64,000 nucleotides of DNA from Plantactinospora sp. BC1. Its GTDB lineage: Bacteria; Actinomycetota; Actinomycetes; Mycobacteriales; Micromonosporaceae. Shown piece by piece: positions 1-64,000 of this stretch. Positions within the stretch are counted from its first letter, which is position 1; each line of letters starts with the position of its first letter. A program made the translations under genes and the position numbers. Location of the stretch: NCBI RefSeq assembly GCF_003030345.1, contig NZ_CP028158.1:6448001-6512000 (forward strand), written 5' to 3'. Under the pieces are notes generated by a model, which saw nothing but the letters and a program-made list of their open reading frames with translations, was not told where the DNA came from and made no database searches.

Positions 1-909
1 CTCCAGCAGTTCGCCGAGTACGTCGGCGGCGTGCGCCGACTGCGTGACGACCAGTACGCTCCCGCCCCGGTCCACCACGTCCAGCGCGGCGGCCACCACC
101 GCATGGCTCTTCCCGTTGCCGGGCGGACCGGAGACCACGGTCACCGGCTGGTGCCGGACCCGGCGTACCACCTCGGTCTGGGCCTCGTTCAACGGCAGCG
201 GCGAGTCGACCGGGTCGGCGGCGTCGACCGGGTCGGCGGCGTCCGGGGCGGCGGTGCCGTACACCACGGCCAGGGCGGTGGACTCGACGTCGGGCCGGGC
301 GGCCCAGGCGCGCAGCCGGTCGCCGAGCGCCAGCCCGGCGACGTCCCGCACGCTGAACAGCACCGCCGAGACGTAGAGCACCGGCGGCCGGGCCGGAAAG
401 CTCGCCCGACCGGTACGCCGGACTCGGTCGAACTCGCGTACCGGCAGGCCGGCGGCCCGGGCGACGGTGCGCAACCAGGCCTCACCGCCGGGACTGGTCA
501 GCCACCCGGCTCCGCCCAGCCCCGGCGCCACCTCCAGCCGGGCGGCCAGGTCGCGGTCCTCGACCAGCGGGGTGACCTCCAGGTCGCCGGCCGGGACCAC
601 CCGGTATCCGCGCAGCGTCCGCTCCAGCCGGACCGGCTCGCTGAGCAGCGGAAACCGCACCTTCCGGGTCACCCCGTCGGTCTCGACCACCCCGGCGACC
701 AGGCCCCAGCCTCGGCGCAGGGTCCGATCGTCGCGGTGCAGCAGGTCGGCCGCGGCCAACCGGTCCACCTCGCGGGACTGCCGGCAGGAGTCCGGATCGG
801 CCAGCCAGATCAACGGCTGGCCGGGACGGGTCACGTCGAGCACCCGCTCGGGGGCGGCCGGGGCGAGGTCGGCCAGGGCCCGCAGCACTGACGCGACGGA
901 GGGGCTCAT
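1..909 (-). CDS. Superfamily 1-type helicase/AAA ATPase, 3' part beyond window edge
   Basis: About 303 codons are visible, from an ATG at 909 running left off the window with no stop. The protein begins MSPSVASVLRALADL and carries a P-loop, GPPGNGKSH, at residues 261-269, followed by a strand-helix (VLVVTQSAHAADV) as in DNA2/NAM7-type superfamily 1 helicases. The roughly 250 residues before the P-loop are a family-specific N-terminal region. Just before the P-loop the sequence DPVDAA is tandemly repeated, from an 18-bp DNA duplication near 205-245. The remaining helicase motifs would lie outside the window. It is divergent from murT. The helicase/ATPase class is supported by the P-loop; the substrate is unknown. 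Confidence 0.75.
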   Translation of the reverse strand, partial: MSPSVASVLRALADLAPAAPERVLDVTRPGQPLIWLADPDSCRQSREVDRLAAADLLHRDDRTLRRGWGLVAGVVETDGVTRKVRFPLLSEPVRLERTLRGYRVVPAGDLEVTPLVEDRDLAARLEVAPGLGGAGWLTSPGGEAWLRTVARAAGLPVREFDRVRRTGRASFPARPPVLYVSAVLFSVRDVAGLALGDRLRAWAARPDVESTALAVVYGTAAPDAADPVDAADPVDSPLPLNEAQTEVVRRVRHQPVTVVSGPPGNGKSHAVVAAALDVVDRGGSVLVVTQSAHAADVLGELLE

Positions 910-1136
910 CGGCAGCCGAGCCTAGCAACCGGGTACGTCCCGGGTCGGGTCCTCGGTCCGAGTCGCCGGGCAGCCGCGCGACCGGCCCGGACAAGCAGGT
1001 CGCGCAGACCCGGTCCCCGGCATCCGGGGCCGGCGGACCCGGTCCGGGCGGTTCGGCGGGACCGGCCCGGCCGCCGGGGCGTGTCCCGGGCCGTCCGGTA
1101 CTTTCGTGCGGCGGTCACCCAGCCGGCGCCGTCCGG

Positions 1137-1142
1137 TAACCT
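1137..1142 (+). promoter_or_regulatory. -10 element (TAACCT) for leaderless murT mRNA
   Basis: TAACCT ends 7 nt before the GTG start of murT, so transcription would start at or beside the start codon. No convincing -35 is visible and no Shine-Dalgarno precedes the GTG. The spacing matches several other genes in this window. Confidence 0.5.
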
Positions 1143-1149
1143 CGCTCGC

Positions 1150-2412
1150 GTGACGGACGGGAAGATGCCTCTCCGGGCAAAGGTGGCCAGTTCGGTATCG
1201 CGGACCGCCGCGGCCCTGTCCCGGGCTGCCGGCCGGGGCGACGGCTCGGTGATCGGCGGGTGGATCGGTCTCAAGATCGATCCTGATCTCCTGGCCCACC
1301 TGTCGTCCGGCCGGGCCATCGCGCTGGTGTCGGGCACCAACGGCAAGACGACCACGACCCGGCTGACCGCGGCGGCGGTCGGCGTACTCGGCCGGGTGGC
1401 GACCAACTCGTTCGGGGCGAACATGCCCACCGGGCACACCTCGGCGCTGGCCAAGGCCGGCAGTACCCCCTATGCCGTGCTGGAGGTCGACGAGCACTAC
1501 CTGGCCCAGGTGCTGGAGGCGACCGAGCCACGGGTGGTGGCCCTGCTCAACCTCTCCCGGGACCAGCTCGACCGGGCCAAGGAAGTGGCGATGATGGCCC
1601 AGCTCTGGCGGGCCGCGCTGGTCCGGCACCCGTCGGTACGGGTGGTCGCCAACGCCGACGACCCGATGGTGGTCTGGGCGGCGACCCCACCGGCGACCCG
1701 CAGCCCGCAGTTGACCCCGGCACCGGTCACCTGGTTCAGCGCCGGCCAGCGCTGGCACGACGACTCCTGGGTCTGCCCCGAGTGCGGCTCCCCGATCGAG
1801 CGGCTGGCCGACCAGTGGTGGTGCACCGGCTGCTGGCTGCGCCGGCCCGAGCCGCAGTGGGTGGTCGAGGACGACGGCGTGGTCGACCCGGCCGGTGACT
1901 GGCACAAGGTGGTCCTGCAACTGCCCGGCCGGGTCAACCTCGGCAACGCGGCGACCGCGCTGGCGGTGGCCGCCGAGTTCGGGGTACGCCCGACCGACGC
2001 GGTCTCCCGGCTCGGCGGGGTCGCCTCGGTCGCCGGCCGGTACGCCCAGGTGATCAGGGACGGCCGGACCATCCGGCTGCTGCTGGCGAAGAACCCGGCG
2101 AGCTGGCTGGAGGCGTTCGACATGGCCGAGGAGGCGCCGACACTCCTCTCGATCAACGCCCGGGACCCCGACGGGCTGGACACCTCCTGGCTCTTCGACG
2201 TCGACTTCGCCCCGCTGCGCGGCCGGCAGGTGCTGATCACCGGCGACCGGGCGTACGACCTCGCGGTCCGGCTGGACATCAACGGCGTACCGTTCCAGCA
2301 CGTACGGACCTTCACCGAAGCGATCACGAGCGTCCCGCCGGGGCGGCTCGAGGTCATCGCCAACTACACGGCGTTCCAGGACATCCGAGCGGAGTTGGAC
2401 CGTGTCGACTGA
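1150..2412 (+). CDS. murT: MurT, lipid II isoglutaminyl synthase ligase subunit
   Basis: Mur-ligase-family subunit that, with GatD, amidates the alpha-carboxyl of D-Glu in the lipid II stem peptide (cytoplasmic, ATP-dependent). The 420-residue frame has the Mur ATP-binding loop GTNGKTT at residues 62-68. A Cys4 zinc ribbon (CPEC at 209-212, CTGC at 225-228) lies in the middle domain, and a DUF1727-type C-terminal domain follows. The GTG at 1150 is chosen because a -10-like TAACCT lies 7 nt upstream; an ATG at 1165 is a possible alternative. The gene overlaps gatD by 11 nt, so the two are co-translated. Length and motifs are typical of actinobacterial MurT. Confidence 0.93.
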   Translation: MTDGKMPLRAKVASSVSRTAAALSRAAGRGDGSVIGGWIGLKIDPDLLAHLSSGRAIALVSGTNGKTTTTRLTAAAVGVLGRVATNSFGANMPTGHTSALAKAGSTPYAVLEVDEHYLAQVLEATEPRVVALLNLSRDQLDRAKEVAMMAQLWRAALVRHPSVRVVANADDPMVVWAATPPATRSPQLTPAPVTWFSAGQRWHDDSWVCPECGSPIERLADQWWCTGCWLRRPEPQWVVEDDGVVDPAGDWHKVVLQLPGRVNLGNAATALAVAAEFGVRPTDAVSRLGGVASVAGRYAQVIRDGRTIRLLLAKNPASWLEAFDMAEEAPTLLSINARDPDGLDTSWLFDVDFAPLRGRQVLITGDRAYDLAVRLDINGVPFQHVRTFTEAITSVPPGRLEVIANYTAFQDIRAELDRVD

Positions 2413-3160
2413 TCCCGTCTACCGCACGCCCGGCCCGGCCGGTGGGGAGAGCAACCTGCGGGTCGTCTGGATCTATCCGGACCTGCTCTCCACCTACGGC
2501 GACCGGGGCAACATGCTGATCCTGGCCCGCCGGGCCGAGCTGCGCGGCCTGCCGGTGGAGTGCATCGAGATCCGCTCCGACCAGCGGCTGCCGGTCTCGG
2601 CCGACATCTATCTGCTCGGCGGTGGCGAGGACGGCCCGCAGGCGCTGGGCGCGCAGCGGCTGATCGCGGACGGCGGGCTGCGCCGGGCCGCCGAGCAGGG
2701 TTCGGTGGTCTTCGCGGTCTGCGCCGGCTACCAGTTGCTGGGCGGCTCGTTCTTCGCCAAGGGCACCAAGTGCGCCGGCCTCGACCTGCTCGACCTGCAC
2801 TCCGACCGGGGACCGTCCCGGGCGGTCGGCGAGATCGCCGGTGCCATCGACCCCCGGCTGGGGCTGCCGCCGCTGAGCGGCTTCGAGAACCACGGTGGGC
2901 GTACCCACCTCGGCGCCGGAGTCTCCCCGCTGGCCCGGGTCAGCACCGGGGTCGGCAACGACGGCAGCACCGAGGGCGCCTGGCGGGGCAAGCTGCTCGG
3001 CACCTATTCGCACGGGCCGGCGCTGGCCCGCAACCCGGCCCTGGCGGACCTGCTGCTGCGCTGGGCGATCGGGGTGCCGCAGCTACCGCCGCTGGACGAC
3101 ACCTGGTCGGAGCGGCTGCGGGCCGAACGCAGCGCCGCGCTGGCCGCCGCCCGGCAGTGA
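2402..3160 (+). CDS. gatD: GatD, glutamine amidotransferase subunit of lipid II isoglutaminyl synthase
   Basis: Class I (CobB/CobQ-like) glutaminase, 252 aa, that supplies ammonia to MurT. The nucleophile Cys lies in FAVCAGYQLLGG (C107) and the catalytic His in GTYSHGP (H204). YGDRGN near residue 32 is characteristic of GatD. The GTG start lies inside the end of murT (11-nt overlap), and the stop overlaps the start of the next gene (GTGA), which gives a three-gene operon. Family assignment and pairing with MurT are strong. Confidence 0.93.
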   Translation: MSTDPVYRTPGPAGGESNLRVVWIYPDLLSTYGDRGNMLILARRAELRGLPVECIEIRSDQRLPVSADIYLLGGGEDGPQALGAQRLIADGGLRRAAEQGSVVFAVCAGYQLLGGSFFAKGTKCAGLDLLDLHSDRGPSRAVGEIAGAIDPRLGLPPLSGFENHGGRTHLGAGVSPLARVSTGVGNDGSTEGAWRGKLLGTYSHGPALARNPALADLLLRWAIGVPQLPPLDDTWSERLRAERSAALAAARQ

Positions 3161-3885
3161 TCGGACGCGTCCGGCGGCTGCTCCGGCAGCGGTCGGTCGC
3201 GCGGTTCACCGTACTGCTCCTGGTGCTCGGCCTCTTCGGGCTGGTACTGCTGCTCGCACCCCGGCCCGAGGTGGCCGAGCTGCCCCGGCTGGCCGACCGG
3301 CTCGGCCGGCTGGCACCGGTCGCGGCGATCGGCGGCGGGGCGCTGCTGCTGGTCGCGCTGGTGCCCCGGACGGCGATCACGGTGGTCTGGGGGGCGATCT
3401 TCGGGCCGCTGCTCGGTGCCGGCTACACCCTGGCCGCCGCCCTGATCGCCGCGCTCACCGGCTTCGCGGTCGGCCGGCTGCTCGGTCGGGAGTTCGTCGC
3501 GGAACGGGTACGCGGCCGGCTGGCCCGGCTCGACCGCTGGTTCGCCCGGCAGAGCGTGCTCGGGGTGGTCAGCGTACGGCTGATCCCGATCGGCGGGTTC
3601 GGGCTGGTCAGCTACGGCTACGGCACCACCGGCGCGCGGCTGGGGCCGTTCCTGCTGGGCAGCGTGCTGGCCGCCACCCCGTCGGCGTTCGGCTACGCGG
3701 CGGTGGGTGCGGCGGCGGTCTCGCCGGACGAGGTGAACTGGCTGGCGGTCACCCCGGGCGCGGTGGGCCTGGTCGCCACCGGCGTGCTGGCGGTGCGCTG
3801 GTGGCGGGCGGAACGCCGCACCGGGCCGGTCGGCGCCGACGACCGGCGCCCCCGGGTCGACCAGCCGGCGACGAACCCGGAGTAG
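3157..3885 (+). CDS. TVP38/TMEM64-family (VTT domain) membrane protein
   Basis: Polytopic inner-membrane protein of 242 aa with an arginine-rich N-terminus and about five to six hydrophobic segments. The central part (ALVPRTAITVVWGAIFGP, then SVRLIPIGGFGLVSYGYG) fits the SNARE-associated/VTT (DedA-like) domain. Such proteins are linked to lipid scrambling or transport, but no substrate can be assigned here. The GTG start overlaps the gatD stop (GTGA), so it is probably translated with murT-gatD, which suggests an envelope role. The C-terminal 25 residues are hydrophilic. Confidence 0.85.
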   Translation: MIGRVRRLLRQRSVARFTVLLLVLGLFGLVLLLAPRPEVAELPRLADRLGRLAPVAAIGGGALLLVALVPRTAITVVWGAIFGPLLGAGYTLAAALIAALTGFAVGRLLGREFVAERVRGRLARLDRWFARQSVLGVVSVRLIPIGGFGLVSYGYGTTGARLGPFLLGSVLAATPSAFGYAAVGAAAVSPDEVNWLAVTPGAVGLVATGVLAVRWWRAERRTGPVGADDRRPRVDQPATNPE

Positions 3886-3919
3886 CCAACCCCACCCAGC
3901 CCAGGCGATTACCGGCACG

Positions 3920-3949
3920 TTGTGCATTTCGCGGTATTTGCCCTATAAG
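3920..3949 (+). promoter_or_regulatory. Probable promoter of the molybdenum hydroxylase operon
   Basis: TTGTGC (3920-3925), an 18-bp spacer and TATAAG (3944-3949) lie in the only AT-rich stretch between the VTT gene and the next operon. A start near 3956 would give a leader of about 155 nt before the first gene. Confidence 0.5.
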
Positions 3950-3978
3950 GATTCTTCGTCGATAGGCTGATCGCACCA

Positions 3979-4085
3979 CCGTCCTCCGGGAGCGGCAGCC
4001 CGGGAGGACGGATGGCCGAGCCTCACCCCGGGGCCGGGCGACCCCCGGCCCCGGCGGTGGGCATTCCCGCCGGGCGCGATCTCCG
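3979..4085 (+). promoter_or_regulatory. Structured 5' leader, two or three hairpins
   Basis: The leader between the promoter and the GTG at 4112 holds two strong hairpins. One is at 3979-4011 (9 bp, a one-base bulge, 3 bp). The other is at about 4028-4054 (perfect 11-bp GC stem, 4-nt loop). A small GCGCG/CGCGC stem follows near 4075-4090. No U tract follows either large hairpin, although the first could also end transcription from the upstream operon. Its position ahead of a molybdopterin enzyme operon makes RNA-based control possible, but no known riboswitch consensus was recognised. Confidence 0.35.
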
Positions 4086-4111
4086 CGCAGCATTGCTCAG
4101 CGAGGTGACGG

Positions 4112-4669
4112 GTGAAGTCGTACGCCGAGACAGCCGGTGCGGTCGAGGTCGCCGACACCGCCGTCGTACGCGGCCCGAACGCGACCGTCGTCCGGCTCTC
4201 CGTCAACGGCAGCATCCGGAGCATCCTGGTCGAGCCCCGGGTCAGCCTGCTGGACGCGCTGCGCGACCGGCTCGACCTCACCGGCGTGAAGAAGGGCTGC
4301 AACCAGGGCGCCTGCGGCGCCTGCACGGTCTGGGTCGACAAGCGGCGGGTGCTGGCCTGCCTCACCCTGGCGATCACCTGCGAGACCCGCGAGATCACCA
4401 CGATCGAGGGGCTCTCCGACGGGGTGGACCTGCACCCGATGCAGTCGGCGTTCATCAGCCAGGACGCCTTCCAGTGCGGATACTGCACCCCCGGACAGAT
4501 CATGTCGGCGGTGGCGTTCCTCGCCGAGGGGCACGCCGCCGACGACGACACGATCCGGGAGTGGATGAGCGGCAACATCTGCCGGTGCGCGGCGTACCCG
4601 AACATCCGGGCCGCCATCCGGCAGGTCCGGGACGAGGCCGGAACGGGTGGGCCCGATGCGACCGGTTAG
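4112..4669 (+). CDS. [2Fe-2S] subunit of xanthine-oxidase-family aldehyde oxidoreductase (PaoA/YagT-like)
   Basis: Iron-sulfur subunit, 185 aa, that passes electrons from the molybdenum site to FAD. The N-terminal plant-type ferredoxin domain has GCNQGACGACTVW and a downstream Cys. The C-terminal [2Fe-2S]-binding helical domain has CGYCTPGQ and CRC (GNICRCAAYPN). Unlike E. coli PaoA there is no twin-arginine signal; the chain starts MKSYAETAG, so the enzyme is probably cytoplasmic. The GTG start is preceded by GAGGTGA. The next gene starts 14 nt before this one ends. This is the first gene of a three-gene operon in the small, medium, large order usual for the family. Confidence 0.92.
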   Translation: MKSYAETAGAVEVADTAVVRGPNATVVRLSVNGSIRSILVEPRVSLLDALRDRLDLTGVKKGCNQGACGACTVWVDKRRVLACLTLAITCETREITTIEGLSDGVDLHPMQSAFISQDAFQCGYCTPGQIMSAVAFLAEGHAADDDTIREWMSGNICRCAAYPNIRAAIRQVRDEAGTGGPDATG

Positions 4670-5672
4670 CTACTCCCGGGTGGCCGACGTGGCCACCGCG
4701 ATCGGCACGGTCGCCGCCGACCCGGGCAGCACCTTCCTGGCCGGCGGCACCACCGAGGTCGACCTGCAACGCATCCACGTCGCCAGCGCGAAGCGCCTGG
4801 TCGACATCAACGACCTGCCGTTGCGGCAGGTCGAGGAGCTGCCCGGCGGCGGGGTACGGATCGGTGCCGTCGCCCGGATGAGCGACGTCGCCCAGGCCCT
4901 GCCGGTCCGGCGCCGCTTCCCGATGGTCTCCCAGGCGCTGCTGCTCGGCGCCTCCGCGCAACTGCGCAACATGGCCTCCATCGGCGGCAATCTGATGCAG
5001 CGGACCCGCTGCGGCTACTTCCGGGACGTGGCGGCGGCCTGTAACAAGCGGGAGCCGGGCACCGGGTGCAGCGCGATGACCGGCGTCAACCGCGGCCACG
5101 CCGTCCTCGGCACCAGTGAGCACTGCATCGCCACCCACCCCTCCGACCTCGCCGTCGCGCTGGTCGCGCTGGATGCGGTGGTCCTCACCCAGGGGCCGGG
5201 CGGGCATCGCGAGATCCTCGCCGACGACTTCTACCTCGCCCCCGGGGACACCCCGGACCGCGAACACCCGATCGCGCACGGCGAACTCGTGGTGGCCGTG
5301 CAGATCCCGCCGCTGCCGATGGCCAGTACCTCGATCTATCTGAAGGTGCGGGACCGGGAATCGTACGAGTTCGCACTCGCCTCGGCGGCGGTCGCCGTCG
5401 CGCTGGACGCCGGGGTGGTCACCGACGTCCGGCTGGCGCTCGGCGGTGTCTCCAGCAAACCCTGGCGGGCCCGTCGGGCCGAGTCCGTGCTCGTCGGCGC
5501 CCCCGCCACCGTCGAGTCGTTCCGGGCGGCGGCCGAGGCGGAGATGGCCGACGCGGTGCCGCACGCGATGAACGCGTACAAGATCGAACTTGGCCGGCGC
5601 ACCATCGTACGGGCGCTGCGCATGGTCACCGGCGACGCCCGGATGGTCAGCGAGGACGGGAACCCGCCATGA
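4656..5672 (+). CDS. FAD-binding medium subunit of molybdenum aldehyde oxidoreductase (PaoB/YagS-like)
   Basis: FAD subunit of about 338 aa with the molybdopterin-dehydrogenase FAD-binding fold: FLAGGTTEVDLQR near residue 30 and ASIGGNLMQRT near residue 110. An insert holding four cysteines (TRC, AAC, TGC, EHC, within residues ~115-155) matches the extra [4Fe-4S] site of PaoB/YagS and separates it from ordinary xanthine dehydrogenases. Translation is taken to start at the ATG at 4656, overlapping the upstream gene by 14 nt; a GTG at 4647 is in frame. It transfers electrons from the small subunit to the final acceptor. Confidence 0.92.
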   Translation: MRPVSYSRVADVATAIGTVAADPGSTFLAGGTTEVDLQRIHVASAKRLVDINDLPLRQVEELPGGGVRIGAVARMSDVAQALPVRRRFPMVSQALLLGASAQLRNMASIGGNLMQRTRCGYFRDVAAACNKREPGTGCSAMTGVNRGHAVLGTSEHCIATHPSDLAVALVALDAVVLTQGPGGHREILADDFYLAPGDTPDREHPIAHGELVVAVQIPPLPMASTSIYLKVRDRESYEFALASAAVAVALDAGVVTDVRLALGGVSSKPWRARRAESVLVGAPATVESFRAAAEAEMADAVPHAMNAYKIELGRRTIVRALRMVTGDARMVSEDGNPP

Positions 5673-5685
5673 ACGGAGTGCGCAG

Positions 5686-7929
5686 ATGAGTCCGGTGCTC
5701 GGGGCCGCCCTCGACCGGGTGGACGGCCGGGCCAAGGTCACCGGCGCGGCCCGGTACTCCGGGGAACTGAACCTGCCCAACCTCGGCCACGCGGTGCTGG
5801 TCGGCGCCCGGGTGCCGAGCGGCCGGATCATCGGCATCGACTGCCGGCAGGCCACGGTCGCCGACGGTGTCTGCGCGGTGCTGACCCACCTCGACCTGCC
5901 CCGGGTCGCCGCCCAGCCGAAGCTCTTCCCGTCGCTGGCCGGACTGGTCGCGCACGGGCAGAGCTTCTTCCCGATGCAGGACGACGTGGTGCACTACGCG
6001 GGGCAGCCCGTCGCGATCGTCGTCGCCGACACCATCGAGCGGGCCGAGTACGCCGGCACCCTGGTCCAGGTCAGCTACGCCGAGACACCGTCGGCGACCC
6101 TGCTCGACCAGGTACGCGACCAGAGCTACCAGCCGGAGCGGATCTTCGGCGGGCTGGTACCCGGCCGCAATCCCACCCGGGGCGACCCGGAGACGGGGCT
6201 GCGCGACGCCGAGTTGAGCCTCGACCTGACGTACGGCTTCGCGGCCAACCACCAGAACCCGCTGGAGATGTCGACGACCACCGTGGTCTGGGACGACGTC
6301 GACCGGCTCACCGTGTACGACTCGACGCAGGGGCCGACCGCCACCCAGCTCAGCGTCGCCGAACTGCTCGGCCTGCCGCCGACGCAGGTGCGGGTGGTGA
6401 GCCACTTCGTCGGCGGCAGCTTCGGGTCCAAGGCGCTGATCTGGCCGCACGTCACCCTCGCCGCGCTCGCCGCCCGCCAGGTCGGCCGGCCGGTCCGGCT
6501 CACCCTCAGCCGCGACCAGATGTTCCACTCCTGCGGGCACCGGGAGGAACAGGAGCAGCGGATCCGCCTCGGCGCCGGCCGCGACGGTCGGCTGGTCGCG
6601 TTCACCCACGACAAGATCTCGCTGACCTCGCACTTCGACGACTGGGCCGAGACCTCGCTGGAGTCGGCCGCGATCAGCTACGCCTCGCCGAACTACGCCG
6701 GCGGCTACCGGCTGGCCCGGGGCAACATCATCACCCCGACCTTCACCCGGGGCCCCGGCGAGGCGACCGGGATGTTCGCGCTGGAGTCCGCGATGGACGA
6801 ACTGGCGTACGCCACCGGGATCGACCCGATCGAGCTGCGGCTGCGCAACCACGCCGACGTCGACCCCGACACCGGCAAGCCGTGGTCGAGCAAGGGCCTG
6901 AAGGAGTGCTACCAGCGCGGCGCCGAACTCTTCGGCTGGGCCGAGCGCGACCCGACCCCCGGCGTCCGCTGGGAGGGACGCTGGCAGATCGGTACCGGAA
7001 TGGCCACCGCCGCCTACCCGGTGGCCGCCCCGATCAGCCCGCAGCGGGCCCGGGCCCGGATCTACCTCGACGGCAGCGCGGTCGTCGAGGCCGGCATCTC
7101 GGAGTTCGGCACCGGCGCGCTGACCGCGATGACCCAGGTCGCGGCGGACGGCCTCGGCCTGCCGGTCGACCGGGTACGGTTCCTCGGCGGCACCACCGAC
7201 CTGCCGAACGTCGCCTCCGCGGTCGGCTCGGCGGGCTCGGGGGCGACCAGTTCGCCGGTACACCTGGCCTGCACCCAGCTCCGCGACCAGCTCGTCGGGC
7301 AGGCGGTGGCGGACCAGCACTCCCCGCTGCACGGCGCCGACCCGGCGGGTGTGGTGGTCCGGGACGGCCGGATGTGCCTGCGCGACCGCCCCGACGTCGG
7401 CGAGACCTACGCCGAGCTGCTCGGCCGGAACCACATCCCGGACGTCGAGACGGTGGGCACCTGGCAGCCGGTCCTGCCGCCGATGACGGACCACGCGATG
7501 CACACCTTCGGCGCGCAGTTCGCCGAGGTCGCGGTCGACGCCGACCTCGGCCTGGTCCGGGTACGCCGGCTGGTCGGCGTCTTCGCCCCCGGCCGGGTAC
7601 TCAACCGCAAGACCGCGCACAGCCAACTGATGGGCGGGATGCTCTGGGGGCTGAGCCAGGCGCTGCTGGAGGCGACCCGGATGGACCCGCAGACCGGGCG
7701 CTGGGCCAACGCCAACCTCGCCGACTATCTGGTACCGGTCAACGCCGACGTTCCGGACGTCGTCGTCGAGACCATCGAGGTACCCGACTCGGTGGTGAAC
7801 CCGCTCGGCGTGAAGGGGGTCGGCGAGATCGGCATCGTCGGCACCTCCGCCGCGATCGCCAACGCCGTCCACCACGCCACCGGCCGGCGGATCCGGCACC
7901 TGCCGATCACCGTCGAGGACCTGCTCTGA
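5686..7929 (+). CDS. Molybdopterin-binding large subunit of aldehyde oxidoreductase (PaoC/YagR-like)
   Basis: Catalytic subunit, 747 aa (E. coli PaoC has 732). Family motifs are GGSFGSKALIWPH, RGPGEATGMFALES, a glycine-rich GSAGSGATSSP and the C-terminal GVGEIGI, whose Glu (E714) fits the conserved base of the xanthine oxidase family. The start is the ATG at 5686, 13 nt after the medium subunit. Aldehyde oxidation is inferred from the similarity of the whole operon to PaoABC. No PaoD/XdhC-type maturation factor is encoded beside it, so maturation must come from elsewhere. It is convergent with the next gene, leaving only 15 nt between the stops. Confidence 0.92.
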   Translation: MSPVLGAALDRVDGRAKVTGAARYSGELNLPNLGHAVLVGARVPSGRIIGIDCRQATVADGVCAVLTHLDLPRVAAQPKLFPSLAGLVAHGQSFFPMQDDVVHYAGQPVAIVVADTIERAEYAGTLVQVSYAETPSATLLDQVRDQSYQPERIFGGLVPGRNPTRGDPETGLRDAELSLDLTYGFAANHQNPLEMSTTTVVWDDVDRLTVYDSTQGPTATQLSVAELLGLPPTQVRVVSHFVGGSFGSKALIWPHVTLAALAARQVGRPVRLTLSRDQMFHSCGHREEQEQRIRLGAGRDGRLVAFTHDKISLTSHFDDWAETSLESAAISYASPNYAGGYRLARGNIITPTFTRGPGEATGMFALESAMDELAYATGIDPIELRLRNHADVDPDTGKPWSSKGLKECYQRGAELFGWAERDPTPGVRWEGRWQIGTGMATAAYPVAAPISPQRARARIYLDGSAVVEAGISEFGTGALTAMTQVAADGLGLPVDRVRFLGGTTDLPNVASAVGSAGSGATSSPVHLACTQLRDQLVGQAVADQHSPLHGADPAGVVVRDGRMCLRDRPDVGETYAELLGRNHIPDVETVGTWQPVLPPMTDHAMHTFGAQFAEVAVDADLGLVRVRRLVGVFAPGRVLNRKTAHSQLMGGMLWGLSQALLEATRMDPQTGRWANANLADYLVPVNADVPDVVVETIEVPDSVVNPLGVKGVGEIGIVGTSAAIANAVHHATGRRIRHLPITVEDLL

Positions 7930-7944
7930 ACCGCACCCCCGGGG

Positions 7945-9516
7945 CTACCCGGGCAGCGGCGAATCGGCGCCGAGCCGGGCCCCGCTGACGTCGACCGGGC
8001 CGTGGAAGGTGGCGACTCCGCTGCCCGTGCCGAGGTCGAAGGCGGTCCGCTCGAAGCGGCAGCCGGCGAAGCTGGTGGAGCCGTGGAACTGTGCCCCGAC
8101 GAAGTCGGCGTACCCGCCCGCACCGCCGCTGAGGTCGAGCTCGACCAGGGTGGCGCCGCAGAGCTGGAGGTCCAGCTCCGGCCAGTACGGCTCGGTGGCC
8201 GGGCGCAGCCGATCGGCGAGCACCTGCTGAACCTCCCGGCGCAGCCGCAACTCCTCGGCCTGCCCGGGATCGAGGTCACCGGTGACCCGGAACGGCAGCG
8301 GGGTACGCAGGTAGGCGCAGAGGGCGTCGACGACCCGCTGGCGCAGCTCGGGGCGGCTGTCGCCGAGTACGGCCAGCCGGCGCAGGCCGGCCCGCCGGAT
8401 CTCCGGGTCCGGGTCACCGAGCTGCCCGGCGTACGGGTGCACGTCGTCGTCCGGCACCAGCCGGCCGGTGCCGGACTCCACCGCCCAGCCCAGCGGCCAG
8501 TACGTCTCGCCGTAGCCGTCGTCGTTCTCGTCGGACCAGTGCGCGCCGGTCAGCCGCACGGCCGGCTGGTCCAGATGCACCCGGGCGGTGAACCCCGCCT
8601 CCCGGAAGTCGGCGACCGCACCGAACCGGGCCTGGTAGAACCAGGCCGGGCCGCCGAAGTGGGCACCCCGGAACGAGACCGGCCCGGCGAAACGCGCCCC
8701 GTCGCCGCCCTCCTCCCAGTCCTGGTAGTCCTCGATCAGGACCGCGACCGGCCACTGCGGATCGGTCTCGTTCGGCTCGTCCCACGGCAGCGGGGAGAGT
8801 TCCTCGATCGCCTCCCAGGCCGGGTCGTCCTCCCAGAGGGTCTCCTCGCCCCGGCCGAACCAGGCGATCGCGTCGAACCGCGCACCGGCGAACCCGGTGA
8901 CGCCCCGGAACCGGGCCCGGCCGAAGACCGCCTCGCCGCCGAAGCGGACGCCGTCGAACCGGGCGTCGCCCTCGAAGACCGTACGCGGGAAGAGCGCGTC
9001 GCCGTCGAAGCTGGCGCCCTCGAACGACGCCGTGCCGACGAACCGGGTGTCCGCGAACCGTCCCTCGGCCAGTTCGCAGCCGCGCAGGTCGACGTCGACC
9101 AGGGTCGTACCGGAGAGGTCGAGGTCGATCTCCGGCCACGGCCCGGGACCGCCGGGGCGCAGCCGGGCGGCGAGCAGGTCGAGGGCGGCCCGGCGCAGGT
9201 CGGTCTCCCGCTCGTCGGTGCCTTCCGTCCCGGCCGCCGGACGATCCGCCGGAGGGTTCGCCGGACGATCCGCCGGACGATTCGCCGAACGGTCCGCCGG
9301 GCCGGTGGCTCGGAGCACCGGGACGGTGGACTCCAGTGGCGCGGTGGCGCGCAGGTGTGCGCAGATCGCGTCCGCCACCGGCTGCCGGAGTTCGGGGCGG
9401 TCGTCGGCGCGGGCCAGCAGCCGGCGTACCGCCGCCAGCCGGTCGGTCGACGGCGCCTCAGCGTCCGCCAGCGCGGCGAGGTCCGCCCGGTGTTCCGCCA
9501 GGTCCCGATCCGCCAT
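7945..9516 (-). CDS. Pentapeptide-repeat protein
   Basis: Protein of 523 aa starting at the ATG at 9516 (MADRDLAEHRADL). Its two halves are similar: a helical segment (RPELRQPVADAICAHLR near residue 45, again as RPELRQRVVDALCAYLR) followed by a run of five-residue repeats with Phe/Leu at the centre (TRFVGTASFEGASFDG, VRFGGEAVFGRARFRG). This predicts a right-handed quadrilateral beta-helix after each helical cap. A Pro/Arg-rich linker in the first half comes from a 12-bp tandem repeat. The function is unknown; this is the form of long actinobacterial membrane-linked or cytosolic pentapeptide proteins, not the short gyrase-protecting type. Confidence 0.8.
   Translation of the reverse strand: MADRDLAEHRADLAALADAEAPSTDRLAAVRRLLARADDRPELRQPVADAICAHLRATAPLESTVPVLRATGPADRSANRPADRPANPPADRPAAGTEGTDERETDLRRAALDLLAARLRPGGPGPWPEIDLDLSGTTLVDVDLRGCELAEGRFADTRFVGTASFEGASFDGDALFPRTVFEGDARFDGVRFGGEAVFGRARFRGVTGFAGARFDAIAWFGRGEETLWEDDPAWEAIEELSPLPWDEPNETDPQWPVAVLIEDYQDWEEGGDGARFAGPVSFRGAHFGGPAWFYQARFGAVADFREAGFTARVHLDQPAVRLTGAHWSDENDDGYGETYWPLGWAVESGTGRLVPDDDVHPYAGQLGDPDPEIRRAGLRRLAVLGDSRPELRQRVVDALCAYLRTPLPFRVTGDLDPGQAEELRLRREVQQVLADRLRPATEPYWPELDLQLCGATLVELDLSGGAGGYADFVGAQFHGSTSFAGCRFERTAFDLGTGSGVATFHGPVDVSGARLGADSPLPG
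9237..9301 (-). repeat. 12-bp in-frame tandem repeat, five copies
   Basis: Unit CCGGACGATCCG with one to three changes per copy, inside the pentapeptide-repeat gene. It encodes a low-complexity (P/N)RPAD-type linker, and the unit length keeps the frame. Confidence 0.8.
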
Positions 9517-9670
9517 GCCCGACCCGCCCTCCCCCGGCCGCTCCGGCCCGGCGGCGCCCCCGAGGGCGCCGCCGGAACGCACCCTAGCCACCGCGGGCAA
9601 CTCCGAACCGCCGCCCGCCCCCTGCGCCGCCCGCCCCCTGCGCCGCCGTCTCCCTGCGCCGCCGGCAGCC

Positions 9671-9745
9671 GCTCACCTGGGCCGCTCACCTGGGCCGCTC
9701 ACCTGGGCCGCTCACCTGGGCCGCTCACCTGGGCCGCTCACCTGG
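9671..9745. repeat. 13-bp tandem repeat, six copies
   Basis: GCTCACCTGGGCC repeated without change at 9671, 9684, 9697, 9710 and 9723; the copy at 9736 breaks off after GCTCACCTGG. A 13-bp unit cannot keep a reading frame, consistent with a non-coding location. Confidence 0.9.
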
Positions 9746-9792
9746 ACACCAGAGGCGCTACGACGCTGCCATAACGCCTCTGGCGTCCAGGT
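9740..9792 (-). terminator. Hairpin downstream of leuS, possible terminator or REP-like palindrome
   Basis: Arms 9740-9757 and 9775-9792 pair over 18 positions with one mismatch around a 17-nt loop. It lies about 115 nt beyond the leuS stop in the direction of transcription. There is no U tract, as is common for actinobacterial terminators. The length and near-perfect symmetry would also fit a dispersed palindromic repeat. Confidence 0.45.
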
Positions 9793-9881
9793 CGAGGCCG
9801 GACCCGCTGCCCGGTGACCCCGCGAGCCCGCCGCCCGGTGACGCCGGGAACCCGCCGCCCGGTGAGGGAGGCGGGCTCTCC

Positions 9882-9917
9882 GACGGGAGGTCAGGCGACG
9901 ACGGGAGGTCAGGCGAC
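9882..9917. repeat. 18-bp tandem duplication spanning the leuS stop codon
   Basis: GACGGGAGGTCAGGCGAC occurs at 9882-9899 and again at 9900-9917. The second copy contains the reverse-strand leuS stop (9909-9911) and its last codons; the first copy repeats them just downstream. Confidence 0.85.
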
Positions 9918-12749
9918 GACGCTGACCATCCGGCCGGTCACCACGATCACCTTGCGCGGCTCCCGACCGGCCAACTGGTCGGCGACCGCCGCCAGCGCGG
10001 CGGACCGGATCTCCTCCTCGGTCGCCTCCGCCGGCACCTCGACCCGGCCCCGGACCTTGCCGTTGACCTGCACCGGGTACGTCACCGACTCGGCGACCAG
10101 CAGGCTCGGGTCGGCCACCGGGAACGGCTCGTACGCCAGCGACTCGGCGTGCCCCAGCCGCTGCCACAGCTCCTCCGCGATGTGCGGTGCGAACGGCGAC
10201 AGCATCAGCAGCAGCGGCTCCGCGACCTCGCGGGGCGTGGCGTCCAGCCTGGTCAGGCCGTTGGTCAGCTCGATCAGCTTGGCGATCGCGGTGTTCATCC
10301 GGATGCCGTCCAGGTCGCCCCGGACCCCGTCGATGATCCGGTGCAGCAGACGGCGGGTCTGCTCGTCGGCCGGGGCGTCGGTGACCCGCAGCTGCCCGGT
10401 CTGCTCGTCGACGATGGTCCGCCAGACCCGTTGCAGGAACCGGTACGCCCCGATCACCGCCCGGGTCTCCCAGGGCCGGGAGACGTCCAGCGGGCCCATC
10501 GACATCTCGTAGACCCGGAACGTGTCGGCGCCGTACGCCTCGCACATCTCGTCCGGGGTCACCACGTTCCGCAGCGACTTGCCCATCTTGCCGTAGACCC
10601 GGGTGACCTGCTTGTCGCCGAAGTAGTACCGGCCGTCGTCCTCCTTCACCTCGGCGGCCTCGACATAGCTGCCCCGGTCGTCCTGGAAGGCGTACGCCTG
10701 GATCATGCCCTGGTTGTACAGCCGGCGGTACGGCTCGAAGGACGAGACGTGGCCCAGGTCGAACAGCACCTTGTGCCAGAAGCGGGCGTACAGCAGGTGC
10801 AGCACGGCGTGCTCCTGGCCGCCGACGTACAGGTCGACGCCGCCCGGGTCGCCGGGCGACTGCGGGCCCATCCAGTACGCCTCGTTGGCCGGGTCGACGA
10901 AGCGGTCGGCGTTGGTCGGGTCCAGGTAGCGCAGCTCGTACCAGCAGGAGCCGGCCCACTGCGGCATCACGTTGGTCTCCCGGGTGTACCGCTTCGGCCC
11001 GTCGCCCAGGTCCAGCTCGACCTCGACCCAGTCCTTGCGCCGGGACAGCGGGGTCTCCGGGTCGGAGTCGGCGTCGTCCGGGTCGAAGGTGCGCGGCGCG
11101 AAGTCGTCCACCTCGGGCAGTTCGACCGGCAGCATCGACTCGGGCAGCGCGTGCGGGTTGCCCTGCTCGTCGTAGACGATCGGGAACGGCTCGCCCCAGT
11201 AGCGCTGCCGGCTGAACAGCCAGTCCCGCAGCCGGTAGGTGACCGCGCCGGAGCCGTGCCCGTTCGCCTCCAGCCACTCGATGATCCTGGCCTTGGCGTC
11301 GGCGACGAACAGCCCGTTCAGGTCCAGGCCGCGGTCCGGCGCGGCGCTGTTGATCGCCGGCCCCTCCCCGGTGTACGCCTTGCCGTCGAAGTTCTCCGGC
11401 GGCTGCACGGTACGCACGATCGGCAGCTCGAAGACCTCGGCGAACTCCCAGTCCCGCTCGTCCTGCGCCGGCACCGCCATGATCGCGCCGGTGCCGTAGC
11501 CGGCCAGTACGTAGTCGGCGATGAAGATCGGGATCTGCGCGCCGTTGGCCGGGTTGCTGGCGTACGCCCCGATGAAGACCCCGGTCTTCTCCCGGTTCTC
11601 GGCCTGCCGCTCGATGTCGGTCTTGGCGCCGGCCGCCTTCCGGTAGGCGTCCACCGCGGCCCGGGGGGTCGCCTGCCCGCCGGTCCAGGCGTCCCGGGTC
11701 CCCTCGGGCCAGGCGTCGGCGGCCAGCGACTCGACCAGCGGGTGCTCCGGGGCCAGCACCATGTAGGTGGCGCCGAAGACGGTGTCCGGCCGGGTGGTGA
11801 AGACCCGGATCGGCGCGGCGGCGGTCGGGAACTCGATGTGCGCGCCGGTCGACCGGCCGATCCAGTTCCGCTGTTGCAGCTTGATCGGCTCGGGCCAGTC
11901 CAGCGCGTCCAGGTCCTCGATCAGCCGGTCGGCGTACGCGGTGATCCGCATCATCCACTGCTTCAGGCTGCGCTTGAAGACCGGGAAGTTGCCCCGGTCG
12001 GAGCGGCCGTCCGGGGTCACCTCCTCGTTGGCCAGCACGGTGCCCAGGCCCGGGCACCAGTTGACCGGCGCCTCGGAGACGTACGCCAGCCGGTGGTCGT
12101 CGACGATCCGCCGCCGCTGCGTCGCGGACAGCTCCGCCCAGGGGCGGCCGTCCGGGGTGGCCCGGGTGCCGGACTCGAACTCGGCGACCAGCTCGGCGAT
12201 CGGCCGGGCCCGGGCGGCGGCGGTGTCGTACCAGGAGTTGTAGACCTGTAGGAAGATCCACTGGGTCCAGCGGTAGTAGTCGGTGTCGATGGTCGCCACC
12301 GAACGCCGGTCGTCGTGCCCCAGCCCCAGCCGGCGCAGCTGCGAGCGGTAGTAGCCGATGTTCGCCTCGGTGGTGGTCCGGGGGTGGGTGCCGGTCTGCA
12401 CCGCGTACTGCTCGGCGGGCAGCCCGAACGCGTCGAAGCCCATCGTGTGCAGCACGTTCCGCCCGGCCATCCGCTGGTAGCGGGCGTAGCAGTCGGTGCC
12501 GATGTAGCCCAGCGGGTGCCCGACGTGCAGCCCGGCACCGGACGGGTACGGGAACATGTCCAGCACGAACAGTTTCTCCGCGTCCACCCGGGGGTGGTCG
12601 GGGTCGGCCAGCGGCCCGACCGGATTGGGCGCCCGGAAGGTACCCCGCTCGGCCCACCGGTCCTGCCAGCGGATCTCGATCTCGCCGGCCAGCGCGGCGG
12701 TGTACCGGAACGGCGGGATGTCCGCCGCCGGCTCGGCTGCCTCGGTCAT
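9909..12749 (-). CDS. leuS: Leucyl-tRNA synthetase
   Basis: Class I aminoacyl-tRNA synthetase of 946 aa that charges tRNA-Leu in the cytoplasm. The HIGH-type motif HVGHPLGY lies near residue 75 and the KMSKS-type loop [10 protein letters not shown] near residue 720. The editing (CP1) domain lies between them, including [18 protein letters not shown]. The ATG at 12749 has a clear Shine-Dalgarno, GAGGAGA, 6 nt upstream. The 5' region contains a leucine-rich leader peptide and an intrinsic terminator, which indicates transcription attenuation by leucyl-tRNA supply. The 3' end carries a short tandem duplication. Confidence 0.97.
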
Positions 12750-12846
12750 GTCGTCTCCTCGCTACATCCTCGTCGCTCCGCCCTGGTCGACCGAGCTGGC
12801 TGAGCACCGAATTCAGGTCTGTGGGCCGGGGTCCGTTCTCCGGGCA

Positions 12847-12872
12847 TAAAAAAGCCCCTCACGCAGGAGGGG
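12847..12872 (-). terminator. Attenuator terminator in the leuS leader
   Basis: On the reverse strand CCCCTC (12872-12867), a 6-nt loop and GAGGGG (12860-12855) form a perfect 6-bp stem, followed by C and six U residues (12853-12848). It lies about 100 nt upstream of leuS and 26 nt after the leader-peptide stop. The region around that stop (12910-12899) can instead pair with 12883-12874, giving the alternative fold expected of an attenuator. Confidence 0.8.
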
Positions 12873-12898
12873 TGGCCGCGCTGTCGCTGTCTGTCGCG

Positions 12899-12937
12899 TC
12901 AGCACGGCTCGCTAAGGAGCAGGTGGACCCTGGACAT
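12899..12937 (-). CDS. leuS leader peptide (12 aa, three consecutive Leu codons)
   Basis: ATG at 12937, protein MSRVHLLLSEPC, stop at 12899. Three successive leucine codons (CTG CTC CTT, the last rare in this GC-rich genome) sit in the middle of the peptide. There is no Shine-Dalgarno; a -10 hexamer TACGAT ends 6 nt before the ATG, so the mRNA should start at the AUG. The stop is followed by pairing segments and an intrinsic terminator before leuS. When charged tRNA-Leu is scarce, ribosomes would stall at the Leu run and favour antitermination. Leucine-rich attenuator peptides before leucine genes are known in actinobacteria; the mechanism here is inferred. Confidence 0.8.
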   Translation of the reverse strand: MSRVHLLLSEPC

Positions 12938-12943
12938 GCGGTC

Positions 12944-12973
12944 ATCGTACCGCGCCCCCGGCAGGGCTGTCGC
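12944..12973 (-). promoter_or_regulatory. Promoter of the leuS leader transcript
   Basis: On the reverse strand GCGACA (12973-12968), an 18-bp spacer and TACGAT (12949-12944). The -10 ends 6 nt before the leader-peptide ATG, predicting a leaderless start. Confidence 0.6.
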
Positions 12974-13158
12974 ACCCGATACCGGCGCCAGGATCCGACC
13001 CCGGGCTCTCGGGTGTGCTCGGCTCTCCCGCCGAATGCGGTTAGCCTGAGTGATGCGGGTGATCCGGTTACTCCGGACGGACGTATTCTCCCGCGAACCA
13101 TACGGCCGGCCCAACGACTCTTATTAGGCGGCGGCCGTGATCGACGAGGAGGAGGCCC

Positions 13159-14220
13159 GTGACTCAACAGACCTGGGACGAACTGGGCGGCGCGCTGCCG
13201 AGCGACCAGTTCCGTGCCGCCAGCGACGCGATCGTGGCCAATATCGAAGAGGTCATCGAGGGCAAGACCGCGACGGTCCGGCTCGCACTCGCCGTCCTGC
13301 TGGCCGAGGGCCATCTCCTGATCGAGGACGTACCGGGGGTCGGCAAGACCAAGCTGGCCAAGGCGCTCGCCCGGTCGATCGACTGCTCGGTCCGGCGCAT
13401 CCAGTTCACCCCCGACCTGCTGCCCAGCGACGTCACCGGGGTCAGCGTCTACAACCAGGAGACGCACGACTTCGAGTTCAAGCCGGGCGCGGTCTTCGCC
13501 AACCTGGTGGTCGGCGACGAGATCAACCGGGCCTCGCCGAAGACCCAGTCCGCGCTGCTGGAGAGCATGGAGGAGCGGCAGGTCACGGTCGACGGCGTCA
13601 CCTACGAACTACAGACCCCGTTCATGGTGATCGCCACCCAGAACCCGATCGAGATGGAGGGGACCTATCCGCTGCCGGAGGCGCAGCGCGACCGGTTCAC
13701 CGCCCGGATCGCCATGGGCTACCCGGACCCGGGTGCCGAGCTGGCCATGCTGGACGTGCACGGCGGTCGGGACCCGATCCACGAGCTGCGTCCGGTCTCC
13801 GACGCCGCCACCGTACGGAAGCTGATCGCCACCGTCCGCGACGTGCACGTCGCCGACGCCGTCAAGCAGTACGCTGTCGACCTGGTCACCGCCACCCGCG
13901 AGGCTCCCGACCTGCGCCTCGGCGCCTCCCCCCGGGCCACCCTGCAACTGCTGCGCACCGCGCGGGCGGTCGCCGCGCTGGAGGGGCGCGACTACGTCCT
14001 CCCCGACGACCTCCAGGCGCTGGCGGTGCCGGTGCTGGCGCACCGGGTGATCTCCACCGCGGACGCGCAGCTCGCCCGGCGCACCACCGACGCGATCATC
14101 TCCGACCTGGTGCACCGGCTGGCGTTGCCGCACGAGCGGCAGCGCTCCCCCTACGACACCCGGCCACCCTCCGGGGACGGCAGCACCGGGCGCTCGCAGT
14201 ACGAGCCGCGGAGGCGATGA
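13159..14220 (+). CDS. MoxR-family AAA+ ATPase
   Basis: AAA+ ATPase of 353 aa with Walker A GVGKTK (residues ~59-64), Walker B LVVGDEINRA, the MoxR signature ESMEERQVTVDG, and sensor 1 in FMVIATQNPIE. MoxR proteins act as chaperone-like ATPases, often helping assemble or activate partner proteins encoded next door. The GTG start follows a strong GAGGAGGAGG. The stop overlaps the start of the DUF58 gene (ATGA). With the DUF58 and TgpA-type genes it forms the moxR-DUF58-transglutaminase module common in actinobacteria and probably envelope-related. Confidence 0.92.
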   Translation: MTQQTWDELGGALPSDQFRAASDAIVANIEEVIEGKTATVRLALAVLLAEGHLLIEDVPGVGKTKLAKALARSIDCSVRRIQFTPDLLPSDVTGVSVYNQETHDFEFKPGAVFANLVVGDEINRASPKTQSALLESMEERQVTVDGVTYELQTPFMVIATQNPIEMEGTYPLPEAQRDRFTARIAMGYPDPGAELAMLDVHGGRDPIHELRPVSDAATVRKLIATVRDVHVADAVKQYAVDLVTATREAPDLRLGASPRATLQLLRTARAVAALEGRDYVLPDDLQALAVPVLAHRVISTADAQLARRTTDAIISDLVHRLALPHERQRSPYDTRPPSGDGSTGRSQYEPRRR

Positions 14221-15521
14221 CGGTGCGCGAGGCGCTGCGCGGTCTCACCACCCGGGGGCGGTCCTTCCTCGCCGCCGCCGTGGCAGCGGCGATCTCCGCG
14301 CTGATCCTCGGCGAGAAGGACCTGCTCCGGGTCGCCATCCTGCTCGGCGTACTGCCGCTGCTCGCTGCCCTCTACGTCGGGCGCAGCCGCTACAAGCTCG
14401 CGTGCAGCCGCTCGCTGGAGCCGCACCGGGTGCCGGTCGGTGCCAGCTCCCGGGTGGTACTCCGGTTGCAGAACATGTCCCGGCTGCCGACCGGGACGCT
14501 GCTGCTGGAGGACCGGCTGCCGTACGCGCTCGGCAGCCGCCCCCGGGTGGTGCTGGAACGCCTCGGCGCGCACCAGGCCAGTTCGGTGGCGTACACGGTC
14601 CGGGCCGACGTGCGCGGTCGCTACGAGGTCGGCCCGCTGGTGATCCGGCTGACCGACCCGTTCGGGCTCTGCGAGCTGACCCGGGCCTTCCCCAGCGTCG
14701 ACCCGCTCACCGTCATCCCGCAGGTCACCCCGCTGCCCTCGGTCCGGCTGGCCGGCGAGTACGCGGGGACCGGGGAGAGCCGGGCCCGCTCGGTGGCGGT
14801 GCACGGCGAGGACGACGCGGCGACCCGGGAGTACCGGCGCGGCGACGACCTGCGCCGGGTGCACTGGAAGTCCACCGCCCGCACCGGCGAGCTGATGGTG
14901 CGCCGGGAGGAGCAGCCCTGGGAGAGCCGGGCGACGGTGGTGCTGGACACCCGGGCGTTCGCGCACCGGGGCGAGGGGCCGACCGCCAGCTTCGAGTGGG
15001 CGGTCTCGGCGGTGGCCAGCATCGCCGTGCACCTGCGGCAGGCCGGCTACAAGCTGCGGCTGGTCAGCGACTCCGGCATCGACGCCAGCGCGAACGACGC
15101 CGGTGGCGAGGGACTGCTGCTGGACTACCTCGCCGACGTCCGGCCCAGCCAGCGCGGCGACGTGGCTACGCTTGTGGAGCGGGTCCGGCAACGCTCCGAC
15201 GGCGGGCTGGTCATCGCACTGCTCGGCGCGTTGACCACCGCCGAGGCGGACCTGCTGGCCGGGCTGCGCGGCAACGGCGCGACCTGCATCGCGTTCCTGG
15301 TGGACAGTTCGACCTGGCTCAACCTGAACCCGCAGGCCCGCGAGGAGGCGAACCACGCGCACGGCGCGGCGGCACTCGGGCTGATGCAGAGCGGCTGGCG
15401 GGTGGTGGGGGTCGAACACGGCAGCAAGTTGCCGGCGCTCTGGCCGCAGGCGGCCCGGGGCTCGCAGGGCTTCGCCTGGCGGGCCGTACTGGCCGAGACG
15501 GTCGCCGGTGGAGTGCGGTGA
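14217..15521 (+). CDS. DUF58 domain protein
   Basis: Protein of 434 aa. Two hydrophobic segments lie near the N-terminus (residues ~15-60), then a beta-rich region, and then the DUF58 signature YRRGDDLRRVHWKSTART near residue 205. The C-terminal part has a von Willebrand A-like fold (TVVLDTRAF). Such proteins are usual MoxR partners and are thought to mediate protein contacts at the membrane. The ATG overlaps the moxR stop by 4 nt. Its last seven codons are part of a 23-bp tandem duplication that continues past the stop. Confidence 0.88.
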   Translation: MTVREALRGLTTRGRSFLAAAVAAAISALILGEKDLLRVAILLGVLPLLAALYVGRSRYKLACSRSLEPHRVPVGASSRVVLRLQNMSRLPTGTLLLEDRLPYALGSRPRVVLERLGAHQASSVAYTVRADVRGRYEVGPLVIRLTDPFGLCELTRAFPSVDPLTVIPQVTPLPSVRLAGEYAGTGESRARSVAVHGEDDAATREYRRGDDLRRVHWKSTARTGELMVRREEQPWESRATVVLDTRAFAHRGEGPTASFEWAVSAVASIAVHLRQAGYKLRLVSDSGIDASANDAGGEGLLLDYLADVRPSQRGDVATLVERVRQRSDGGLVIALLGALTTAEADLLAGLRGNGATCIAFLVDSSTWLNLNPQAREEANHAHGAAALGLMQSGWRVVGVEHGSKLPALWPQAARGSQGFAWRAVLAETVAGGVR

Positions 15522-15550
15522 CGGTCGCCGGTGGAGTGCGGTGACGGTCG
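15497..15550 (+). repeat. 23-bp tandem duplication spanning the DUF58 gene stop
   Basis: A 23-bp unit beginning GACGGTCGCCGG occurs at 15497-15519 and 15520-15542, with eight bases of a third copy. The TGA stop (15519-15521) lies on the junction. A unit not divisible by three shows that the second copy is not coding. Confidence 0.9.
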
Positions 15551-15629
15551 CGCGGGACGGGACCGGCTAGGCGGATGAGGGCGGCGGAATGAAACCGAAC
15601 GGCACCACCGGCACGGACGGGAAAATGTG

Positions 15630-18110
15630 ATGAGGGGACGCCGACACCTGGGATTCGTGGCGGCCGCGGCCACCCTGCTCGCGGCCGCGCCGATGTCCAC
15701 CATCTACGACCGGTGGACCTGGCTGGTGCAGTGCGCGGTCGTCGTGGGGCTGATCGCCGGCACAGCCACCCTGACCCGCTGGTGGCGGGCACCGGTCTGG
15801 GCCCAGGGGCTCGGCATGGTCGCCGCGCTGCTCTTCGGGCTGACCTGGATCTTCCCGAGCGGGCAGGAGATGCTCTCCCTGCTCCCCACCCCGGGCACCA
15901 TCACCCACTTCGGCTCGCTGCTCGCCAGCTCCGGCGCGGACATGCGCGCGTACGGCGTACCCGTGCAGGACCTCGACTCGCTGCTCTTCCTGACGGCGCT
16001 CGGTGTCGGCGGGGTGGCGATCGTGGTGGACCTGCTCACCGTCGGGATGCGCCGGCCCGCCCTGGCCGGGCTGCCGATGCTGGCGATCTATTCGGTGCCG
16101 GTGGCCGTACACGTCGACAGCGTCTCGGCGGTGCCGTTCGTGATCGGGGCGGTCGGCTTCCTCTGGCTGCTCGCCGCCGACAACGTGGACCGGGTCCGCC
16201 ACTTCGGACGCCGGTTCACCGGCGACGGGCGGGACGTGGACGTCTGGGAGCCGTCGCCGCTGGCCGCCGCCGGTCGCCGACTGGCGGTGATCGGCGTCGC
16301 GGTGGCCGTACTGCTGCCGCTGGCCGTACCGGGGATGACCTCGGGCCTGCTCAGCCAGTTCAACAGCGGCGGTGGCAGCGGCGACGGGAGCGGCCGGGCC
16401 GGGCCGGGCGGCTCGCCGGGCCGGGTGAACCTCTTCGCCCAGCTCAGCGGTGAACTCAACCGGGCCGAGCAGCGCGACATGGTACGGGTGAGCACCAGCG
16501 ACCCGGATCCGTTCTACCTGCGTTTCGCGGTCGCCGACGACTTCTCCCGGACCGGGTTCGGGCCGCGCTCCCCGGAGGGGACGCCGGTGACCCAGGGGCT
16601 GCCGGATCCGCGCGAGGTGACCCGGGAGACCCCGGGCATCAGCCGCGAGCAGTACAACGCCGACATCGAGATCCTCGACTTCGCCATGCCGTTCCTGCCG
16701 GTCTACACCGCTCCGGTGAGCACCCGCCAGGTCGACGCGAACTGGCGCTACGACGCCACCATGCAGGTCCTCTACTCGGAACGCGCGTCGTCGCGGAACC
16801 GGAAGTACTCCTTCGACTTCGTCCGCTCGGAGTACACCCCGGCGGCGCTCGCCGCGGCACCGACGCTGGCCCCGGAGCACGCGTTCCGCAAGCTCTACAC
16901 CACCGTGGAGCCGGTACGCGAGGTGGAGGAACTCGTCGCCCGGCTGACCAGCGGCAAGCGGAACGACTACGAGCGGGTGCGGGCGATCTACGACCACTTC
17001 TCCCGGAAGAACGGCTTCAGCTACGCCCTGAACACCGAGGGCGGCACCAGCGGGCAGGACATCGTCAACTTCCTCACCAACAAGGTCGGCTTCTGTCAGC
17101 AGTACGCCGCCGCGATGACCTGGCTGGTCCGCGAGGCCGGCATCCCGGCCCGGGTGGCCTTCGGCTTCACCAGCGCCAACCGGTCGGGCAACACCTACAC
17201 CCTGACCAACAACAACCTGCACGCCTGGACCGAGGTCTACTTCACCGGGATCGGCTGGGTGCCGTTCGACGCGACGCCGGCGGCCAGCGTCACCGGCTCG
17301 TGGCGTTCGCAGTGGGCACCGGACCCGGACGCGCCCGAGCAGACCTCCACCTCCCCGACGACGCAGACCGGCCCGACCGCCGACCCGTCGGCCGGCCCGG
17401 AGGCGGCTGACGGGTCGGACCGCCCGCTCGACGAGGCGTTCGACGGCACCGCCGGGATCGCCCCGGAGAGCGGACCGAACTGGCCGCTCTGGGTACTGGC
17501 CGGGGTGGTGCTGCTGGCCCTGCTGCTGACCGTTCCGGCGCTGCGGCGGGTGCTGCTGCGGCGCCGCCGCCAGACCCGGGCCGCCGCCGCGGCCACCGCC
17601 CTGGCCTCGGTGACGGCGGACGAGAACGCGGCGCCCGGGGTGGCCCGGGTGGTGCTCAGCGACTCCGAGCTGGCCCGGGCCCGGGCCGACGCGCACGCCG
17701 CCTGGGACGAGCTGGTCGACACCCTGGTGGACTTCCGGGTCCGGGTGGATCCGGCGGAGACGCCCCGGGCCACCGCCGACCGGCTGGTCCGGGAGGGGCT
17801 GACCGCCGGCAGTGCCGACGAGGCGATCCGGCTGCTCGGGCACGCGGAGGAACGCGCCAGGTACGCGCGGGAGCCGCTGCGACACGGTCCGCTGGCTGAG
17901 GCGCTCCGTTCGGTACGCCGGGCGCTGAGCGCCGGGGCCGACCGGCGTACCCGGCTGGTCGCGGCCACCCTGCCGCCGTCGGTACTGTTCCGCTGGCGAT
18001 TGGCGATCATGGATATGTCGGCCGGCTTCGTCGGGCTGACCGGCCGGGTCCGGGACCGCCTGCTGCGGTGGAGCCCCCGACGGGTGCTCGCCGGACGTCC
18101 GTCCCGCTGA
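15630..18110 (+). CDS. TgpA-type transglutaminase-like membrane protein
   Basis: About 826 aa. Roughly six transmembrane segments fill residues 5-230 (TgpA N-terminal domain). A periplasmic/extracellular transglutaminase-like domain follows, with Cys489 (GFCQQYAAAMTWL), His531 (LHAWTEVYF) and Asp547 (PFDATPA) as the expected triad. Then come a Thr/Pro-rich linker, one more membrane segment (about residues 615-635) and a C-terminal DUF4129-like cytoplasmic tail. A GTG at 15627 is an alternative start. Third gene of the moxR-DUF58 module. The complete triad suggests a cysteine protease or transglutaminase acting on envelope proteins; the substrate is unknown. Confidence 0.9.
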   Translation: MRGRRHLGFVAAAATLLAAAPMSTIYDRWTWLVQCAVVVGLIAGTATLTRWWRAPVWAQGLGMVAALLFGLTWIFPSGQEMLSLLPTPGTITHFGSLLASSGADMRAYGVPVQDLDSLLFLTALGVGGVAIVVDLLTVGMRRPALAGLPMLAIYSVPVAVHVDSVSAVPFVIGAVGFLWLLAADNVDRVRHFGRRFTGDGRDVDVWEPSPLAAAGRRLAVIGVAVAVLLPLAVPGMTSGLLSQFNSGGGSGDGSGRAGPGGSPGRVNLFAQLSGELNRAEQRDMVRVSTSDPDPFYLRFAVADDFSRTGFGPRSPEGTPVTQGLPDPREVTRETPGISREQYNADIEILDFAMPFLPVYTAPVSTRQVDANWRYDATMQVLYSERASSRNRKYSFDFVRSEYTPAALAAAPTLAPEHAFRKLYTTVEPVREVEELVARLTSGKRNDYERVRAIYDHFSRKNGFSYALNTEGGTSGQDIVNFLTNKVGFCQQYAAAMTWLVREAGIPARVAFGFTSANRSGNTYTLTNNNLHAWTEVYFTGIGWVPFDATPAASVTGSWRSQWAPDPDAPEQTSTSPTTQTGPTADPSAGPEAADGSDRPLDEAFDGTAGIAPESGPNWPLWVLAGVVLLALLLTVPALRRVLLRRRRQTRAAAAATALASVTADENAAPGVARVVLSDSELARARADAHAAWDELVDTLVDFRVRVDPAETPRATADRLVREGLTAGSADEAIRLLGHAEERARYAREPLRHGPLAEALRSVRRALSAGADRRTRLVAATLPPSVLFRWRLAIMDMSAGFVGLTGRVRDRLLRWSPRRVLAGRPSR

Positions 18111-18137
18111 CCCGGGCCGCCGGTACCGTCGACCGAT

Positions 18138-18177
18138 CGAAAGGGCCCACTCCGCGAGTCGCGGGGTGGGCCCTTCG
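18138..18177. terminator. Convergent hairpin terminator
   Basis: AAGGGCCCACTCCGC pairs with the 15 bases before 18175, with a single G-U-type change and a short loop, between the stop of the TgpA-type gene and the oppositely oriented DUF3040 gene. A short run of Us follows on the reverse strand (CCCTTTCG), so it may serve both directions. Confidence 0.7.
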
Positions 18178-18428
18178 GTCCAGCTGATGTCGCGGCGCGG
18201 GTACCACGGAATCGTGAGGCGGATCACAGCGCCCCGGACCCGCCGGATTGGCACACCGGAAGTCGGGTGCGGCTCGGCAGCGCCCTGCGGCCGCAGTCGG
18301 AAACGCGAACGGCCGGCGGAGGCGCACCCCCGACGGCAGGTGTGCAGGCATGGAGAATTGCCACTGGTCGCCGGGACGGATCCCGGACGGCTACCGCCAG
18401 CGGGGCGTACCCCACGGACGGGCAACGG

Positions 18429-18815
18429 TCAGCGGTGGCCTTCCGGCCGCTGACGCCACCTCTCCTCGAGTCGGTCGATCAACGACAGGCGTCGCCCGCT
18501 GCGGACGCGGCGGCTGGTGGTGCCGCCGACCACGTGCAGGTCCGGTGACTGCGCCTTACGCTGCGACATCATCGCGAACGCGGCCGCACCGAGCATCACC
18601 ACGAAGCCCGCCACTCCGAGCAGCGGAGTTTTGCTCACCGTGCCGTAGACGACCAATGCAAGGCCAGCGATGATCACGCTGACCGCGACGAGCAGGCGAC
18701 GCCGCGCGTGGAAACGCGGATCGCTGGCGCGCACAGCCGAGGCGAACTTGGGGTCCTCGGCAAGCGACTGCTCGATCTGCTCGAACAGCCGCTGCTCGTG
18801 CTCCGAGAGCGGCAC
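18429..18815 (-). CDS. DUF3040 small membrane protein
   Basis: Protein of 128 aa starting MPLSEHEQRLFEQIEQSL, the hallmark N-terminus of DUF3040. A basic stretch (RFHARRRLL) precedes two transmembrane helices (residues ~40-60 and 66-84), and the tail is charged and cytoplasmic. The GTG at 18815 follows GGGGAGGA. DUF3040 genes usually sit next to the cell-division (dcw) region and near dinB in actinobacteria, and dinB is the upstream neighbour here. The molecular function is not established. Confidence 0.88.
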   Translation of the reverse strand: MPLSEHEQRLFEQIEQSLAEDPKFASAVRASDPRFHARRRLLVAVSVIIAGLALVVYGTVSKTPLLGVAGFVVMLGAAAFAMMSQRKAQSPDLHVVGGTTSRRVRSGRRLSLIDRLEERWRQRPEGHR

Positions 18816-18930
18816 GGCACTCCTCCCCGGTCACGTTGGCCGGTCCGCTCGGACCGACAGACCGTGGCAGCCAACCGGCTGCTTACCCGCCAGTCTACGA
18901 GGGGGGTCGCGGGTCGGAAAGCGGGACGAC

Positions 18931-20190
18931 CTATGGCCGCGTCGGATTTTCCGTCCGCCGCAGGTCGTCGTGCCCCAAGAGACTCGCGGGGCGCACCATG
19001 GAACGCCCGAATCGGGCGGCCGCGGCGTCGGCGGCGGCCTCCGCCTCCCGCCAGCCGTGCTCGGGCGCGCCGAGCGCGAGCTGTCGGGGCGTCTGGTCGC
19101 CGTCGCTGAGCCCCTCGACCCGGATGCCGATCAGCCGGATCCGGTCACCGGGGCCGAGTGCGTCGAACAACGCCCAGGCGGTGTCGAACACCTCCCGGGT
19201 CACGTCGGTCGGGCCGCCGAGGGTGCGGGACCGGTTGATCGTCCGGAAGTCGGCGAAGCGGACCTTGATCGAAACCGTCCGACCGACCTGCCCGGCCCGG
19301 CGCAGCCGGACGCCGACCTTCTCGGCGAGCGCCAGCAGGGCCCGCCGGATCGTCTCCGGCTCGGCCAGGTCGGTGTCGAAGGTGACCTCGGCGCCGATCG
19401 ACTTCTCCGCGTGCTCCGGGCTGACCCGGCGCGGGTCGCGCCCCCAGGCCAGCTCGTGCAGGTGGGCCGCTGCCGCGTCACCCAGACTGCCCCGGAGCAG
19501 CCCGACCGGCGCCTCGGCGATGTCCCGGACCGTACGCAGGCCGAGCCGGCGCAGCGTCTCCGCCGCCCGCTCCCCCACCCCCCAGAGCGCCTCGACCGGC
19601 AGCGGGTGCAGGAACTCCAGCACCCGATCGACCGGTACCACGATCAGCCCGTCCGGCTTGGCCCGGCTGGAGCCGAGCTTGGCCACGAACTTGGTCGGCG
19701 CCACCCCGACCGAACAGGTCAGACCCTCCTGCTCGGCGACCCGGGCCCGGATCAGCCGGGCGATCTCGGCCGGCCGGCCGAGCAGCTTGCGCGCCCCGGC
19801 CACGTCGAGGAACGCCTCGTCCAGCGAGAGCGGCTCCACCAGCGGGGTCACGTCGCGGAAGATCTCCATCACCGCCCGGGAGGCCGCCGAGACCTGCGCG
19901 AAGTCGGGCGGCAGGAAAATCGCCGACGGGCAGAGCGCCCGGGCCCGCATCGTCGGCATCGCGCTGCGTACGCCGTATTTCCGGGCCTCGTAGCTGGCCG
20001 AGCTGACCACGCCGCGCGGGCCGATCCCGCCGACCACGACGGGCCGGCCCCGCAGGTCGGGCCGGCGGCGGACCTCGACCGCGACGAAGAACGCGTCCAT
20101 GTCGACGTGCAGGATCGGCGAGCCGGAGTCGTCGGCGTCCGCGCCGAAGCGCGGATCACCGCCGCGTGGCACGGCGTGGCTGCGACCCAT
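18931..20190 (-). CDS. dinB: DNA polymerase IV (Y-family)
   Basis: Translesion polymerase, 419 aa. The catalytic acidic residues are all present: D30 and D32 in HVDMDAFFVAVE, and D124/E125 in SLDEAFLDV. The steric-gate region and SASYEARKYGVRSAMP follow the DinB pattern. Helix-hairpin-helix (LWGVGERAAETLRRLG) and little-finger domains complete the protein. A TAACCT -10 ends 6 nt before the ATG, predicting a leaderless mRNA; no LexA box is seen here. It lies in the same 10-kb block as the dnaE2/imuB mutasome genes but is transcribed separately. Confidence 0.95.
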   Translation of the reverse strand: MGRSHAVPRGGDPRFGADADDSGSPILHVDMDAFFVAVEVRRRPDLRGRPVVVGGIGPRGVVSSASYEARKYGVRSAMPTMRARALCPSAIFLPPDFAQVSAASRAVMEIFRDVTPLVEPLSLDEAFLDVAGARKLLGRPAEIARLIRARVAEQEGLTCSVGVAPTKFVAKLGSSRAKPDGLIVVPVDRVLEFLHPLPVEALWGVGERAAETLRRLGLRTVRDIAEAPVGLLRGSLGDAAAAHLHELAWGRDPRRVSPEHAEKSIGAEVTFDTDLAEPETIRRALLALAEKVGVRLRRAGQVGRTVSIKVRFADFRTINRSRTLGGPTDVTREVFDTAWALFDALGPGDRIRLIGIRVEGLSDGDQTPRQLALGAPEHGWREAEAAADAAAARFGRSMVRPASLLGHDDLRRTENPTRP

Positions 20191-20196
20191 ATCGGC

Positions 20197-20202
20197 AGGT
20201 TA
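20197..20202 (-). promoter_or_regulatory. -10 element of leaderless dinB
   Basis: Reverse-strand TAACCT ends 6 nt before the dinB ATG at 20190. There is no Shine-Dalgarno in between. Confidence 0.55.
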
Positions 20203-20252
20203 ACCCGGGGGTACGACGCGACCGCGCCGGCCGCCGACACCGGGCTGTGGAG

Positions 20253-21545
20253 TCAACCCCTGCTCGACGGTACGGCCAGCAGCGGGATCGTCATCTCGGT
20301 CGCCGTACACGAGCCGTGGTACGCGACCAGCGTCGTCTCGATCGGGTTGTGCGTCTTCGAGGCGAGTACGACGGTCGGGGCCAGGCAGGCGACCACCACG
20401 TCGCCGATGCGCGGCAGGTGCGCCTCGGGTACCGGGCCGAACCAGCCGGCCGAGACCGCCTCCTCCCGGGTCGCCACCCAGGCCTGTTCACCGAGCACCT
20501 CCGACCAGGCGGCCACCACGTCGGCGGTCGCCCCGGGCAGGGTGTGCAGGTAGCGGACCCGGGCCTCGCCGGCCACCAGCCGCAGTCCGGCGCGCAGCCG
20601 GGGATCGGTGTCGAGGTCGTAGCGCCCCTCGGCCGGGATGTCGAGCTGGCCGTGGTCGGCGGTGACCAGCAGGGCCGCGTCCGGTGGCAGCCCGTCGACC
20701 AGCCGGGCGACCAGCGCGTCGACCTCGGCGACGGCCGACCGCCAGTCGGCGGAGTCGATGCCGCGCAGGTGCCCGTGCCGATCCACCTCCGGGTGGTAGC
20801 CGTAAACCAGGGTCGGGCCGTCCCCGGCGGTGAGCGCGCCGAGCATCTCGGTGGCGAGCGCGTCGGTGTCGTCCGCTCCCCGGTGCGTTCCGTTCCGGTA
20901 GGCGGCCACGCTCAGCCCGGTGTTCGCCAGCGCCGGCCGGCTCACCACGGTCACCGCCACCCCGGCCGCCTCGGCCCGCTGCAACTGGGTCGGCAGCGGC
21001 TGCCAACGGCGCGGATCGGGGTCGTCGCCCGACCCGGTGGCGGGGGTGGGCACCGGGTCGCCGGCTGGCGCCCAGGAGCCGCTGGGGCGGTCGCCGCCGA
21101 CGGGTGAGCCCGGACCGCCGCCGGGGAAGTTCGGGCCGTCGACCGGTGACCTGGGCCAGTCGATGTGCGTGAGTATCCGGTCGGTGCCGGGCACGTTGAC
21201 GTGGAAGCCGAGCACCCCGTGGGCGCCGGGTGCGGCGCCGGTGCCGAGACTGACCAGGCTGGTCGGGGTGGTGGAGGGAAAACCGCAGGTGAGCGGGCGT
21301 CCGAACCGGACGGCCAGGTCGGCCAGCGTCGGTGCGTGCGGGGCGGCGGTCGGCAACTGGTACCAGCCGAGGCCGTCGACCAGCAGCACCGCGATCCGGC
21401 GTACCCCGGCCAGCTCGCCGGCGAGCCCGAGCGGGTCGGCCCGGTCGACGCCGAGCACCGACAGCGCGCTGGGCAGTACGTCGGAGAGGCTGCCGCCGAA
21501 GTAGTGCGGCCGGACCAGGTCGAGTGGGTCGAGTGGATTCGTCAT
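20253..21545 (-). CDS. Alkaline-phosphatase-superfamily phosphodiesterase/nucleotide pyrophosphatase
   Basis: Protein of 430 aa with AlkP-superfamily metal-site motifs: VLLVDGLGW (metal Asp), a nucleophilic Thr in FPSTTPTSLVSLG, YGYHPEVDRHGH, LLVTADHGQLD and KTHNPIETTLVAYHG. A Pro/Gly-rich insert of about 55 residues follows HIDWPRS and looks like a disordered loop. There is no signal peptide. The ATG overlaps the stop of the upstream methyltransferase (ATGA), so the two are cotranscribed. It hydrolyses a phosphodiester or pyrophosphate bond; the substrate cannot be read from the sequence. Confidence 0.85.
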   Translation of the reverse strand: MTNPLDPLDLVRPHYFGGSLSDVLPSALSVLGVDRADPLGLAGELAGVRRIAVLLVDGLGWYQLPTAAPHAPTLADLAVRFGRPLTCGFPSTTPTSLVSLGTGAAPGAHGVLGFHVNVPGTDRILTHIDWPRSPVDGPNFPGGGPGSPVGGDRPSGSWAPAGDPVPTPATGSGDDPDPRRWQPLPTQLQRAEAAGVAVTVVSRPALANTGLSVAAYRNGTHRGADDTDALATEMLGALTAGDGPTLVYGYHPEVDRHGHLRGIDSADWRSAVAEVDALVARLVDGLPPDAALLVTADHGQLDIPAEGRYDLDTDPRLRAGLRLVAGEARVRYLHTLPGATADVVAAWSEVLGEQAWVATREEAVSAGWFGPVPEAHLPRIGDVVVACLAPTVVLASKTHNPIETTLVAYHGSCTATEMTIPLLAVPSSRG

Positions 21546-22291
21546 GCCGCACGACGGGCGAACAGGTGCAGCTGGGCGGCGATGTCCCGGTACGGCGGCA
21601 GGGCCGAGGCGGCCAGCTCCAGCTCCAGCAGGGCCGGCGGATCCGCCTCGGCGGCCACCGCCGGGATCAGGTCGGCGAAGACGCGTACCCCGTGGGTCTG
21701 CTCGACCGTCAGCCCGGCGGCCTCCAGCAGCGCGGCGGCACCCTCGGCGTCGTACCGCCGACGCAGGGTGTCCCGGGGTCCGGCGTGCCCGTCCGGGTCG
21801 CGCAGCAGCGTGGCGGCGACCTCCAGGTGCCCGTTCGTGACCCGGCTCAGCACGGCGGCCGCCCGGTTCGCCACCAGTACGCTCGCCGCGCCGCCGGGAC
21901 GCAGCGCGGTGCCGATCGCCCCGACCACTCCGGCCGGATCGTCGACCACCTCCAGTACGGCGTGGCAGAGCACCAGGTCGACGCTGGCCGGCTCGACGAG
22001 TCCGGCGAGGGCGTCGCCGTCGCCCTGCACGGCGCGTACCCGATCGGCGACCCCGGCCTCGGCGGCCCGCCGGGTCAGCGCGGCGAGCGCGTCCGGGCTG
22101 GCGTCGACGACCGTCACCCGGTGACCGGCCTCGGCCAGCGGCACCGCGAAGCCGCCGGTCCCGCCGCCGACGTCGAGCACGGTGAGCGTCCTGCCCTGCT
22201 GCCGGGTCAACTCGCGGCGCAGCACGGTCCAGACGACGGCGGTACGCGGGCCGGTCGCCGGGCCGGACGGGCGGCTCTGGGTTCGCTCCAC
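21542..22291 (-). CDS. SAM-dependent class I methyltransferase
   Basis: Protein of 249 aa with a Rossmann SAM-binding motif I, VLDVGGGTGGFAVPLA, near residue 40. The acidic residue after strand 2 is in VTVVDASPDAL, motif II is VDLVLCHAVLEVVDD and post-II is LRPGG. The pattern is that of SmtA/UbiE-like small-molecule methyltransferases. The GTG start is set by a TAGGCT -10 ending 6 nt upstream, inside the 21-nt gap after dnaE2, so it can be transcribed independently of the mutasome gene. It overlaps the downstream phosphodiesterase gene by 4 nt. Confidence 0.85.
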   Translation of the reverse strand: MERTQSRPSGPATGPRTAVVWTVLRRELTRQQGRTLTVLDVGGGTGGFAVPLAEAGHRVTVVDASPDALAALTRRAAEAGVADRVRAVQGDGDALAGLVEPASVDLVLCHAVLEVVDDPAGVVGAIGTALRPGGAASVLVANRAAAVLSRVTNGHLEVAATLLRDPDGHAGPRDTLRRRYDAEGAAALLEAAGLTVEQTHGVRVFADLIPAVAAEADPPALLELELAASALPPYRDIAAQLHLFARRAA

Positions 22292-22297
22292 CCGACG

Positions 22298-22303
22298 AGC
22301 CTA
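22298..22303 (-). promoter_or_regulatory. -10 element of the methyltransferase gene
   Basis: Reverse-strand TAGGCT ends 6 nt before the GTG at 22291. Its position directly beside the dnaE2 stop suggests a separate leaderless promoter. Confidence 0.45.
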
Positions 22304-22312
22304 ATGGGCTGG

Positions 22313-25300
22313 CTAGCGGAAGTCGCGGGAGGCGGGGGTGACCGGTGGGGTGATCGCGTCGAGCCGGTCGGCGACCAGGTTGGTCACCCCGTCGTGCCGC
22401 TCCAGCCTCCCCCGCACCAGCAGTGCGGTGCTGGTCCGGGCCACCTTCCGGTAGCGCTGCCACAGCCCCGGCGAGCAGGTGACGTTGAGCATGCCGGTCT
22501 CGTCCTCCAGGTTGATGAAGGTGACCCCACCGGCGGTGGCCGGGCGCTGCCGGTGTGTGACGATGCCGCCGACCCGGACCCGGGTGCCGGGTTCGACCTG
22601 GGCCAGCCGGGCGATCGGCACCGCGCCGGCGGCGGCGAGCTGGGTCCGGACGAACTGGGCCGGGTGGCTCTCCGGGGAGAGCCCGGTGGCCCAGACGTCC
22701 GCGACCAGCCGGTCCACCGCGTCCATCCCGGGCAGGGTCGGCGCCTCCGCTCCGGCGATGGTGCCGGGCAGCCGGTCCGGCCTGTCCTGGGCGGCGGCGC
22801 CGGCCGCCCAGAGCGCGGCCCGGCGGGTCAGCCCGAAGCAGGCGAAGGCGTCCGCGGTGGCCAGCGCCTCCAGGTGCGCGGCGGAGAGTCCGACCCGGCG
22901 GGCCAGATCCGCCATGTCCCGGTACGCCCCGTGCGCGGCCCGCTCCCGCTCGATCTTCTCCGCCAGGTCGTCGCCGAGGGTACGTACTCCGGCCAGCCCG
23001 AGCCGGACCGCCGGACCGCCCAGCCCCCACCGGTGCGGCGGCTCGCCGGGTGCGCTCCCCCACCGGGTCTGCCGGGTGGACTCCAGGGTGGCCTTGGCGC
23101 CGCTGGCGTTGATGTCCGGGCGGCGTACCTCGACGCCGTGCCGGCGGGCGTCGTCGACCAGGGTCTGCGGCGAGTAGAAGCCCATCGGCTGGGCGTTCAG
23201 CAGCGCGGCCAGGAACGGCGCCGGGTGGTAGCGCTTGAGCCAGGAGCTGGCGTAGACCAGGTAGGCGAAGCTCATCGCGTGGCTCTCCGGGAAGCCGAAG
23301 CTGGCGAAGGCGGAGAGCTTGAGATAGACGTCGTCGGCGACCTCGCCGGTGATGCCCCGCTCGGCCATCCCGGCGTAGAGCCGGTCCCGGATCTGCGCCA
23401 TCCGCTCGGCCGAGCGTTTCGACCCCATCGCCCGGCGCAGCTCGTCGGCGCCACCGGCGTCGAAGCCGGCGAGGTCGATCGCGAGCTGCATCAGCTGTTC
23501 CTGGAAGAGCGGCACCCCGAGGGTCTTCTCCAGCGCGTTGCGCATCAGCGGATGCGGGAAGGTGACCTCCTCCAGCCCGTTCTTGCGCCGGATGTACGGG
23601 TGCACCGAGCCGCCCTGGATCGGGCCGGGCCGGATCAGCGCCACCTCCACCACCAGGTCGTAGAAGCACTTCGGCTTCAGTCGGGGCAGGGTGGCCATCT
23701 GGGCCCGGCTCTCCACCTGGAACACCCCGACCGAGTCGGCCCGGCAGAGCATGTCGTAGACCTCGGGGTCGTCCAGGGACATCGAGCTCAGGTCGAGGGT
23801 CGACTCGATCATGTCGTACGCGTAGTGCAGCGCGGAGAGCATGCCGAGGCCGAGCAGGTCGAACTTGACCAGTCCGGCGCTGGCGCAGTCGTCCTTGTCC
23901 CACTGCAACACGGTGCGGCCCGGCATCCGCCCCCACTCGACCGGGCACACCTCGATGACCGGCCGGTCGCAGATCACCATCCCGCCGGAGTGGATGCCCA
24001 GGTGCCGGGGGAAGGTCTGTAGCTCGTTGGCGTAGGTGATCACGTGTTCGGGGATGTCGTCCACGTCGACCGCCGCCACGCTGCCCCACCGGTCGATCTG
24101 TTTGCTCCAGGCGTCCTGCTGGCCGGGCGAGAAGCCGAACGCCTTGGCGATGTCCCGTACCGCCGACCGGGGCCGGTACGAGATGACGTTGGCGACCTGG
24201 GCGGTGTGCTCCCGGCCGTACTTGGCGTACACGTGCTGGATCACCTCCTCCCGGCGGTCGGACTCGATGTCGACGTCGATGTCCGGTGGGCCGTCCCGTT
24301 CCGGGGCGAGGAAGCGCTCGAAGAGGAGCTGGTGCCGGACGGCGTCGACATTGGTGATCCAGAGTGCGTAGCAGACCGCCGAGTTGGCCGCCGAACCCCG
24401 GCCCTGGCAGTAGATGTCGTTGTCCCGGCAGAACTTCACGATGTCGTAGACCACCAGGAAGTAGCCGGGAAAGCCGAGCGCCTCGATCATCCCCAGCTCG
24501 TGGTCGAGCTGCCGGTACGCCTCCGGGTGCGCGTCGCGGGGGCCGTAGCGGCGCAGCGCGCCGTCCATGGTCAGCTCGCGCAGCCAGCTCATCTCGGTGT
24601 GCCCGGGCGGCACCGGGTAGTCCGGCAGGCTCGGCGCCACCAGGTTGAGGTCGAAGGCCAGCTCGGCGCCGAACTCGGCGGCCCGGGCCACCGCGCCGGG
24701 ATAGGCCGCGAACCGGGCCGCCATCTCCGCCCCGCTGCGCAGGTGGGCGGTACCGGCCGCCGGTAGCCAGCCGTCGATCTCGTCGAGGCTGCGCCGGGCG
24801 CGTACCGCCGCCAGCGCGGTGGCGAGCCGGCGGCGGGACGGGGTGGCGTAGTGCACGTTGTTGGTGGCCACGGTGGGCAGCCCGGCGGTGGCGGCCAGCT
24901 CGGCGAGCGCGTCGTTGCGGTCGCCGTCGTACGGGTCGCCGTGGTCGGTCAGCTCCACCGCCACCGTCTCGGCCCCGAACAGCGCGGTCAACCGGTCCAG
25001 CTCCCGGGCCGCCGCCTCGACCCCCTCGGTGAGCAGCGCCGCCGGTACCGTCCCCTTCCGGCAGCCGGTCAGCACCAGTACGTGGTCCTTCAGCTCCGCG
25101 GCGACCTCTTCCAGCTCGCCGTAGACCGGGCGGCCCTTCTCGCCGCCGCGCAGGTGTGCCCGGGCGATGGTGCTGGCCAGCCGGGCGTACCCCTCGGGGC
25201 CGTGCGCGAGCACCAGCAGGTGCCGGCCGAGCGGGTCCGGTTCACCGTTCTGCGGTCCGGGCAACCCGAGCGACAGCTCGGCGCCGAAGATGGTGGGCAG

Positions 25301-25672
25301 CCGCAGCGCCCTGGCCGCCTCGGCGAACCGCACCACCCCGTAGAACCCGTCGTGGTCGGTCACCGCCAGCGCGGTCAGGCCCAGCCGGGTCGCCTCCTCG
25401 GCCAGCTCCTCGGGGTGGCTGGCCCCGTCGAGGAAGCTGAAGTTGGTGTGCGCGTGCAGTTCCGCGTACGGCACCGCGCCCTCGACCGGCGCGGGCAGCT
25501 CGGCCGGGGTGTAGCCGGGGCGCTTGCGGGTCCAGGCCGGGGAGTCGCCGCCGTCGGCGTCGACCGCGAGCGGGTCCACCACGCGCAGCCGTGGCTCGTC
25601 CGGGCCGCCGGGCCGGCCGGAGAGCACACGTTCCAGTTCGGACCAGGGCATGTCGGGGTTGTGGAAGCTCAC
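22313..25672 (-). CDS. dnaE2: Error-prone DNA polymerase III alpha subunit DnaE2 (ImuC)
   Basis: C-family polymerase of 1119 aa that acts in SOS mutagenesis with ImuB and ImuA'. The N-terminal PHP domain (ELHAHTNFSFLDGASHP, TALAVTDHDGFYG) is at residues ~70-110. The palm aspartates are in PPDIDVDIESDRR near residue 462. The fingers, a helix-hairpin-helix segment and a C-terminal OB domain (RVRVGGIVTHRQRP) follow. The MSFHNPDMPW start and overall length are typical of actinobacterial DnaE2, as opposed to replicative DnaE1. A long palindrome separates it from imuB, which probably precedes it on the same SOS-controlled transcript. Confidence 0.95.
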   Translation of the reverse strand: MSFHNPDMPWSELERVLSGRPGGPDEPRLRVVDPLAVDADGGDSPAWTRKRPGYTPAELPAPVEGAVPYAELHAHTNFSFLDGASHPEELAEEATRLGLTALAVTDHDGFYGVVRFAEAARALRLPTIFGAELSLGLPGPQNGEPDPLGRHLLVLAHGPEGYARLASTIARAHLRGGEKGRPVYGELEEVAAELKDHVLVLTGCRKGTVPAALLTEGVEAAARELDRLTALFGAETVAVELTDHGDPYDGDRNDALAELAATAGLPTVATNNVHYATPSRRRLATALAAVRARRSLDEIDGWLPAAGTAHLRSGAEMAARFAAYPGAVARAAEFGAELAFDLNLVAPSLPDYPVPPGHTEMSWLRELTMDGALRRYGPRDAHPEAYRQLDHELGMIEALGFPGYFLVVYDIVKFCRDNDIYCQGRGSAANSAVCYALWITNVDAVRHQLLFERFLAPERDGPPDIDVDIESDRREEVIQHVYAKYGREHTAQVANVISYRPRSAVRDIAKAFGFSPGQQDAWSKQIDRWGSVAAVDVDDIPEHVITYANELQTFPRHLGIHSGGMVICDRPVIEVCPVEWGRMPGRTVLQWDKDDCASAGLVKFDLLGLGMLSALHYAYDMIESTLDLSSMSLDDPEVYDMLCRADSVGVFQVESRAQMATLPRLKPKCFYDLVVEVALIRPGPIQGGSVHPYIRRKNGLEEVTFPHPLMRNALEKTLGVPLFQEQLMQLAIDLAGFDAGGADELRRAMGSKRSAERMAQIRDRLYAGMAERGITGEVADDVYLKLSAFASFGFPESHAMSFAYLVYASSWLKRYHPAPFLAALLNAQPMGFYSPQTLVDDARRHGVEVRRPDINASGAKATLESTRQTRWGSAPGEPPHRWGLGGPAVRLGLAGVRTLGDDLAEKIERERAAHGAYRDMADLARRVGLSAAHLEALATADAFACFGLTRRAALWAAGAAAQDRPDRLPGTIAGAEAPTLPGMDAVDRLVADVWATGLSPESHPAQFVRTQLAAAGAVPIARLAQVEPGTRVRVGGIVTHRQRPATAGGVTFINLEDETGMLNVTCSPGLWQRYRKVARTSTALLVRGRLERHDGVTNLVADRLDAITPPVTPASRDFR

Positions 25673-25716
25673 CGTCGGCCGTCCCCGAGCCCGTCGAGCG
25701 GGCAGGTGTGGCTCGG

Positions 25717-25760
25717 GGAAGGTGCCACGGAGTCACCAAGGTGACTTCCTGGCACCTTCC
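25717..25760. repeat. 44-bp near-perfect palindrome between imuB and dnaE2
   Basis: Arms of 21 bases around a central AA. GGAAGGTGCCA (25717-25727) matches TGGCACCTTCC (25750-25760) exactly, and GTCACC faces GGTGAC next to the centre; only one mismatch and one G-U lie between. It could act as a terminator or attenuator between imuB and dnaE2, or be a copy of a dispersed palindromic element. Confidence 0.8.
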
Positions 25761-25831
25761 TCGATTCATACCTGCGTCGGTCGGCCCGACGCCCGATCGT
25801 CCAGGCCGCCGCCCCGCCCGCCCCCGCGCGC

Positions 25832-27409
25832 CTAGTCATAGATGGCCTCCACCCACCACCGGCCGCCGGCCAGGGAGAGCAGCAGCGCCGTACCGTCGGC
25901 CAGGCCCACCTGGAACCGGGCCCGGCGCCGGGCCTCCACCGGAGCCCACCAGCGTTCGTCGACCGGCCACGGACCGGCCCAGTTCACGATCTCCACCGAG
26001 CCGACGGAGGCCACGGTGGTGGTCAGCTCCAGCCGGGCCGGCGGGGCGCTGACCGCCAGTCGGGCGGTCACCCGGACGAGTTCTCCGGCCGCGTCGTAGA
26101 CCGCCGCCGGCAACGGCTCGGGCAGCACGACCGCCGGTGCGGGGGACGGCAGCCGGCCGGGCCACGGCGGAGCCGCCGGTCGGCCCGGCGCCCGTTCGTC
26201 GCCCCAGGGCACCAGCCGGGTCTGGTCGGCCGGGGAACGCCCGCCGCCGAGCACCGCGGTCAGCACCGACTCGGGGCCGAGGATGCCCTGCACCCGGCTC
26301 AGTGCCCGGTGTGCCCGCTCCCGTTCCGCCCCGGTCTCGCCCCACAGCCCCGGTTGCAGGCCGACGTGCGCGAGTACCCCCTCGGGGACCAGGCGCAGCC
26401 GGATGATCCCCGCGGTCGGCCGGGCCGGCCCGGCCCGGCCGGAGCCGGGACGCCGGCTGGTCCCGGTCAGCCAGCCGTCGAGCTGCCAGCGCACCCGGTC
26501 GACGATCGCCGCCGCGGTCAGCAGCCCGTCGTGCCGCCAGACCCGGCGCAGTTCCTGGCCGTGCGCGGTGACCGCCTCGATGCCGAGCCGGGTGCAGGCC
26601 AGCCCGTGCCCGGCGAGGGTGTCGTGCAGCCGCTCGGCGAGCGTCCGCGCGGCGAACGCCGCCGCGTCGACCCGGTCGAGCGGATCGTCGTAGGTCTCGG
26701 TCACCGCCAGGTCGGGCGGCGGGCGGCGGACCGCAAGCGGGCGGTGGTCCTGGCCGGCGGCCAGCCGGTGGGCCAGCGTCCCGTCGAAGCCGAACCGGGC
26801 CAGCACGTCCGCGGCGGGCAGCGCCGCGAAGTCACCCAGGGTACGCAGCCCGAGCCGGCGCAGCAGGTCGGTCAGCCCCGGCCGGCCCAGCGCCTCGACG
26901 GGCAGCCCGGCGAGGAACGTCGCGGTGTCGCCGGGCGGGACGACCCGACCGGACCGGGCCGCCAGCCCGGCGGCGAAGACCCCGTCGGCGATCCCGACCT
27001 GGCTCTCCACCTCGCAGCTCTGCGCGACGTGTTCGACGATCCGTTCGGCGGCCTGCTCTTCGCCGCCGAAGTACCGGCTCGGGCCGCGCGCGGCGACCGC
27101 GCATGCTCCCGGGCGGATCACCTCGACCCCGGCCACCACCTCCTCGACGGCGGCGACCACCGGCTCGAAGGCGCGTACGTCCCGGCCGGGGTCGTGGTCC
27201 AGGACGGTCAGTCCGGGGCAGCGGCTCTGCGCCTCCCGCTTGCGCAGCCCTCGGCGTACGCCCTCGGCGCGGGCGGCGGCGGAGGCGGCGACGACCCGGT
27301 TGGCGTACAGCACCGCGACGGGGGCGGCGGCCGACACCCCGTCGACGATCTCCGCGGCGATCACCGGCCAGTCGGGGCACCAGAGCAGCATCGTCCGCAC
27401 CGGCGCCAC
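25832..27409 (-). CDS. imuB: ImuB, catalytically inactive Y-family polymerase-like mutasome subunit
   Basis: Protein of 525 aa with a Y-family fold (LLWCPDWPVIAAE at the start, a VLARFGFDGTLAHRLAAGQ helix-hairpin-helix-like region, a little finger). The catalytic acidic residues are missing: the DMDAF and SLDE motifs seen in dinB are replaced here. ImuB works as the adaptor linking DnaE2 to the beta clamp and ImuA'. The GTG at 27409 follows GAGGGAGG. A LexA-type SOS box lies 36-51 nt upstream, within the end of imuA'. Confidence 0.93.
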   Translation of the reverse strand: MAPVRTMLLWCPDWPVIAAEIVDGVSAAAPVAVLYANRVVAASAAARAEGVRRGLRKREAQSRCPGLTVLDHDPGRDVRAFEPVVAAVEEVVAGVEVIRPGACAVAARGPSRYFGGEEQAAERIVEHVAQSCEVESQVGIADGVFAAGLAARSGRVVPPGDTATFLAGLPVEALGRPGLTDLLRRLGLRTLGDFAALPAADVLARFGFDGTLAHRLAAGQDHRPLAVRRPPPDLAVTETYDDPLDRVDAAAFAARTLAERLHDTLAGHGLACTRLGIEAVTAHGQELRRVWRHDGLLTAAAIVDRVRWQLDGWLTGTSRRPGSGRAGPARPTAGIIRLRLVPEGVLAHVGLQPGLWGETGAERERAHRALSRVQGILGPESVLTAVLGGGRSPADQTRLVPWGDERAPGRPAAPPWPGRLPSPAPAVVLPEPLPAAVYDAAGELVRVTARLAVSAPPARLELTTTVASVGSVEIVNWAGPWPVDERWWAPVEARRRARFQVGLADGTALLLSLAGGRWWVEAIYD

Positions 27410-27432
27410 CGCACACCTCCCTCGACCAGCAG

Positions 27433-28167
27433 TTATGCGGATCTTAGAACGTGTGTTCGACTCAGGTTGCCCCTACCCCGTGTTGTCGTCCCCGACGGTG
27501 CCGACGCACGTGCCCGGGTCGACCCGTCGCCGGGCAGCCAGACCCGGATCTCCTTGGGGCGGGCCGCCGCGCCACGGCCCCGGGCGGAGATCGTCACCTC
27601 CCGGCGGCGCAGCCTGCCCCGGCCCTGTCCCAGCCCCTCCCAGGCGCCCCGGATCACCTGGAGCGTCACGTCGGCACCGGCCCAGCGGCCGTACGGGACG
27701 AGCACGCTGCCGCGTTGCCGGGCCCGGGCGGCCAGCCGGCTGACCACCGTGGCGGAGACCGTGTCGGGCACCGCCGCGACCACGACGTCGACCCCGTCGA
27801 TCAGTGCGGCGACCACCGTCGCCCACTCCGGGCCGGGATGGGGGACCAGGGCGAGCCGGTCCAGCTCGATGCCGAGGTCGGCGGCGGCGGTCGCGCCGAG
27901 GGTCGGCACTCCGACCACGGCACACCACGATCCGGCCCGGGACGCCTCGGCGAGCAGCGCCAGCATCAGCGAGGTGCTGCCACCCCGGGCCGGCTGACCG
28001 AGACCGACCGCGACGGTGCTGCCCCGACGCAGTCCCCGGCTGGGCAGCAGCCCGGCCAGCTCTGGAAGCACCGGAAGCAGGCGGTGGGCGCCGGTCTGGT
28101 CGGAGCCGTTCGCCGGGCGTACCAGGTCTGCCAGGGCAGCGGAACCGACGACCATCCGCCCCGCCAT
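27433..28167 (-). CDS. imuA': ImuA'-like RecA-fold mutasome accessory protein
   Basis: Protein of 244 aa with a RecA/RadA-like core: GLRRGSTVAVGLG at the position of the P-loop, a divergent loop rather than a strict Walker A, then VDVVVAAVPD. It ends in a basic, Arg-rich tail. It matches the actinobacterial ImuA' (SulA-like) protein that partners ImuB and DnaE2 in SOS mutagenesis. The last codons (RTHVLRSA) are encoded by the LexA box that serves imuB. It starts at the ATG at 28167, and imuB begins 23 nt after its stop. No SOS box is visible immediately before this gene. Confidence 0.85.
   Translation of the reverse strand: MAGRMVVGSAALADLVRPANGSDQTGAHRLLPVLPELAGLLPSRGLRRGSTVAVGLGQPARGGSTSLMLALLAEASRAGSWCAVVGVPTLGATAAADLGIELDRLALVPHPGPEWATVVAALIDGVDVVVAAVPDTVSATVVSRLAARARQRGSVLVPYGRWAGADVTLQVIRGAWEGLGQGRGRLRRREVTISARGRGAAARPKEIRVWLPGDGSTRARASAPSGTTTRGRGNLSRTHVLRSA
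27445..27460 (-). promoter_or_regulatory. LexA (SOS) box upstream of imuB
   Basis: TAGAACGTGTGTTCGA contains GAAC-N4-GTTC, the core of the actinobacterial/Bacillus-type LexA operator. It overlaps the last codons of imuA' and lies 36 nt upstream of the imuB start, with a -10-like TAAGAT at its downstream edge on the reverse strand. Confidence 0.85.
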
Positions 28168-28243
28168 CTCGACCCTGCTCCCCCGTGTGTCCCGCCTCCG
28201 CCTCGTGCTCCGCCTCAGTGCTCCGCCGCTCGTGCGGCAGCGG

Positions 28244-28693
28244 TCAGGCGGCGATCCCGTCGAGGACGGGCTGGTGCGCCACTCCGAGCGCCACCTCGAT
28301 CACCGCGACGAACTGCTCGGCCGCGCGGAGCAGGTCGTCCGCCTCCCGGGCGGTCACCACCCGGGGGATGCCCGCCTCGGCGGCGGCCCGCTTGGTGGCA
28401 CCGGTGGCGAAGTAGTTGGCCCACTCCCCCAACTCCGGGGCGACGACCACCAGCAGGGCCCAGACACTGGTGACCCGGTTTCGGCGGGTGGGTGCGGGGC
28501 GGGCCCGGGCGGCGAGCATCGCCGCGGCGGCCCGCAGCGCGGCCAGGTGCGCGGCGGCGTACCGCAGGCCGTCGGGGCGGGTCTCGGCGGCCTCCGCCAG
28601 CCCCATCCGGGCGATCGTCAGTAGTTGGGCCGGGGTGCGGTGCGGCAGCACGTGCGACGGCACCGTCGGCGCCTGAGCCTGGCTGGTCGGCAT
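28244..28693 (-). CDS. SAV_6107-family HEPN-domain protein
   Basis: All-helical protein of 149 aa. LLTIARMGLAEA, RYAAAHLAALRAAAAMLAAR and the C-terminal DDLLRAAEQFVAVIEVAL fit the SAV_6107-type HEPN fold. It lacks a clear RxxxxH (R-phi-x3-H) ribonuclease motif, so RNase activity is doubtful. The ATG follows GGAGGAGAC. Its place directly upstream of imuA'-imuB-dnaE2 recurs in actinobacteria and suggests a DNA-damage link. An SOS box lies about 380 nt upstream. Confidence 0.8.
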   Translation of the reverse strand: MPTSQAQAPTVPSHVLPHRTPAQLLTIARMGLAEAAETRPDGLRYAAAHLAALRAAAAMLAARARPAPTRRNRVTSVWALLVVVAPELGEWANYFATGATKRAAAEAGIPRVVTAREADDLLRAAEQFVAVIEVALGVAHQPVLDGIAA

Positions 28694-28890
28694 GGGACTG
28701 TCTCCTCCGCGTCACCCATTCACCGCGTCGCCGTTGTCGGCCGGAACGACCACGCTGGTCAACGCCAGCGCGGTGGCCGAGGGCGACGCATCACGTCGAG
28801 CTAACCGGCTGCGGAGGAAGACGCACCGGTGTCTGGCCGGCCGGATGTGGACGCTTCCCCACACCACACCCGGCCGGCCGACCGGCGGGT

Positions 28891-28931
28891 TCGTCGTCCG
28901 CCGCCCGGGGGTCGTGGGCGGCGGACGACGA
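28891..28931. repeat. Perfect 16-bp inverted repeat, 9-nt loop
   Basis: TCGTCGTCCGCCGCCC at 28891-28906 and its exact complement at 28916-28931. A transcript from the SOS box toward the HEPN gene would fold this into a very stable hairpin (terminator or leader structure). Confidence 0.8.
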
Positions 28932-29074
28932 TCCTGCCTGGTTGGGCCCGGACTCGCGGATCCGGATCCCGTGCGGTCCGCGAAACCGCACTCGGGGGTT
29001 ACGCCGCGAACGCCGCCCCCGGCGTCAGCCCGAGCACCCGGTCGGCGGGCCGACTCGCATCGAACCCTGCCCAA

Positions 29075-29090
29075 TCGAACACTCGTTCTA
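29075..29090 (-). promoter_or_regulatory. Second LexA (SOS) box
   Basis: TCGAACACTCGTTCTA contains GAAC-N4-GTTC. The only genes it could control in a sensible orientation are the HEPN-imuA' genes to the left, about 380 nt away; the gene to the right is convergent. Confidence 0.75.
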
Positions 29091-29147
29091 ACTACTGGAG
29101 AGAGTACACCCCGGCACCGACAAAAACGCAAGCTGCCGGGGTACGGG

Positions 29148-30389
29148 TCAGCACCAGGTCAGCGTGGAGTTGTTCCGGGTGACGTTCCGGATCACGTTGT
29201 TGGCGCCGCCGCAGGGGCTCTGCCTGATGTTGGTGTTGGTCACCGTCAGGTTCTGGAAGGTGATGCCCGAGGAGATCGGGAACTCGCTGCGCGCCGCGAT
29301 CCGCACCTCGCCGCCACCGGTCACCGTCCCGGACTGCCCGGCGATGGTGACGTTGTAGCAGTTCTCGATCAGGATCGAGTTGTTGCCGGTGTTCGAGATG
29401 GTCACCCGGTCGATCACCGCGCCGCCGCTCTCCGAGACGCAGAAGATGCCGCGCCCGCCACCCCGGGCGATCACGTTGCCGACCCGGATGTTCGTCGGGT
29501 AGCTGCTGCCCACCCGGCCGTTGCGGTTGGCCATCCGGAACGCCGCGTACCCGGTGCCGGCACCGGCGTTGTCCGCGTCGACCGTACCGATGTTGGCGTT
29601 GATGGTGTCGTTGAGCAGCAGCCCGGACTCGCCGACGTTGCGGGCGGTGACGGTGCCGACGGTCAGCCCGTCCACCCCGTACGTCTCCACGCCCTGGCTG
29701 CGGGTGCCCTGCACGTACACGTTGTCGATCCGGATGTTGCGGACCTTCACCGCCCGGTCGCCGCCGTGGTTGTCGATCCGCACCCCGAGACCGCTGGAGA
29801 GCCGCATGTCGATCTGGCCCAGCGTCAGGTTGTTCACGTTGCGCATGAAGATGCCGTAGAGCGGCGACCCGGTCAGGTTGAGGTGCTGCACCTCGACGTC
29901 GGTGGCGCCCCGGGCGTAGACCGGGGCCTGGTCTCCGGAGCCGGAGCCGGTCACGTTGATCGTGCCGCAGACGTCCAGGACCGTGTAGCTGGGCAGCGAG
30001 ATCCGGGAGTTGGCGCTCACCGAGCCCGAGCCCCGGACGACCACCCGCTGCTTCGAGGTACGCCCCGACGAGAGGCTGTTCACCGCGGCCTGCACCGCGG
30101 AGCGCATGTCGCTGCCGGTGTAGACCGTGCTGCCGCCGTTGCGGGCGGTCCAGGTGCTGCCGCTGAGCACCGCCTCGGCGTTGTACGAACCGCTGCCGCA
30201 CTCGGCGGCGTAGAGGCCGGGCGCCCCGCCGGAGACGCGCTGGTCGCCGGTGGCCGCCATGGACGGGAGTCCGACCGCGGTGCCGGCGCCGACCAGCGTG
30301 GTGGTGAGCGCCAGCACCAGGCCGGCTCGCCGGCCGCGTCGTCGCGACCGGTGGTCGGGTGGTCTCCGGTTGGTGGTGGTGAGCGTCAT
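29148..30389 (-). CDS. Secreted right-handed parallel beta-helix protein (pectate-lyase-like)
   Basis: Protein of 413 aa with a basic N-terminus and a hydrophobic Sec-type signal (LVLALTTTLVGAGTAVG, residues ~28-45). The body is a series of 20-25-residue beta-helix coils rich in Asn, Val and Ile (VEVQHLNLTGSPLYGIFMRN, LTVGTVTARNVGESGLLL, GVRIDNHGG). Five Cys residues could form disulfides outside the cell. The fold is shared by pectate lyases, polygalacturonases and related polysaccharide lyases/hydrolases; the exact activity cannot be assigned. AGGAGGA precedes the ATG. The promoter contains a LacI-type operator, as expected for a sugar-inducible extracellular enzyme. Confidence 0.8.
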   Translation of the reverse strand: MTLTTTNRRPPDHRSRRRGRRAGLVLALTTTLVGAGTAVGLPSMAATGDQRVSGGAPGLYAAECGSGSYNAEAVLSGSTWTARNGGSTVYTGSDMRSAVQAAVNSLSSGRTSKQRVVVRGSGSVSANSRISLPSYTVLDVCGTINVTGSGSGDQAPVYARGATDVEVQHLNLTGSPLYGIFMRNVNNLTLGQIDMRLSSGLGVRIDNHGGDRAVKVRNIRIDNVYVQGTRSQGVETYGVDGLTVGTVTARNVGESGLLLNDTINANIGTVDADNAGAGTGYAAFRMANRNGRVGSSYPTNIRVGNVIARGGGRGIFCVSESGGAVIDRVTISNTGNNSILIENCYNVTIAGQSGTVTGGGEVRIAARSEFPISSGITFQNLTVTNTNIRQSPCGGANNVIRNVTRNNSTLTWC

Positions 30390-30481
30390 TGGTCCTCCTG
30401 AGCTGGGGGAACGGTGGTCGGGAAAGCCGGTGCCGCACCGGCGGGACGGGCCGGATCGGAAAGCCCTTTCCCGACGTCGGC

Positions 30482-30510
30482 AACGTATCGAATCGTTTCA
30501 ATCAAGTCAA
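30482..30510 (-). promoter_or_regulatory. Strong promoter with LacI-type operator in the spacer
   Basis: On the reverse strand TTGACT (30510-30505), exactly 17 bp, and TACGTT (30487-30482). The spacer carries ATTGAAACGATTCGAT (30502-30487), a 16-bp near-palindrome around a central CG with six of eight symmetric positions, the style of LacI-family operators. Repressor binding would cover the RNA polymerase site. Confidence 0.65.
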
Positions 30511-30638
30511 CGTCATCGATGAATTCGCCCTCGAACCGGCCACCGACCAGCCACCGACCGACCACCGACCGCCCAGCAACCGGCGATCACCCGGGTGGTA
30601 ATGACCAAAAGCTATTCGGCTCCTGACCAATCCCCGGC

Positions 30639-30644
30639 TACCCT
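30639..30644 (+). promoter_or_regulatory. -10 element of leaderless EamA gene
   Basis: TACCCT ends 6 nt before the GTG at 30651. No good -35 was found, and no ribosome binding site lies between them. Confidence 0.4.
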
Positions 30645-30650
30645 CTCCCG

Positions 30651-31622
30651 GTGACGACTCGCAGACCCGCCCTCGGCGTAGTGATGGTGCTCTCGTCGGG
30701 CGTACTGTTCGCCGTCAACGGCACCGTCTCCAAGCTCGTACTCCGGGCCGGCGTCGACGCCGCGCAGCTGACCCTGATCCGGGCCGCCGGAGCGTTCGCC
30801 GGGCTGCTCGCGCTGAGCCTGCTGCTCCGGCCCGGCGCCCGCCGACTCCGGATCACCCCGGGCCAACTGCCGCTGCTGCTCCTCTACGGCCTGGCCGGGT
30901 TCTTCCTGACCCCGATGCTCTACTTCGTCGCCATCTCCCGGATGCCGGTCGGCATCGCGCTGCTGTTCGAGTACACCGCGCCGCTGCTGGTCGCGCTCTG
31001 GGCCCGGTTCGGACAGCACCAGCGGGTACGCCCCCGGCTCTGGGTCGGGCTCACCCTCAGCCTGGCCGGCCTGGCCTGCGTGGCCGAGGTCTGGGGAGAA
31101 CTCAAACTGGACGGGCTCGGGGTACTCGCCGGCCTCGGCGCCGCCGTACTGCTGGCCGGTTACTACCTGCTCGGCGCCCGGGGCGTGGAGCGGCACGACA
31201 CGCTCGCCCTGACCACCTGGGCGTTCGGCGCCGCCGCCGTGGCCGGGCTGCTCACCCGGGCGGTCACCGACGGCACCGGCGGCTGGGCGCCGCTGGGCGA
31301 GACCAGCGGCGGGGTGCCGGTCGCGCTACTCTGCGGGTACGTCGTCCTGCTCGGCTCGATCCTGCCCTTCCTGCTGGTCGCCGGCGCACTGCGGCACCTG
31401 CCGGCGACCAGCGTCGGCATCCTCGGCATGATCGAGCCGGTGATCGCCGCGACGGTCGCCTGGATCGCGCTCGGTGCCGGCGAGGCGCTCAACGCCGCCC
31501 AGCTCGGCGGCGGCCTGCTGGTGCTGGCCGGGGTCGCCCTCGCCGAGACGGCCCGGATCGCCGCCTCACCGGTCGACATCCCGCCCGTTCCCGCGCCCGA
31601 CGTGGTCGCCGTACCCCGCTGA
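30651..31622 (+). CDS. EamA (DMT superfamily) transporter
   Basis: Protein of 323 aa with ten predicted transmembrane helices arranged as two EamA repeats: LGVVMVLSSGVLFAVNGTVS at the start, and LLCGYVVLLGSILPFLLVAG in the second half. Residues EPVIAATVAWIALGE-like (MIEPVIAATVAWIALG) form the typical last-but-one helix. DMT transporters export small metabolites or amino acids; no substrate can be inferred. The GTG start follows a -10 hexamer by 6 nt. The C-terminus is a short Pro-rich tail. Convergent with the PAP2 gene. Confidence 0.9.
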   Translation: MTTRRPALGVVMVLSSGVLFAVNGTVSKLVLRAGVDAAQLTLIRAAGAFAGLLALSLLLRPGARRLRITPGQLPLLLLYGLAGFFLTPMLYFVAISRMPVGIALLFEYTAPLLVALWARFGQHQRVRPRLWVGLTLSLAGLACVAEVWGELKLDGLGVLAGLGAAVLLAGYYLLGARGVERHDTLALTTWAFGAAAVAGLLTRAVTDGTGGWAPLGETSGGVPVALLCGYVVLLGSILPFLLVAGALRHLPATSVGILGMIEPVIAATVAWIALGAGEALNAAQLGGGLLVLAGVALAETARIAASPVDIPPVPAPDVVAVPR

Positions 31623-31653
31623 CCGTCCCGCCGGACCGGGTGACCGGTCGCGC

Positions 31654-32307
31654 TCAGCGGCGCGGACCGGGCCGCAGCGCGATCAGCAGGGCGGCGCTGG
31701 CCGCCGCGCCGAGCAGCAGCCCGGCGAGCACGTCGTGCGGATAGTGCACACCGGCCGCCACCCGCAGCGCCGCCACCGCACCGGCCACCGGCACCGCCAC
31801 GTACCCGAGCCGGGGCGCCAGCAGCACCAGCCCGGCCGCCAGCCCACCGGCCAGCGTGGAGTGGTTGCTCGGAAACGACCAGTCCCCGGTCGGCGGGCAG
31901 GACACCCAGGTCACCACGTCGACGAACGCCCGGCACGGCCGCTCCTGGTCCACGACCAGCTTCACCGCCTCGCTGACCAGGTACGCCAGGAACGTGCCGA
32001 GGCCGACCAGGAGCGCGCCGAGCGCGTCCGGGGTACGCCTGCGCCGCCAGCCGAGCCAACCGACCCGGGCCAGCAGGGCGGCGAGGACGAGCAGGCCACC
32101 GGCGGCGCCGTACTCCCCCAGGCCGTGCAGCCAGCCGGGCAGCTCACCGGCGCCTCCGACCATCCCCCGGTACGCCTGCGCGGACGGTCCCTCGGTCACC
32201 ACCTGCGGCTGCGGGTCGCCGAGCCCGCCCGGGGCGAGCAGGGCCACCGCCGCCCCGGCGAGCAGGAGCATCGGCACGACCAGCAGAATCCGCCGCAACA
32301 CCGTCAT
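31654..32307 (-). CDS. PAP2-family membrane phosphatase
   Basis: Integral membrane phosphatase, 217 aa, with the three PAP2 signatures: KLVVDQERPCR (motif 1, residues ~115-125), PSNHS (motif 2) and RVAAGVHYPHD (motif 3). It is flanked by about six membrane helices. It would dephosphorylate a lipid or polyprenyl phosphate at the outer face of the membrane. The gene is divergent from the carotenoid operon; a -10-like TACCTT ends 8 nt before its ATG. Confidence 0.9.
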   Translation of the reverse strand: MTVLRRILLVVPMLLLAGAAVALLAPGGLGDPQPQVVTEGPSAQAYRGMVGGAGELPGWLHGLGEYGAAGGLLVLAALLARVGWLGWRRRRTPDALGALLVGLGTFLAYLVSEAVKLVVDQERPCRAFVDVVTWVSCPPTGDWSFPSNHSTLAGGLAAGLVLLAPRLGYVAVPVAGAVAALRVAAGVHYPHDVLAGLLLGAAASAALLIALRPGPRR

Positions 32308-32403
32308 AGTGGATCAAGGTAGTCGTTCGCTTCGCCCGCCGCCCCGGTCGAAGGTCATCCGGTCCGTACGACCTTGGTCAGGTCCACCGAACGGGGAGGC
32401 AAG

Positions 32404-33189
32404 ATGGAGCCCATGCAGCCGGTACCGCTGGTCACCCTGCACGTCTGGCGGGTGCCGCCGCGCGCCCTGCCCCGGGCGCTGACCCGGATGGCCGTCGACC
32501 CGCGCCGGCTGCGGGCGGTTCCCGGCGTACGGTTCGGCAAGCTGCTCGGCACCGGCACGGGTACCGGATTCGGGCCCACCGACGCCGACCTGACCCGCTG
32601 GGCCGCGCTGGCCGTCTGGGCCGACCCGGAGCGGGCCGCCGCCTTCGACGAGTCACCGGTGGGCCGGGCCTGGCGGCGGATCGCCCTGGCCGGCGCCCGG
32701 CTCGACCTGGCTCCGCTGGCCAGCCGGGGCCGGTGGTCCGGGGTCGAGCCGTTCGGGGTACCCCCGTCCGGGCCGGACGGCGCCTCGGCGCGCACCGCAC
32801 CGGACCGGCCGGTGCTGGCGCTCACCCGGGCCCGGCTCCGACCGCTGCGCGCGGGTACCTTCTGGCGGGCCGTCCCGCCCGTCGCCGCCGCCCTGCGGGA
32901 CGCGTCCGGCCTGCTGGCCCGGTTCGGCATCGGCGAGGCGCCGCTCGGCTGGCAGGGCACGGTCAGCGTGTGGCGGAACGCGACGTACCTGCGTCAGTTC
33001 GCGTACCGTTCCCCCGAGCACCGCGCGGCGATCACTCGTACGCCCCGGCAACGCTGGTACGCCGAGGAACTGTTCGCGCGGTTCGAGGTATGCAATCTCG
33101 CCGGTGACCCGGCGGTGCTCGGCTGGGTCGGATCCGGCGGTGCCCCGGAGCCCGGCAGCGGTCAGGTAGTGAGGAGCGGACGACCATGA
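32404..33189 (+). CDS. crtA: Spheroidene monooxygenase-like protein (CrtA family)
   Basis: Protein of 261 aa from the ATG at 32404 (GGGGAGG 8 nt upstream). It resembles CrtA: LVTLHVWRVPPRALPRAL at the start, RFGKLLGTGTGTGFGPTDAD in the first third, FWRAVPPVAAALRDASGLLA and FAYRSPEHRAAI toward the end. CrtA enzymes introduce keto groups into acyclic carotenoids. First gene of a five-gene operon of overlapping frames that also encodes CruF-like hydratase, glycosyltransferase and CrtI/CrtD-like desaturase. Enzyme class is well supported; the actual carotenoid substrate is inferred to be acyclic or monocyclic. Confidence 0.8.
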   Translation: MEPMQPVPLVTLHVWRVPPRALPRALTRMAVDPRRLRAVPGVRFGKLLGTGTGTGFGPTDADLTRWAALAVWADPERAAAFDESPVGRAWRRIALAGARLDLAPLASRGRWSGVEPFGVPPSGPDGASARTAPDRPVLALTRARLRPLRAGTFWRAVPPVAAALRDASGLLARFGIGEAPLGWQGTVSVWRNATYLRQFAYRSPEHRAAITRTPRQRWYAEELFARFEVCNLAGDPAVLGWVGSGGAPEPGSGQVVRSGRP

Positions 33190-33737
33190 GGCTGGTGCCG
33201 TGGAAACCGGACGATCTCGCCCGGCGGCTCGACGAGGTGGTGTCGGTCTACGGCGAGGCGATGGGATATCGGGCCGAGTTGCTGGAGGCCCGCCGCGGCT
33301 ACATCGCGACCCACGTACGCCGGCCCGGGTTCCGTGCGGTGGCGACGTTGAGCAGCAACGGTCACCTGGTCGGCTTCGGTTACGGGTACCTCTCCGCCCC
33401 GGGGCAGTGGTGGCACGACCAGGTGTACAACGCGCTGCCCGGCGACGCCCGCAAGAGCTGGTTCGCCGACTGCTTCGAGGTGGTCGAGCTGCACGTCCGT
33501 CCGGCCGCCCAGGGGCACCAGCTCGGCGCCCGCCAGCTCCGCGCCCTGCTCGGGATGGCCGAGGGGAGCACCACGCTGCTCTCCACCCCGGAGGCGGACG
33601 AGCGGACCTCCCGGGCCTGGCGGCTCTACCGCAGGTTCGGCTTCGTCGACGTGCTGCGGGACTTCCGCTTCCCCGGTGACGAGCGGGCCTTCGCGGTGCT
33701 CGGCCGGGAGCTGCCGCTCCCCGCGCCGGAGCGATGA
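33186..33737 (+). CDS. GNAT-family N-acetyltransferase
   Basis: Protein of 183 aa with a GNAT fold. VVELHVRPAAQGHQLGARQL (residues ~98-117) is motif A with the acetyl-CoA loop Q/R-x-x-G-x-G/A, and SRAWRLYRRFGFVDVLRDF is the C-terminal motif B. The start overlaps the crtA stop by 4 nt (ATGA), and its stop overlaps the cruF start the same way. Translational coupling into a carotenoid operon is unusual for a GNAT protein; it could acylate the pigment's sugar or simply be hitch-hiking. Confidence 0.85.
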   Translation: MRLVPWKPDDLARRLDEVVSVYGEAMGYRAELLEARRGYIATHVRRPGFRAVATLSSNGHLVGFGYGYLSAPGQWWHDQVYNALPGDARKSWFADCFEVVELHVRPAAQGHQLGARQLRALLGMAEGSTTLLSTPEADERTSRAWRLYRRFGFVDVLRDFRFPGDERAFAVLGRELPLPAPER

Positions 33738-34567
33738 CCACCGGCGGCACCCCCACCGCAGGTACGGCCGCCGGAGGTACCGCCGCCGGGCGGCTGAGCT
33801 GGCTGCTGCTCGGCGTACTGGTGCTGGCGCAGATCGGCTATCCGCTGACCGGGGGCGCCGACCGGGCCCGGTTGACCGTCGCCACCGTCTGCCTCGGCTG
33901 GCTGCTGTCGGTGAGCCACGCCCTGCTCACCCGGGGAGCGCGGGTGGCCGCCGGGCTGGTACTGGTCACCACCGGCGGCGGGCTCGCGGTCGAGGCGCTC
34001 GGCGTGGCCACCGGCGTGCCGTTCGGCGGGTACGCCTACTCCGGCGCGCTGGGCCCGAAGCTGGTCGGGGTACCACTGGTCATCCCGCTGGCCTGGACCT
34101 GGATGGCCTGGCCGGCCTGGCTCGCCGCGGTCCGGCTCACCCGACCGGGGGCGGGTCGGGTCGCCCTGGCCGCCGTGGGGCTGGCCGGCTGGGACCTCTT
34201 CCTCGACCCGCAGATGGTCGCCGAGGGCTACTGGAGCTGGCGGGACCCGGATCCGGCCCTGCCGGGGGTGCCGGACGTGCCGATCAGCAACTATCTCGGC
34301 TGGCTGGTCTTCGCCGTACTCCTGATGGCGCTGCTCGGGCCGGTCGCCGGCCGGGCCGCCGGGCTCGCCGCCGACCGGGACGCCCCGATGCACGCCCTCT
34401 ACCTCTGGACCTACGCCGGCAGCCTCCTCGCGCACGCGGTCTTCCTCGACCTGCCCGCGTCGGCCGGCTGGGGCGGGCTGGCCATGGCGGTCGTCGCGGT
34501 ACCGCTCGCGGTGCGGCTGGCCCGACAGCGGCGACGGTCCCGCACCGGTGCCGCCGCACCCGCGTGA
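33734..34567 (+). CDS. cruF: CruF-like carotenoid hydratase (DUF422 membrane protein)
   Basis: Protein of 277 aa with about seven transmembrane helices and the family features AVEALGVATGVPFGGYAYSG, GWDLFLDPQMVAEGYWSW and VPISNYLGWLVFA. These match the bisanhydrobacterioruberin/gamma-carotene 1',2'-hydratase family (CruF). The reaction adds water to the C-1',2' double bond of an acyclic psi end, making a tertiary hydroxyl that can then be glycosylated. The gene overlaps its neighbours by 4 nt on both sides. The adjacent glycosyltransferase supports a hydroxylated, glycosylated carotenoid as product. Confidence 0.85.
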   Translation: MTTGGTPTAGTAAGGTAAGRLSWLLLGVLVLAQIGYPLTGGADRARLTVATVCLGWLLSVSHALLTRGARVAAGLVLVTTGGGLAVEALGVATGVPFGGYAYSGALGPKLVGVPLVIPLAWTWMAWPAWLAAVRLTRPGAGRVALAAVGLAGWDLFLDPQMVAEGYWSWRDPDPALPGVPDVPISNYLGWLVFAVLLMALLGPVAGRAAGLAADRDAPMHALYLWTYAGSLLAHAVFLDLPASAGWGGLAMAVVAVPLAVRLARQRRRSRTGAAAPA

Positions 34568-35700
34568 CCGGGACCCTGCCCGCCTGGGCGCTGACCGCCG
34601 TGCTCGGGCTGCTGGCCGGGCACGCCTGGCTGAACGCCAACCGCTGGCTGCGCCGTCCCCCGCCCGGCACCGCCGGCACCGACGAGCCGGTCGCGGTGCT
34701 GCTGCCGGTACGCGACGAGGCGACCCGGGTCGGGCCCTGCCTGCGGGCACTGCTCGCCCAGCGGGGCGTACCCGAGCTGGAGATCGTGGTGCTCGACGAC
34801 GGTTCGACCGACGGTACCGCCGAGGTGGTCCGGGCGGTCGCGGCCGGTGACCGGCGGGTACGCCTGCTCGACGGTGCGCCGCTGCCGCCGGGCTGGCTCG
34901 GCAAGCCGTACGCCTGCCAGCAGCTCGCCGACCGGGCCGGCCCGAAGGCGCGGGTGCTGGTCTTCGTGGACGCCGACGTGACGCTTCGCCCGTACGCGGT
35001 CGCCGCCGCCGTGCGGACGCTCCGGTCGGCGGAGGCGGTGCTGCTCTCCGCGTACCCCCGGATCGTCGCCGGCTCGGCGGCCGAGCGGCTGGTCCAGCCG
35101 CTGTTGCAGTGGCTCTGGCTGACCTTCCTGCCGCTGGCGGCGATGGAGCGTTCGCCCCGGCCGAGCCTGGCCGCCGCCGGTGGCCAGTTCCTGGTGCTGG
35201 ACCGGGCCGGCTACCGGCGGGCCGGCGGGCACGCGGCGGTCCGGGACCGGGTGTTGGAGGACATCGAGCTGGCCCGGGCGGTGAAGCGGTCCGGCGGCCG
35301 GATCGCGCTCGCCGACGGCTCCCGGCTGGCGCAGTGTCGGATGTACGGCTCCTGGCCGGAGCTGCGGGACGGCTACACCAAGTCGCTCTGGGCCGCGTTC
35401 GGGTCGCCGGCCGGCGCCACCGCCGTCGTGCTGCTGCTCCTCCTGCTGTACGCCCTGCCGCCGCTGCTCGCCGTCGGCGCCGCACTGGGCGGCGCGCCGA
35501 CGGTCGCCCTGGCGGCACTGCTCGGCTATCTGCTCGGGGTGCTCGGACGCCTGGTCAGCGCCCGGGCGACCGGTGGCCGGGGCTGGCCGGACGCGTTGGC
35601 ACATCCGTTGTCGGTCGCGCTCCTCGGTTGGCTCACCATCCGGTCGTACCATCTGCGAAGGCGGGGACGGCTCAGCTGGCGGGGCCGACCGGTGCGCTGA
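34564..35700 (+). CDS. Family 2 glycosyltransferase (CruG-like)
   Basis: Protein of 378 aa. It has an N-terminal membrane segment, a GT-A domain with VAVLLPVRDEATRVG, IVVLDDGSTDGT (nucleotide-binding Asp pair) and the DAD motif in FVDADVTLRPYA, an acceptor-site EDIELARAV, then three C-terminal membrane helices. This matches membrane GT2 enzymes of carotenoid clusters such as CruG. It would transfer a sugar to the hydroxyl created by CruF. The GTG start overlaps the cruF stop (GTGA). Confidence 0.82.
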   Translation: MTGTLPAWALTAVLGLLAGHAWLNANRWLRRPPPGTAGTDEPVAVLLPVRDEATRVGPCLRALLAQRGVPELEIVVLDDGSTDGTAEVVRAVAAGDRRVRLLDGAPLPPGWLGKPYACQQLADRAGPKARVLVFVDADVTLRPYAVAAAVRTLRSAEAVLLSAYPRIVAGSAAERLVQPLLQWLWLTFLPLAAMERSPRPSLAAAGGQFLVLDRAGYRRAGGHAAVRDRVLEDIELARAVKRSGGRIALADGSRLAQCRMYGSWPELRDGYTKSLWAAFGSPAGATAVVLLLLLLYALPPLLAVGAALGGAPTVALAALLGYLLGVLGRLVSARATGGRGWPDALAHPLSVALLGWLTIRSYHLRRRGRLSWRGRPVR

Positions 35701-35717
35701 CGAGGGGGCGTACGCAG

Positions 35718-37214
35718 GTGAGTCGGGTGGTCGTCATCGGTGCCGGCGTCGGCGGGCTGGCCGCCGCGGCCCGGGCAGCGGCGCTCGGCCACGAGGTCAC
35801 CGTCTACGAGCGGTCCGACGTGGTCGGCGGCAAGCTCGGCCGGTACGCCCGGGAGACGCCGCTCGGGACGTTCCGGTTCGACACCGGCCCCAGCCTGCTC
35901 ACCCTGCCGCAGGTCTTCGCCGACCTGTTCGAGGCGACCGGCGCCAAACTGGACGAGTACCTCGACCTGACCCCGCTGGACCCGATCGTCCGGCACGTCT
36001 TCCCGTCGTCGGCCACCTCTGCGGCGACGGTGCTCGACTCGGGTGCCGATCCGGAGGTCTTCGCGGCCCGGATCGCCGAGCGGTTCGGCGGGCCGGCCGC
36101 CGACGACTGGCGGCGGCTGTGGCGCCGCGCCGAGCGGATCTGGACGGCCTCCTGGCGGGACGTGCTGCGTCGCCCCGTCGACTCGCCCCGGGACCTGGCG
36201 AGGCTCGCCTGGCGGCTCGGCGACCTGGCCGCGATCGCCCCCGGCCGGACCCTGCGCGACCTGGGCCGGCGCTACCTGCGCGACCCCCGGCTCCGGATGC
36301 TGCTGGACCGGTACGCCACCTACACCGGCGCCGATCCGCGCCGGGCGCCGGCCGCGCTCGCCGCCATCCCGTACGCGGAGCTGACCTTCGGCGGCTGGTA
36401 TCCGCGCGGCGGGCTCGGCACCATCGCCGACGCGCTGCTCTCCCGCTGTCTCGACCTCGGGGTGGTGGTGGCGACCGGCAGCACCGTCACCGGCATCGAG
36501 GCGGCCGGCGGCCGGGTGCACGGGGTACGCCTGGCCGGTGCCGTACGTCCGGTACCGGCGGACGTGGTGGTGGCGAACACCGACGCGCTGACCCTCTATC
36601 GGGACCTGCTGCCGACCCCGGAGCGGCTGGCCGGGCTGGCCGACCGCAGCCTGGCCGGCTTCGTACTGCTGCTCGGGGTGCGCGGCGACTCCGGCCTGGC
36701 CCACCACAACGTCTTCTTTCCGACCGACTACGACGCCGAGTTCGACGCGGTCTTCGGCGATCCGGGTCGGGGCGTACCGGCCCGCCCGGTGGCCGACCCG
36801 ACGGTCTTCGTCAGCGTGCCGGACGACCCGCTGGTCCGGCCGGCCGGGCACGAGGCGTGGTTCGTGCTGGTCAACGCGCCCCGGCAGGGGCGGACGCTGG
36901 GCGGGGTCGACTGGCGGCGGCCGGGGCTGGCGGACGCCTACGCCGACCGGGTGCTCCAGGTGCTCGCCGACCGGGGTGTGGAGGTGCGGGACCGGCTGCT
37001 CTTCCGACAGGTGCGTACCCCGGCCGACCTGGCCGGCGCGGCCGGCGCCCCGGGCGGGGCGATCCACGGCAGCGTCGGCGGGCTGCTGCGGCCGGCGAAC
37101 CGGGGTCCGGCGCGCGGCCTCTTCCTGGTCGGCGGCTCCACCCACCCGGGCGGTGGCCTGCCGATGGTGGCGCTCTCCGCGCAGATCGTCGCGGCCGAGA
37201 TCGGCCCGGCCTGA
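35718..37214 (+). CDS. Phytoene desaturase family protein (CrtI/CrtD-like)
   Basis: FAD-dependent carotenoid desaturase, 498 aa. The N-terminal dinucleotide fold is VVVIGAGVGGLAAAARAA, followed by the family marker FDTGPSLLTLP. GGWYPRGGLGTIADAL lies in the middle and the C-terminal signature is LVGGSTHPGGGLPMVALSA. The GTG at 35718 lies 17 nt after the glycosyltransferase stop. Because the operon encodes CruF but no phytoene synthase, this could be the 3',4'-desaturase (CrtD role) acting after hydration, or the main CrtI; sequence alone does not decide. Confidence 0.85.
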   Translation: MSRVVVIGAGVGGLAAAARAAALGHEVTVYERSDVVGGKLGRYARETPLGTFRFDTGPSLLTLPQVFADLFEATGAKLDEYLDLTPLDPIVRHVFPSSATSAATVLDSGADPEVFAARIAERFGGPAADDWRRLWRRAERIWTASWRDVLRRPVDSPRDLARLAWRLGDLAAIAPGRTLRDLGRRYLRDPRLRMLLDRYATYTGADPRRAPAALAAIPYAELTFGGWYPRGGLGTIADALLSRCLDLGVVVATGSTVTGIEAAGGRVHGVRLAGAVRPVPADVVVANTDALTLYRDLLPTPERLAGLADRSLAGFVLLLGVRGDSGLAHHNVFFPTDYDAEFDAVFGDPGRGVPARPVADPTVFVSVPDDPLVRPAGHEAWFVLVNAPRQGRTLGGVDWRRPGLADAYADRVLQVLADRGVEVRDRLLFRQVRTPADLAGAAGAPGGAIHGSVGGLLRPANRGPARGLFLVGGSTHPGGGLPMVALSAQIVAAEIGPA

Positions 37215-37232
37215 CCGGCCCGCGCCGGAGAC

Positions 37233-38435
37233 TCAGCCCGGCGGCTGCCGGTAGGTGACCCGCCGGATCAACACCTCGAACGGTCCGCGCCGTCCGGTCC
37301 GGCGCATCCAGTCGGCCAGCAGCACGGTACCCAGCCAGGTCGTGGCGGCCAGTGCCGCCGTGCCGGCGACGGTGAGGGTGCCGGAGAGGTCGAGCAGGAA
37401 CGGGGTGAAGGCGACGGCCCAGACGATCGACTGGGCCAGGTAGCAGGTCATGGAGCGCTGGCCGGTGGCGGCGATCGCGTCGACCACCGGCCGGGGGTGG
37501 CGGGCCTGGAGCCGGGCCGCGACCAGCGACAGCAGCGCGGCGTACCCGAGGCCGCCGAGCAGCCCCGTCGCGTCGTGCAGCGGACCCGGCAGTTCGAGGG
37601 CCGCCCGGTCCGGCACCGCCAGCACACCGGCGAGGATCAACGAGATCGGCTGGGCACCGAGCACCGCCGCGCCGATCCCGGCCACCGCCGTGCCGCGCAG
37701 CAGCCTCCGGTGTCGCTGCGGCTGCTCCAGCACGCGTCGGCGCCCCGCCCACAGCCCGAGCGCGAACGGGCAGGCGAAGCCGAGCGGCCCGAGCAGGGCG
37801 ACGTAGAGCGACACCGGAGCACGCTGCACGACCATGGCGAGCGGGTCCGGCGGAAGCATCGAGACGTGCGGCGGGTCGGTGCTGATCGTCAACGAGTCGG
37901 CCCCCGGCAGCGCACCGAGCAGGAAGAAGAGGACGGCCGTCGACAGCAGCCAGCGGTCCCGGCGGCGTACCAGCCAGGCGCCCGCGAACAGCAGTACCCC
38001 GTACGCGGCCAGGATGTCGCCGACGTAGAGGAGTACCGCGTGCAGGAAACCCACCACCACCAGCACCAGGCTGCGTCGCCACAGCAGCCGGCGTACGGCC
38101 CGTGGCCCGAGCGCCTCCTGCCGGTGCGCGATCCGGGCGACCCCGTACCCGAACAGGAGCCCGAACATCGGGAACGCCCGACCGTCGACGAAGGTCGCGA
38201 GCAGCCAGGTGACGGTCCGGTCGAGGGCCGAGCCGTCCTGCGGGTAGCCACCCAGCACCGATGCGCCGCGCAGGAAGTAGTGCGAGTTGGCCAGGGCGAT
38301 GAACAGCAGCATGAAGCCGCGGGCCAGGTCGGGTCCGAGAGCGCGGGTCGACAGTGGCGCCGGGCGGGCCGCACTCGACGTCGTCGGCCGGCTCGGGGGC
38401 TGGTCCGTCAGGTCGGGGCGACGGTGCACTGTCAT
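37233..38435 (-). CDS. DUF418 multi-pass membrane protein
   Basis: Protein of 400 aa from the ATG at 38435. After a hydrophilic N-terminus it has about ten hydrophobic segments. GPDLARGFMLLFIALANSHYF and MFGLLFGYGVARIAHRQ are typical of the first half of DUF418/acyltransferase-like proteins, and AATGQRSMTCYLAQSIVW of the C-terminal DUF418 domain. Function unknown; such proteins are suspected envelope acyltransferase relatives. Only 18 bp separate its stop from that of the carotenoid operon, with which it is convergent. Confidence 0.88.
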   Translation of the reverse strand: MTVHRRPDLTDQPPSRPTTSSAARPAPLSTRALGPDLARGFMLLFIALANSHYFLRGASVLGGYPQDGSALDRTVTWLLATFVDGRAFPMFGLLFGYGVARIAHRQEALGPRAVRRLLWRRSLVLVVVGFLHAVLLYVGDILAAYGVLLFAGAWLVRRRDRWLLSTAVLFFLLGALPGADSLTISTDPPHVSMLPPDPLAMVVQRAPVSLYVALLGPLGFACPFALGLWAGRRRVLEQPQRHRRLLRGTAVAGIGAAVLGAQPISLILAGVLAVPDRAALELPGPLHDATGLLGGLGYAALLSLVAARLQARHPRPVVDAIAATGQRSMTCYLAQSIVWAVAFTPFLLDLSGTLTVAGTAALAATTWLGTVLLADWMRRTGRRGPFEVLIRRVTYRQPPG

Positions 38436-38528
38436 GCCCAGAGCCAACCAGGGTCGGGTACCGGTTCTCGTCGTGCTTCGGTCGGTAAGGGATCGACCAA
38501 AGTCGGTCGCCGGCATCGACGACCGATC

Positions 38529-38576
38529 CGGCTCAACGGCTCAACGGCTCAACGGCTCCACGGCTCCACGGCTCAC
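38529..38576. repeat. 8-bp tandem repeat, six copies
   Basis: CGGCTCAA three times, then CGGCTCCA twice and CGGCTCAC, between the divergent/downstream ends of the DUF418 and phosphatidyltransferase genes. The unit is not a multiple of three and no gene runs through it. Confidence 0.9.
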
Positions 38577-38619
38577 CGTGCCGGGCCGTCCGCTCGGAGC
38601 CTCGGCGGCAGCGTCGACG

Positions 38620-39510
38620 TCACTCGGGCGGTTCGCGGCGGCTCAGTTCCATCCCGGTCGGCTCGCGGCGGGCCAGTTCCTTGCCGGGGAGGATCTCGTC
38701 GCCGGTCGGCGCCTCCCCGATCGGGTGCCGGCCGGACGACTCCGCACCGACCGGCCGACCGGCGGACGGCTGCCCGGCCGGGTCGCCGCCGCCACCCGCT
38801 CCCCTGCCGGTCGACTCCCGGCCGGTGTCCAGCGACCGGCGGACCGCCGAGAGCAACTGGACCATGCCGAAGAAGCCGAGCAGCACCCAGACGGCGGTCG
38901 CCAGGGTGATCGTGCCGGCCGCCAGCTCCGGCATGACCAGGTGCGCCAGCCCGGCGACCAGTAGTCCCACCACGGCGACGCTGACCCGGCTCGGCCGCTC
39001 CCCGACGGTGACGGTGCCGATCTCCTTCATCCCCGCCGAGACCGAACGGGCCCGGGTGTACTCGTGCAACCAGGAGAGCCCACCGGCCGCCACCACCAGT
39101 GCGCCGGGGGCGCCCACCAGCCAGAAGGCGATCAGCCAGCAGACCTCGCCGACCCGGTCGGCGAGCGAGTCGTAGACGTACCCGAGTCGGGTGGTCCGGC
39201 CGGTGACCACGGCGACGGCGCCGTCGATGCTGTCCGCCACGGCGGCGAGCAGCACGAACCCCGCCGCCAGGAGCGGCCCGAGCGGCCCCGGCCGGGACTG
39301 GGCGACCGCCACCGGTACGGCGACGCAGAGCAGCACCCCGAGCACCGTCACCGCGGTCGGCGACACGTGCAGCCGGGCGAGGAAGCAGCCCAGGACGTAC
39401 GACATCCGCAGCCAGCGGCGCACCGACGTGGTGGCCATCCGGGGGTCGAAGCCGCCGTGCAGCCGCGCCCACTTGTTGGCGTACTCGTCCCACGTCAACC
39501 GGTTGCCCAC
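38620..39510 (-). CDS. CDP-alcohol phosphatidyltransferase family protein
   Basis: Protein of 296 aa with about five to six membrane helices and the active-site motif DSIDGAVAVVTGRTTRLG followed by DSLADR (residues ~92-118). This matches the D-x3-D-G-x2-A-x8-G-x3-D-x3-D pattern of CDP-alcohol phosphotransferases except that the usual Arg after A is replaced. The enzyme would join a CDP-activated lipid or alcohol to an alcohol acceptor. The last 65 residues are a low-complexity hydrophilic tail. GTG start at 39510. Confidence 0.85.
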   Translation of the reverse strand: MGNRLTWDEYANKWARLHGGFDPRMATTSVRRWLRMSYVLGCFLARLHVSPTAVTVLGVLLCVAVPVAVAQSRPGPLGPLLAAGFVLLAAVADSIDGAVAVVTGRTTRLGYVYDSLADRVGEVCWLIAFWLVGAPGALVVAAGGLSWLHEYTRARSVSAGMKEIGTVTVGERPSRVSVAVVGLLVAGLAHLVMPELAAGTITLATAVWVLLGFFGMVQLLSAVRRSLDTGRESTGRGAGGGGDPAGQPSAGRPVGAESSGRHPIGEAPTGDEILPGKELARREPTGMELSRREPPE

Positions 39511-39574
39511 GTTGGCTCAACCTCCGGACGGCGGCCCAGGTCGCGCCTGCGGCGCCGGCCCGGGCCGCATCCGG

Positions 39575-40492
39575 TCAGACTCCGACGCCGGCCTGGAGGC
39601 TCTGCCAGACCTCCCGGGTCGCGGTCGATCGGTTGAGGGTGATGAAGTGGATCCCCGGCACACCTTCGTCGAGCAGCCGGCGGCACATCTCGCTGGCCTG
39701 CTGGATGCCGAGTTGGCGGACCGCCTCCGGGTCGTCGGCGATCCGGTCGAACTGCGCGGCCAGCGCGGACGGGAACGGTGCCCCGGAGAGCTGCTGGGAG
39801 CGTTCGATCGTGCTGAGCTGGGTCACCGGCATGACGCCGGGCAGGATCGGGGTGTCGCAGCCGGCCGCCGCGACCCGGTCGCGCAACCGCAGGTAGTCGT
39901 CGGCGTCGAAGAACATCTGGGTGATCGCGAAGTCCGCTCCGGCCCGGCACTTCTGGATGAAGTACCGCGTGTCGGTGGCGATGTCCGGCGAGCGGGGGTG
40001 CTTGTACGGGAACGCCGCCACCCCGACGCTGAAGTCGCCCGCCTCGCGGACCAGCCGGACCAGTTCCTCGGCGTAGAGCACGCCGGTCGGGTGTTGCACC
40101 CACTCGCCCATCGGGTCGCCCGGCGGGTCGCCGCGCACCGCGAGCACGTTGCGCACCCCGGCGCCGGCCAGCCGGCCGATCACGTTGCGCAGCTCGGCGA
40201 CCGAGTGGTTGACGGCGGTCAGATGCGCCATCGGCAGCAGGGTCGTCTCGGTCGCGACCCGCTCGGTCACCGCGACGGTGGTGTCCCGGCTCGACCCGCC
40301 GGCACCGTAGGTGACCGAGACGAACGAGGGACGCAGCGACTCCAGCTCGCGGATCGCCTGCCAGAGCAGCCGCTCGCCCTTCTCCGTCTTGGGCGGGAAG
40401 AACTCGAAGGAGAAGGTCGGCGAGGGACCACGGACCAGGTCCCCGATCGCCGGCCGCGAGTCGGGGAGGACGGAGGGAAGACCGAGCGCCAC
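39575..40492 (-). CDS. metF: 5,10-methylenetetrahydrofolate reductase
   Basis: Protein of 305 aa that reduces methylene-THF to 5-methyl-THF for methionine synthesis. MetF barrel motifs are FSFEFFPPKTEKGE (residues ~27-40), VSVTYGAGGSSRD, VLAVRGDPPGD, ITQMFFDADDYLR and PGVMPVT. The GTG start is fixed by a TAGAGT -10 ending 6 nt upstream. Its position and orientation ahead of the GGPP synthase, mannosyltransferase, Rv2175c-like and pknL genes mirror Rv2172c in M. tuberculosis. Confidence 0.95.
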   Translation of the reverse strand: MALGLPSVLPDSRPAIGDLVRGPSPTFSFEFFPPKTEKGERLLWQAIRELESLRPSFVSVTYGAGGSSRDTTVAVTERVATETTLLPMAHLTAVNHSVAELRNVIGRLAGAGVRNVLAVRGDPPGDPMGEWVQHPTGVLYAEELVRLVREAGDFSVGVAAFPYKHPRSPDIATDTRYFIQKCRAGADFAITQMFFDADDYLRLRDRVAAAGCDTPILPGVMPVTQLSTIERSQQLSGAPFPSALAAQFDRIADDPEAVRQLGIQQASEMCRRLLDEGVPGIHFITLNRSTATREVWQSLQAGVGV

Positions 40493-40498
40493 GCCGCG

Positions 40499-40504
40499 AC
40501 TCTA
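40499..40504 (-). promoter_or_regulatory. -10 element of leaderless metF
   Basis: Reverse-strand TAGAGT ends 6 nt before the metF GTG at 40492. Confidence 0.5.
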
Positions 40505-40574
40505 CCGGTCGGGCCGGCCTGGTCCCGCACCATTGGGCCCTGTTGGGGGCGGGAAGTCCGCTTTTCGGTCCCAT

Positions 40575-40850
40575 CTAGCGGTCACCACGGCGTTGCGGGC
40601 CGCGGCAGGCCGCGAGCAGTCCGCGTACGGCGATCTGCCGGCCGTGGCAGGGCCAGGGGTCGGCGCAGGCACGGCAGACGTTCGGTCCGGCCGGGCCGGA
40701 GAGCCTGTTCCCCGGCTCGGCGGGGAGTGGACTGTGCTCCCGGTGCAGGCGTATGGCGAGCCGCCAGGCCATCGGGTGCACCACCTCGGGCGGTGGCTCG
40801 TCGGGTGGGTCCTCCGGGTCGAACGGCAACTCGCTGGGCACGGCGGGCAC
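40575..40850 (-). CDS. Small CxxC-PWPC motif protein
   Basis: Protein of 91 aa with an acidic, Pro-rich N-terminus (DPEDPPDEPPPE), a basic middle and the cysteine motif CRACADPWPC followed by an amphipathic Arg-rich helix. The motif recurs in a 101-aa protein 1.3 kb away (41849-42154), although the rest of the two proteins differs. Three closely spaced Cys plus His suggests a metal site. Function unknown; similar small proteins occur next to XRE-type regulators in actinomycetes. Confidence 0.65.
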   Translation of the reverse strand: MPAVPSELPFDPEDPPDEPPPEVVHPMAWRLAIRLHREHSPLPAEPGNRLSGPAGPNVCRACADPWPCHGRQIAVRGLLAACRGPQRRGDR

Positions 40851-40991
40851 TCCTCGACTCCTCGATCGGACACCGCCGGTCGGTGGTGCCGTCGGTTGTC
40901 GATCGAACGGCGGATCGGGCCGCGGTGGAGGAGCCAGCGGGGCGGGGCCAGCCCGCTGGCCCCGGGGCCAGCGTCGGGGCCAGCCGCCGCG

Positions 40992-41510
40992 CTACGGTGC
41001 GGGGATCCTCCGGTACGCCCACGGCCGCCGGTACCGCAGCAGGACCGCCAGCAGTACGACGGCGAGCAGCGCCGCCCCGCCGTCCGTGACGTACGACGGC
41101 AGCAGCCCCGGCACGCCGAACCGGTCCCGGGTGGCCTCGAAGACCTCCGGCGGGATCATCACCAGACCGGCCGCCTGGGTCACGTTCACCGCCAGTGCCG
41201 TCCAGAAGACCCAGGTCCGGCCGGTCCTGGCGAGCAGGCCGACCGCGTTGCCGACCAGGTAGACGCAGCCGACGATCCGGAATCCGGTCAGGAAGCCGGG
41301 CGCGTCGGCCTGCGCCTGTGCCTGCGTGGCGCCGGCCAGCCGCATCATCTCCTCCATCGCCCGGAGGTCGATGACCACGAAGTTCTGTAGCGCCGTGCCG
41401 GCCACGAAGAGAAGTGAGCAGACGAGGGTCAGGTTCTGCACCGGTCGGGTCCACCGGGTCGGAACGCGGTCGTCCCGGTGGTCAGCGGTCTGCGGTACGA
41501 AGCTGGACAT
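40992..41510 (-). CDS. Four-helix membrane protein of unknown function
   Basis: Protein of 172 aa from the ATG at 41510 (MSSFVPQTADHR). Four hydrophobic segments: LTLVCSLLFVAGTALQNFVV, GFRIVGCVYLVGNAVGLLA, WVFWTALAVNVTQAAGLVMI and a last one ending ALLAVVLLAVLL. GGAGG lies just before the start, and a -10-like TAGCGT ends 8 nt before it. No motif suggests an activity. Confidence 0.75.
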   Translation of the reverse strand: MSSFVPQTADHRDDRVPTRWTRPVQNLTLVCSLLFVAGTALQNFVVIDLRAMEEMMRLAGATQAQAQADAPGFLTGFRIVGCVYLVGNAVGLLARTGRTWVFWTALAVNVTQAAGLVMIPPEVFEATRDRFGVPGLLPSYVTDGGAALLAVVLLAVLLRYRRPWAYRRIPAP

Positions 41511-41596
41511 GGCCTCCGACGCTAGGCCGGAGACGGGGCGGCGTGATCGGGGATGATCCCCATCTCTCCCTGGCCCCGACCCCGAGTCGGTTCCCT

Positions 41597-41806
41597 CTAT
41601 CCGGCAGCCTGCCGCTTTCTGATCCACTCCTCGACGTCCCGCTTCAACCAGACGTTGCCCATCTTCAGTTTCTGGATCGGGGCCGGGAAGTCCCGGTGGC
41701 TGGTGATGACGTGGACTCGCTGTCGGGACAGGTTGCCGCCCAACATGTCGCGGATCTCCGCCACTCCGACCAGTTCCTCCACACGGCCGACGCTAAGCAA
41801 CTGCAC
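41597..41806 (-). CDS. Small helix-turn-helix (AlpA/excisionase-like) DNA-binding protein
   Basis: Protein of 69 aa consisting almost entirely of a winged HTH: VEELVGVAEIRDMLGG, LSRQRVHVITSHRDFPAP and VWLKRDVEEWIRKRQ. The pattern is that of AlpA/MerR-like excisionase domains. The first residues (MQLLSVGR) may be untranslated if a GTG at about 41782 is used. It lies 7 nt from a perfect 9-bp inverted repeat between it and the divergent WPC gene, and may bind it. No integrase is nearby, so a regulatory role is more likely than excision. Confidence 0.75.
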   Translation of the reverse strand: MQLLSVGRVEELVGVAEIRDMLGGNLSRQRVHVITSHRDFPAPIQKLKMGNVWLKRDVEEWIRKRQAAG

Positions 41807-41812
41807 TTGCCG

Positions 41813-41841
41813 TTGACGTCGACAACTACGACGTCAACACT
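41813..41841 (+). promoter_or_regulatory. Palindromic operator and promoter between divergent small genes
   Basis: TTGACGTCG (41813-41821) and CGACGTCAA (41829-41837) form a perfect 9-bp inverted repeat with a 7-bp spacer. TTGACG is also a -35, with AACACT (41836-41841) 17 bp downstream as -10, ending 7 nt before the ATG at 41849. A bound protein would block this promoter. Confidence 0.65.
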
Positions 41842-41848
41842 AGGGGCT

Positions 41849-42154
41849 ATGACTTCCCCGAACGAGCTACCGATCTCCGAGCGCCCGATGCCGTTCCGAC
41901 TCCGACCGCACTCGCCCAGGCGCCCGCTGTGGCACTGTTCGGGCTGCCCCGGCCAACCATGGCCGTGCGGGGTGGCACGACTGCTGTTGCGGGCCGAATT
42001 CTCCAACGCCCCGGTCGGACTCGCCCTGTACATGTCGGCACAGCTCACGGAGGCGTTGACCGACCTGCACCGGCTCAGCCCCAACCCGGCACCGGAGCCC
42101 AAGATCCTGTTCCAGCGGTTCGTCGCATGGACTGCCCGGGAACCTCTCCACTGA
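41849..42154 (+). CDS. Small CxxC-PWPC motif protein
   Basis: Protein of 101 aa. The N-terminal 30 residues are polar; then come HCSGCPGQPWPC and a helical C-terminal half (ARLLLRAEFSNAPVGLALYM, AQLTEALTDLHRL). The Cys motif is shared with the protein at 40575-40850. Close relatives are often labelled flavin reductase in databases without evidence; no flavin or NAD(P)H motif is visible. The start is the ATG at 41849, predicted leaderless. Encoded beside an XRE regulator and a small HTH protein. Confidence 0.7.
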   Translation: MTSPNELPISERPMPFRLRPHSPRRPLWHCSGCPGQPWPCGVARLLLRAEFSNAPVGLALYMSAQLTEALTDLHRLSPNPAPEPKILFQRFVAWTAREPLH

Positions 42155-42289
42155 GCCCGATGACACGAGAACGTCGTACCCGGGCGGTAGGAATTGAGCC
42201 GCGCAGGGAGGTGGCGTCGCCGCCTCCGGGGTCGTGCGCGGGGTCAGCAGCAGCTTTCGTCAGATCGTCACGCGCCGAAGGACCCACCC

Positions 42290-43693
42290 ATGCCCCGACC
42301 AGAGCATCAGCCGCACGACTCCGCGTCCCGCCACCCGGCCGCACCGGGCTCACTCGGCGCGCTGCTGACCGAGTTGCGCCTCACCCGGGGCTGGAGTCAG
42401 CTCCGGGTGGCCGAGCAGCTCTGCGCCGCGTCCGGCGTACCGACGGTCAGCCGGCACGAGGTGTCCCGGTGGGAGCGGCAGCAACGGGTACCCGGCGAGT
42501 TCTGGCTGAGCTGGCTGGCGGCCGTGTTCGAGGTGTCCGTCGAGGAGCTGGCCGTCGCCGCCGCCGCGAGCCGACCCAGGGCGGCCGGCGGCACGGGCGG
42601 GGACGGCGCAGATGCCGGCGCGGTGCGGGCCCGGCAGGAGCTGCTGGCCTCGGCACATGCCTGGCTCACCGATCCGGACGGGCCGGTCGGACCGGCGGTC
42701 ACCATCCCGTTCCAGCCGACCCGAGCGCTCCCGGGCGGGCCGGTGCGGGTGACGCCGGACCGATCCGGAACAGCCGGTGCACCGCCGCCCGAGTTGCCGC
42801 TCGACGCGGCCGGGGTCGCCGGGCTGCGGCGACTCGACGACGTCGTCGGCGGAGCGGACCTGCTGTCGTCCCCGGCCGGTCGGCTCGCCCTGGCGACGGC
42901 ACGGTGCGCGACCGGCCGCCCCGGACGGCAGGCGCTGACACTGGTCGCCGAGGCGGCGCAGCTCACCGGTTGGCTGCACACCGACGCGGGAGAGGTCGAC
43001 GCCGCGCTGCGGGCGTACCGGCTGGCGCTGACCGCCGCCGCCGGAGCCGGTGACCGGAGCCTCGGCGCACACGTACTCGGTTCGGCGAGCCACCTGCTCG
43101 GCGCCTTCGGCGACGCCCGGGGCGGCCTGCTGCTGGCCCGTACCGGATATCTCGGCGCCCGACGCACCGCCCCGGCCGGGCTGCGGACGCTGCTGCTGCA
43201 CCGGATCGCGTTCGCGGCGGCGCGGTGCGGGCGCCGACGACCCGCTCACGCCGCGCTGCGCGCCGCCGACCGGGCGGCCGGACGACGCCAGCCGCCCCGG
43301 GAACCGCCCTGGCTCTACTGGCTGGACGAGGGCGAACTTGCCGCGATGACCGGCCGCTGCCTCGCCGCGCTGCGCCGCCCGCTGCGCGCCGAGCCGCTGC
43401 TGCGCGCCGCGCTGACCCGGGGCGGGCAGCCGAGGACGGCGGCGGTCTACGGCGCCTGGCTGGCCCGTACCTGTCTGGACCTCGGCGAGTGGGAGCGGGC
43501 CGCCGAGGTCGCGGACGCGGCGCTGCTCGACACCGTACGGTCCGGGTCGGCACGGGCGGCGGCGGAGCTGGCCGGCGTCGGCCGGCGGCTCGCGGCGTAC
43601 CGGGCGGAGCCGGCCGGCCGCCGGCACGCGGCGCTGTCGGCGGCGGCCCGTCGCTACCTGCCCACGGCGGCGCCGGCAGCTCTCGCCGGATGA
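42290..43693 (+). CDS. XRE-family transcriptional regulator with TPR-like C-terminus
   Basis: Protein of 467 aa from the ATG at 42290. The N-terminal helix-turn-helix (residues ~18-85) includes LGALLTELRLTRGWSQLRVAEQL and VSRHEVSRWERQQRVPG. The rest is helical and repeats A/L-rich hairpins (ALRAYRLALTAAAGAGDRSL, EWERAAEVADAALLDTV) typical of TPR-containing actinobacterial XRE regulators. Such proteins often control neighbouring small genes or development. Its DNA target may include the WPC gene just upstream. Confidence 0.82.
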   Translation: MPRPEHQPHDSASRHPAAPGSLGALLTELRLTRGWSQLRVAEQLCAASGVPTVSRHEVSRWERQQRVPGEFWLSWLAAVFEVSVEELAVAAAASRPRAAGGTGGDGADAGAVRARQELLASAHAWLTDPDGPVGPAVTIPFQPTRALPGGPVRVTPDRSGTAGAPPPELPLDAAGVAGLRRLDDVVGGADLLSSPAGRLALATARCATGRPGRQALTLVAEAAQLTGWLHTDAGEVDAALRAYRLALTAAAGAGDRSLGAHVLGSASHLLGAFGDARGGLLLARTGYLGARRTAPAGLRTLLLHRIAFAAARCGRRRPAHAALRAADRAAGRRQPPREPPWLYWLDEGELAAMTGRCLAALRRPLRAEPLLRAALTRGGQPRTAAVYGAWLARTCLDLGEWERAAEVADAALLDTVRSGSARAAAELAGVGRRLAAYRAEPAGRRHAALSAAARRYLPTAAPAALAG

Positions 43694-43924
43694 CCACGAG
43701 CCGACCGGCCGGCGTGGCCGGGGCGCGCCCGCTGATCGTCGCCCGGCCCCCGCCACCCAGACTCCATCGACGAATCTCTCTGCTTTCGCAGCGGCCCCGA
43801 CGGCCGGACACAGGAGTTGATCACGCGGGTGAGCAGGGCAGACGGCCGGGCGAGCGGTCCGACACCGGCCGCCTCCCGAAGCCGGTGGCGCGGCCCGCAC
43901 CGCGCGCTCGGATGGTCGATCCAC

Positions 43925-43930
43925 TAGCGT
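43925..43930 (+). promoter_or_regulatory. -10 element of leaderless GGPP synthase gene
   Basis: TAGCGT ends 6 nt before the GTG at 43937. The preceding 230 bp show no gene. Confidence 0.45.
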
Positions 43931-43936
43931 CATGGC

Positions 43937-45019
43937 GTGACCGCATCCGCCCCCGTCCCACCGGTCGAGCGCGCCGGCCTCCGCCAGCGGGTCGACAACT
44001 CGTTGGCCCGGTTCCTCGGCAAACAGCGCGCCTGGATGACCAGCATCGACGACGGGCTCAGCACGGTCGCCGACGCGCTGGAGGCGTTCGTGCTCGGCGG
44101 CGGCAAGCGGCTGCGGCCGGCGTTCGGCTACTGGGGTTACCGGGGTGCGGGTGGGCGCGACTCCGACGAGATCGTCAGCGGCCTGGCCGCGCTGGAGTTC
44201 GTGCAGGCCAGCGCCCTGATCCACGACGACCTGATGGACCGGTCCGACACCCGGCGGGGCGAACCGTCGATCCACCGCCGGTTCGCCGCCCAGCACCGGG
44301 CCGCCGGCTGGGGCGGTGGACCGGACGGCTTCGGCGAGTCCAGTGCCATCCTGCTCGGCGACCTCTGCCTGGTCTGGTCCGACGAGCTGCTGCACGGCAG
44401 CGGCATCGACCCGATCGTGGTCAGCCGGGCCCGGCCGGTCTTCGACGAGATGCGCGCCGAGGTCACCATCGGGCAGTACCTCGACGTGCTCGCGCAGGCG
44501 ACCCGGGACGCCTCGGTCGACCGGGCGAGCAAGGTCGCCCGGTACAAGTCCGCCAAATACACGGTCGAGCGACCGCTGCTCTTCGGCGCCGCGCTCGCCG
44601 ACGCGCCCGCCGAGCTGCGGGCCGCATATTCGGGGTACGGGCTGCCGCTGGGCGAGGCGTTCCAACTCCGGGACGACGTACTCGGTGTCTTCGGCGATCC
44701 CGGTCAGACCGGCAAGCCGGCCGGAGACGACCTGCGGGAAGGCAAGCGGACCTACCTGGTGGCGGCGGCGCTGGAGGCGACCACCCCGGCCGGACGGGAA
44801 CTGCTGGACCGCCGGCTCGGCGACCCCGGACTCGACCAGGCCGGCATCGAGGTGCTCCGCGAGGTCATCACCAGCAGCGGGGCGCTGGACCGCACCGAGC
44901 GGCGGATAGCCACCCTCACCGACACCGCGCTGGCCGCGCTGGTCGGCGCCGAACTGGAGCCCGAGGCCCGCGAGGTGCTGGTGGATCTCGCGGTCGTGGC
45001 CACCCGCCGCAAGGACTGA
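43937..45019 (+). CDS. Polyprenyl (geranylgeranyl) diphosphate synthase
   Basis: Trans-isoprenyl diphosphate synthase of 360 aa. The first Asp-rich motif is DDLMD at 97-101 and the second is in FQLRDDVLGVFGD (D246, D247), followed by KPAGDDLREGKRT. Bulky/small residues before the first motif (QASALI) are compatible with C20 or longer products. It would supply GGPP for carotenoids or longer prenyl chains. In M. tuberculosis the same position (Rv2173, idsA2) holds a GGPP-type synthase. Chain length cannot be fixed from the sequence alone. Confidence 0.92.
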   Translation: MTASAPVPPVERAGLRQRVDNSLARFLGKQRAWMTSIDDGLSTVADALEAFVLGGGKRLRPAFGYWGYRGAGGRDSDEIVSGLAALEFVQASALIHDDLMDRSDTRRGEPSIHRRFAAQHRAAGWGGGPDGFGESSAILLGDLCLVWSDELLHGSGIDPIVVSRARPVFDEMRAEVTIGQYLDVLAQATRDASVDRASKVARYKSAKYTVERPLLFGAALADAPAELRAAYSGYGLPLGEAFQLRDDVLGVFGDPGQTGKPAGDDLREGKRTYLVAAALEATTPAGRELLDRRLGDPGLDQAGIEVLREVITSSGALDRTERRIATLTDTALAALVGAELEPEAREVLVDLAVVATRRKD

Positions 45020-45127
45020 CCCGGACAGGGGTACGGGAGCCGCCCCTCCCCCGGTCGGCCGGGTTTCCCCCGGTCGGTCGAGTGGAACCGTGCGTCCCGG
45101 GTACCGGCGGCTGGGGATGCTGGTCTG

Positions 45128-46735
45128 GTGCGACCCGTCGGAGAGCTGCCCGCCCCGGACCGGCCCACCCGGCTGCGGATCGTCGGGCTCGTCGCCAGCG
45201 CCACGCTGACGGCCAGCGCCTACCGGGTCGGGGCACTGCCGACGGGTGCCGCCGAGGCGGCGCCGCTGCCGGACACCTGGGCGGACTGGCTCGGCCTGAC
45301 CGGCTGGGTCGCCGGGCTGGTGGCGCTGACGGTCACCTGGTGGCGGCTCGGGGTACGGGTACGGCGCCGGCCGGCGAGCGTCCCGCTGGGCTGGCTGCTG
45401 CGTACCGGGCTGCTCTGGGCGGCTCCGCTGCTGCTCGCACCCCCGGTCGGCAGCCGGGACGCGTACGCCTACGCCTGCCAGGGCGCGCTCTGGCTCGACG
45501 GCGTCGACCCGTACTCCGTCGGGGTGCTGCCGGGCGGGTGTGTCTGGTCGGGTGCCGTACCCGCGCTGTGGCAGGAGACCCCGACCCCGTACGGCCCGCT
45601 GGCGGTGGCCCTGGCCGGCGGGGCGGTCGCGGTGGCCCGGCTGGTCGACACCACCACCGACGGCCAACTGCTGGTCGCGGTCGGGCTGCTCCGGGCCGAG
45701 GCGCTGGCCGGCGTCGTACTCGCGGTCGCCTGCCTGCCCCGGCTGGCCCGGGCGGCCGGCGTCGACCCGGTCCGGGCGACCTGGCTCGGTCTGCTCTCCC
45801 CGCTCGTCGGAGTCCACGCGCTCGGCGGGGCGCACAACGACGCCCTGGTGCTGGGTCTGGTCGTCGCCGCGCTGTCCCTGGCCGCCGGCCCGTCATCAAC
45901 CCTCGGCGCCGGTCGGTTACCGACCCTCCGCGCCGGCCGGTCGCCGACCCTCCGCGCCGGCCGGTCGCCGACCCTCGGCACCGGCCGGTGGTCGACCCTC
46001 GGCGTCGGTGCACTGCTCGGGCTGGCGGTCGCGATCAAGGTCACCGCGATCGTGGCGCTGCCGTTCGCCATCCTGCTCACCGTCGTCCGGCCCGGCTCCA
46101 GCCGCACCGCGCCGGCCGCCGCGGCGTTGGCCGGTGCCGGCCTCGGGTTGGCCGGTGCCGGCCTGGCCTTCGCCGGGGTGACCCTGACCACCGGGCTCGA
46201 CCTGGGCTGGACCTCCGCGCTCTCCGACACCGGCCGGCTGGTGCAGTGGACCTCGGTTCCGACCGGGCTCGGCATGGCGGCCGGATACCTGCTGCGGCTC
46301 GCCGGGCACCCGGAGGCGGTCGACGGCGCGGTGGCGGCGGCCCGGCTCCTCGGCCTCGTCGCGCTGGCCGGGACGATCGCGGTACTGCTGGTCCGGGCCG
46401 GTCGGGCCGTCCCGGCACCCGACCGGACGGACGCCCGGCGTCGACTGGTCACCCTCACCGGCCTGGCCTTCACCGCCCTGGCCCTGCTCTCCCCGATCTT
46501 CTACCCCTGGTACGGGCTGGTCGCCGTCGCCGTGCTCGCGGCGGGCCTCGCCGCGTGGCGCCACGTGCACCGGGTCGCCGTAGCGGTGACCGTACTCAGT
46601 TTCCTGGTCCTGCCCGGCGGGTTCGGGCTGGCCGTACTCAGCAAGCTGCCCGGCGCCCTCTTCGACGTGGCCCTGGTGCTGGTGCTGGCCGTCGTGGCGT
46701 ACCGGAAATGGCGGTCCCCCCGCTCCCAGGGCTGA
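45128..46735 (+). CDS. Polyprenyl-phosphomannose-dependent alpha-1,6-mannosyltransferase (MptA/MptB family)
   Basis: GT-C type membrane enzyme of 535 aa with about twelve membrane helices. LAPPVGSRDAYAYACQGALW holds the conserved Asp of the first loop, then GVDPYSVGVLP and ETPTPYGPLA follow, as in MptA/MptB of mycobacteria. It extends alpha-1,6-mannan cores of lipoglycans on the outer face of the membrane. Its place after the GGPP synthase and before Rv2175c-pknL matches Rv2174 (mptA). A loop between helices is enlarged by a 24-bp in-frame tandem repeat. The stop codon lies in another tandem repeat. Confidence 0.85.
   Translation: MRPVGELPAPDRPTRLRIVGLVASATLTASAYRVGALPTGAAEAAPLPDTWADWLGLTGWVAGLVALTVTWWRLGVRVRRRPASVPLGWLLRTGLLWAAPLLLAPPVGSRDAYAYACQGALWLDGVDPYSVGVLPGGCVWSGAVPALWQETPTPYGPLAVALAGGAVAVARLVDTTTDGQLLVAVGLLRAEALAGVVLAVACLPRLARAAGVDPVRATWLGLLSPLVGVHALGGAHNDALVLGLVVAALSLAAGPSSTLGAGRLPTLRAGRSPTLRAGRSPTLGTGRWSTLGVGALLGLAVAIKVTAIVALPFAILLTVVRPGSSRTAPAAAALAGAGLGLAGAGLAFAGVTLTTGLDLGWTSALSDTGRLVQWTSVPTGLGMAAGYLLRLAGHPEAVDGAVAAARLLGLVALAGTIAVLLVRAGRAVPAPDRTDARRRLVTLTGLAFTALALLSPIFYPWYGLVAVAVLAAGLAAWRHVHRVAVAVTVLSFLVLPGGFGLAVLSKLPGALFDVALVLVLAVVAYRKWRSPRSQG
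45899..46010 (+). repeat. 24-bp in-frame tandem repeat, about 4.7 copies
   Basis: Units at 45899, 45923, 45947, 45971 and a partial one at 45995 encode TLRAGRSP-like octapeptides in a loop of the mannosyltransferase. The second and third copies are identical. Confidence 0.85.
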
Positions 46736-46811
46736 CGGTCCCCCACCCCCGAGGCTGACGGTCCCGCCCCGAGGCTCACGGTCCCGCCGCCGAGGCTGAC
46801 GGTCGGCGCCG
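46729..46811. repeat. 20-21-bp tandem repeat spanning the mannosyltransferase stop codon
   Basis: GGCTGACGGTC recurs at about 46730, 46752, 46773 and 46794 with period 20-21 bp. The first copy contains the TGA stop of the gene to the left; the last reaches the stop of the convergent crtYd gene. Confidence 0.8.
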
Positions 46812-47177
46812 TCAACGCTCCGATCGCTGCCGGTGGAGCAGCCGGAGCAGCGGGGAGCCCTCCCCGGCGGCCGGGGTCCGCTGCACGCCGGCCCGGCCCA
46901 GCCGGACCCAGACGCTCAGGGTCAGCAGCACCAGGGCGAAGCCGAAGAGCAGGTCCTCGACCGGCGCGTACGCCAGCCGCCAGCCGATGATCGCCTCTGG
47001 GTCGTACCGGACGATGCCCCGGCCGGTCAGGATGCCGTTGGAGAGGAGCTGGAAGAACACGATGATCGGGTACGTGACCCAGAACACCGGCCGGCGGACC
47101 AGCCGGGTACGCAGCACGAAGAGGTCGACCAGTACGGCGCCGGCCACCCCGAGCAGGGCGGCCACGGTGTAGCTCAC
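46812..47177 (-). CDS. crtYd: Lycopene cyclase subunit, CrtYd-like
   Basis: Membrane protein of 121 aa with three helices and the CarR/CrtY-type motif APVEDLLFGFALVLL, after FWVTYPIIVFFQLLSNG. Heterodimeric lycopene cyclases of actinobacteria consist of CrtYc and CrtYd; both are needed to form ionone rings. The GTG start lies 19 nt after the crtYc stop. The presence of a ring-forming enzyme in a genome with an acyclic-end hydratase (cruF) suggests a monocyclic glycosylated carotenoid. Confidence 0.88.
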   Translation of the reverse strand: MSYTVAALLGVAGAVLVDLFVLRTRLVRRPVFWVTYPIIVFFQLLSNGILTGRGIVRYDPEAIIGWRLAYAPVEDLLFGFALVLLTLSVWVRLGRAGVQRTPAAGEGSPLLRLLHRQRSER

Positions 47178-47196
47178 GAGGACGATCCGTCGCCGC

Positions 47197-47529
47197 TCAC
47201 GGTGCCTCGTCGCCGGCCGGCCAGCGCCGCACCGCGCGCACCGCCTCGAAGCCGAGGATGGCGCAGCAGGGTACGACGACGAAGAAGAGCAACTCGTCCA
47301 GCGGCAGACCGCCGGGCAGCAGTACCCCGGTGGTCTGCTCCGGGTCGAAGGTCCAGTGCCCGGCGGCTATCGCGGCCAGGTCCCAGAGCGCGAAGAGCAC
47401 CACCACCGGGAGCAGGGTGAGCAGCAGCCGCCGCCACCGCCGCAGCACGTTGACCCGCAGGACCGGCTCCAGCCACAGCGCGGCACCGAGGCACCCGGCG
47501 AGCACGGCCAGGTAGGCGAATCGCTCCAT
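47197..47529 (-). CDS. crtYc: Lycopene cyclase subunit, CrtYc-like
   Basis: Membrane protein of 110 aa with three helices. RWRRLLLTLLPVVVLFALWD leads into WTFDPEQTTGVLLPGGLPLD and ELLFFVVVP, the CrtYc counterpart of the PxE(E/D) motif. It is the first gene of the crtYc-crtYd pair, directly downstream of the Rv2175c-like gene (14-nt gap) and on the same strand, so it may be co-transcribed with it. Confidence 0.88.
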   Translation of the reverse strand: MERFAYLAVLAGCLGAALWLEPVLRVNVLRRWRRLLLTLLPVVVLFALWDLAAIAAGHWTFDPEQTTGVLLPGGLPLDELLFFVVVPCCAILGFEAVRAVRRWPAGDEAP

Positions 47530-47543
47530 CGGCGGGACCCGCC

Positions 47544-47909
47544 TCAGAAGCCGGTGGCCTGGGCCCGGCGCTTGACCTCCCGGGCCCGGTCGTCGCCGAG
47601 CGCCTGCGCCGGCACGCCCGGCAGGGTGTCGTCGGGCAGGTAGAGCCAGCGCAGCGTCGCCTCGTCGTCGTATCCGGCGTCGTGCAGCAGGGTGAGGATG
47701 CCCGGCAGGTGCTTGCGTACCGTTCGATTCGCCACCAGCTCGGCCGGGACCACCCGGGTGCCGTCCCGACGGACCGCCAGCAGCTCCCGGTCCCGGATCA
47801 TCTGGTGCACCTTGCTGATCGTCACCTCCAGGCGTTCGGCGACGTCCGGGAGGCTCAGCCAGCCGGACGGCTCGGTCGGCTGCGGGTCGACAGGTGAGGA
47901 TTCGGTCAC
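47544..47909 (-). CDS. Rv2175c-family DNA-binding protein
   Basis: Protein of 121 aa from the GTG at 47909. The N-terminus has a winged HTH (GWLSLPDVAERLEVTISKVHQMIRDRELLAVRRDG). The C-terminal domain includes HLPGILTLLHDAGYDDEATLRWLY. In M. tuberculosis Rv2175c is phosphorylated by PknL, which lowers its DNA binding, and the N-terminal Thr/Ser-rich stretch (TESSPVDPQPTEPSG) is a plausible phosphorylation site. It is divergent from the pknL-like kinase gene, as in M. tuberculosis. Confidence 0.9.
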   Translation of the reverse strand: MTESSPVDPQPTEPSGWLSLPDVAERLEVTISKVHQMIRDRELLAVRRDGTRVVPAELVANRTVRKHLPGILTLLHDAGYDDEATLRWLYLPDDTLPGVPAQALGDDRAREVKRRAQATGF

Positions 47910-48097
47910 CCGCTCACCTTGCCACGCCACCGCCGACCCGGACGAACGGCTCCGGTCAGCCGGGCGGGACGACACCGGCAAATCCCGCCGAAATGATCTC
48001 CGCCGAGCGCGGAACGGGCGACACGAAGTTTTCGCTTCGGCGTCGGCTGTGGCATCCTGTTCTGCCGCTGCCCCCTGGAGACATAGACTGCCTGCCG

Positions 48098-50098
48098 ATG
48101 GACATACAGGTCGCCGACACGCTGCTGAACTCGCTGATCGACGGACGCTACCGCATCCGCGGTCGCGTGGCCCGTGGTGGGATGGCGACCGTCTACACCG
48201 CCATCGACGAGCGCCTCGACCGTACGGTCGCGATCAAGATCATTCACCCGAACCAGGCACAGGCGGCGCAGGTGCAGCTCGCCGGCTTCCTGGAGCGGTT
48301 CACCGACGAGGCCAAGACCATCGCCCGGTTGACCCACCCGAACGTGGTGGCCGTCTACGACCAGGGCACCCACGGCGGCCTGCCGTACCTCGTCATGGAG
48401 TACGTCCGGGGCCGGACCCTGCGCGAGATCCTGGCCGAGCGAAAGCGGCTCAACCCGAGCGAGGCGCTCGCGATCCTGGAGCAGATGCTCGCCGCGATCG
48501 GTGCCGCGCACCGGGCCGGGCTGGTGCACCGGGACGTGAAACCCGAGAACGTGCTGGTCGCCGAGGCGCCGAGCGGCGGCGCGGGCAACCTGGTCGACAG
48601 CGTGGTGAAGGTCGCCGACTTCGGGCTCGCCCGGGCTGTCGAGGCGAGTTCCGACACCACCGAGGGCGGCAACCAGCTGATGGCGACGGTCGCCTACGTG
48701 GCGCCGGAGCTGGTCACCGAGGGCCGGGCCGATCCGCGTACCGACGTCTACGCCGCCGGCATCGTGCTCTTCGAGATGCTCACCGGCCGGGTCCCGTACG
48801 ACGGCGACCGGGCCGTGGACGTCGCCTGGCAGCACGTCGACCGGGACGTACCCGCGCCCTCCGGGCTGGTACCCGGCCTGCCGCCGGTCCTCGACGAGCT
48901 GGTCCGGCGGGCGACCCGGCGCGACCCCGGGGCCCGGCCGACGGACGCGGGCGCGTTCCAGAGCGAGGTCCAGGTGGTCCGGGACGACCTCGGCACCGTC
49001 GCCAACGCCAACACGGCGATACTCCGGCAGATCCCCGCCGCCGACCACCCGACCATGGTGGTGCAGCAGCCGACCATGGTGGTCGCCTCGGTGCAACCCA
49101 CCGCCCGTCCGTCCTGGGCCCGCCTGCCCGACCAGCCAGGGGAACGCGCCACCCCGCACCGCCGCCGCGCGGCGACCGGCCCGGGTTCCGATCTCCTCGA
49201 CCGGGTCCGCCAGGTCGGCGGGCAGCTCTTCGCCGGCCGGGCCTCGGTGGTGGTGACCGTGGTCGCGCTCGCCCTGGTCGTCGCGATGACCGGCTGGTGG
49301 TTCGGGTTCGGCCGCTACACCGAGACGCCGAGCCTGGCCGGGCTGGCCGGGACGCAGGCGCAGGCGCAGGCCGAACGGTCGGGCTTCGTGGTCAAGTACG
49401 CGGACCCCCGCTACAGCGAGAACGTCGCCAAGGACAGGGTGCTCGCCCAGGACCCCGAGTCGACGAGCCGGATCCGGCGGGGCGGCACGATCACCCTCAC
49501 CCTCTCCCTCGGCCCGGAGCGCTTCCCGCTGCCGGACGTGGTCGGCAAGACGCTGGACCTGGCCCAGCTCGACCTGGAGAACGCCAACCTGGTCCTGGTG
49601 CGCGGCACCGACCGCTACGACGACAACCTGCCCAAGGGCGTGGTGATGGCCACCACCCCGAAGGTCGGCGCCGAGGTCAAGCCCGGCGACAAGATCACTG
49701 TCATCGTCAGCAAGGGCAAGGCGCCGATCAGCGTCCCGGTCCTGGTCGGCAAGAACATCAACGAGGTACGCAACATCATCAAGGAACTCGACCTCAAGCT
49801 CAGCGAGGAGTACAAGGACTCCGACAAGCCCAAGGACGAGGTGATCGCGCAGACCCCGCAGGACGGCGCCGGGGTGGAGAAGAACGCGCAGATCAAGGTC
49901 GAGGTCAGCAACGGCCCGCCGGCCATCGCCATGCCCCGGGTGATCGACATGCCCTGCCAGCAGGCGAAACAGCTCCTGGAGAGCCAGGGCCTGCCCGTCG
50001 GGGTGCAGTTCAACCCGAACGGTACGGTCCGGTTCCAGAACCCGAACGAGAACACTCCGGTACCGCCAGGGACCCAGGTTGTCATCACCTGCCTCTGA
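48098..50098 (+). CDS. pknL: PASTA-domain Ser/Thr protein kinase (PknL-like)
   Basis: Membrane kinase of 666 aa. The cytosolic kinase domain spans residues ~15-285: glycine loop GRVARGGMATVY, Lys in VAIKII, HRDVKPEN catalytic loop, DFG in KVADFGLAR, and APE in VAPELV. A juxtamembrane linker follows, one transmembrane helix (about 382-405) and four extracellular PASTA repeats, each with the PxVxGxxxxxA-type pattern (LPDVVGKTLDLAQ, VPVLVGKNINEVR). PASTA domains sense muropeptides or lipid II. The neighbouring Rv2175c-like protein is the expected substrate. A -10-like TAGACT lies 8 nt before the ATG. Confidence 0.93.
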   Translation: MDIQVADTLLNSLIDGRYRIRGRVARGGMATVYTAIDERLDRTVAIKIIHPNQAQAAQVQLAGFLERFTDEAKTIARLTHPNVVAVYDQGTHGGLPYLVMEYVRGRTLREILAERKRLNPSEALAILEQMLAAIGAAHRAGLVHRDVKPENVLVAEAPSGGAGNLVDSVVKVADFGLARAVEASSDTTEGGNQLMATVAYVAPELVTEGRADPRTDVYAAGIVLFEMLTGRVPYDGDRAVDVAWQHVDRDVPAPSGLVPGLPPVLDELVRRATRRDPGARPTDAGAFQSEVQVVRDDLGTVANANTAILRQIPAADHPTMVVQQPTMVVASVQPTARPSWARLPDQPGERATPHRRRAATGPGSDLLDRVRQVGGQLFAGRASVVVTVVALALVVAMTGWWFGFGRYTETPSLAGLAGTQAQAQAERSGFVVKYADPRYSENVAKDRVLAQDPESTSRIRRGGTITLTLSLGPERFPLPDVVGKTLDLAQLDLENANLVLVRGTDRYDDNLPKGVVMATTPKVGAEVKPGDKITVIVSKGKAPISVPVLVGKNINEVRNIIKELDLKLSEEYKDSDKPKDEVIAQTPQDGAGVEKNAQIKVEVSNGPPAIAMPRVIDMPCQQAKQLLESQGLPVGVQFNPNGTVRFQNPNENTPVPPGTQVVITCL

Positions 50099-50108
50099 CA
50101 GTGAGGAT

Positions 50109-50205
50109 GTAGGAGCGGGTCACCCGGCCGGTCTGACTCAGCCTCTGACTGACCTTGGGTGTCTTCTAGGGGATTCGTCGGTCTGCCCGGGTGACCCGTT
50201 CCTGC
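50109..50205. repeat. 97-bp element with 19-bp terminal inverted repeats
   Basis: The 19 bases at 50109-50127 (GTAGGAGCGGGTCACCCGG) are complementary to 50187-50205 apart from two changes that are G-U in RNA; 59 bp lie between. It starts 11 bp after the pknL stop. It may be a terminator-like RNA, a miniature inverted-repeat element, or part of the neighbouring insertion-sequence relic. Confidence 0.7.
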
Positions 50206-50208
50206 ACT

Positions 50209-50331
50209 CACCGACCGGGCGCCAAACAAGGACTCAGCAAGAAAGAGATCATGCGCTGCCTCAAGCGCTACATCGTCCGCGAGGTCCACACCGCCCTCCT
50301 CGCCGACTTCACCGCCCTCAACACCCCTTGA
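50209..50331 (+). pseudogene. IS110-family transposase remnant (C-terminal end only)
   Basis: About 40 codons ending at 50331 read KQGLSKKEIMRCLKRYIVRE and then VHTALLADFTALNTP. This is the style of the last segment of IS110-type transposases (K-x2-[ST]-x-[KR]-E-x2-RCLKRY-[IV]-[AV]-RE). Nothing upstream encodes the DEDD catalytic domain or Tnp2, so almost the whole element is gone. Codon use is less GC-rich than in the neighbours (AAA, AAG, ATC), fitting foreign origin. The family assignment rests on this short stretch only. Confidence 0.6.
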
Positions 50332-50391
50332 CTTCCATAGGAGCATCCGGCCACCCCGGCCACGCCCTCGGGTCGACTGGGGGCGGCCGGG

Positions 50392-50856
50392 TCAGTCGGC
50401 GAGGCGGGCCGGGAAGCCGCCGGTGGCGACCGGGCCCCAACTGTCGACGGTGACCCGGATCAGCGACTTGCCCTGCCGGCGCATGGCCTCGCGGTACTCG
50501 TCCCAGTCCGGGTGTTCGCCGGAGATGCACCGGAAGTACTCGACCAGCGGCTCCAGCGCCTCCGGCAGGTCGAGCACCTCGGCGGTACCGTCGACGTGCA
50601 CCCACGGCCCGTTCCAGTCCTCGGAGAGGACGCAGAGCGAGACCCGGGGATCCCGGCGGGCGTTGGTCGCCTTCGCCCGTTCCGGATAGGTCGAGACGAC
50701 GATCCGGCCCTCCGGGTCCACGCCGCAGGTCACCGGCGAGGACTGCGGCCGGCCGTCCGGGCGGGTCGTCATCAGGACGGCGCGGTGCCGGGGTCGGAGG
50801 AATTCGAGGAGTTCGGCACGGTCGACACGGGTGTTGGTGGCGATGCTGCGGGTCAT
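50392..50856 (-). CDS. PPOX-class (F420/FMN split-barrel) oxidoreductase
   Basis: Split-barrel flavin/F420-binding protein of 154 aa: HRAVLMTTRPDGRPQSSPVT, then IVVSTYPERAKATNARRDPR and the C-terminal SLIRVTVDSWGPVATGGFP. This is the pattern of the Rv1155/PPOX-class F420-dependent family, which reduces small hydrophobic metabolites or biliverdin. It starts at an ATG at 50856 with TAGAAA ending 6 nt upstream. The cofactor (F420 or FMN) cannot be told for certain. Confidence 0.87.
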   Translation of the reverse strand: MTRSIATNTRVDRAELLEFLRPRHRAVLMTTRPDGRPQSSPVTCGVDPEGRIVVSTYPERAKATNARRDPRVSLCVLSEDWNGPWVHVDGTAEVLDLPEALEPLVEYFRCISGEHPDWDEYREAMRRQGKSLIRVTVDSWGPVATGGFPARLAD

Positions 50857-50921
50857 TGACCGTTTCTACCAGGCTCGGGCGGTGCTATCAGGCTCGGGCG
50901 GGACGGGGTCCCGACGGCCGG

Positions 50922-51704
50922 TCAGCCTCCGGCCCCGGATCGGCCGTCGCCGGTGGCGGCCTTGAGCGCCCGCAGCACCGACAGCTCCGACCCGGTCGGC
51001 GGCGCGCCGGTACGCAGGTCGTCGGCGACCCGCAACCGCCAACCGGTCGCCGCCCGGGCCTGCTCGACCGTGGCGCCGGGGTGCAGCTCGGTCAGCACCA
51101 GCTCCCGGCTGGACGGGTCGGGCCGGAGTACGCCGAGGTCGGTGATCACCACCTGTGGTCCGGCCCCGCGCAGCCCGAGCCGCTCCCGGTCACCGGGCCC
51201 GGTGCCGTACCCGAAGGAGGTGACGAAGTCGACCCGCTCGACGAAGGTACGCGGACTCTGCCGCATGATGACGATGACCTCGCGGCAGGAGGCGGCGATC
51301 TCGGGTGCCCCACCGGCCCCGGGCAGCCGTACCGCCGGGTCGCCGTAGTCGTCGCCGATGACCGTGGTGTTGATGTTGCCGTACCGGTCGAGCTGGGCAC
51401 CGCCGAGGAATCCGACGTCGATGTTGCCGGGCTGGAGCCAGTAGTTGAAGACCTCCGGGACGCTGACCACGGCGTCGGCGGTGTCGGCGAGGATGCCGTC
51501 GCCGATCGAGAGCGGCAGGCGGTCGGGCTTTGCGCCGAGGCACCCGGACTCGTAGATGAGCACGAGCCGGGGTGCGTGGGTCGCCCGGGCGAGGTTGGCG
51601 GCGGTACTCGGCAGGCCGATCCCGACGAAGCACGCGGTGCCGTCCCGCAGTTGCCGGGCGGCGGCGACGGTCATCATCTCGTCGGCGGTCCACTCCGCAC
51701 TCAT
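50922..51704 (-). CDS. CoA-transferase beta subunit (IpdB-like)
   Basis: Family I CoA-transferase beta subunit of 260 aa from the ATG at 51704. It has FVGIGLPSTAANLARATHAP near the start, LIYESGCLGAKPDRLP, and GAQLDRYGNINTTVIGDDYG typical of the SugarP-like fold. With the overlapping upstream gene it resembles IpdAB (Rv3551/Rv3552), which opens the last steroid ring during cholesterol degradation. No other steroid-degradation genes are in the window, so another acyl-CoA substrate is possible. Confidence 0.85.
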   Translation of the reverse strand: MSAEWTADEMMTVAAARQLRDGTACFVGIGLPSTAANLARATHAPRLVLIYESGCLGAKPDRLPLSIGDGILADTADAVVSVPEVFNYWLQPGNIDVGFLGGAQLDRYGNINTTVIGDDYGDPAVRLPGAGGAPEIAASCREVIVIMRQSPRTFVERVDFVTSFGYGTGPGDRERLGLRGAGPQVVITDLGVLRPDPSSRELVLTELHPGATVEQARAATGWRLRVADDLRTGAPPTGSELSVLRALKAATGDGRSGAGG

Positions 51705-52522
51705 CGCCGCCACCTCCCGGGGTCGAGAACGTGCTGCCGCATCCAGGCGGTGAAGGTGTCCCGATCGCGGCTGATCGCGTCCCAGGCCTGGTAGAAGTCG
51801 TTGTCCCGGACCGAGTAGCCCTGGGCGTAGGAGGGGTGCGCGCCACCGGGCGCGAGGGCGACCGCGTTGACCGCCCAGGTCGGCAGTACCACCTGGGTGG
51901 GCATCGGCTCCAGGGAGTCGACGATCTCCTCGACGGTGACCAGGGACCGCTTGGCGGCCAGTACGGCCTCCTTCTGCACTCCGGTGATGCCCCACATCTG
52001 CACGTTGCCGGCCCGGTCGGCCCGCTGGGCGTGCACGATCGCGACGTCGGGGTTCAACGCCGGCACGGCGGTGAGCACCTCGCCGGTGAACGGGCAGGTG
52101 ATGGGCCTGATGGTGGCGGTGTGCCGGGGCAGGTCGGTGCCGGTGTAGCCGCGCAGCACCGCGAACGGCAGCCCGGAGGCTCCGGCGACGTAGCGGTTCG
52201 CCATCCCGGCGTGGCTGTGCTCCTCGATCTCCAGCGGGGTGGGCCAGCCGCGCTCCACCGCGTCCCGGAACCGGTGCAGCGAGCCGACGCCCGGATTGCC
52301 GCCCCAGGAGAAGACCAGCCGGCGGGCGCAGCCCATCCCGATGAGCTGGTCGTAGATGACGTCCGGGGTCATCCGGACCAGTTCCAGGTCGCGTCGCCGC
52401 TGCCGGACGATCTCGTGGCCGGCGGCGAACGGAATCAGGTGGGTGAATCCCTCCAGCGCCACCGTGTCACCGTCGTTGACCAGTTCGGCGACACCTTCGG
52501 TCAACGAGACGATCTCAGCCAT
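51701..52522 (-). CDS. CoA-transferase alpha subunit (IpdA-like)
   Basis: Alpha subunit of 273 aa from the ATG at 52522. LVNDGDTVALEGFTHLIPFAA opens the fold. WGGNPGVGSLHRFRDAVERG with PTPLEIEEHSHAGMANRYVA matches IpdA (the Glu in EIEEHSH lies where the catalytic Glu is expected), and GYTGTDLPRH follows. It overlaps the beta-subunit gene by 4 nt (ATGA). A cluster of direct and inverted repeats upstream (52589-52624) may be an operator shared with the divergent monooxygenase. Confidence 0.87.
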   Translation of the reverse strand: MAEIVSLTEGVAELVNDGDTVALEGFTHLIPFAAGHEIVRQRRRDLELVRMTPDVIYDQLIGMGCARRLVFSWGGNPGVGSLHRFRDAVERGWPTPLEIEEHSHAGMANRYVAGASGLPFAVLRGYTGTDLPRHTATIRPITCPFTGEVLTAVPALNPDVAIVHAQRADRAGNVQMWGITGVQKEAVLAAKRSLVTVEEIVDSLEPMPTQVVLPTWAVNAVALAPGGAHPSYAQGYSVRDNDFYQAWDAISRDRDTFTAWMRQHVLDPGRWRR

Positions 52523-52588
52523 CCGTCCCCAGTCTCCTGATCGCGCGTCGTCGCCCTGCCGAGCGCGGCGACGGCAGACGGGCGCAGT

Positions 52589-52624
52589 CGTTCGTTTTGC
52601 GTACGCCTGTTCTGATAACGAACG
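52589..52624. promoter_or_regulatory. Inverted repeat between the CoA-transferase and monooxygenase genes
   Basis: CGTTCGTT (52589-52596) and AACGAACG (52617-52624) are exact complements separated by 20 bp, about 67 bp upstream of the IpdA-like start. Spacing and position suit a dimeric regulator such as a TetR-family protein, but no regulator gene is adjacent. Confidence 0.4.
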
Positions 52625-52738
52625 TAGCGTGACGCCTCCCACCCGTCAACGCCACCGGAGCCCGGACAGTTGCGATCTTCGCTGCGCCGGGAGTACGGTG
52701 AGGGCATAATTCATCGCCTGTTGAATAAGGTGGTCGCG

Positions 52739-53998
52739 GTGGACGGACGTACGACCTGCGTCGTCGTCGGCGGTGGACCGGCCGGAATGGTGCTCGGGCT
52801 GCTACTGGCCCGGGCCGGCGTCGACGTGACGGTGCTGGAGAAACACGGCGACTTCCTGCGGGACTTCCGGGGCGACACGGTGCACCCGTCCACCCTGCAA
52901 CTCCTCGACGAGCTGGGCCTCGGCGAGCGGTTCGCCGCCCTGCCGCAGAGCCGGCTGGACGAGGTCGCCTTTCCGGTGGCGCCGGGGCGGCAGATCGTCG
53001 TCGCCGACTTCCGCCGGCTGAAGACCCGTTATCCGTACGTCGCGATGGTGCCGCAGTGGGACCTGCTCAACCTGCTCGCCGAGGCGGGCGCCGCCGAGCC
53101 CTCCTTCACGCTGCGGATGCGCACCGAGGTGACCGAACTGATCCGGGAGAACGGCCAGGTCCGAGGCGTCCGCTACCGGGGACCGGACGGCGAGACCGGC
53201 GAGTTGCGGGCGGAGCTGACCGTGGCCTGCGACGGCCGGTGGTCGATCGCCCGGGCCCAGGCCAACCTGCCGGTCCGGGAGTTCCCGGTGCCGATCGACG
53301 CCTGGTGGTTCCGGCTGCCCCGCGACCCGCACGACGACCCGGCCGGGCTCACCCCCCGGGTGGCTCCGGGCCGGTTCGCCGTGGTGATCCCCCGGGAGGA
53401 CTACCTCCAGGTCGCCTACATCGCCCGGAAGGGCAGCGACGCGCGGCTGCGCGCCCAGGGGGTCGAGCAGTTCCGCCGGGACATCGCGGAACTCGCTCCC
53501 GGCTTCGCCGGCCGGGTCGACGCGATCGCCTCGATGGACGACGTCAAGCATCTCGACGTACGGCTGAACCGGCTCGACCGCTGGCACGTGCCCGGACTGC
53601 TCTGCCTCGGCGACGCCGCGCACGCGATGTCACCGGTCGGCGGCGTCGGGATCAACCTCGCCGTGCAGGACGCGGTCGCCGCCGCCACGCTGCTCGCCGA
53701 GCCGCTCCGGCGGGGCACGGTCAGCGAGGCCGATCTGGCGCGTGTCCGGGCCCGGCGACTGTTGCCGACGATCCTGGTGCAGCGACTACAGCGGCTCATG
53801 CACCGGGGCCTGGTCGCGCCGATCCTGGACGGGCGTCGGGCCGGGCCGCCCCGGCCGGTGCTGGCGCTGCTGCGGCGGTTCCCGTTCGCCTCCCTCGGCC
53901 CGGCCTACCTGATCGGCATCGGCGTGCGCCCCGAGCACGCGCCGCCGTTCGCCCGCCGCCCACCGGCCCCGGTCGGCACCGAGGGCCAGGCCGGCTGA
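52739..53998 (+). CDS. FAD-dependent aromatic-type monooxygenase/oxidoreductase
   Basis: Group A flavin monooxygenase-like protein of about 419 aa. The FAD dinucleotide fold is TTCVVVGGGPAGMVLGLLLA, the middle has VACDGRWSIAR (DG motif), and the C-terminal FAD-ribityl motif is GDAAHAMSPVGGVGINLAVQDA. The start is a GTG at 52739, or at 52730 in the same frame; AAGG lies just ahead and a CATAAT -10-like hexamer at 52705-52710. Divergent from the CoA-transferase pair, which might share its pathway. Confidence 0.88.
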   Translation: MDGRTTCVVVGGGPAGMVLGLLLARAGVDVTVLEKHGDFLRDFRGDTVHPSTLQLLDELGLGERFAALPQSRLDEVAFPVAPGRQIVVADFRRLKTRYPYVAMVPQWDLLNLLAEAGAAEPSFTLRMRTEVTELIRENGQVRGVRYRGPDGETGELRAELTVACDGRWSIARAQANLPVREFPVPIDAWWFRLPRDPHDDPAGLTPRVAPGRFAVVIPREDYLQVAYIARKGSDARLRAQGVEQFRRDIAELAPGFAGRVDAIASMDDVKHLDVRLNRLDRWHVPGLLCLGDAAHAMSPVGGVGINLAVQDAVAAATLLAEPLRRGTVSEADLARVRARRLLPTILVQRLQRLMHRGLVAPILDGRRAGPPRPVLALLRRFPFASLGPAYLIGIGVRPEHAPPFARRPPAPVGTEGQAG

Positions 53999-54062
53999 GC
54001 ACGACCGGGACCGGGCCGGCGACAACCGGGCCAGCCCCACCGCGCCCGGCTGGCCGCGGCGG

Positions 54063-54344
54063 TCAGCCACGGTCGGAGCCGCCCGGGTCGGCGTAGGCGG
54101 TGAGGCCGGTGGCGAGCAGCCGGAACCCGCCGTCGGCGGCGGCCACCGCCTCCGGGTACACCTCGGCGGCCGTACGTCCGGCGCTGAGCCGCTGCCAGTT
54201 CTCCCGGGCGAGTATCCGCTGTACCGCCACGACCTGACCGGCGGCGAGTCGGGCGTCGAGTACGCCGGTCGCCGGTGCCGCCTCGCCGAACGCCTCGGCC
54301 AGCGCCTCCTCGTCGTCGGCCGAGTCGGGCCAACCCCTGGTCAT
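54063..54344 (-). CDS. Hypothetical protein
   Basis: A frame of 93 codons with the GC-rich third positions of a real gene. The protein has an acidic start (MTRGWPDSADDEEALAEAFG) and two helices (ARLAAGQVVAVQRILARENW, AAADGGFRLLATGLTAY). No domain was recognised. Its ATG lies exactly where recognisable HelD coding sequence begins on the opposite strand, so its upstream part may have been removed by the same rearrangement. It could therefore be a full small gene or the 3' fragment of a longer one. Confidence 0.5.
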   Translation of the reverse strand: MTRGWPDSADDEEALAEAFGEAAPATGVLDARLAAGQVVAVQRILARENWQRLSAGRTAAEVYPEAVAAADGGFRLLATGLTAYADPGGSDRG

Positions 54345-56109
54345 CGACTGGCGGGCACCGGTCTCCCGCGCCTTCTACCGGGCCAGCGCCCGGGACCCGC
54401 TCGGCGTACGCGAGCGTCGCCGGTACGGCTGGACCAGCCGGCAGCCCGCCGAACTGACCGGTTACGAGGACGAACGCCTCGAACGTGCCGGGGAGGCCGG
54501 GCGGCTCGGCGCCGAACCCGGCGACGGGTTGAGCCGGTTGGTCGCCGCCGAGATCGAGCGTCCCCGGGAGGGGCCGATGCGCGACATCGTCGCCACCATC
54601 CAGCCCGAGCAGGACGACCTGGTCCGGGCGGATCTCGACCGCTCGGTCTGCGTACAGGGCGGACCGGGCACCGGAAAGACCGCCGTCGGCCTGCACCGGG
54701 CCGCGTACCTGCTCTACACCCACCGGCAGCGGCTGCGCCGGGGCGGCGTACTGGTGGTCGGGCCGAACGCGGCGTTCCTGCGCTACATCTCCGCCGTACT
54801 GCCCGCGCTCGGCGAGGTGGACGTCGAGCAGTGCACCCTCGCCGAGTTGCTGCCGGAACACCCGGTCGGCGCCGTGGACAGCGCCGAGACGGCGGCCCTG
54901 AAACACGACCCTCGGATGGTCACGGTGCTGCGCCGGGCGCTGTACGACCGGATCGCCGAGCCGACCGAGCCGCTGGTGGTCCCGGACGGCTCGTACCGGT
55001 GGCGACTGCCGGTGGCGTGGCTGCGCCGCACCGTCCAGGACGTACGCGCCGAGGAGCCGCCGTACGCGATCGGCCGGGAACGGCTCCGCGCCCGGATCGT
55101 CGGCCTGCTGCAAACCCGGGCCGAGACCCGGGCGGAGACGCCCAGCGGCGCGTGGTTGCGCAGGATGGCCCGGTGCCGTCCGGTCACCGCCTTCCTCGAC
55201 GCGGTCTGGCCGACGACCCGGCCGGTGGAACTGCTGGCGTCGCTGCTCGGCGACCCGACCGTGCTGGCCCGGGCGGCGGCCGGGCTGCTCACGCCCGCCG
55301 AGCAGTCCACACTCGCCTGGCCCCGGCCACCCCGGACGGTCCGGGCCGCGACCTGGTCCGCGGCCGACCTGGTCCTCCTCGACGAGCTGGGCGGGCTGCT
55401 CGACCATCCGGCCGGCTACCGGCACGTCGTGGTGGACGAGGCGCAGGACCTCTCGCCGCTGGAGTGCCGGGTGATCGCCCGGCGTAGCCGGCACGGCTCG
55501 CTGACCGTCCTCGGCGACCTCGCCCAGGGCACCACCCCGTGGGCGGCGTCGGACTGGCGGGACCAGTTGGCGTACCTCGGTCGGCCCGACGCCGCCATCG
55601 TGCCGTTGACCGCCGGGTTCCGGGTGCCGGCGGCCGTACTCGGCCTGGCGAACCGGCTGCTGCCCGGGTTGGGGGTCGCGGTGGCGCGGACGCGCTCGGT
55701 GCGTACCGACGGAGAGGTCCGGGTCCGCGCGGCGGACGACCTGCCGGCCGCGACCGTCGCCGCGGTGCGGGCCGCACTGGTCCGCCCGGGTTCCGTCGCG
55801 GTGGTTGCCGCCGACGCCGCGCTGCCCGGACTGGCCGGGGCGCTGCGGTCCGCCGGGATCGCCGTCGGCCGGGCGGACGCGCCCGACCAGGACGCCCGGG
55901 TCGCCCTGCTGCCCTCGACCCTGGCGAAGGGCCTGGAGTACGACCACGTGATCGTCGTCGAGCCCGCCGAGATCGTCGAGGCGGAGCCGCGCGGCCTGCA
56001 CCGCCTCTACGTGGTGCTGACCCGGGCCGTGTCGCGACTCGACGTGCTGCATCACCGGGCGCTCCCGGCCGAGCTGGCGGACCGGGGTAACGGGTCCCTG
56101 AAGTGCTGA
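54340..56109 (+). pseudogene. HelD-type UvrD-like ATPase lacking its N-terminal part and start codon
   Basis: From 54340 the frame reads VIDWRAPVSRAFYRASARDP, which in HelD proteins is an internal segment roughly 150 residues from the N-terminus. No ATG or GTG occurs in frame upstream before a stop at 54235; the first TTG is at 54529 and the first ATG at 54577. The rest is intact: Walker A GGPGTGKTAVGLHRAAYLL, VVVDEAQDLSPLECRVIARR, VLGDLAQGTTPWAASDW, and KGLEYDHVIVVEP near the end. HelD/HelR remove stalled RNA polymerase and can give rifampicin tolerance, but the N-terminal arm needed for that is missing. Either a decaying gene or a shortened product from TTG. Confidence 0.65.
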
Positions 56110-56210
56110 CTTGTCCCACTTTCCGGTGTGGATTTGGCGACATCGAGGGATAGGACTACGGTCAAGGCCGGCTGATGCCGCGAAATGGGGCCAACACGAC
56201 CGACGGGATC

Positions 56211-56858
56211 ATGGTGACTGTCCTCAACTTTCGGCGTACCCGATCAGACGCCGCGCTCGCCGTGGCGTGCGCGGTGGTCCTGACCCTCTCGGCAGCCTGC
56301 GCGGGCGGCGGCGTCGAGCGTCCACAGTGGTCGGACGGGGTGCCGGCCACCGAGCCCTCGTCGGCCGCGCCCAGCCCGACCGAGGCGACCCCGACTCCGC
56401 CCCCGACCCCGACGCCCCGGCCCACGGCGGCCCGCAGCACCCGGCCACCGACCACCACCGCACCCACCCGCCGCGCCCGCACCATGGGCGAGCAGACGAC
56501 CGTGACGGTCAGGGTGACCGGCGGGTTCGGCCAGGCGCAGAACTTCTCCGGCCTGCACCAGGAGGGGTGTGGCAACCCCAGTTTCGGGCTGGTGCAGATC
56601 CGGGTGGGCGCGGCCGGCAACGTCTCGTCGGTGTCGTTCCGCTACCGGGTGAGCACCGCCGTACCGTTCGACGGCAGCGGATCCGCCCGGACCATCGGCA
56701 GCGACCGGGGGACCTGGCTGGCCAGCCTGGGGCCGTTCCGGGCCGAGCCGCGCAACTCGGCGGGCGGCACGATCACCATCACCGCCACGGCGAAGTTCAA
56801 GGACGGCTCGACCCGCACCGCCCGGACCAGCACCCCGCTGAAGGCCTGCCAACGCTGA
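56211..56858 (+). CDS. Putative lipoprotein
   Basis: Protein of about 215 aa. A basic n-region (FRRTRSDAA), a hydrophobic stretch and the lipobox LSAAC (Cys30) mark it as an exported, lipid-anchored protein. A Pro/Thr-rich linker of about 50 residues (ATPTPPPTPTPRPTAARST) leads to a beta-rich C-terminal domain of about 110 residues (TVTVRVTGGFGQAQNFSGLH) with two Cys. An in-frame ATG at 56175 is an alternative start; a promoter-like TTTGGC-18-TACGGT lies at 56133-56162. No homologous function recognised. Confidence 0.75.
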   Translation: MVTVLNFRRTRSDAALAVACAVVLTLSAACAGGGVERPQWSDGVPATEPSSAAPSPTEATPTPPPTPTPRPTAARSTRPPTTTAPTRRARTMGEQTTVTVRVTGGFGQAQNFSGLHQEGCGNPSFGLVQIRVGAAGNVSSVSFRYRVSTAVPFDGSGSARTIGSDRGTWLASLGPFRAEPRNSAGGTITITATAKFKDGSTRTARTSTPLKACQR

Positions 56859-56940
56859 CCCGCGCCCTGCCGACCCCGGCCCCGGCCCTGCTGACCCGCG
56901 CCCGCCTTCGCCGACTCTCGCCCCAGCCGGTGCCAGGACG

Positions 56941-56971
56941 TTGACTTCAACCGAGCTTGAACTTGCAAGCT
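56941..56971 (+). promoter_or_regulatory. MerR-type promoter (19-bp spacer with inverted repeat)
   Basis: TTGACT (56941-56946), a 19-bp spacer and CAAGCT (56966-56971), which ends 7 nt before the ATG at 56979. The long spacer carries TTCAA-N6-TTGAA (56946-56961). Over-long spacers with a dyad between -35 and -10 are the mark of promoters untwisted by MerR-family activators such as SoxR. Confidence 0.65.
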
Positions 56972-56978
56972 GTTGAGC

Positions 56979-58013
56979 ATGGCGGACTTCACCCTCGACG
57001 AGGCGTACGAGCGGCTTCGGCACACCGGGCCCGAGCGTGACGGCTGGTTGTCGAACCACGCCCCGATGGCGGCGGAGGCCCTGGTCCGACACGGGTACGG
57101 AGACCGGGTCCACACCTGGTTGGACCGCTACGCGGACCGGCTGACGGACCGGCCCCGGGGGATCTCGCCGATCCCGGTCGCGCAGTGGCGGGATCCGCTC
57201 GGCGACCCCAGCCGGGCCGGCGACTGGCTGGACTACTTCACCCGGGAACTGAGCGGCGAGTCCTGGCAGACAGTGCTGGTCCGCTGGTGGCCCCGGTTGC
57301 TGCCCGGTATCGCCGCCGGAGCCACCCACGGGGTGATCCGGGTGGGGCACGCCGTACGCGCGCTGCGCGACGCCGAGACGCCGCCCCGGATCGCCGAACT
57401 CGGCGCGGGACTCGCCTACTGGGCCGCCCGGTGGCAGCCGCTCGCCCCGCCCGGCACCGCGCCGTACCCGGTCCTCGATCCGAGGCGGGCGCTCGACCGG
57501 GTGCCGAGAGTGCCCGACCAGCGGTTCGGAATCCGGGCCCGACTGGCCCAGCTCGCCGGATCGGCCGAGTGGCCGGCCGCCGCCGGAGCGGTCCCCGGAG
57601 ACCCCGGCGCGACCGTCCCGGAGCGGCTGGCGGCCATCGTCGACGCCGCCGTCGTCCGGTACGGCAGCCACGGTTATGCCAGCCCGGTCATGCTGGTGCA
57701 CGCGGCGACCGCCCCGAACGCGGTGCTGCGTACCCTGCCCGCGCTGCCGACGGAACTATGGCAGCCGAGTCTTGCCGCCGCCTGGGCAGCCACGGCCGCG
57801 GTCACCGCCGCCTACGCGCCGGCGGAGGCACGCGCCGTACCGGCCGTCCGGCCCGACCAGGCGTGCGACGAGGTGTGGAGCCGGGCGGTGCACTCCGGGG
57901 ACGAGCACGCGATCAAGTTCGTCGACACGGCGATCGACACCTACGGCCGCAGCGGTGACCGGGCACTGCCCGGCCTGGTCGCCGAGTCGATCCGGCCGCT
58001 GACCGGCGACTGA
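56979..58013 (+). CDS. Questin oxidase family protein
   Basis: Helical protein of 344 aa starting MADFTLDEAYERLRHTGPERD. It contains LSNHAPMAAEALVRHGYGDR, WPRLLPGIAAGATHGVIRVGHA and YGSHGYASPVMLVHAATAP; the conserved His residues in NHAP, ATHG and VHA fit the questin oxidase (AflY-like, DUF4243) family. Members carry out Baeyer-Villiger-type ring cleavage in fungal polyketide pathways; bacterial substrates are unknown. It is predicted to be transcribed as a leaderless mRNA from a MerR-type promoter, suggesting induction by a redox-active or toxic compound. Confidence 0.85.
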   Translation: MADFTLDEAYERLRHTGPERDGWLSNHAPMAAEALVRHGYGDRVHTWLDRYADRLTDRPRGISPIPVAQWRDPLGDPSRAGDWLDYFTRELSGESWQTVLVRWWPRLLPGIAAGATHGVIRVGHAVRALRDAETPPRIAELGAGLAYWAARWQPLAPPGTAPYPVLDPRRALDRVPRVPDQRFGIRARLAQLAGSAEWPAAAGAVPGDPGATVPERLAAIVDAAVVRYGSHGYASPVMLVHAATAPNAVLRTLPALPTELWQPSLAAAWAATAAVTAAYAPAEARAVPAVRPDQACDEVWSRAVHSGDEHAIKFVDTAIDTYGRSGDRALPGLVAESIRPLTGD

Positions 58014-58102
58014 CCTCGTCGGTCCGACACCGGAGCCACCACCTCAACCAGTGGACGCCGGGGGTGGCCGGGCCCGGACCGGGTTGGGCATGATCGAGGG
58101 TG

Positions 58103-59146
58103 ATGTCCTTCGTCCTGCACGAGCCGGCCCGGCTCGACCTCTGCTACGACAGCCTGCACGGGCTCTCCGTCGGTGACGCGCTCGGCGCACAGTTCTTCAT
58201 GGTCGGCCGGTCACCCGCCGACCTGGCGGCGGGTCGACCCCCGGCCGCCCCATGGGAGTGGACCGACGACACTGAGATGTCCTGCTCGGTGGTTGCCGAA
58301 CTCGCCGCGCACGGCGAGATCCGGTCCGACCGGCTCGCCGCCGTGTTCGCGGAGCGCTGTGAACCGTACCGGGGCTACGGGGCGGGCGCGGTGGTGATCC
58401 TGCACCAGATCCGCGACGGGGTGCCGTGGCGGGACGCCGCCCGCGAGGCGTTCGGCGGAGAGGGCTCCTGCGGCAACGGGGCGGCGATGCGGGTCGCTCC
58501 GCTCGGCGCGTACCACGCCGACCGGCCCCGCCTGGCGGCCGAGCAGGCGATCCGGTCCGCCGAGGTGACCCACGCCCACCCGGAGGGGATCGCCGGGGCC
58601 GTACTGGTCGCGGTCGCCGCCGCGCACGCCGCCGCGGCCCGGCTCACCGGGGTACGCCCCTCCGCGCCCGAGTTCGTCGACCGGCTGGAGCCGTACCTGG
58701 TCGACGGGCAGGTACGCCGGGGAGTCGAGCGGGCCCGTCGGCTGCTCAGTGCTGCGGCGGTGACCGTCGAGGAGGCGGCGTACGAGTTGGGCAACGGGTC
58801 ACGGGTGACTGCCCAGGACACCGTCCCGTTCGCGCTCTGGGTCGCCGCGACGCATCTCGGCGACTATCCGGCCGGGATCAGCGCGTGTGTGACCGCCGGT
58901 GGGGACATCGACACGACCGGGGCGATCGTCGGGGGCGTGTTGGCCGCGTACACCGGGATCGGGGACCGGCCCGACGCGGTCGGCGTGCCGGCGACCTGGC
59001 TGGCCGCCCGGGAGGCGCTGCCCGACTGGGTCGACCGGCGCCTGTTCGACGAGCCGGGCTCTGCTCCCGGCTCCGTTCAGGGCTCCATTCCTGGCTCTGC
59101 TCCGGGCTCCGATCCGGGCTCCGCTCCTGGCTCTGATCCGCGATAG
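58103..59146 (+). CDS. ADP-ribosylglycohydrolase (DraG/ARH-like) family protein
   Basis: Protein of 347 aa. Metal-binding motifs of the ARH fold: GLSVGDALGAQFF at the start, WTDDTEMSCSVV (the T-D-D triad), SCGNGAAMRVAPLG, and AGGDIDTTGAIVGGVLAAYTG near the C-terminus. These residues bind the two Mg ions, so it should be active in removing ADP-ribose from proteins or small molecules. The last 29 residues are a PGS-type low-complexity tail produced by seven 12-bp repeats. An ATG at 58100 is also possible; GAGGGTG precedes both. Confidence 0.9.
   Translation: MSFVLHEPARLDLCYDSLHGLSVGDALGAQFFMVGRSPADLAAGRPPAAPWEWTDDTEMSCSVVAELAAHGEIRSDRLAAVFAERCEPYRGYGAGAVVILHQIRDGVPWRDAAREAFGGEGSCGNGAAMRVAPLGAYHADRPRLAAEQAIRSAEVTHAHPEGIAGAVLVAVAAAHAAAARLTGVRPSAPEFVDRLEPYLVDGQVRRGVERARRLLSAAAVTVEEAAYELGNGSRVTAQDTVPFALWVAATHLGDYPAGISACVTAGGDIDTTGAIVGGVLAAYTGIGDRPDAVGVPATWLAAREALPDWVDRRLFDEPGSAPGSVQGSIPGSAPGSDPGSAPGSDPR
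59057..59140 (+). repeat. 12-bp in-frame tandem repeat, seven copies
   Basis: GGCTCTGCTCCC-type units fill the last codons of the ADP-ribosylglycohydrolase gene and encode GSAP/GSDP-like tetrapeptides up to two codons before the stop. Confidence 0.88.
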
Positions 59147-59243
59147 GCGGTCACCGACGACGGCCCGGGAACCGCCGCCTCGGTCCGGTGGCCGAGCCGG
59201 AGCCTGAGCCCGTGGTGGCGGTGGCGGTGGCGGTGGCAGCCGC

Positions 59244-60176
59244 TCAGCGGGACCCGTTGGCCCCGGGGTGCCGGTCGGCCGGCCTGCCGGGCGGACTGCC
59301 CGGCCCGCCCTTGTCGCGGGGTTTGTCCGGGGCGCCGCCACGCTTGGGATCGGCGGCCAGCAGCCGTCGGCAGTAGTCTTCGACCTCGGCGCGGCCGCCG
59401 GCCGCCCGGACCAGCGCGGCGGACGCCGGGCGGCGGGCGGCGGGACCGGAACCGTGGCCACCCTTCACAAAGGCGCGACACTGCGCCACGAGCGCCTGGG
59501 GCGGCAGAGCGCGGCCGGACGGGCCGGGCCCGGTGGCCGGAGGTGCGGTGCGGTGCGGTGCGGGCGTCGGTGCCGGTGCGGTGGTCGGCGGTGCGGTCGT
59601 CCGCCCGCCGTTCGGGCCCGCGTCCACGCTCGGTGTGCTGCGCGGTGGACCGGCGGGACGCAGCGCGGGGATCTCCGCGGCCAATGCCACCCCGGCGGTG
59701 AGGGTGGCGACGAGCGCGGCGAGCCAGCCGAAGGCGCCGGCCGTCAGCCGTCGGCGGCGGCCCGGCGGCCGGGTCGACGCACCGGCCGGGGTGTCGGGGA
59801 TCTCGGATGTCCGGGCTGTCGCCGCCGGGCCCGCCGTCGCCCGGGCGTCACGGACCGCCCGGAACGCCGCCACCGCCGCGTCCTCGCCCTGGAGTTCTCC
59901 GGGCCGGGCCGGCGCCGCCGCCACGGCGAGCAGCTCGGCCACCGGATCGCCGAACGAACCGCCCACCGGATCGGCCAGCGGACCGGCGACCCGATCGGCC
60001 ACCGAAGCGGCCACCGAAGCGGCCACCGGATCGGTCACCGGATCATCGGCCCGATCGCCGACCGGTTCGCGGACGTCGCCGTGCGCCTGCCGGGCCGCTG
60101 CGGCGCCGGCCGCGACGGCGTCGAGCAGCCGCTCGGCCGCTTCCGGACCAGGCCGGCGGCGTCGACGGAAAGCCAT
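59244..60176 (-). CDS. Membrane protein downstream of sigma factor, possible anti-sigma factor
   Basis: About 310 aa from the ATG at 60176 (in-frame ATGs at 60182 and 60197). The cytosolic N-terminal part begins MAFRRRRRPGPEAAERLLDA and contains a low-complexity DPVAASVAASVAD stretch built by 12-bp repeats. One transmembrane helix lies at residues ~144-167, followed by a Pro/Thr-rich extracellular region and a C-terminal helical segment (LPPQALVAQCRAFVKGGHG). It immediately follows the sigma factor gene on the same strand. Position and topology suit an anti-sigma factor, but the usual HxxxCxxC zinc motif is absent, so the role is inferred. Confidence 0.7.
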   Translation of the reverse strand: MAFRRRRRPGPEAAERLLDAVAAGAAAARQAHGDVREPVGDRADDPVTDPVAASVAASVADRVAGPLADPVGGSFGDPVAELLAVAAAPARPGELQGEDAAVAAFRAVRDARATAGPAATARTSEIPDTPAGASTRPPGRRRRLTAGAFGWLAALVATLTAGVALAAEIPALRPAGPPRSTPSVDAGPNGGRTTAPPTTAPAPTPAPHRTAPPATGPGPSGRALPPQALVAQCRAFVKGGHGSGPAARRPASAALVRAAGGRAEVEDYCRRLLAADPKRGGAPDKPRDKGGPGSPPGRPADRHPGANGSR

Positions 60177-60187
60177 GCTCATCTCTC

Positions 60188-60838
60188 TCAGCGCCATCCC
60201 TGTCCAGCCTCGACATCCTCGCTGGACCGTACGTCGGCGACCGGTGCGACCGCCGGTCCGCCGTCGGCCGCCGACTCCGTCGCCCCGTCCCGCCCGTTCT
60301 GCTCGTTCTGCGCCAGGACGCGGGCCAGTCGCCGCAGCCCGCGGTGCGCGGCGGTACGGACGGCTCCGGGTCGCTTGCCGAGCACCCGCGCGGTGCTCTC
60401 GGCGTCCAACCCGATCACGGTACGCAGCAGCACCGCCTCGGCCTCGGTACGCGGCAGGGAGGCGATCAGCGCGACGGCGGTGTCGGTACCCAGCCCCTCG
60501 TCGACGCTCGCGGCGGTGTCCTCGGCGCCCGGCAACTCGGAGAGCGCCTCGACCGGTACCGACACGGTCGGCCGGCGGCGCTGGTGACGGAGGTGGTCCA
60601 GTGCCCGGTTGCGGGCGATCCGGGTGGCCCAGGCCCGGAACCCCGGCCCGCCGGCGAAGGTTGCCAGGTCACGGGCGATCTGCAACCAGGTCTCCGACGC
60701 CACGTCCTCGGCGTCCGAGCCGACCAGCACGGTCAGGTAACGCAGCAGCCCGGGCTGGAGTTCCCGGTAGAGCATCCGGAACGCGTACTCGTCGCCCTGC
60801 TGCGCCGACCGGACCAGGGCACTCAGCTCGGCCGGCAC
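60188..60838 (-). CDS. ECF-type RNA polymerase sigma factor
   Basis: Sigma-70 family factor of 216 aa. Region 2 (residues ~8-80) includes YAFRMLYRELQPGLLRYL, DAEDVASETWLQIARDL and FRAWATRIARNRALDHLR. Region 4 (about 118-170) includes LIASLPRTEAEAVLLRTVIG and the HTH ESTARVLGKRPGAVRTAAHR. A 45-residue acidic tail follows. It starts at an ATG at 60838. It would direct RNA polymerase to a specific regulon; the downstream membrane protein is the likely regulator. A probable promoter lies about 160 nt upstream. Confidence 0.92.
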   Translation of the reverse strand: MPAELSALVRSAQQGDEYAFRMLYRELQPGLLRYLTVLVGSDAEDVASETWLQIARDLATFAGGPGFRAWATRIARNRALDHLRHQRRRPTVSVPVEALSELPGAEDTAASVDEGLGTDTAVALIASLPRTEAEAVLLRTVIGLDAESTARVLGKRPGAVRTAAHRGLRRLARVLAQNEQNGRDGATESAADGGPAVAPVADVRSSEDVEAGQGWR

Positions 60839-61270
60839 GGTTCGACTCCGTTACGGGACGCCCCGGTCCCGCCCGTCCGGGGTGCCGTCCGGAACTGGTG
60901 ACGGGATACCGGAGCGCTTTCCGCAGCGTCTCGTCGTACCGTGCGCCGTCGTCGGATCCCGATCCGCACCGGTCGTCCCCCGTCCACGTGATCGCCGTCC
61001 CACGCTAGGGGCGGGCCGAGCCCGCAGGCAAGTTGTCGCCCCGTCGGAACGAGTGAGATATCTCTGCCGGCCGGCCCGGTGCGTCCCGGTAACACGATTC
61101 CACCGTCCGGCGCTGTCGTGGTGCGTTCCGGTCCGCTTTCGCCAGCGTGTGCCCCGCCGGTCGAGGCTCGCCTTCCGCCCGGGTCCCGTTGCCCGGTAAC
61201 CTCTGCGCTTCGACAACGGGGAATGCGCGTCGAGTCCGGCACACGGGTCGACGACGGGGGAGGGGAAACG
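60839..61270. other. 432-bp divergent intergenic region
   Basis: No gene is supported. It contains the sigma factor promoter (61002-61031), a perfect 10-bp palindrome GAGATATCTC at 61055-61064, and a -10-like TAACCT at 61197-61202 on the other strand. A start at ATG 61223 for the rightward gene cannot be excluded. Confidence 0.5.
61002..61031 (-). promoter_or_regulatory. Probable promoter of the sigma factor gene
   Basis: Reverse-strand TTGCCT (61031-61026), 18-bp spacer, TAGCGT (61007-61002), giving a leader of about 155 nt. This looks like a housekeeping (SigA/HrdB-type) promoter, not an ECF autoregulated one. Confidence 0.45.
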
Positions 61271-62275
61271 GTGGTCTGGCCGTTCCGTAGAAAGCAGGCC
61301 GCGGCGGTGTCGGGGGCTCCGGCCAGCACCGCGCCGCCGATCGACAAGGCCAAGGGCGATCCGGGGGCGGCCCGGCTGCGCGCCGCGCTCGCCCAGCGGG
61401 ACTGGGTGACCGCCCGCGACTTCCTCGACTCGGTCGGGCACCCCGACGACCGGGCGTTCTATCTCGGCGTCTGCGCGGACGTCGAGGGGGTGCAGGACTG
61501 GATCGGGGACTGGATCGCCGCCGAGCCGCACTCCACGCTGCCGATGCTGGTACGCGGCTGCCACGGCGTCTACTGGGCCTGGGAGGCGCGCGGCGGCGCC
61601 ACCGCCGAGCACACCAGCCAGAGCCAGTTCAAGGGCTTCTTCGACCGGTTGCGGATGGCCGAGAACTGCCTCGACGAGGTGGTGGACCGGGACCCCGACG
61701 ACACGACCGCGTGGACCTTCCTGGTGACCGCGGCCCGGGGCCGCCAGGTCGGCCGGGAGGAGGCGATGCGCCGCTTCGCCCAGGTGGTCGCCCGGCACCC
61801 CACGCACCAGACGGCACACCAGCAGATGTTGCAGTACCTCTGCAAGAAGTGGTTCGGCAGTACGGAGGAGATGTTCGACTTCGCGCGTACGGCGGCGGCC
61901 AAGGCACCGGCCGGGAGCCTGCTGCACGAACTGGTGGTGGTGGCGCACATCGAGCACTGGCTCGGCCTGCCCAGCGAGGAGAAGGACCCGTACATCATGA
62001 GCCCGGCGGTACGGGCCGAACTGCGGGCGGCGGCGGAGCAGTCGATCTGGCACCCGGAGCACCAGCGCCGGCCGGGCTGGCCCAGCCCGTACAACTCGTT
62101 CGCGCTCGCCTTCTCCTTCGCCGAGGACTATCCGGCGGCGGCGGCCGTCTTCGACGCGATCGGCGACAACGTGACCGAGTGGCCGTGGTACTACTCCAGC
62201 GGCAGTGACCCGGCCGGGCGGTTCGCCACCTGGCGGGACATCGCGTTCGCCCAGCGGCACGAGCAGCCGCGGTAG
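61271..62275 (+). CDS. Hypothetical protein, helical/TPR-like
   Basis: About 334 aa starting at the GTG at 61271, which follows GGGAGGGGAA. The protein starts VVWPFRRKQ; helical hairpins follow (ARLRAALAQRDWVTARDFLD, AENCLDEVVDRDPDDTTAWT, EEAMRRFAQVVARHPTHQTA). The pattern is tetratricopeptide-like. A Trp/Pro-rich C-terminal part (WGLGLPSEEKD-like LGLPSEEKDPYIM, WPSPYNSFALAFSFAEDY) follows. There is no signal peptide or membrane segment. Homologues are common hypothetical proteins of actinomycetes; no function is known to me. Confidence 0.78.
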   Translation: MVWPFRRKQAAAVSGAPASTAPPIDKAKGDPGAARLRAALAQRDWVTARDFLDSVGHPDDRAFYLGVCADVEGVQDWIGDWIAAEPHSTLPMLVRGCHGVYWAWEARGGATAEHTSQSQFKGFFDRLRMAENCLDEVVDRDPDDTTAWTFLVTAARGRQVGREEAMRRFAQVVARHPTHQTAHQQMLQYLCKKWFGSTEEMFDFARTAAAKAPAGSLLHELVVVAHIEHWLGLPSEEKDPYIMSPAVRAELRAAAEQSIWHPEHQRRPGWPSPYNSFALAFSFAEDYPAAAAVFDAIGDNVTEWPWYYSSGSDPAGRFATWRDIAFAQRHEQPR

Positions 62276-62289
62276 CGCCGGTAACGCCT

Positions 62290-62331
62290 GCGGGGTGTCA
62301 CCGGAAGCACCCGCTTCCGGCGACACCCCGC
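62290..62331. terminator. Convergent hairpin terminator
   Basis: GCGGGGTGTC (62290-62299) pairs with GACACCCCGC (62322-62331), and CCGGAAGC with GCTTCCGG inside, with one mismatch and a 4-nt loop: an 18-bp stem between two convergent stops. It can end transcription from both sides. Confidence 0.8.
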
Positions 62332-62341
62332 CCGGCCGTCG

Positions 62342-64000
62342 TCAGGGGTTGACGGTGATGGTGAAGGTGGACGTGGTGTTCCGGATGTTCTGGTAGTTGT
62401 TGCTCATCCGCAGGTTGTTGAAGACCGCCGAGCCGACCGCCGGACCCTGACCCGGCTCCGGCATCTCGTTCGCCCAGATGCCGAACCCGGACTTCGCGTC
62501 GTACGCGTCGCCGCTGCGCTGCGCCCCGCTGATGGAGATGTTGGTGAACACGGTGTCGGTCACCGGGTTCTCCGGACTGCTGCCGTTGTATTTCGTCTGG
62601 AACATGATGCCGTGATAGGTCGGGTCCACGATGTCGACGTCACTGACCCGGATTCCGCGCATCTCCTTGGAGGCGGAGAAGACCCAGATCGCGGGGAAGG
62701 TCTGCGCGCCCCAGAAGTGGCCGCCGGACCGGACTATCGAGGCGTTCTCCACCCGGGTGATCCCCGGCCCGAACCCGACAAACGGATAACCGAAGTCGAG
62801 TGAGCTGATGGTGATCCCGGAGTAGACGAGCTGGTCGGCGATGTACATGTTGCGGAAGGTGTTGTTCTGTCCGCCGTACACCGCGACCCCGGCGGCCCGC
62901 CAGGTCAGCGTCGCCGTCAGGTTCTCGAAGACGTTGCCGGTGTTCGCCCCGCCACCGGCGTCGGTGGCGGAGAAGAGCGCGAACGCGTCGTCCCCGTTGC
63001 CGCGCCCCTCGACGTTGCTGACCAGGTTGTTGGTGCTGCCGTTGGTCATGTTGACCGCGTCGGCGAAGGTGTTGCGGATCCGCGAGTTCTTGATGGTGAC
63101 GTTGCTGACGTGCACGCCCCAGAACATGCAGACGGTGTGTTCGACCCAGACGTTGTCGAAGGTCAGGTTGGAGACGTTCGACAGCTCACCCCAGACCTTG
63201 CCGGGGCCGTCGATCCGGGACGTGTAGTTGCCGAAGAAGGCGAGGTGCTCGAAGGACGAGCCGTTCGCCGTACCCTCGACCCGGAAGCCGGCGTCGGTGT
63301 TCTCCTGGCCCGGCGGGGTCTGGAACCGGGTGTACCACATGCCGGCGCCGACCACCTTGACCGCCTTGCCGTACACCTGGAACTTGTTCGAGGTGCTGTA
63401 GGTGCCGGCGGGCAGGTAGACCCCGACCAGGTTGCCGGTGGTGTCCATTCGGACCCGGTCCAGCGCGTTCTGCACGTCCTGGTGGCCGGTGCCGGTCGGC
63501 GTGGTGTAGCGGGCCGGGTCCGGGTTCGGTCGCGGTGAGACCTGCTCGGTGTTGACGAAGTCGATCGCGTACGTGGTGCTGTTGGCCGGATCCTTCTGCA
63601 ACCTGATCCGGCTGCCGGCCGGGATCGACGAGTTGAGCATCACGTTCGCCTCGTCGTAGATGTGCCGGGGGCCGCCGGAGCCGGGCGAGTTGTTCGGGCT
63701 CGCCTCGGCACCGTAGAGCCAGGCGTACCGGCTGGTCAGGTCGATGGCCTTGTGGAAGGTGCCGTTGACGTAGATGTTCAGCGTCGAGTTGGTGCCGCCG
63801 CCGCCCGGGGCGTCCGGCATGGAGAAGCGGGTCACCAGGGTGTTGGTCGGGGCCCGGGTGGTCCACTCGACGTAGGCGCCGGTGCTGTTCAGGGTCACCG
63901 CGCGCCGGCCGGACGCCTCACCGGCGAGGTCGCCGACGGTCCGGTTCGGTCCGACGATCGCCGCGCCGCCGCCGAGCGTGCCGTCCTCGGCCTCGTACAT
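62342..64000 (-). CDS. Secreted CBM/beta-helix glycosidase, GH87-like (alpha-1,3-glucanase/mycodextranase), 5' end outside window
   Basis: At least 552 residues; the frame is open to the window edge, and the ATG at 64000 is probably internal because YEAEDGTLGGGA is the usual start of a CBM6/35 module that normally follows a signal peptide. Residues ~1-155 form that carbohydrate-binding module. From about 175 on a right-handed beta-helix follows (DVQNALDRVRMDTTGNLVGV, then repeated Asn-rich coils). RGNGDDAFALFSATDAG with GITISSLDFGYPFVGFG resembles the catalytic region of GH87 mycodextranases, with the paired Asp in GDD. It ends in FTITVNP with no sorting signal. Family call moderate; secretion inferred. 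Confidence 0.7.
   Translation of the reverse strand: MYEAEDGTLGGGAAIVGPNRTVGDLAGEASGRRAVTLNSTGAYVEWTTRAPTNTLVTRFSMPDAPGGGGTNSTLNIYVNGTFHKAIDLTSRYAWLYGAEASPNNSPGSGGPRHIYDEANVMLNSSIPAGSRIRLQKDPANSTTYAIDFVNTEQVSPRPNPDPARYTTPTGTGHQDVQNALDRVRMDTTGNLVGVYLPAGTYSTSNKFQVYGKAVKVVGAGMWYTRFQTPPGQENTDAGFRVEGTANGSSFEHLAFFGNYTSRIDGPGKVWGELSNVSNLTFDNVWVEHTVCMFWGVHVSNVTIKNSRIRNTFADAVNMTNGSTNNLVSNVEGRGNGDDAFALFSATDAGGGANTGNVFENLTATLTWRAAGVAVYGGQNNTFRNMYIADQLVYSGITISSLDFGYPFVGFGPGITRVENASIVRSGGHFWGAQTFPAIWVFSASKEMRGIRVSDVDIVDPTYHGIMFQTKYNGSSPENPVTDTVFTNISISGAQRSGDAYDAKSGFGIWANEMPEPGQGPAVGSAVFNNLRMSNNYQNIRNTTSTFTITVNP

Follow-up and report, generated by a model that had tools for sequence, protein, structure and literature searches.

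In the leu operon attenuator of Escherichia coli and Salmonella, rare leucine codons have long been known to serve as control codons. This rare-codon explanation of the enteric leader is called an oversimplification in PMC1183508, where the rare codons themselves are mentioned. For Streptomyces, Seliverstov et al. (2005; PMC1262725) give candidate leuS attenuators with antiterminator hairpins in S. avermitilis and S. coelicolor, and for leuA (the LEU element) they invoke a pseudoknot together with SD pairing; the same text relates that changing codons of the S. coelicolor ilvB leader was without effect and that codon mutations of the leuA leader were inconsistent with classical attenuation. 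In S. lividans TK24, the leader leuL2 (MRAVRLLLSEPR) stands before leuS, followed by a hairpin and a U run, and its authors report leaderless transcription from RNA-seq (PMC8079986). Leaderless cysteine-codon attenuators are known in mycobacteria (Canestrari et al. 2020, as mentioned in PMC9031893); there the speed of translation of these polycysteine sORFs controls the downstream genes, an effect described as regulation of the translation of those genes.

The leader examined here lies on the minus strand of a stretch of 64,000 nucleotides of Plantactinospora sp. BC1 (NZ_CP028158.1, positions 6,448,001 to 6,512,000), hereafter the window, upstream of leuS (Table 1). It is an orthologue of the described Streptomyces leader, for which a leaderless start has already been reported. 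The preferred reading, held at a probability of about 0.8, is that this Micromonosporaceae orthologue of leuL2 would act as a ribosome-sensing terminator, making leuS transcription depend on the supply of charged leucyl-tRNA.

Table 1. Features of the leuS leader locus, in window coordinates
Feature	Position	Strand	Basis and remarks
Possible -35, GCGACA	12968..12973	-	4/6 match, 18 nt from the -10; own call, weak
-10, TACGAT	12944..12949	-	Sequence; ends 6 nt ahead of the AUG
Leader ORF MSRVHLLLSEPC, ATG 12937-12935, TGA 12901-12899	12899..12937	-	Direct sequence reading; putatively leaderless
CTT, final leucine codon, proposed control codon	12914..12916	-	Conservation across leaders
P1 5' arm, GCCGTGCTG	12900..12908	-	Covers first two bases of the stop codon; RNAalifold and covariation
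P1 3' arm, CAGCGCGGC	12875..12883	-	Pairs with GCCGTGCTG, one G-U; RNAalifold and covariation
Terminator hairpin T, CCCCTC-CTGCGT-GAGGGG, perfect 6 bp	12855..12872	-	Terminator scan, RNAalifold, covariation
U tract, six T	12848..12853	-	Sequence; one C separates the tract from hairpin T
leuS, 946 aa, ATG at 12749	9909..12749	-	Proposed controlled gene

The preliminary description of this locus listed TACGAT, a 6-nt spacing, the AUG, the frame MSRVHLLLSEPC with its stop, a perfect hairpin and six U before leuS, and all of these are read directly in the sequence. It also placed the first pairing segment after the stop codon, which is wrong, as GCCGTGCTG (12908-12900) overlaps that codon. P1 and T are separated by two bases. 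A terminator scan of 12500-13300 returned hairpin T as its single site (mean of 0.2 in shuffles), and a promoter scan reported no promoter. The Plantactinospora genome contains one full-length leuS match and one match to the leader covariance model described below. Control of leuS by a T-box or another riboswitch would suit a gene that codes for a synthetase, but no Rfam family reached its gathering score anywhere in the window, on which ground this candidate was rejected, and it is a coding frame with a Leu run that is conserved instead; such control is exceedingly improbable.

Two further observations concern the surroundings of the leader. The sequence RTGCCC (12842-12847), directly 3' of the U tract and past the expected end of a terminated RNA, recurs in Micropruina (L077) and among many of the Micromonosporaceae compared. 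Just past the 3' end of leuS, at 9700-9820, the translated frames contain a short repeat (GPLTWAAHLGRS...), which suggests tandem repeats.

The spread of the leader was followed from a LeuS scan of genome contigs, from which the best 80 of 591 loci were taken, giving 81 with the window. A leader, defined as a frame that contains Leu-Leu, is preceded at 4-8 nt by a -10-like hexamer and lies no more than 450 nt from leuS, is present at 72 of these 81 loci (the best 80 of 591 scan matches and the window), with peptides that include MAGVFLLLTGPC, MARRFLLLSRPC and MRAVRLLLSEPR. None was found within 450 nt at nine of the 81: L034 (Pilimelia), which retains hairpin T, four Saccharopolyspora, three Pseudonocardia and Actinomycetospora. 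Alignment A1 holds 48 of the 72 leaders, 24 near-identical, long-terminator or long-insert ones being excluded, and was used to build a covariance model of 93 positions, R1. Searches with R1 used filters that miss some weak matches; they found the element in 117 of 121 Micromonosporaceae genomes, in 161 of 394 genomes of the class (leuS downstream was checked in part of these) and in 24 of 396 genomes of the phylum. At least three of the 24 precede other genes, and therefore at most 21 are leuS leaders. The weak phylum matches L134, L135 (ilvB-like gene by eye) and L136 (leuA-like) are in distant lineages and may be related or convergent leaders.

LeuS lies directly downstream in all 20 loci listed for the phylum search, the window included. 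A second, more diverse alignment, A3, comprises 91 elements; it was aligned to R1 and is hence biased to the R1 structure, nearly all of its members having been fetched as matches to R1, which itself contains CTT. LeuS is found within 700 nt downstream of 90 of the 91, and the contig ends at the remaining one. At four loci (L099, L101, L102 and L104) the leader occurs in a family of another class, with LeuS only 40-42% identical. At three others (L127, L128 and L130) a divergent second leuS, its product 36-44% identical to LeuS of the window, carries the same type of leader with P1 and T, and the usual leuS is also present. In some relatives short gaps leave little space for a second promoter: in L077 just 29 nt separate T from the LeuS match, and in L128-L131 the downstream ORF follows the element by 19-38 nt. 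Across these comparisons, conservation of the leader far exceeds what chance would be expected to give. The preliminary description had looked to the leuS upstream regions of relatives for the Leu run and the hairpin; both are kept in the leaders of the 72 of 81 loci, and the absence of conservation that it had named as telling against its reading was not seen.

The position of the -10 hexamer was assessed at 72 leuS loci anchored on the CTT codon and the P1 sequence, the -10 being ignored to avoid circularity. At these loci TANNNT ends 6 nt (39/72) or 7 nt (30/72) before an in-frame ATG or GTG, and each other spacing from 0 to 19 nt accounts for 0 to 2 of the 72. A TANNNT is found at 5-8 nt in 70/72, with an SD-like core upstream in two of these. 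Such a conserved spacing would be expected if transcription began at the AUG or immediately beside it, and a leaderless geometry is supported on sequence grounds. The leaderless mRNA had been singled out in the preliminary description as the less usual aspect of the locus; a leaderless mRNA is made likely by the conserved geometry and the S. lividans report, and its novelty is lost to the same report, which had already described it for a leuS leader.

Statements on codon usage rest on the 72 leaders selected by the Leu-Leu frame and the -10, and those on -10 spacing on the loci anchored by CTT and P1. The final leucine codon is CTT in 71 of the 72 leaders and CTC in one, and the leucine codon ahead of it is CTT in 42, CTC in 22 and CTG in 8. 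Among the 5698 leucine codons of the leuS genes at the 81 loci, there are 20 CTT (0.35%), 261 CTC and 5303 CTG. Of the 48 A1 rows, 47 have 5 nt between CTT and P1. When the best stem downstream of CTT was sought independently in the 72 leuS leaders, it started at 5 nt in 64, 4 nt in six, 2 nt in one and 12 nt in one. In the 90 of 91 A3 rows that are readable, the final leucine codon before P1 is CTT in 79, CTC in nine and TTG in two, and its distance to P1 is 5 nt in 84, 2 nt in three, a 1-nt overlap in two and 6 nt in one; CTT also stands 5 nt before P1 in the three 2-nt rows and the two TTG rows. The rule of this leader is CUU, less often CUC, usually 5 nt before P1. L147, an element at a contig end, has CTG at the expected place of CTT, and it counts against the proposed explanation, as do the nine of 81 loci without a leader. 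Of the 48 aligned leaders, at least 90% have an A directly after CTT (CTTA; codon 12911-12913 in the window), although the codon that this A opens varies among Ser, Thr and Ile. Four of the ten long tRNAs checked in the Plantactinospora genome are tRNA-Leu (UAA, CAG, GAG and UAG), and tRNA-Leu(GAG) is expected to decode both CUC and CUU.

RNAalifold, applied to the MAFFT alignment of the 48 A1 leaders, predicts P1 and T and nothing else. In this alignment 92.3% of the cells of P1 (10 pairs) and T (7 pairs) can pair, against 87.9% in shuffles and 38-54% in slid controls. Changes on both sides are found in 7 of the 17 pairs (4.5 in shuffles, with 9 of 500 shuffles reaching 7) and in 44 cells (16.5 in shuffles, reached by 0/500). 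The model-fitted A3 (91 rows) has double-sided changes in 12 of 17 pairs and in 131 cells, with shuffles at 7.0 and 30.2 and 0/500 reaching either value. P1 and T covary. At the base of P1, GCCG and CGGC are nearly invariant, also in cases where they are untranslated (L029, L100 and L167, with a TAG just before).

The leuA and ilvB leaders were compared in 28 upstream regions each from 31 Micromonosporaceae genomes, with L269 and L270 (second leuA-like matches), L299 (partial) and L300 (weak) left out. Leaders of leuA were recognized by pattern in 15 of 28 regions, all with CTT as the final codon and an 11-bp hairpin exactly 5 nt on; among the 13 loci missed by the pattern, a search for CTN, 5 nt and a stem recovered CTT, 5 nt and a hairpin in 12, and not in L264. 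Leaders of ilvB have GTA CTT in 27 of 28 cases, the other having just 81 nt of upstream sequence, and the stem starts 4 nt after CTT in 3/27, 5 nt in 17/27, 6 nt in 6/27 and 8 nt in 1/27. In shuffled tails the best stem started at 3-6 nt in 54/300 (leuA), 87/540 (ilvB) and 245/1440 (leuS). Stems scoring at least 24 were observed in 15/15 leuA, 25/27 ilvB and 47/72 leuS leaders, against 22/300, 10/540 and 71/1440 shuffles, respectively. In Plantactinospora itself, the leuA leader (L239, G000:C1:2332500-2333500) reads MWQALLLRC... with CTG CTC CTT, the CTT lying 5 nt before a strong hairpin, and the ilvB leader (L240, 5804500-5805600) reads MSATRSFRVLI with GTA CTT ATC, the CTT lying 6 nt before a strong hairpin.

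The leuA and ilvB leaders of the Micromonosporaceae share nearly the same rule of CUU, 5 nt and hairpin. No earlier description of it was found in a narrow search of mainly open-access literature; CUU as the final leucine codon, its spacing to P1 and the same rule in leuA and ilvB are new here. It is tentatively proposed, with rather more doubt than confidence, that a shared module of rare CUU, 5 nt and a strong hairpin controls leuS, leuA and ilvB, in which a ribosome awaiting tRNA-Leu(GAG) on the base of the hairpin would set downstream termination or translation without an antiterminator. If so, one scarce isoacceptor would be the common sensor for branched-chain amino acid genes and leuS. 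The S. coelicolor ilvB and leuA codon-mutation results, as they are related in PMC1262725, count against the preferred reading of the leuS leader as a ribosome-sensing terminator.

P1 and T are mutually compatible folds, and the preliminary description had envisaged segments that pair in two ways. In a classical attenuator of the trp type, a ribosome at the Leu codons would let the P1 3' arm pair with the 5' arm and loop of T as an antiterminator, P1 and T forming otherwise. Such a pairing can be drawn in the window, between GCGCGG of the P1 3' arm and CCTGCGT of T, at -5.9 kcal/mol against -10.9 for T itself; a version of 5-6 bp can be drawn for many of the 48 relatives, and antiterminator hairpins are reported for two Streptomyces leuS leaders in the text of PMC1262725. 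The helix fails its controls, however: random loops were equally stable in a median of 41% of draws, native loops gave weaker pairing than shuffles of the same loops (mean -5.7 vs -6.7 kcal/mol), and the pairing has no covariation. This helix was rejected as an antiterminator on these three controls, and an attenuator of the trp type is considered unlikely.

A second candidate, 7 bp between the Leu run and the T 3' arm, pairs in 90.5% of cells against 89.9% in shuffles (22/500 reach it), a marginal excess, with a covariation score of 0.145 against 0.135 (26/500 reach it); slid versions pair less, at 56-77%. Its sense would be wrong for induction, since the Leu run is unavailable for pairing while a ribosome occupies it. 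The excess over slid versions, like the near-invariant P1 base, untranslated cases included, would suit a constitutive leader with a partial terminator, in which CUU and the hairpins are kept for a reason at the RNA level and the peptide is no leucine sensor. CUC would pair better than CUU with the T 3' arm, however, CUU recurs in leuA and ilvB leaders amid different sequences, and the frame is kept although the codons ahead of the Leu run vary, all of which make a constitutive leader very improbable.

Neither candidate helix clearly beat its controls in the 48 and 91 relatives. The effect of a stalled ribosome was modelled in the 48 sequences by masking the RNA to the front edge (first base of the P site + 14, the usual footprint) and folding the rest, masked pairs being counted as 0. 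T had a mean pair probability of 0.91 whichever of the three Leu codons occupied the A site; the value was 0.89 after one further codon, 0.87 with the ribosome at the stop and 0.88 on ribosome-free RNA, and in every case 4-6 of the 48 sequences were below 0.5. For P1 the mean went from 0.99 with the ribosome at Leu codon 1 to 0.85 at Leu codon 2, 0.30 at CUU and 0 beyond; at CUU the upper half of P1 was still folded in the model (about 0.9), and a ribosome held at either of the two earlier Leu codons would disturb P1 little. Within this model, then, the place of the ribosome decides the state of the P1 base, the largest step being from the second Leu codon to CUU, and T does not respond at equilibrium. 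The two alternative pairings are therefore not supported, T staying folded on average at each modelled position and neither candidate helix standing clearly above its controls. The remainder of the preliminary description, a leucine attenuator for leuS, stands in its leader, leaderless geometry and intrinsic terminator, on 81 loci, several hundred genomes and the S. lividans RNA-seq report. Two features of classical attenuators are found, control codons for the cognate amino acid in the leader frame and an intrinsic terminator between leader and gene; as no antiterminator is supported, the leader is said to work like an attenuator and is not classed as a classical one.

Pausing could stand in for an antiterminator if P1 were a pause hairpin, as in the his and trp leaders, that holds the polymerase until the ribosome comes, so that pausing sets read-through. 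A TG stands 10 nt (49) or 11 nt (34) after P1 in 83 of 108 sequences (91 A3 rows and 17 others, in which the P1 end was set by pattern), near the hairpin-to-pause distance of the his and trp pauses, but TG is also fixed within the T loop, which confounds the tally, and without an antiterminator a pause alone does not account for read-through. As the whole of the mechanism, pausing is thought somewhat unlikely.

The comparisons establish a leader frame linked to leuS, with a rare CUU at a conserved distance from P1, and the two hairpins P1 and T; the ribosome-sensing terminator proposed here builds on these. Transcription would start at or next to the AUG, as the conserved geometry suggests, and a ribosome would initiate on the leaderless frame. 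With charged tRNA-Leu plentiful, it would pass CUG-CUC-CUU, halt at the UGA that overlaps P1 and leave; P1 and T would then fold, and the polymerase would presumably stop at the U tract. With charged tRNA-Leu(GAG) short, the ribosome would wait with CUU in the A site, its front edge, given the usual footprint, on about the first 4 nt of P1, so that the P1 base could not close and more polymerases would probably read through into leuS. P1 might serve as a pause hairpin or aid the folding of T. The lack of an antiterminator, and a P1 whose upper half stays folded in the model when the ribosome is at CUU, count against this stall switch. On the sequence evidence, this is a genuine element and very likely a functional one.

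With these comparisons the leuS leader, so far described in a few Streptomyces, is found in most sampled Micromonosporaceae genomes and elsewhere in the phylum, and a covariance model becomes available for an element without an Rfam match. The near-fixed spacing of CUU and hairpin in three kinds of leader is a simple, testable rule for reading the stalled ribosome, and it singles out tRNA-Leu(GAG) as the likely sensor; the missing support for an antiterminator questions the textbook scheme for these leaders.

Set beside known systems, the leader has rare leucine control codons in common with the enteric leu attenuator, but here the codon is CUU, the frame is putatively leaderless, the gene encodes a synthetase and no antiterminator is supported. 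Its small, putatively leaderless frame resembles the leaderless mycobacterial polycysteine sORFs, whose codons are for cysteine and whose control, as described in PMC9031893, is at the level of translation. The actinobacterial leuA and ilvB leaders belong to different genes and have, in the Micromonosporaceae, CUU followed by a strong hairpin about 5 nt on, as in leuS. The 2005 Streptomyces leuS candidates share the gene, a leader peptide and a terminator, whereas their antiterminators, compared by their description in the text of PMC1262725, are unsupported in the 48 and 91 relatives. The Streptomyces type of P1 differs in having an extra hairpin in its loop (L070), and leuL2 (PMC8079986) is alike in its gene, in a 12-aa peptide ending in LLLSEP and R or C (MSRVHLLLSEPC in the window and MRAVRLLLSEPR in S. 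lividans), and in the hairpin and U run that follow.
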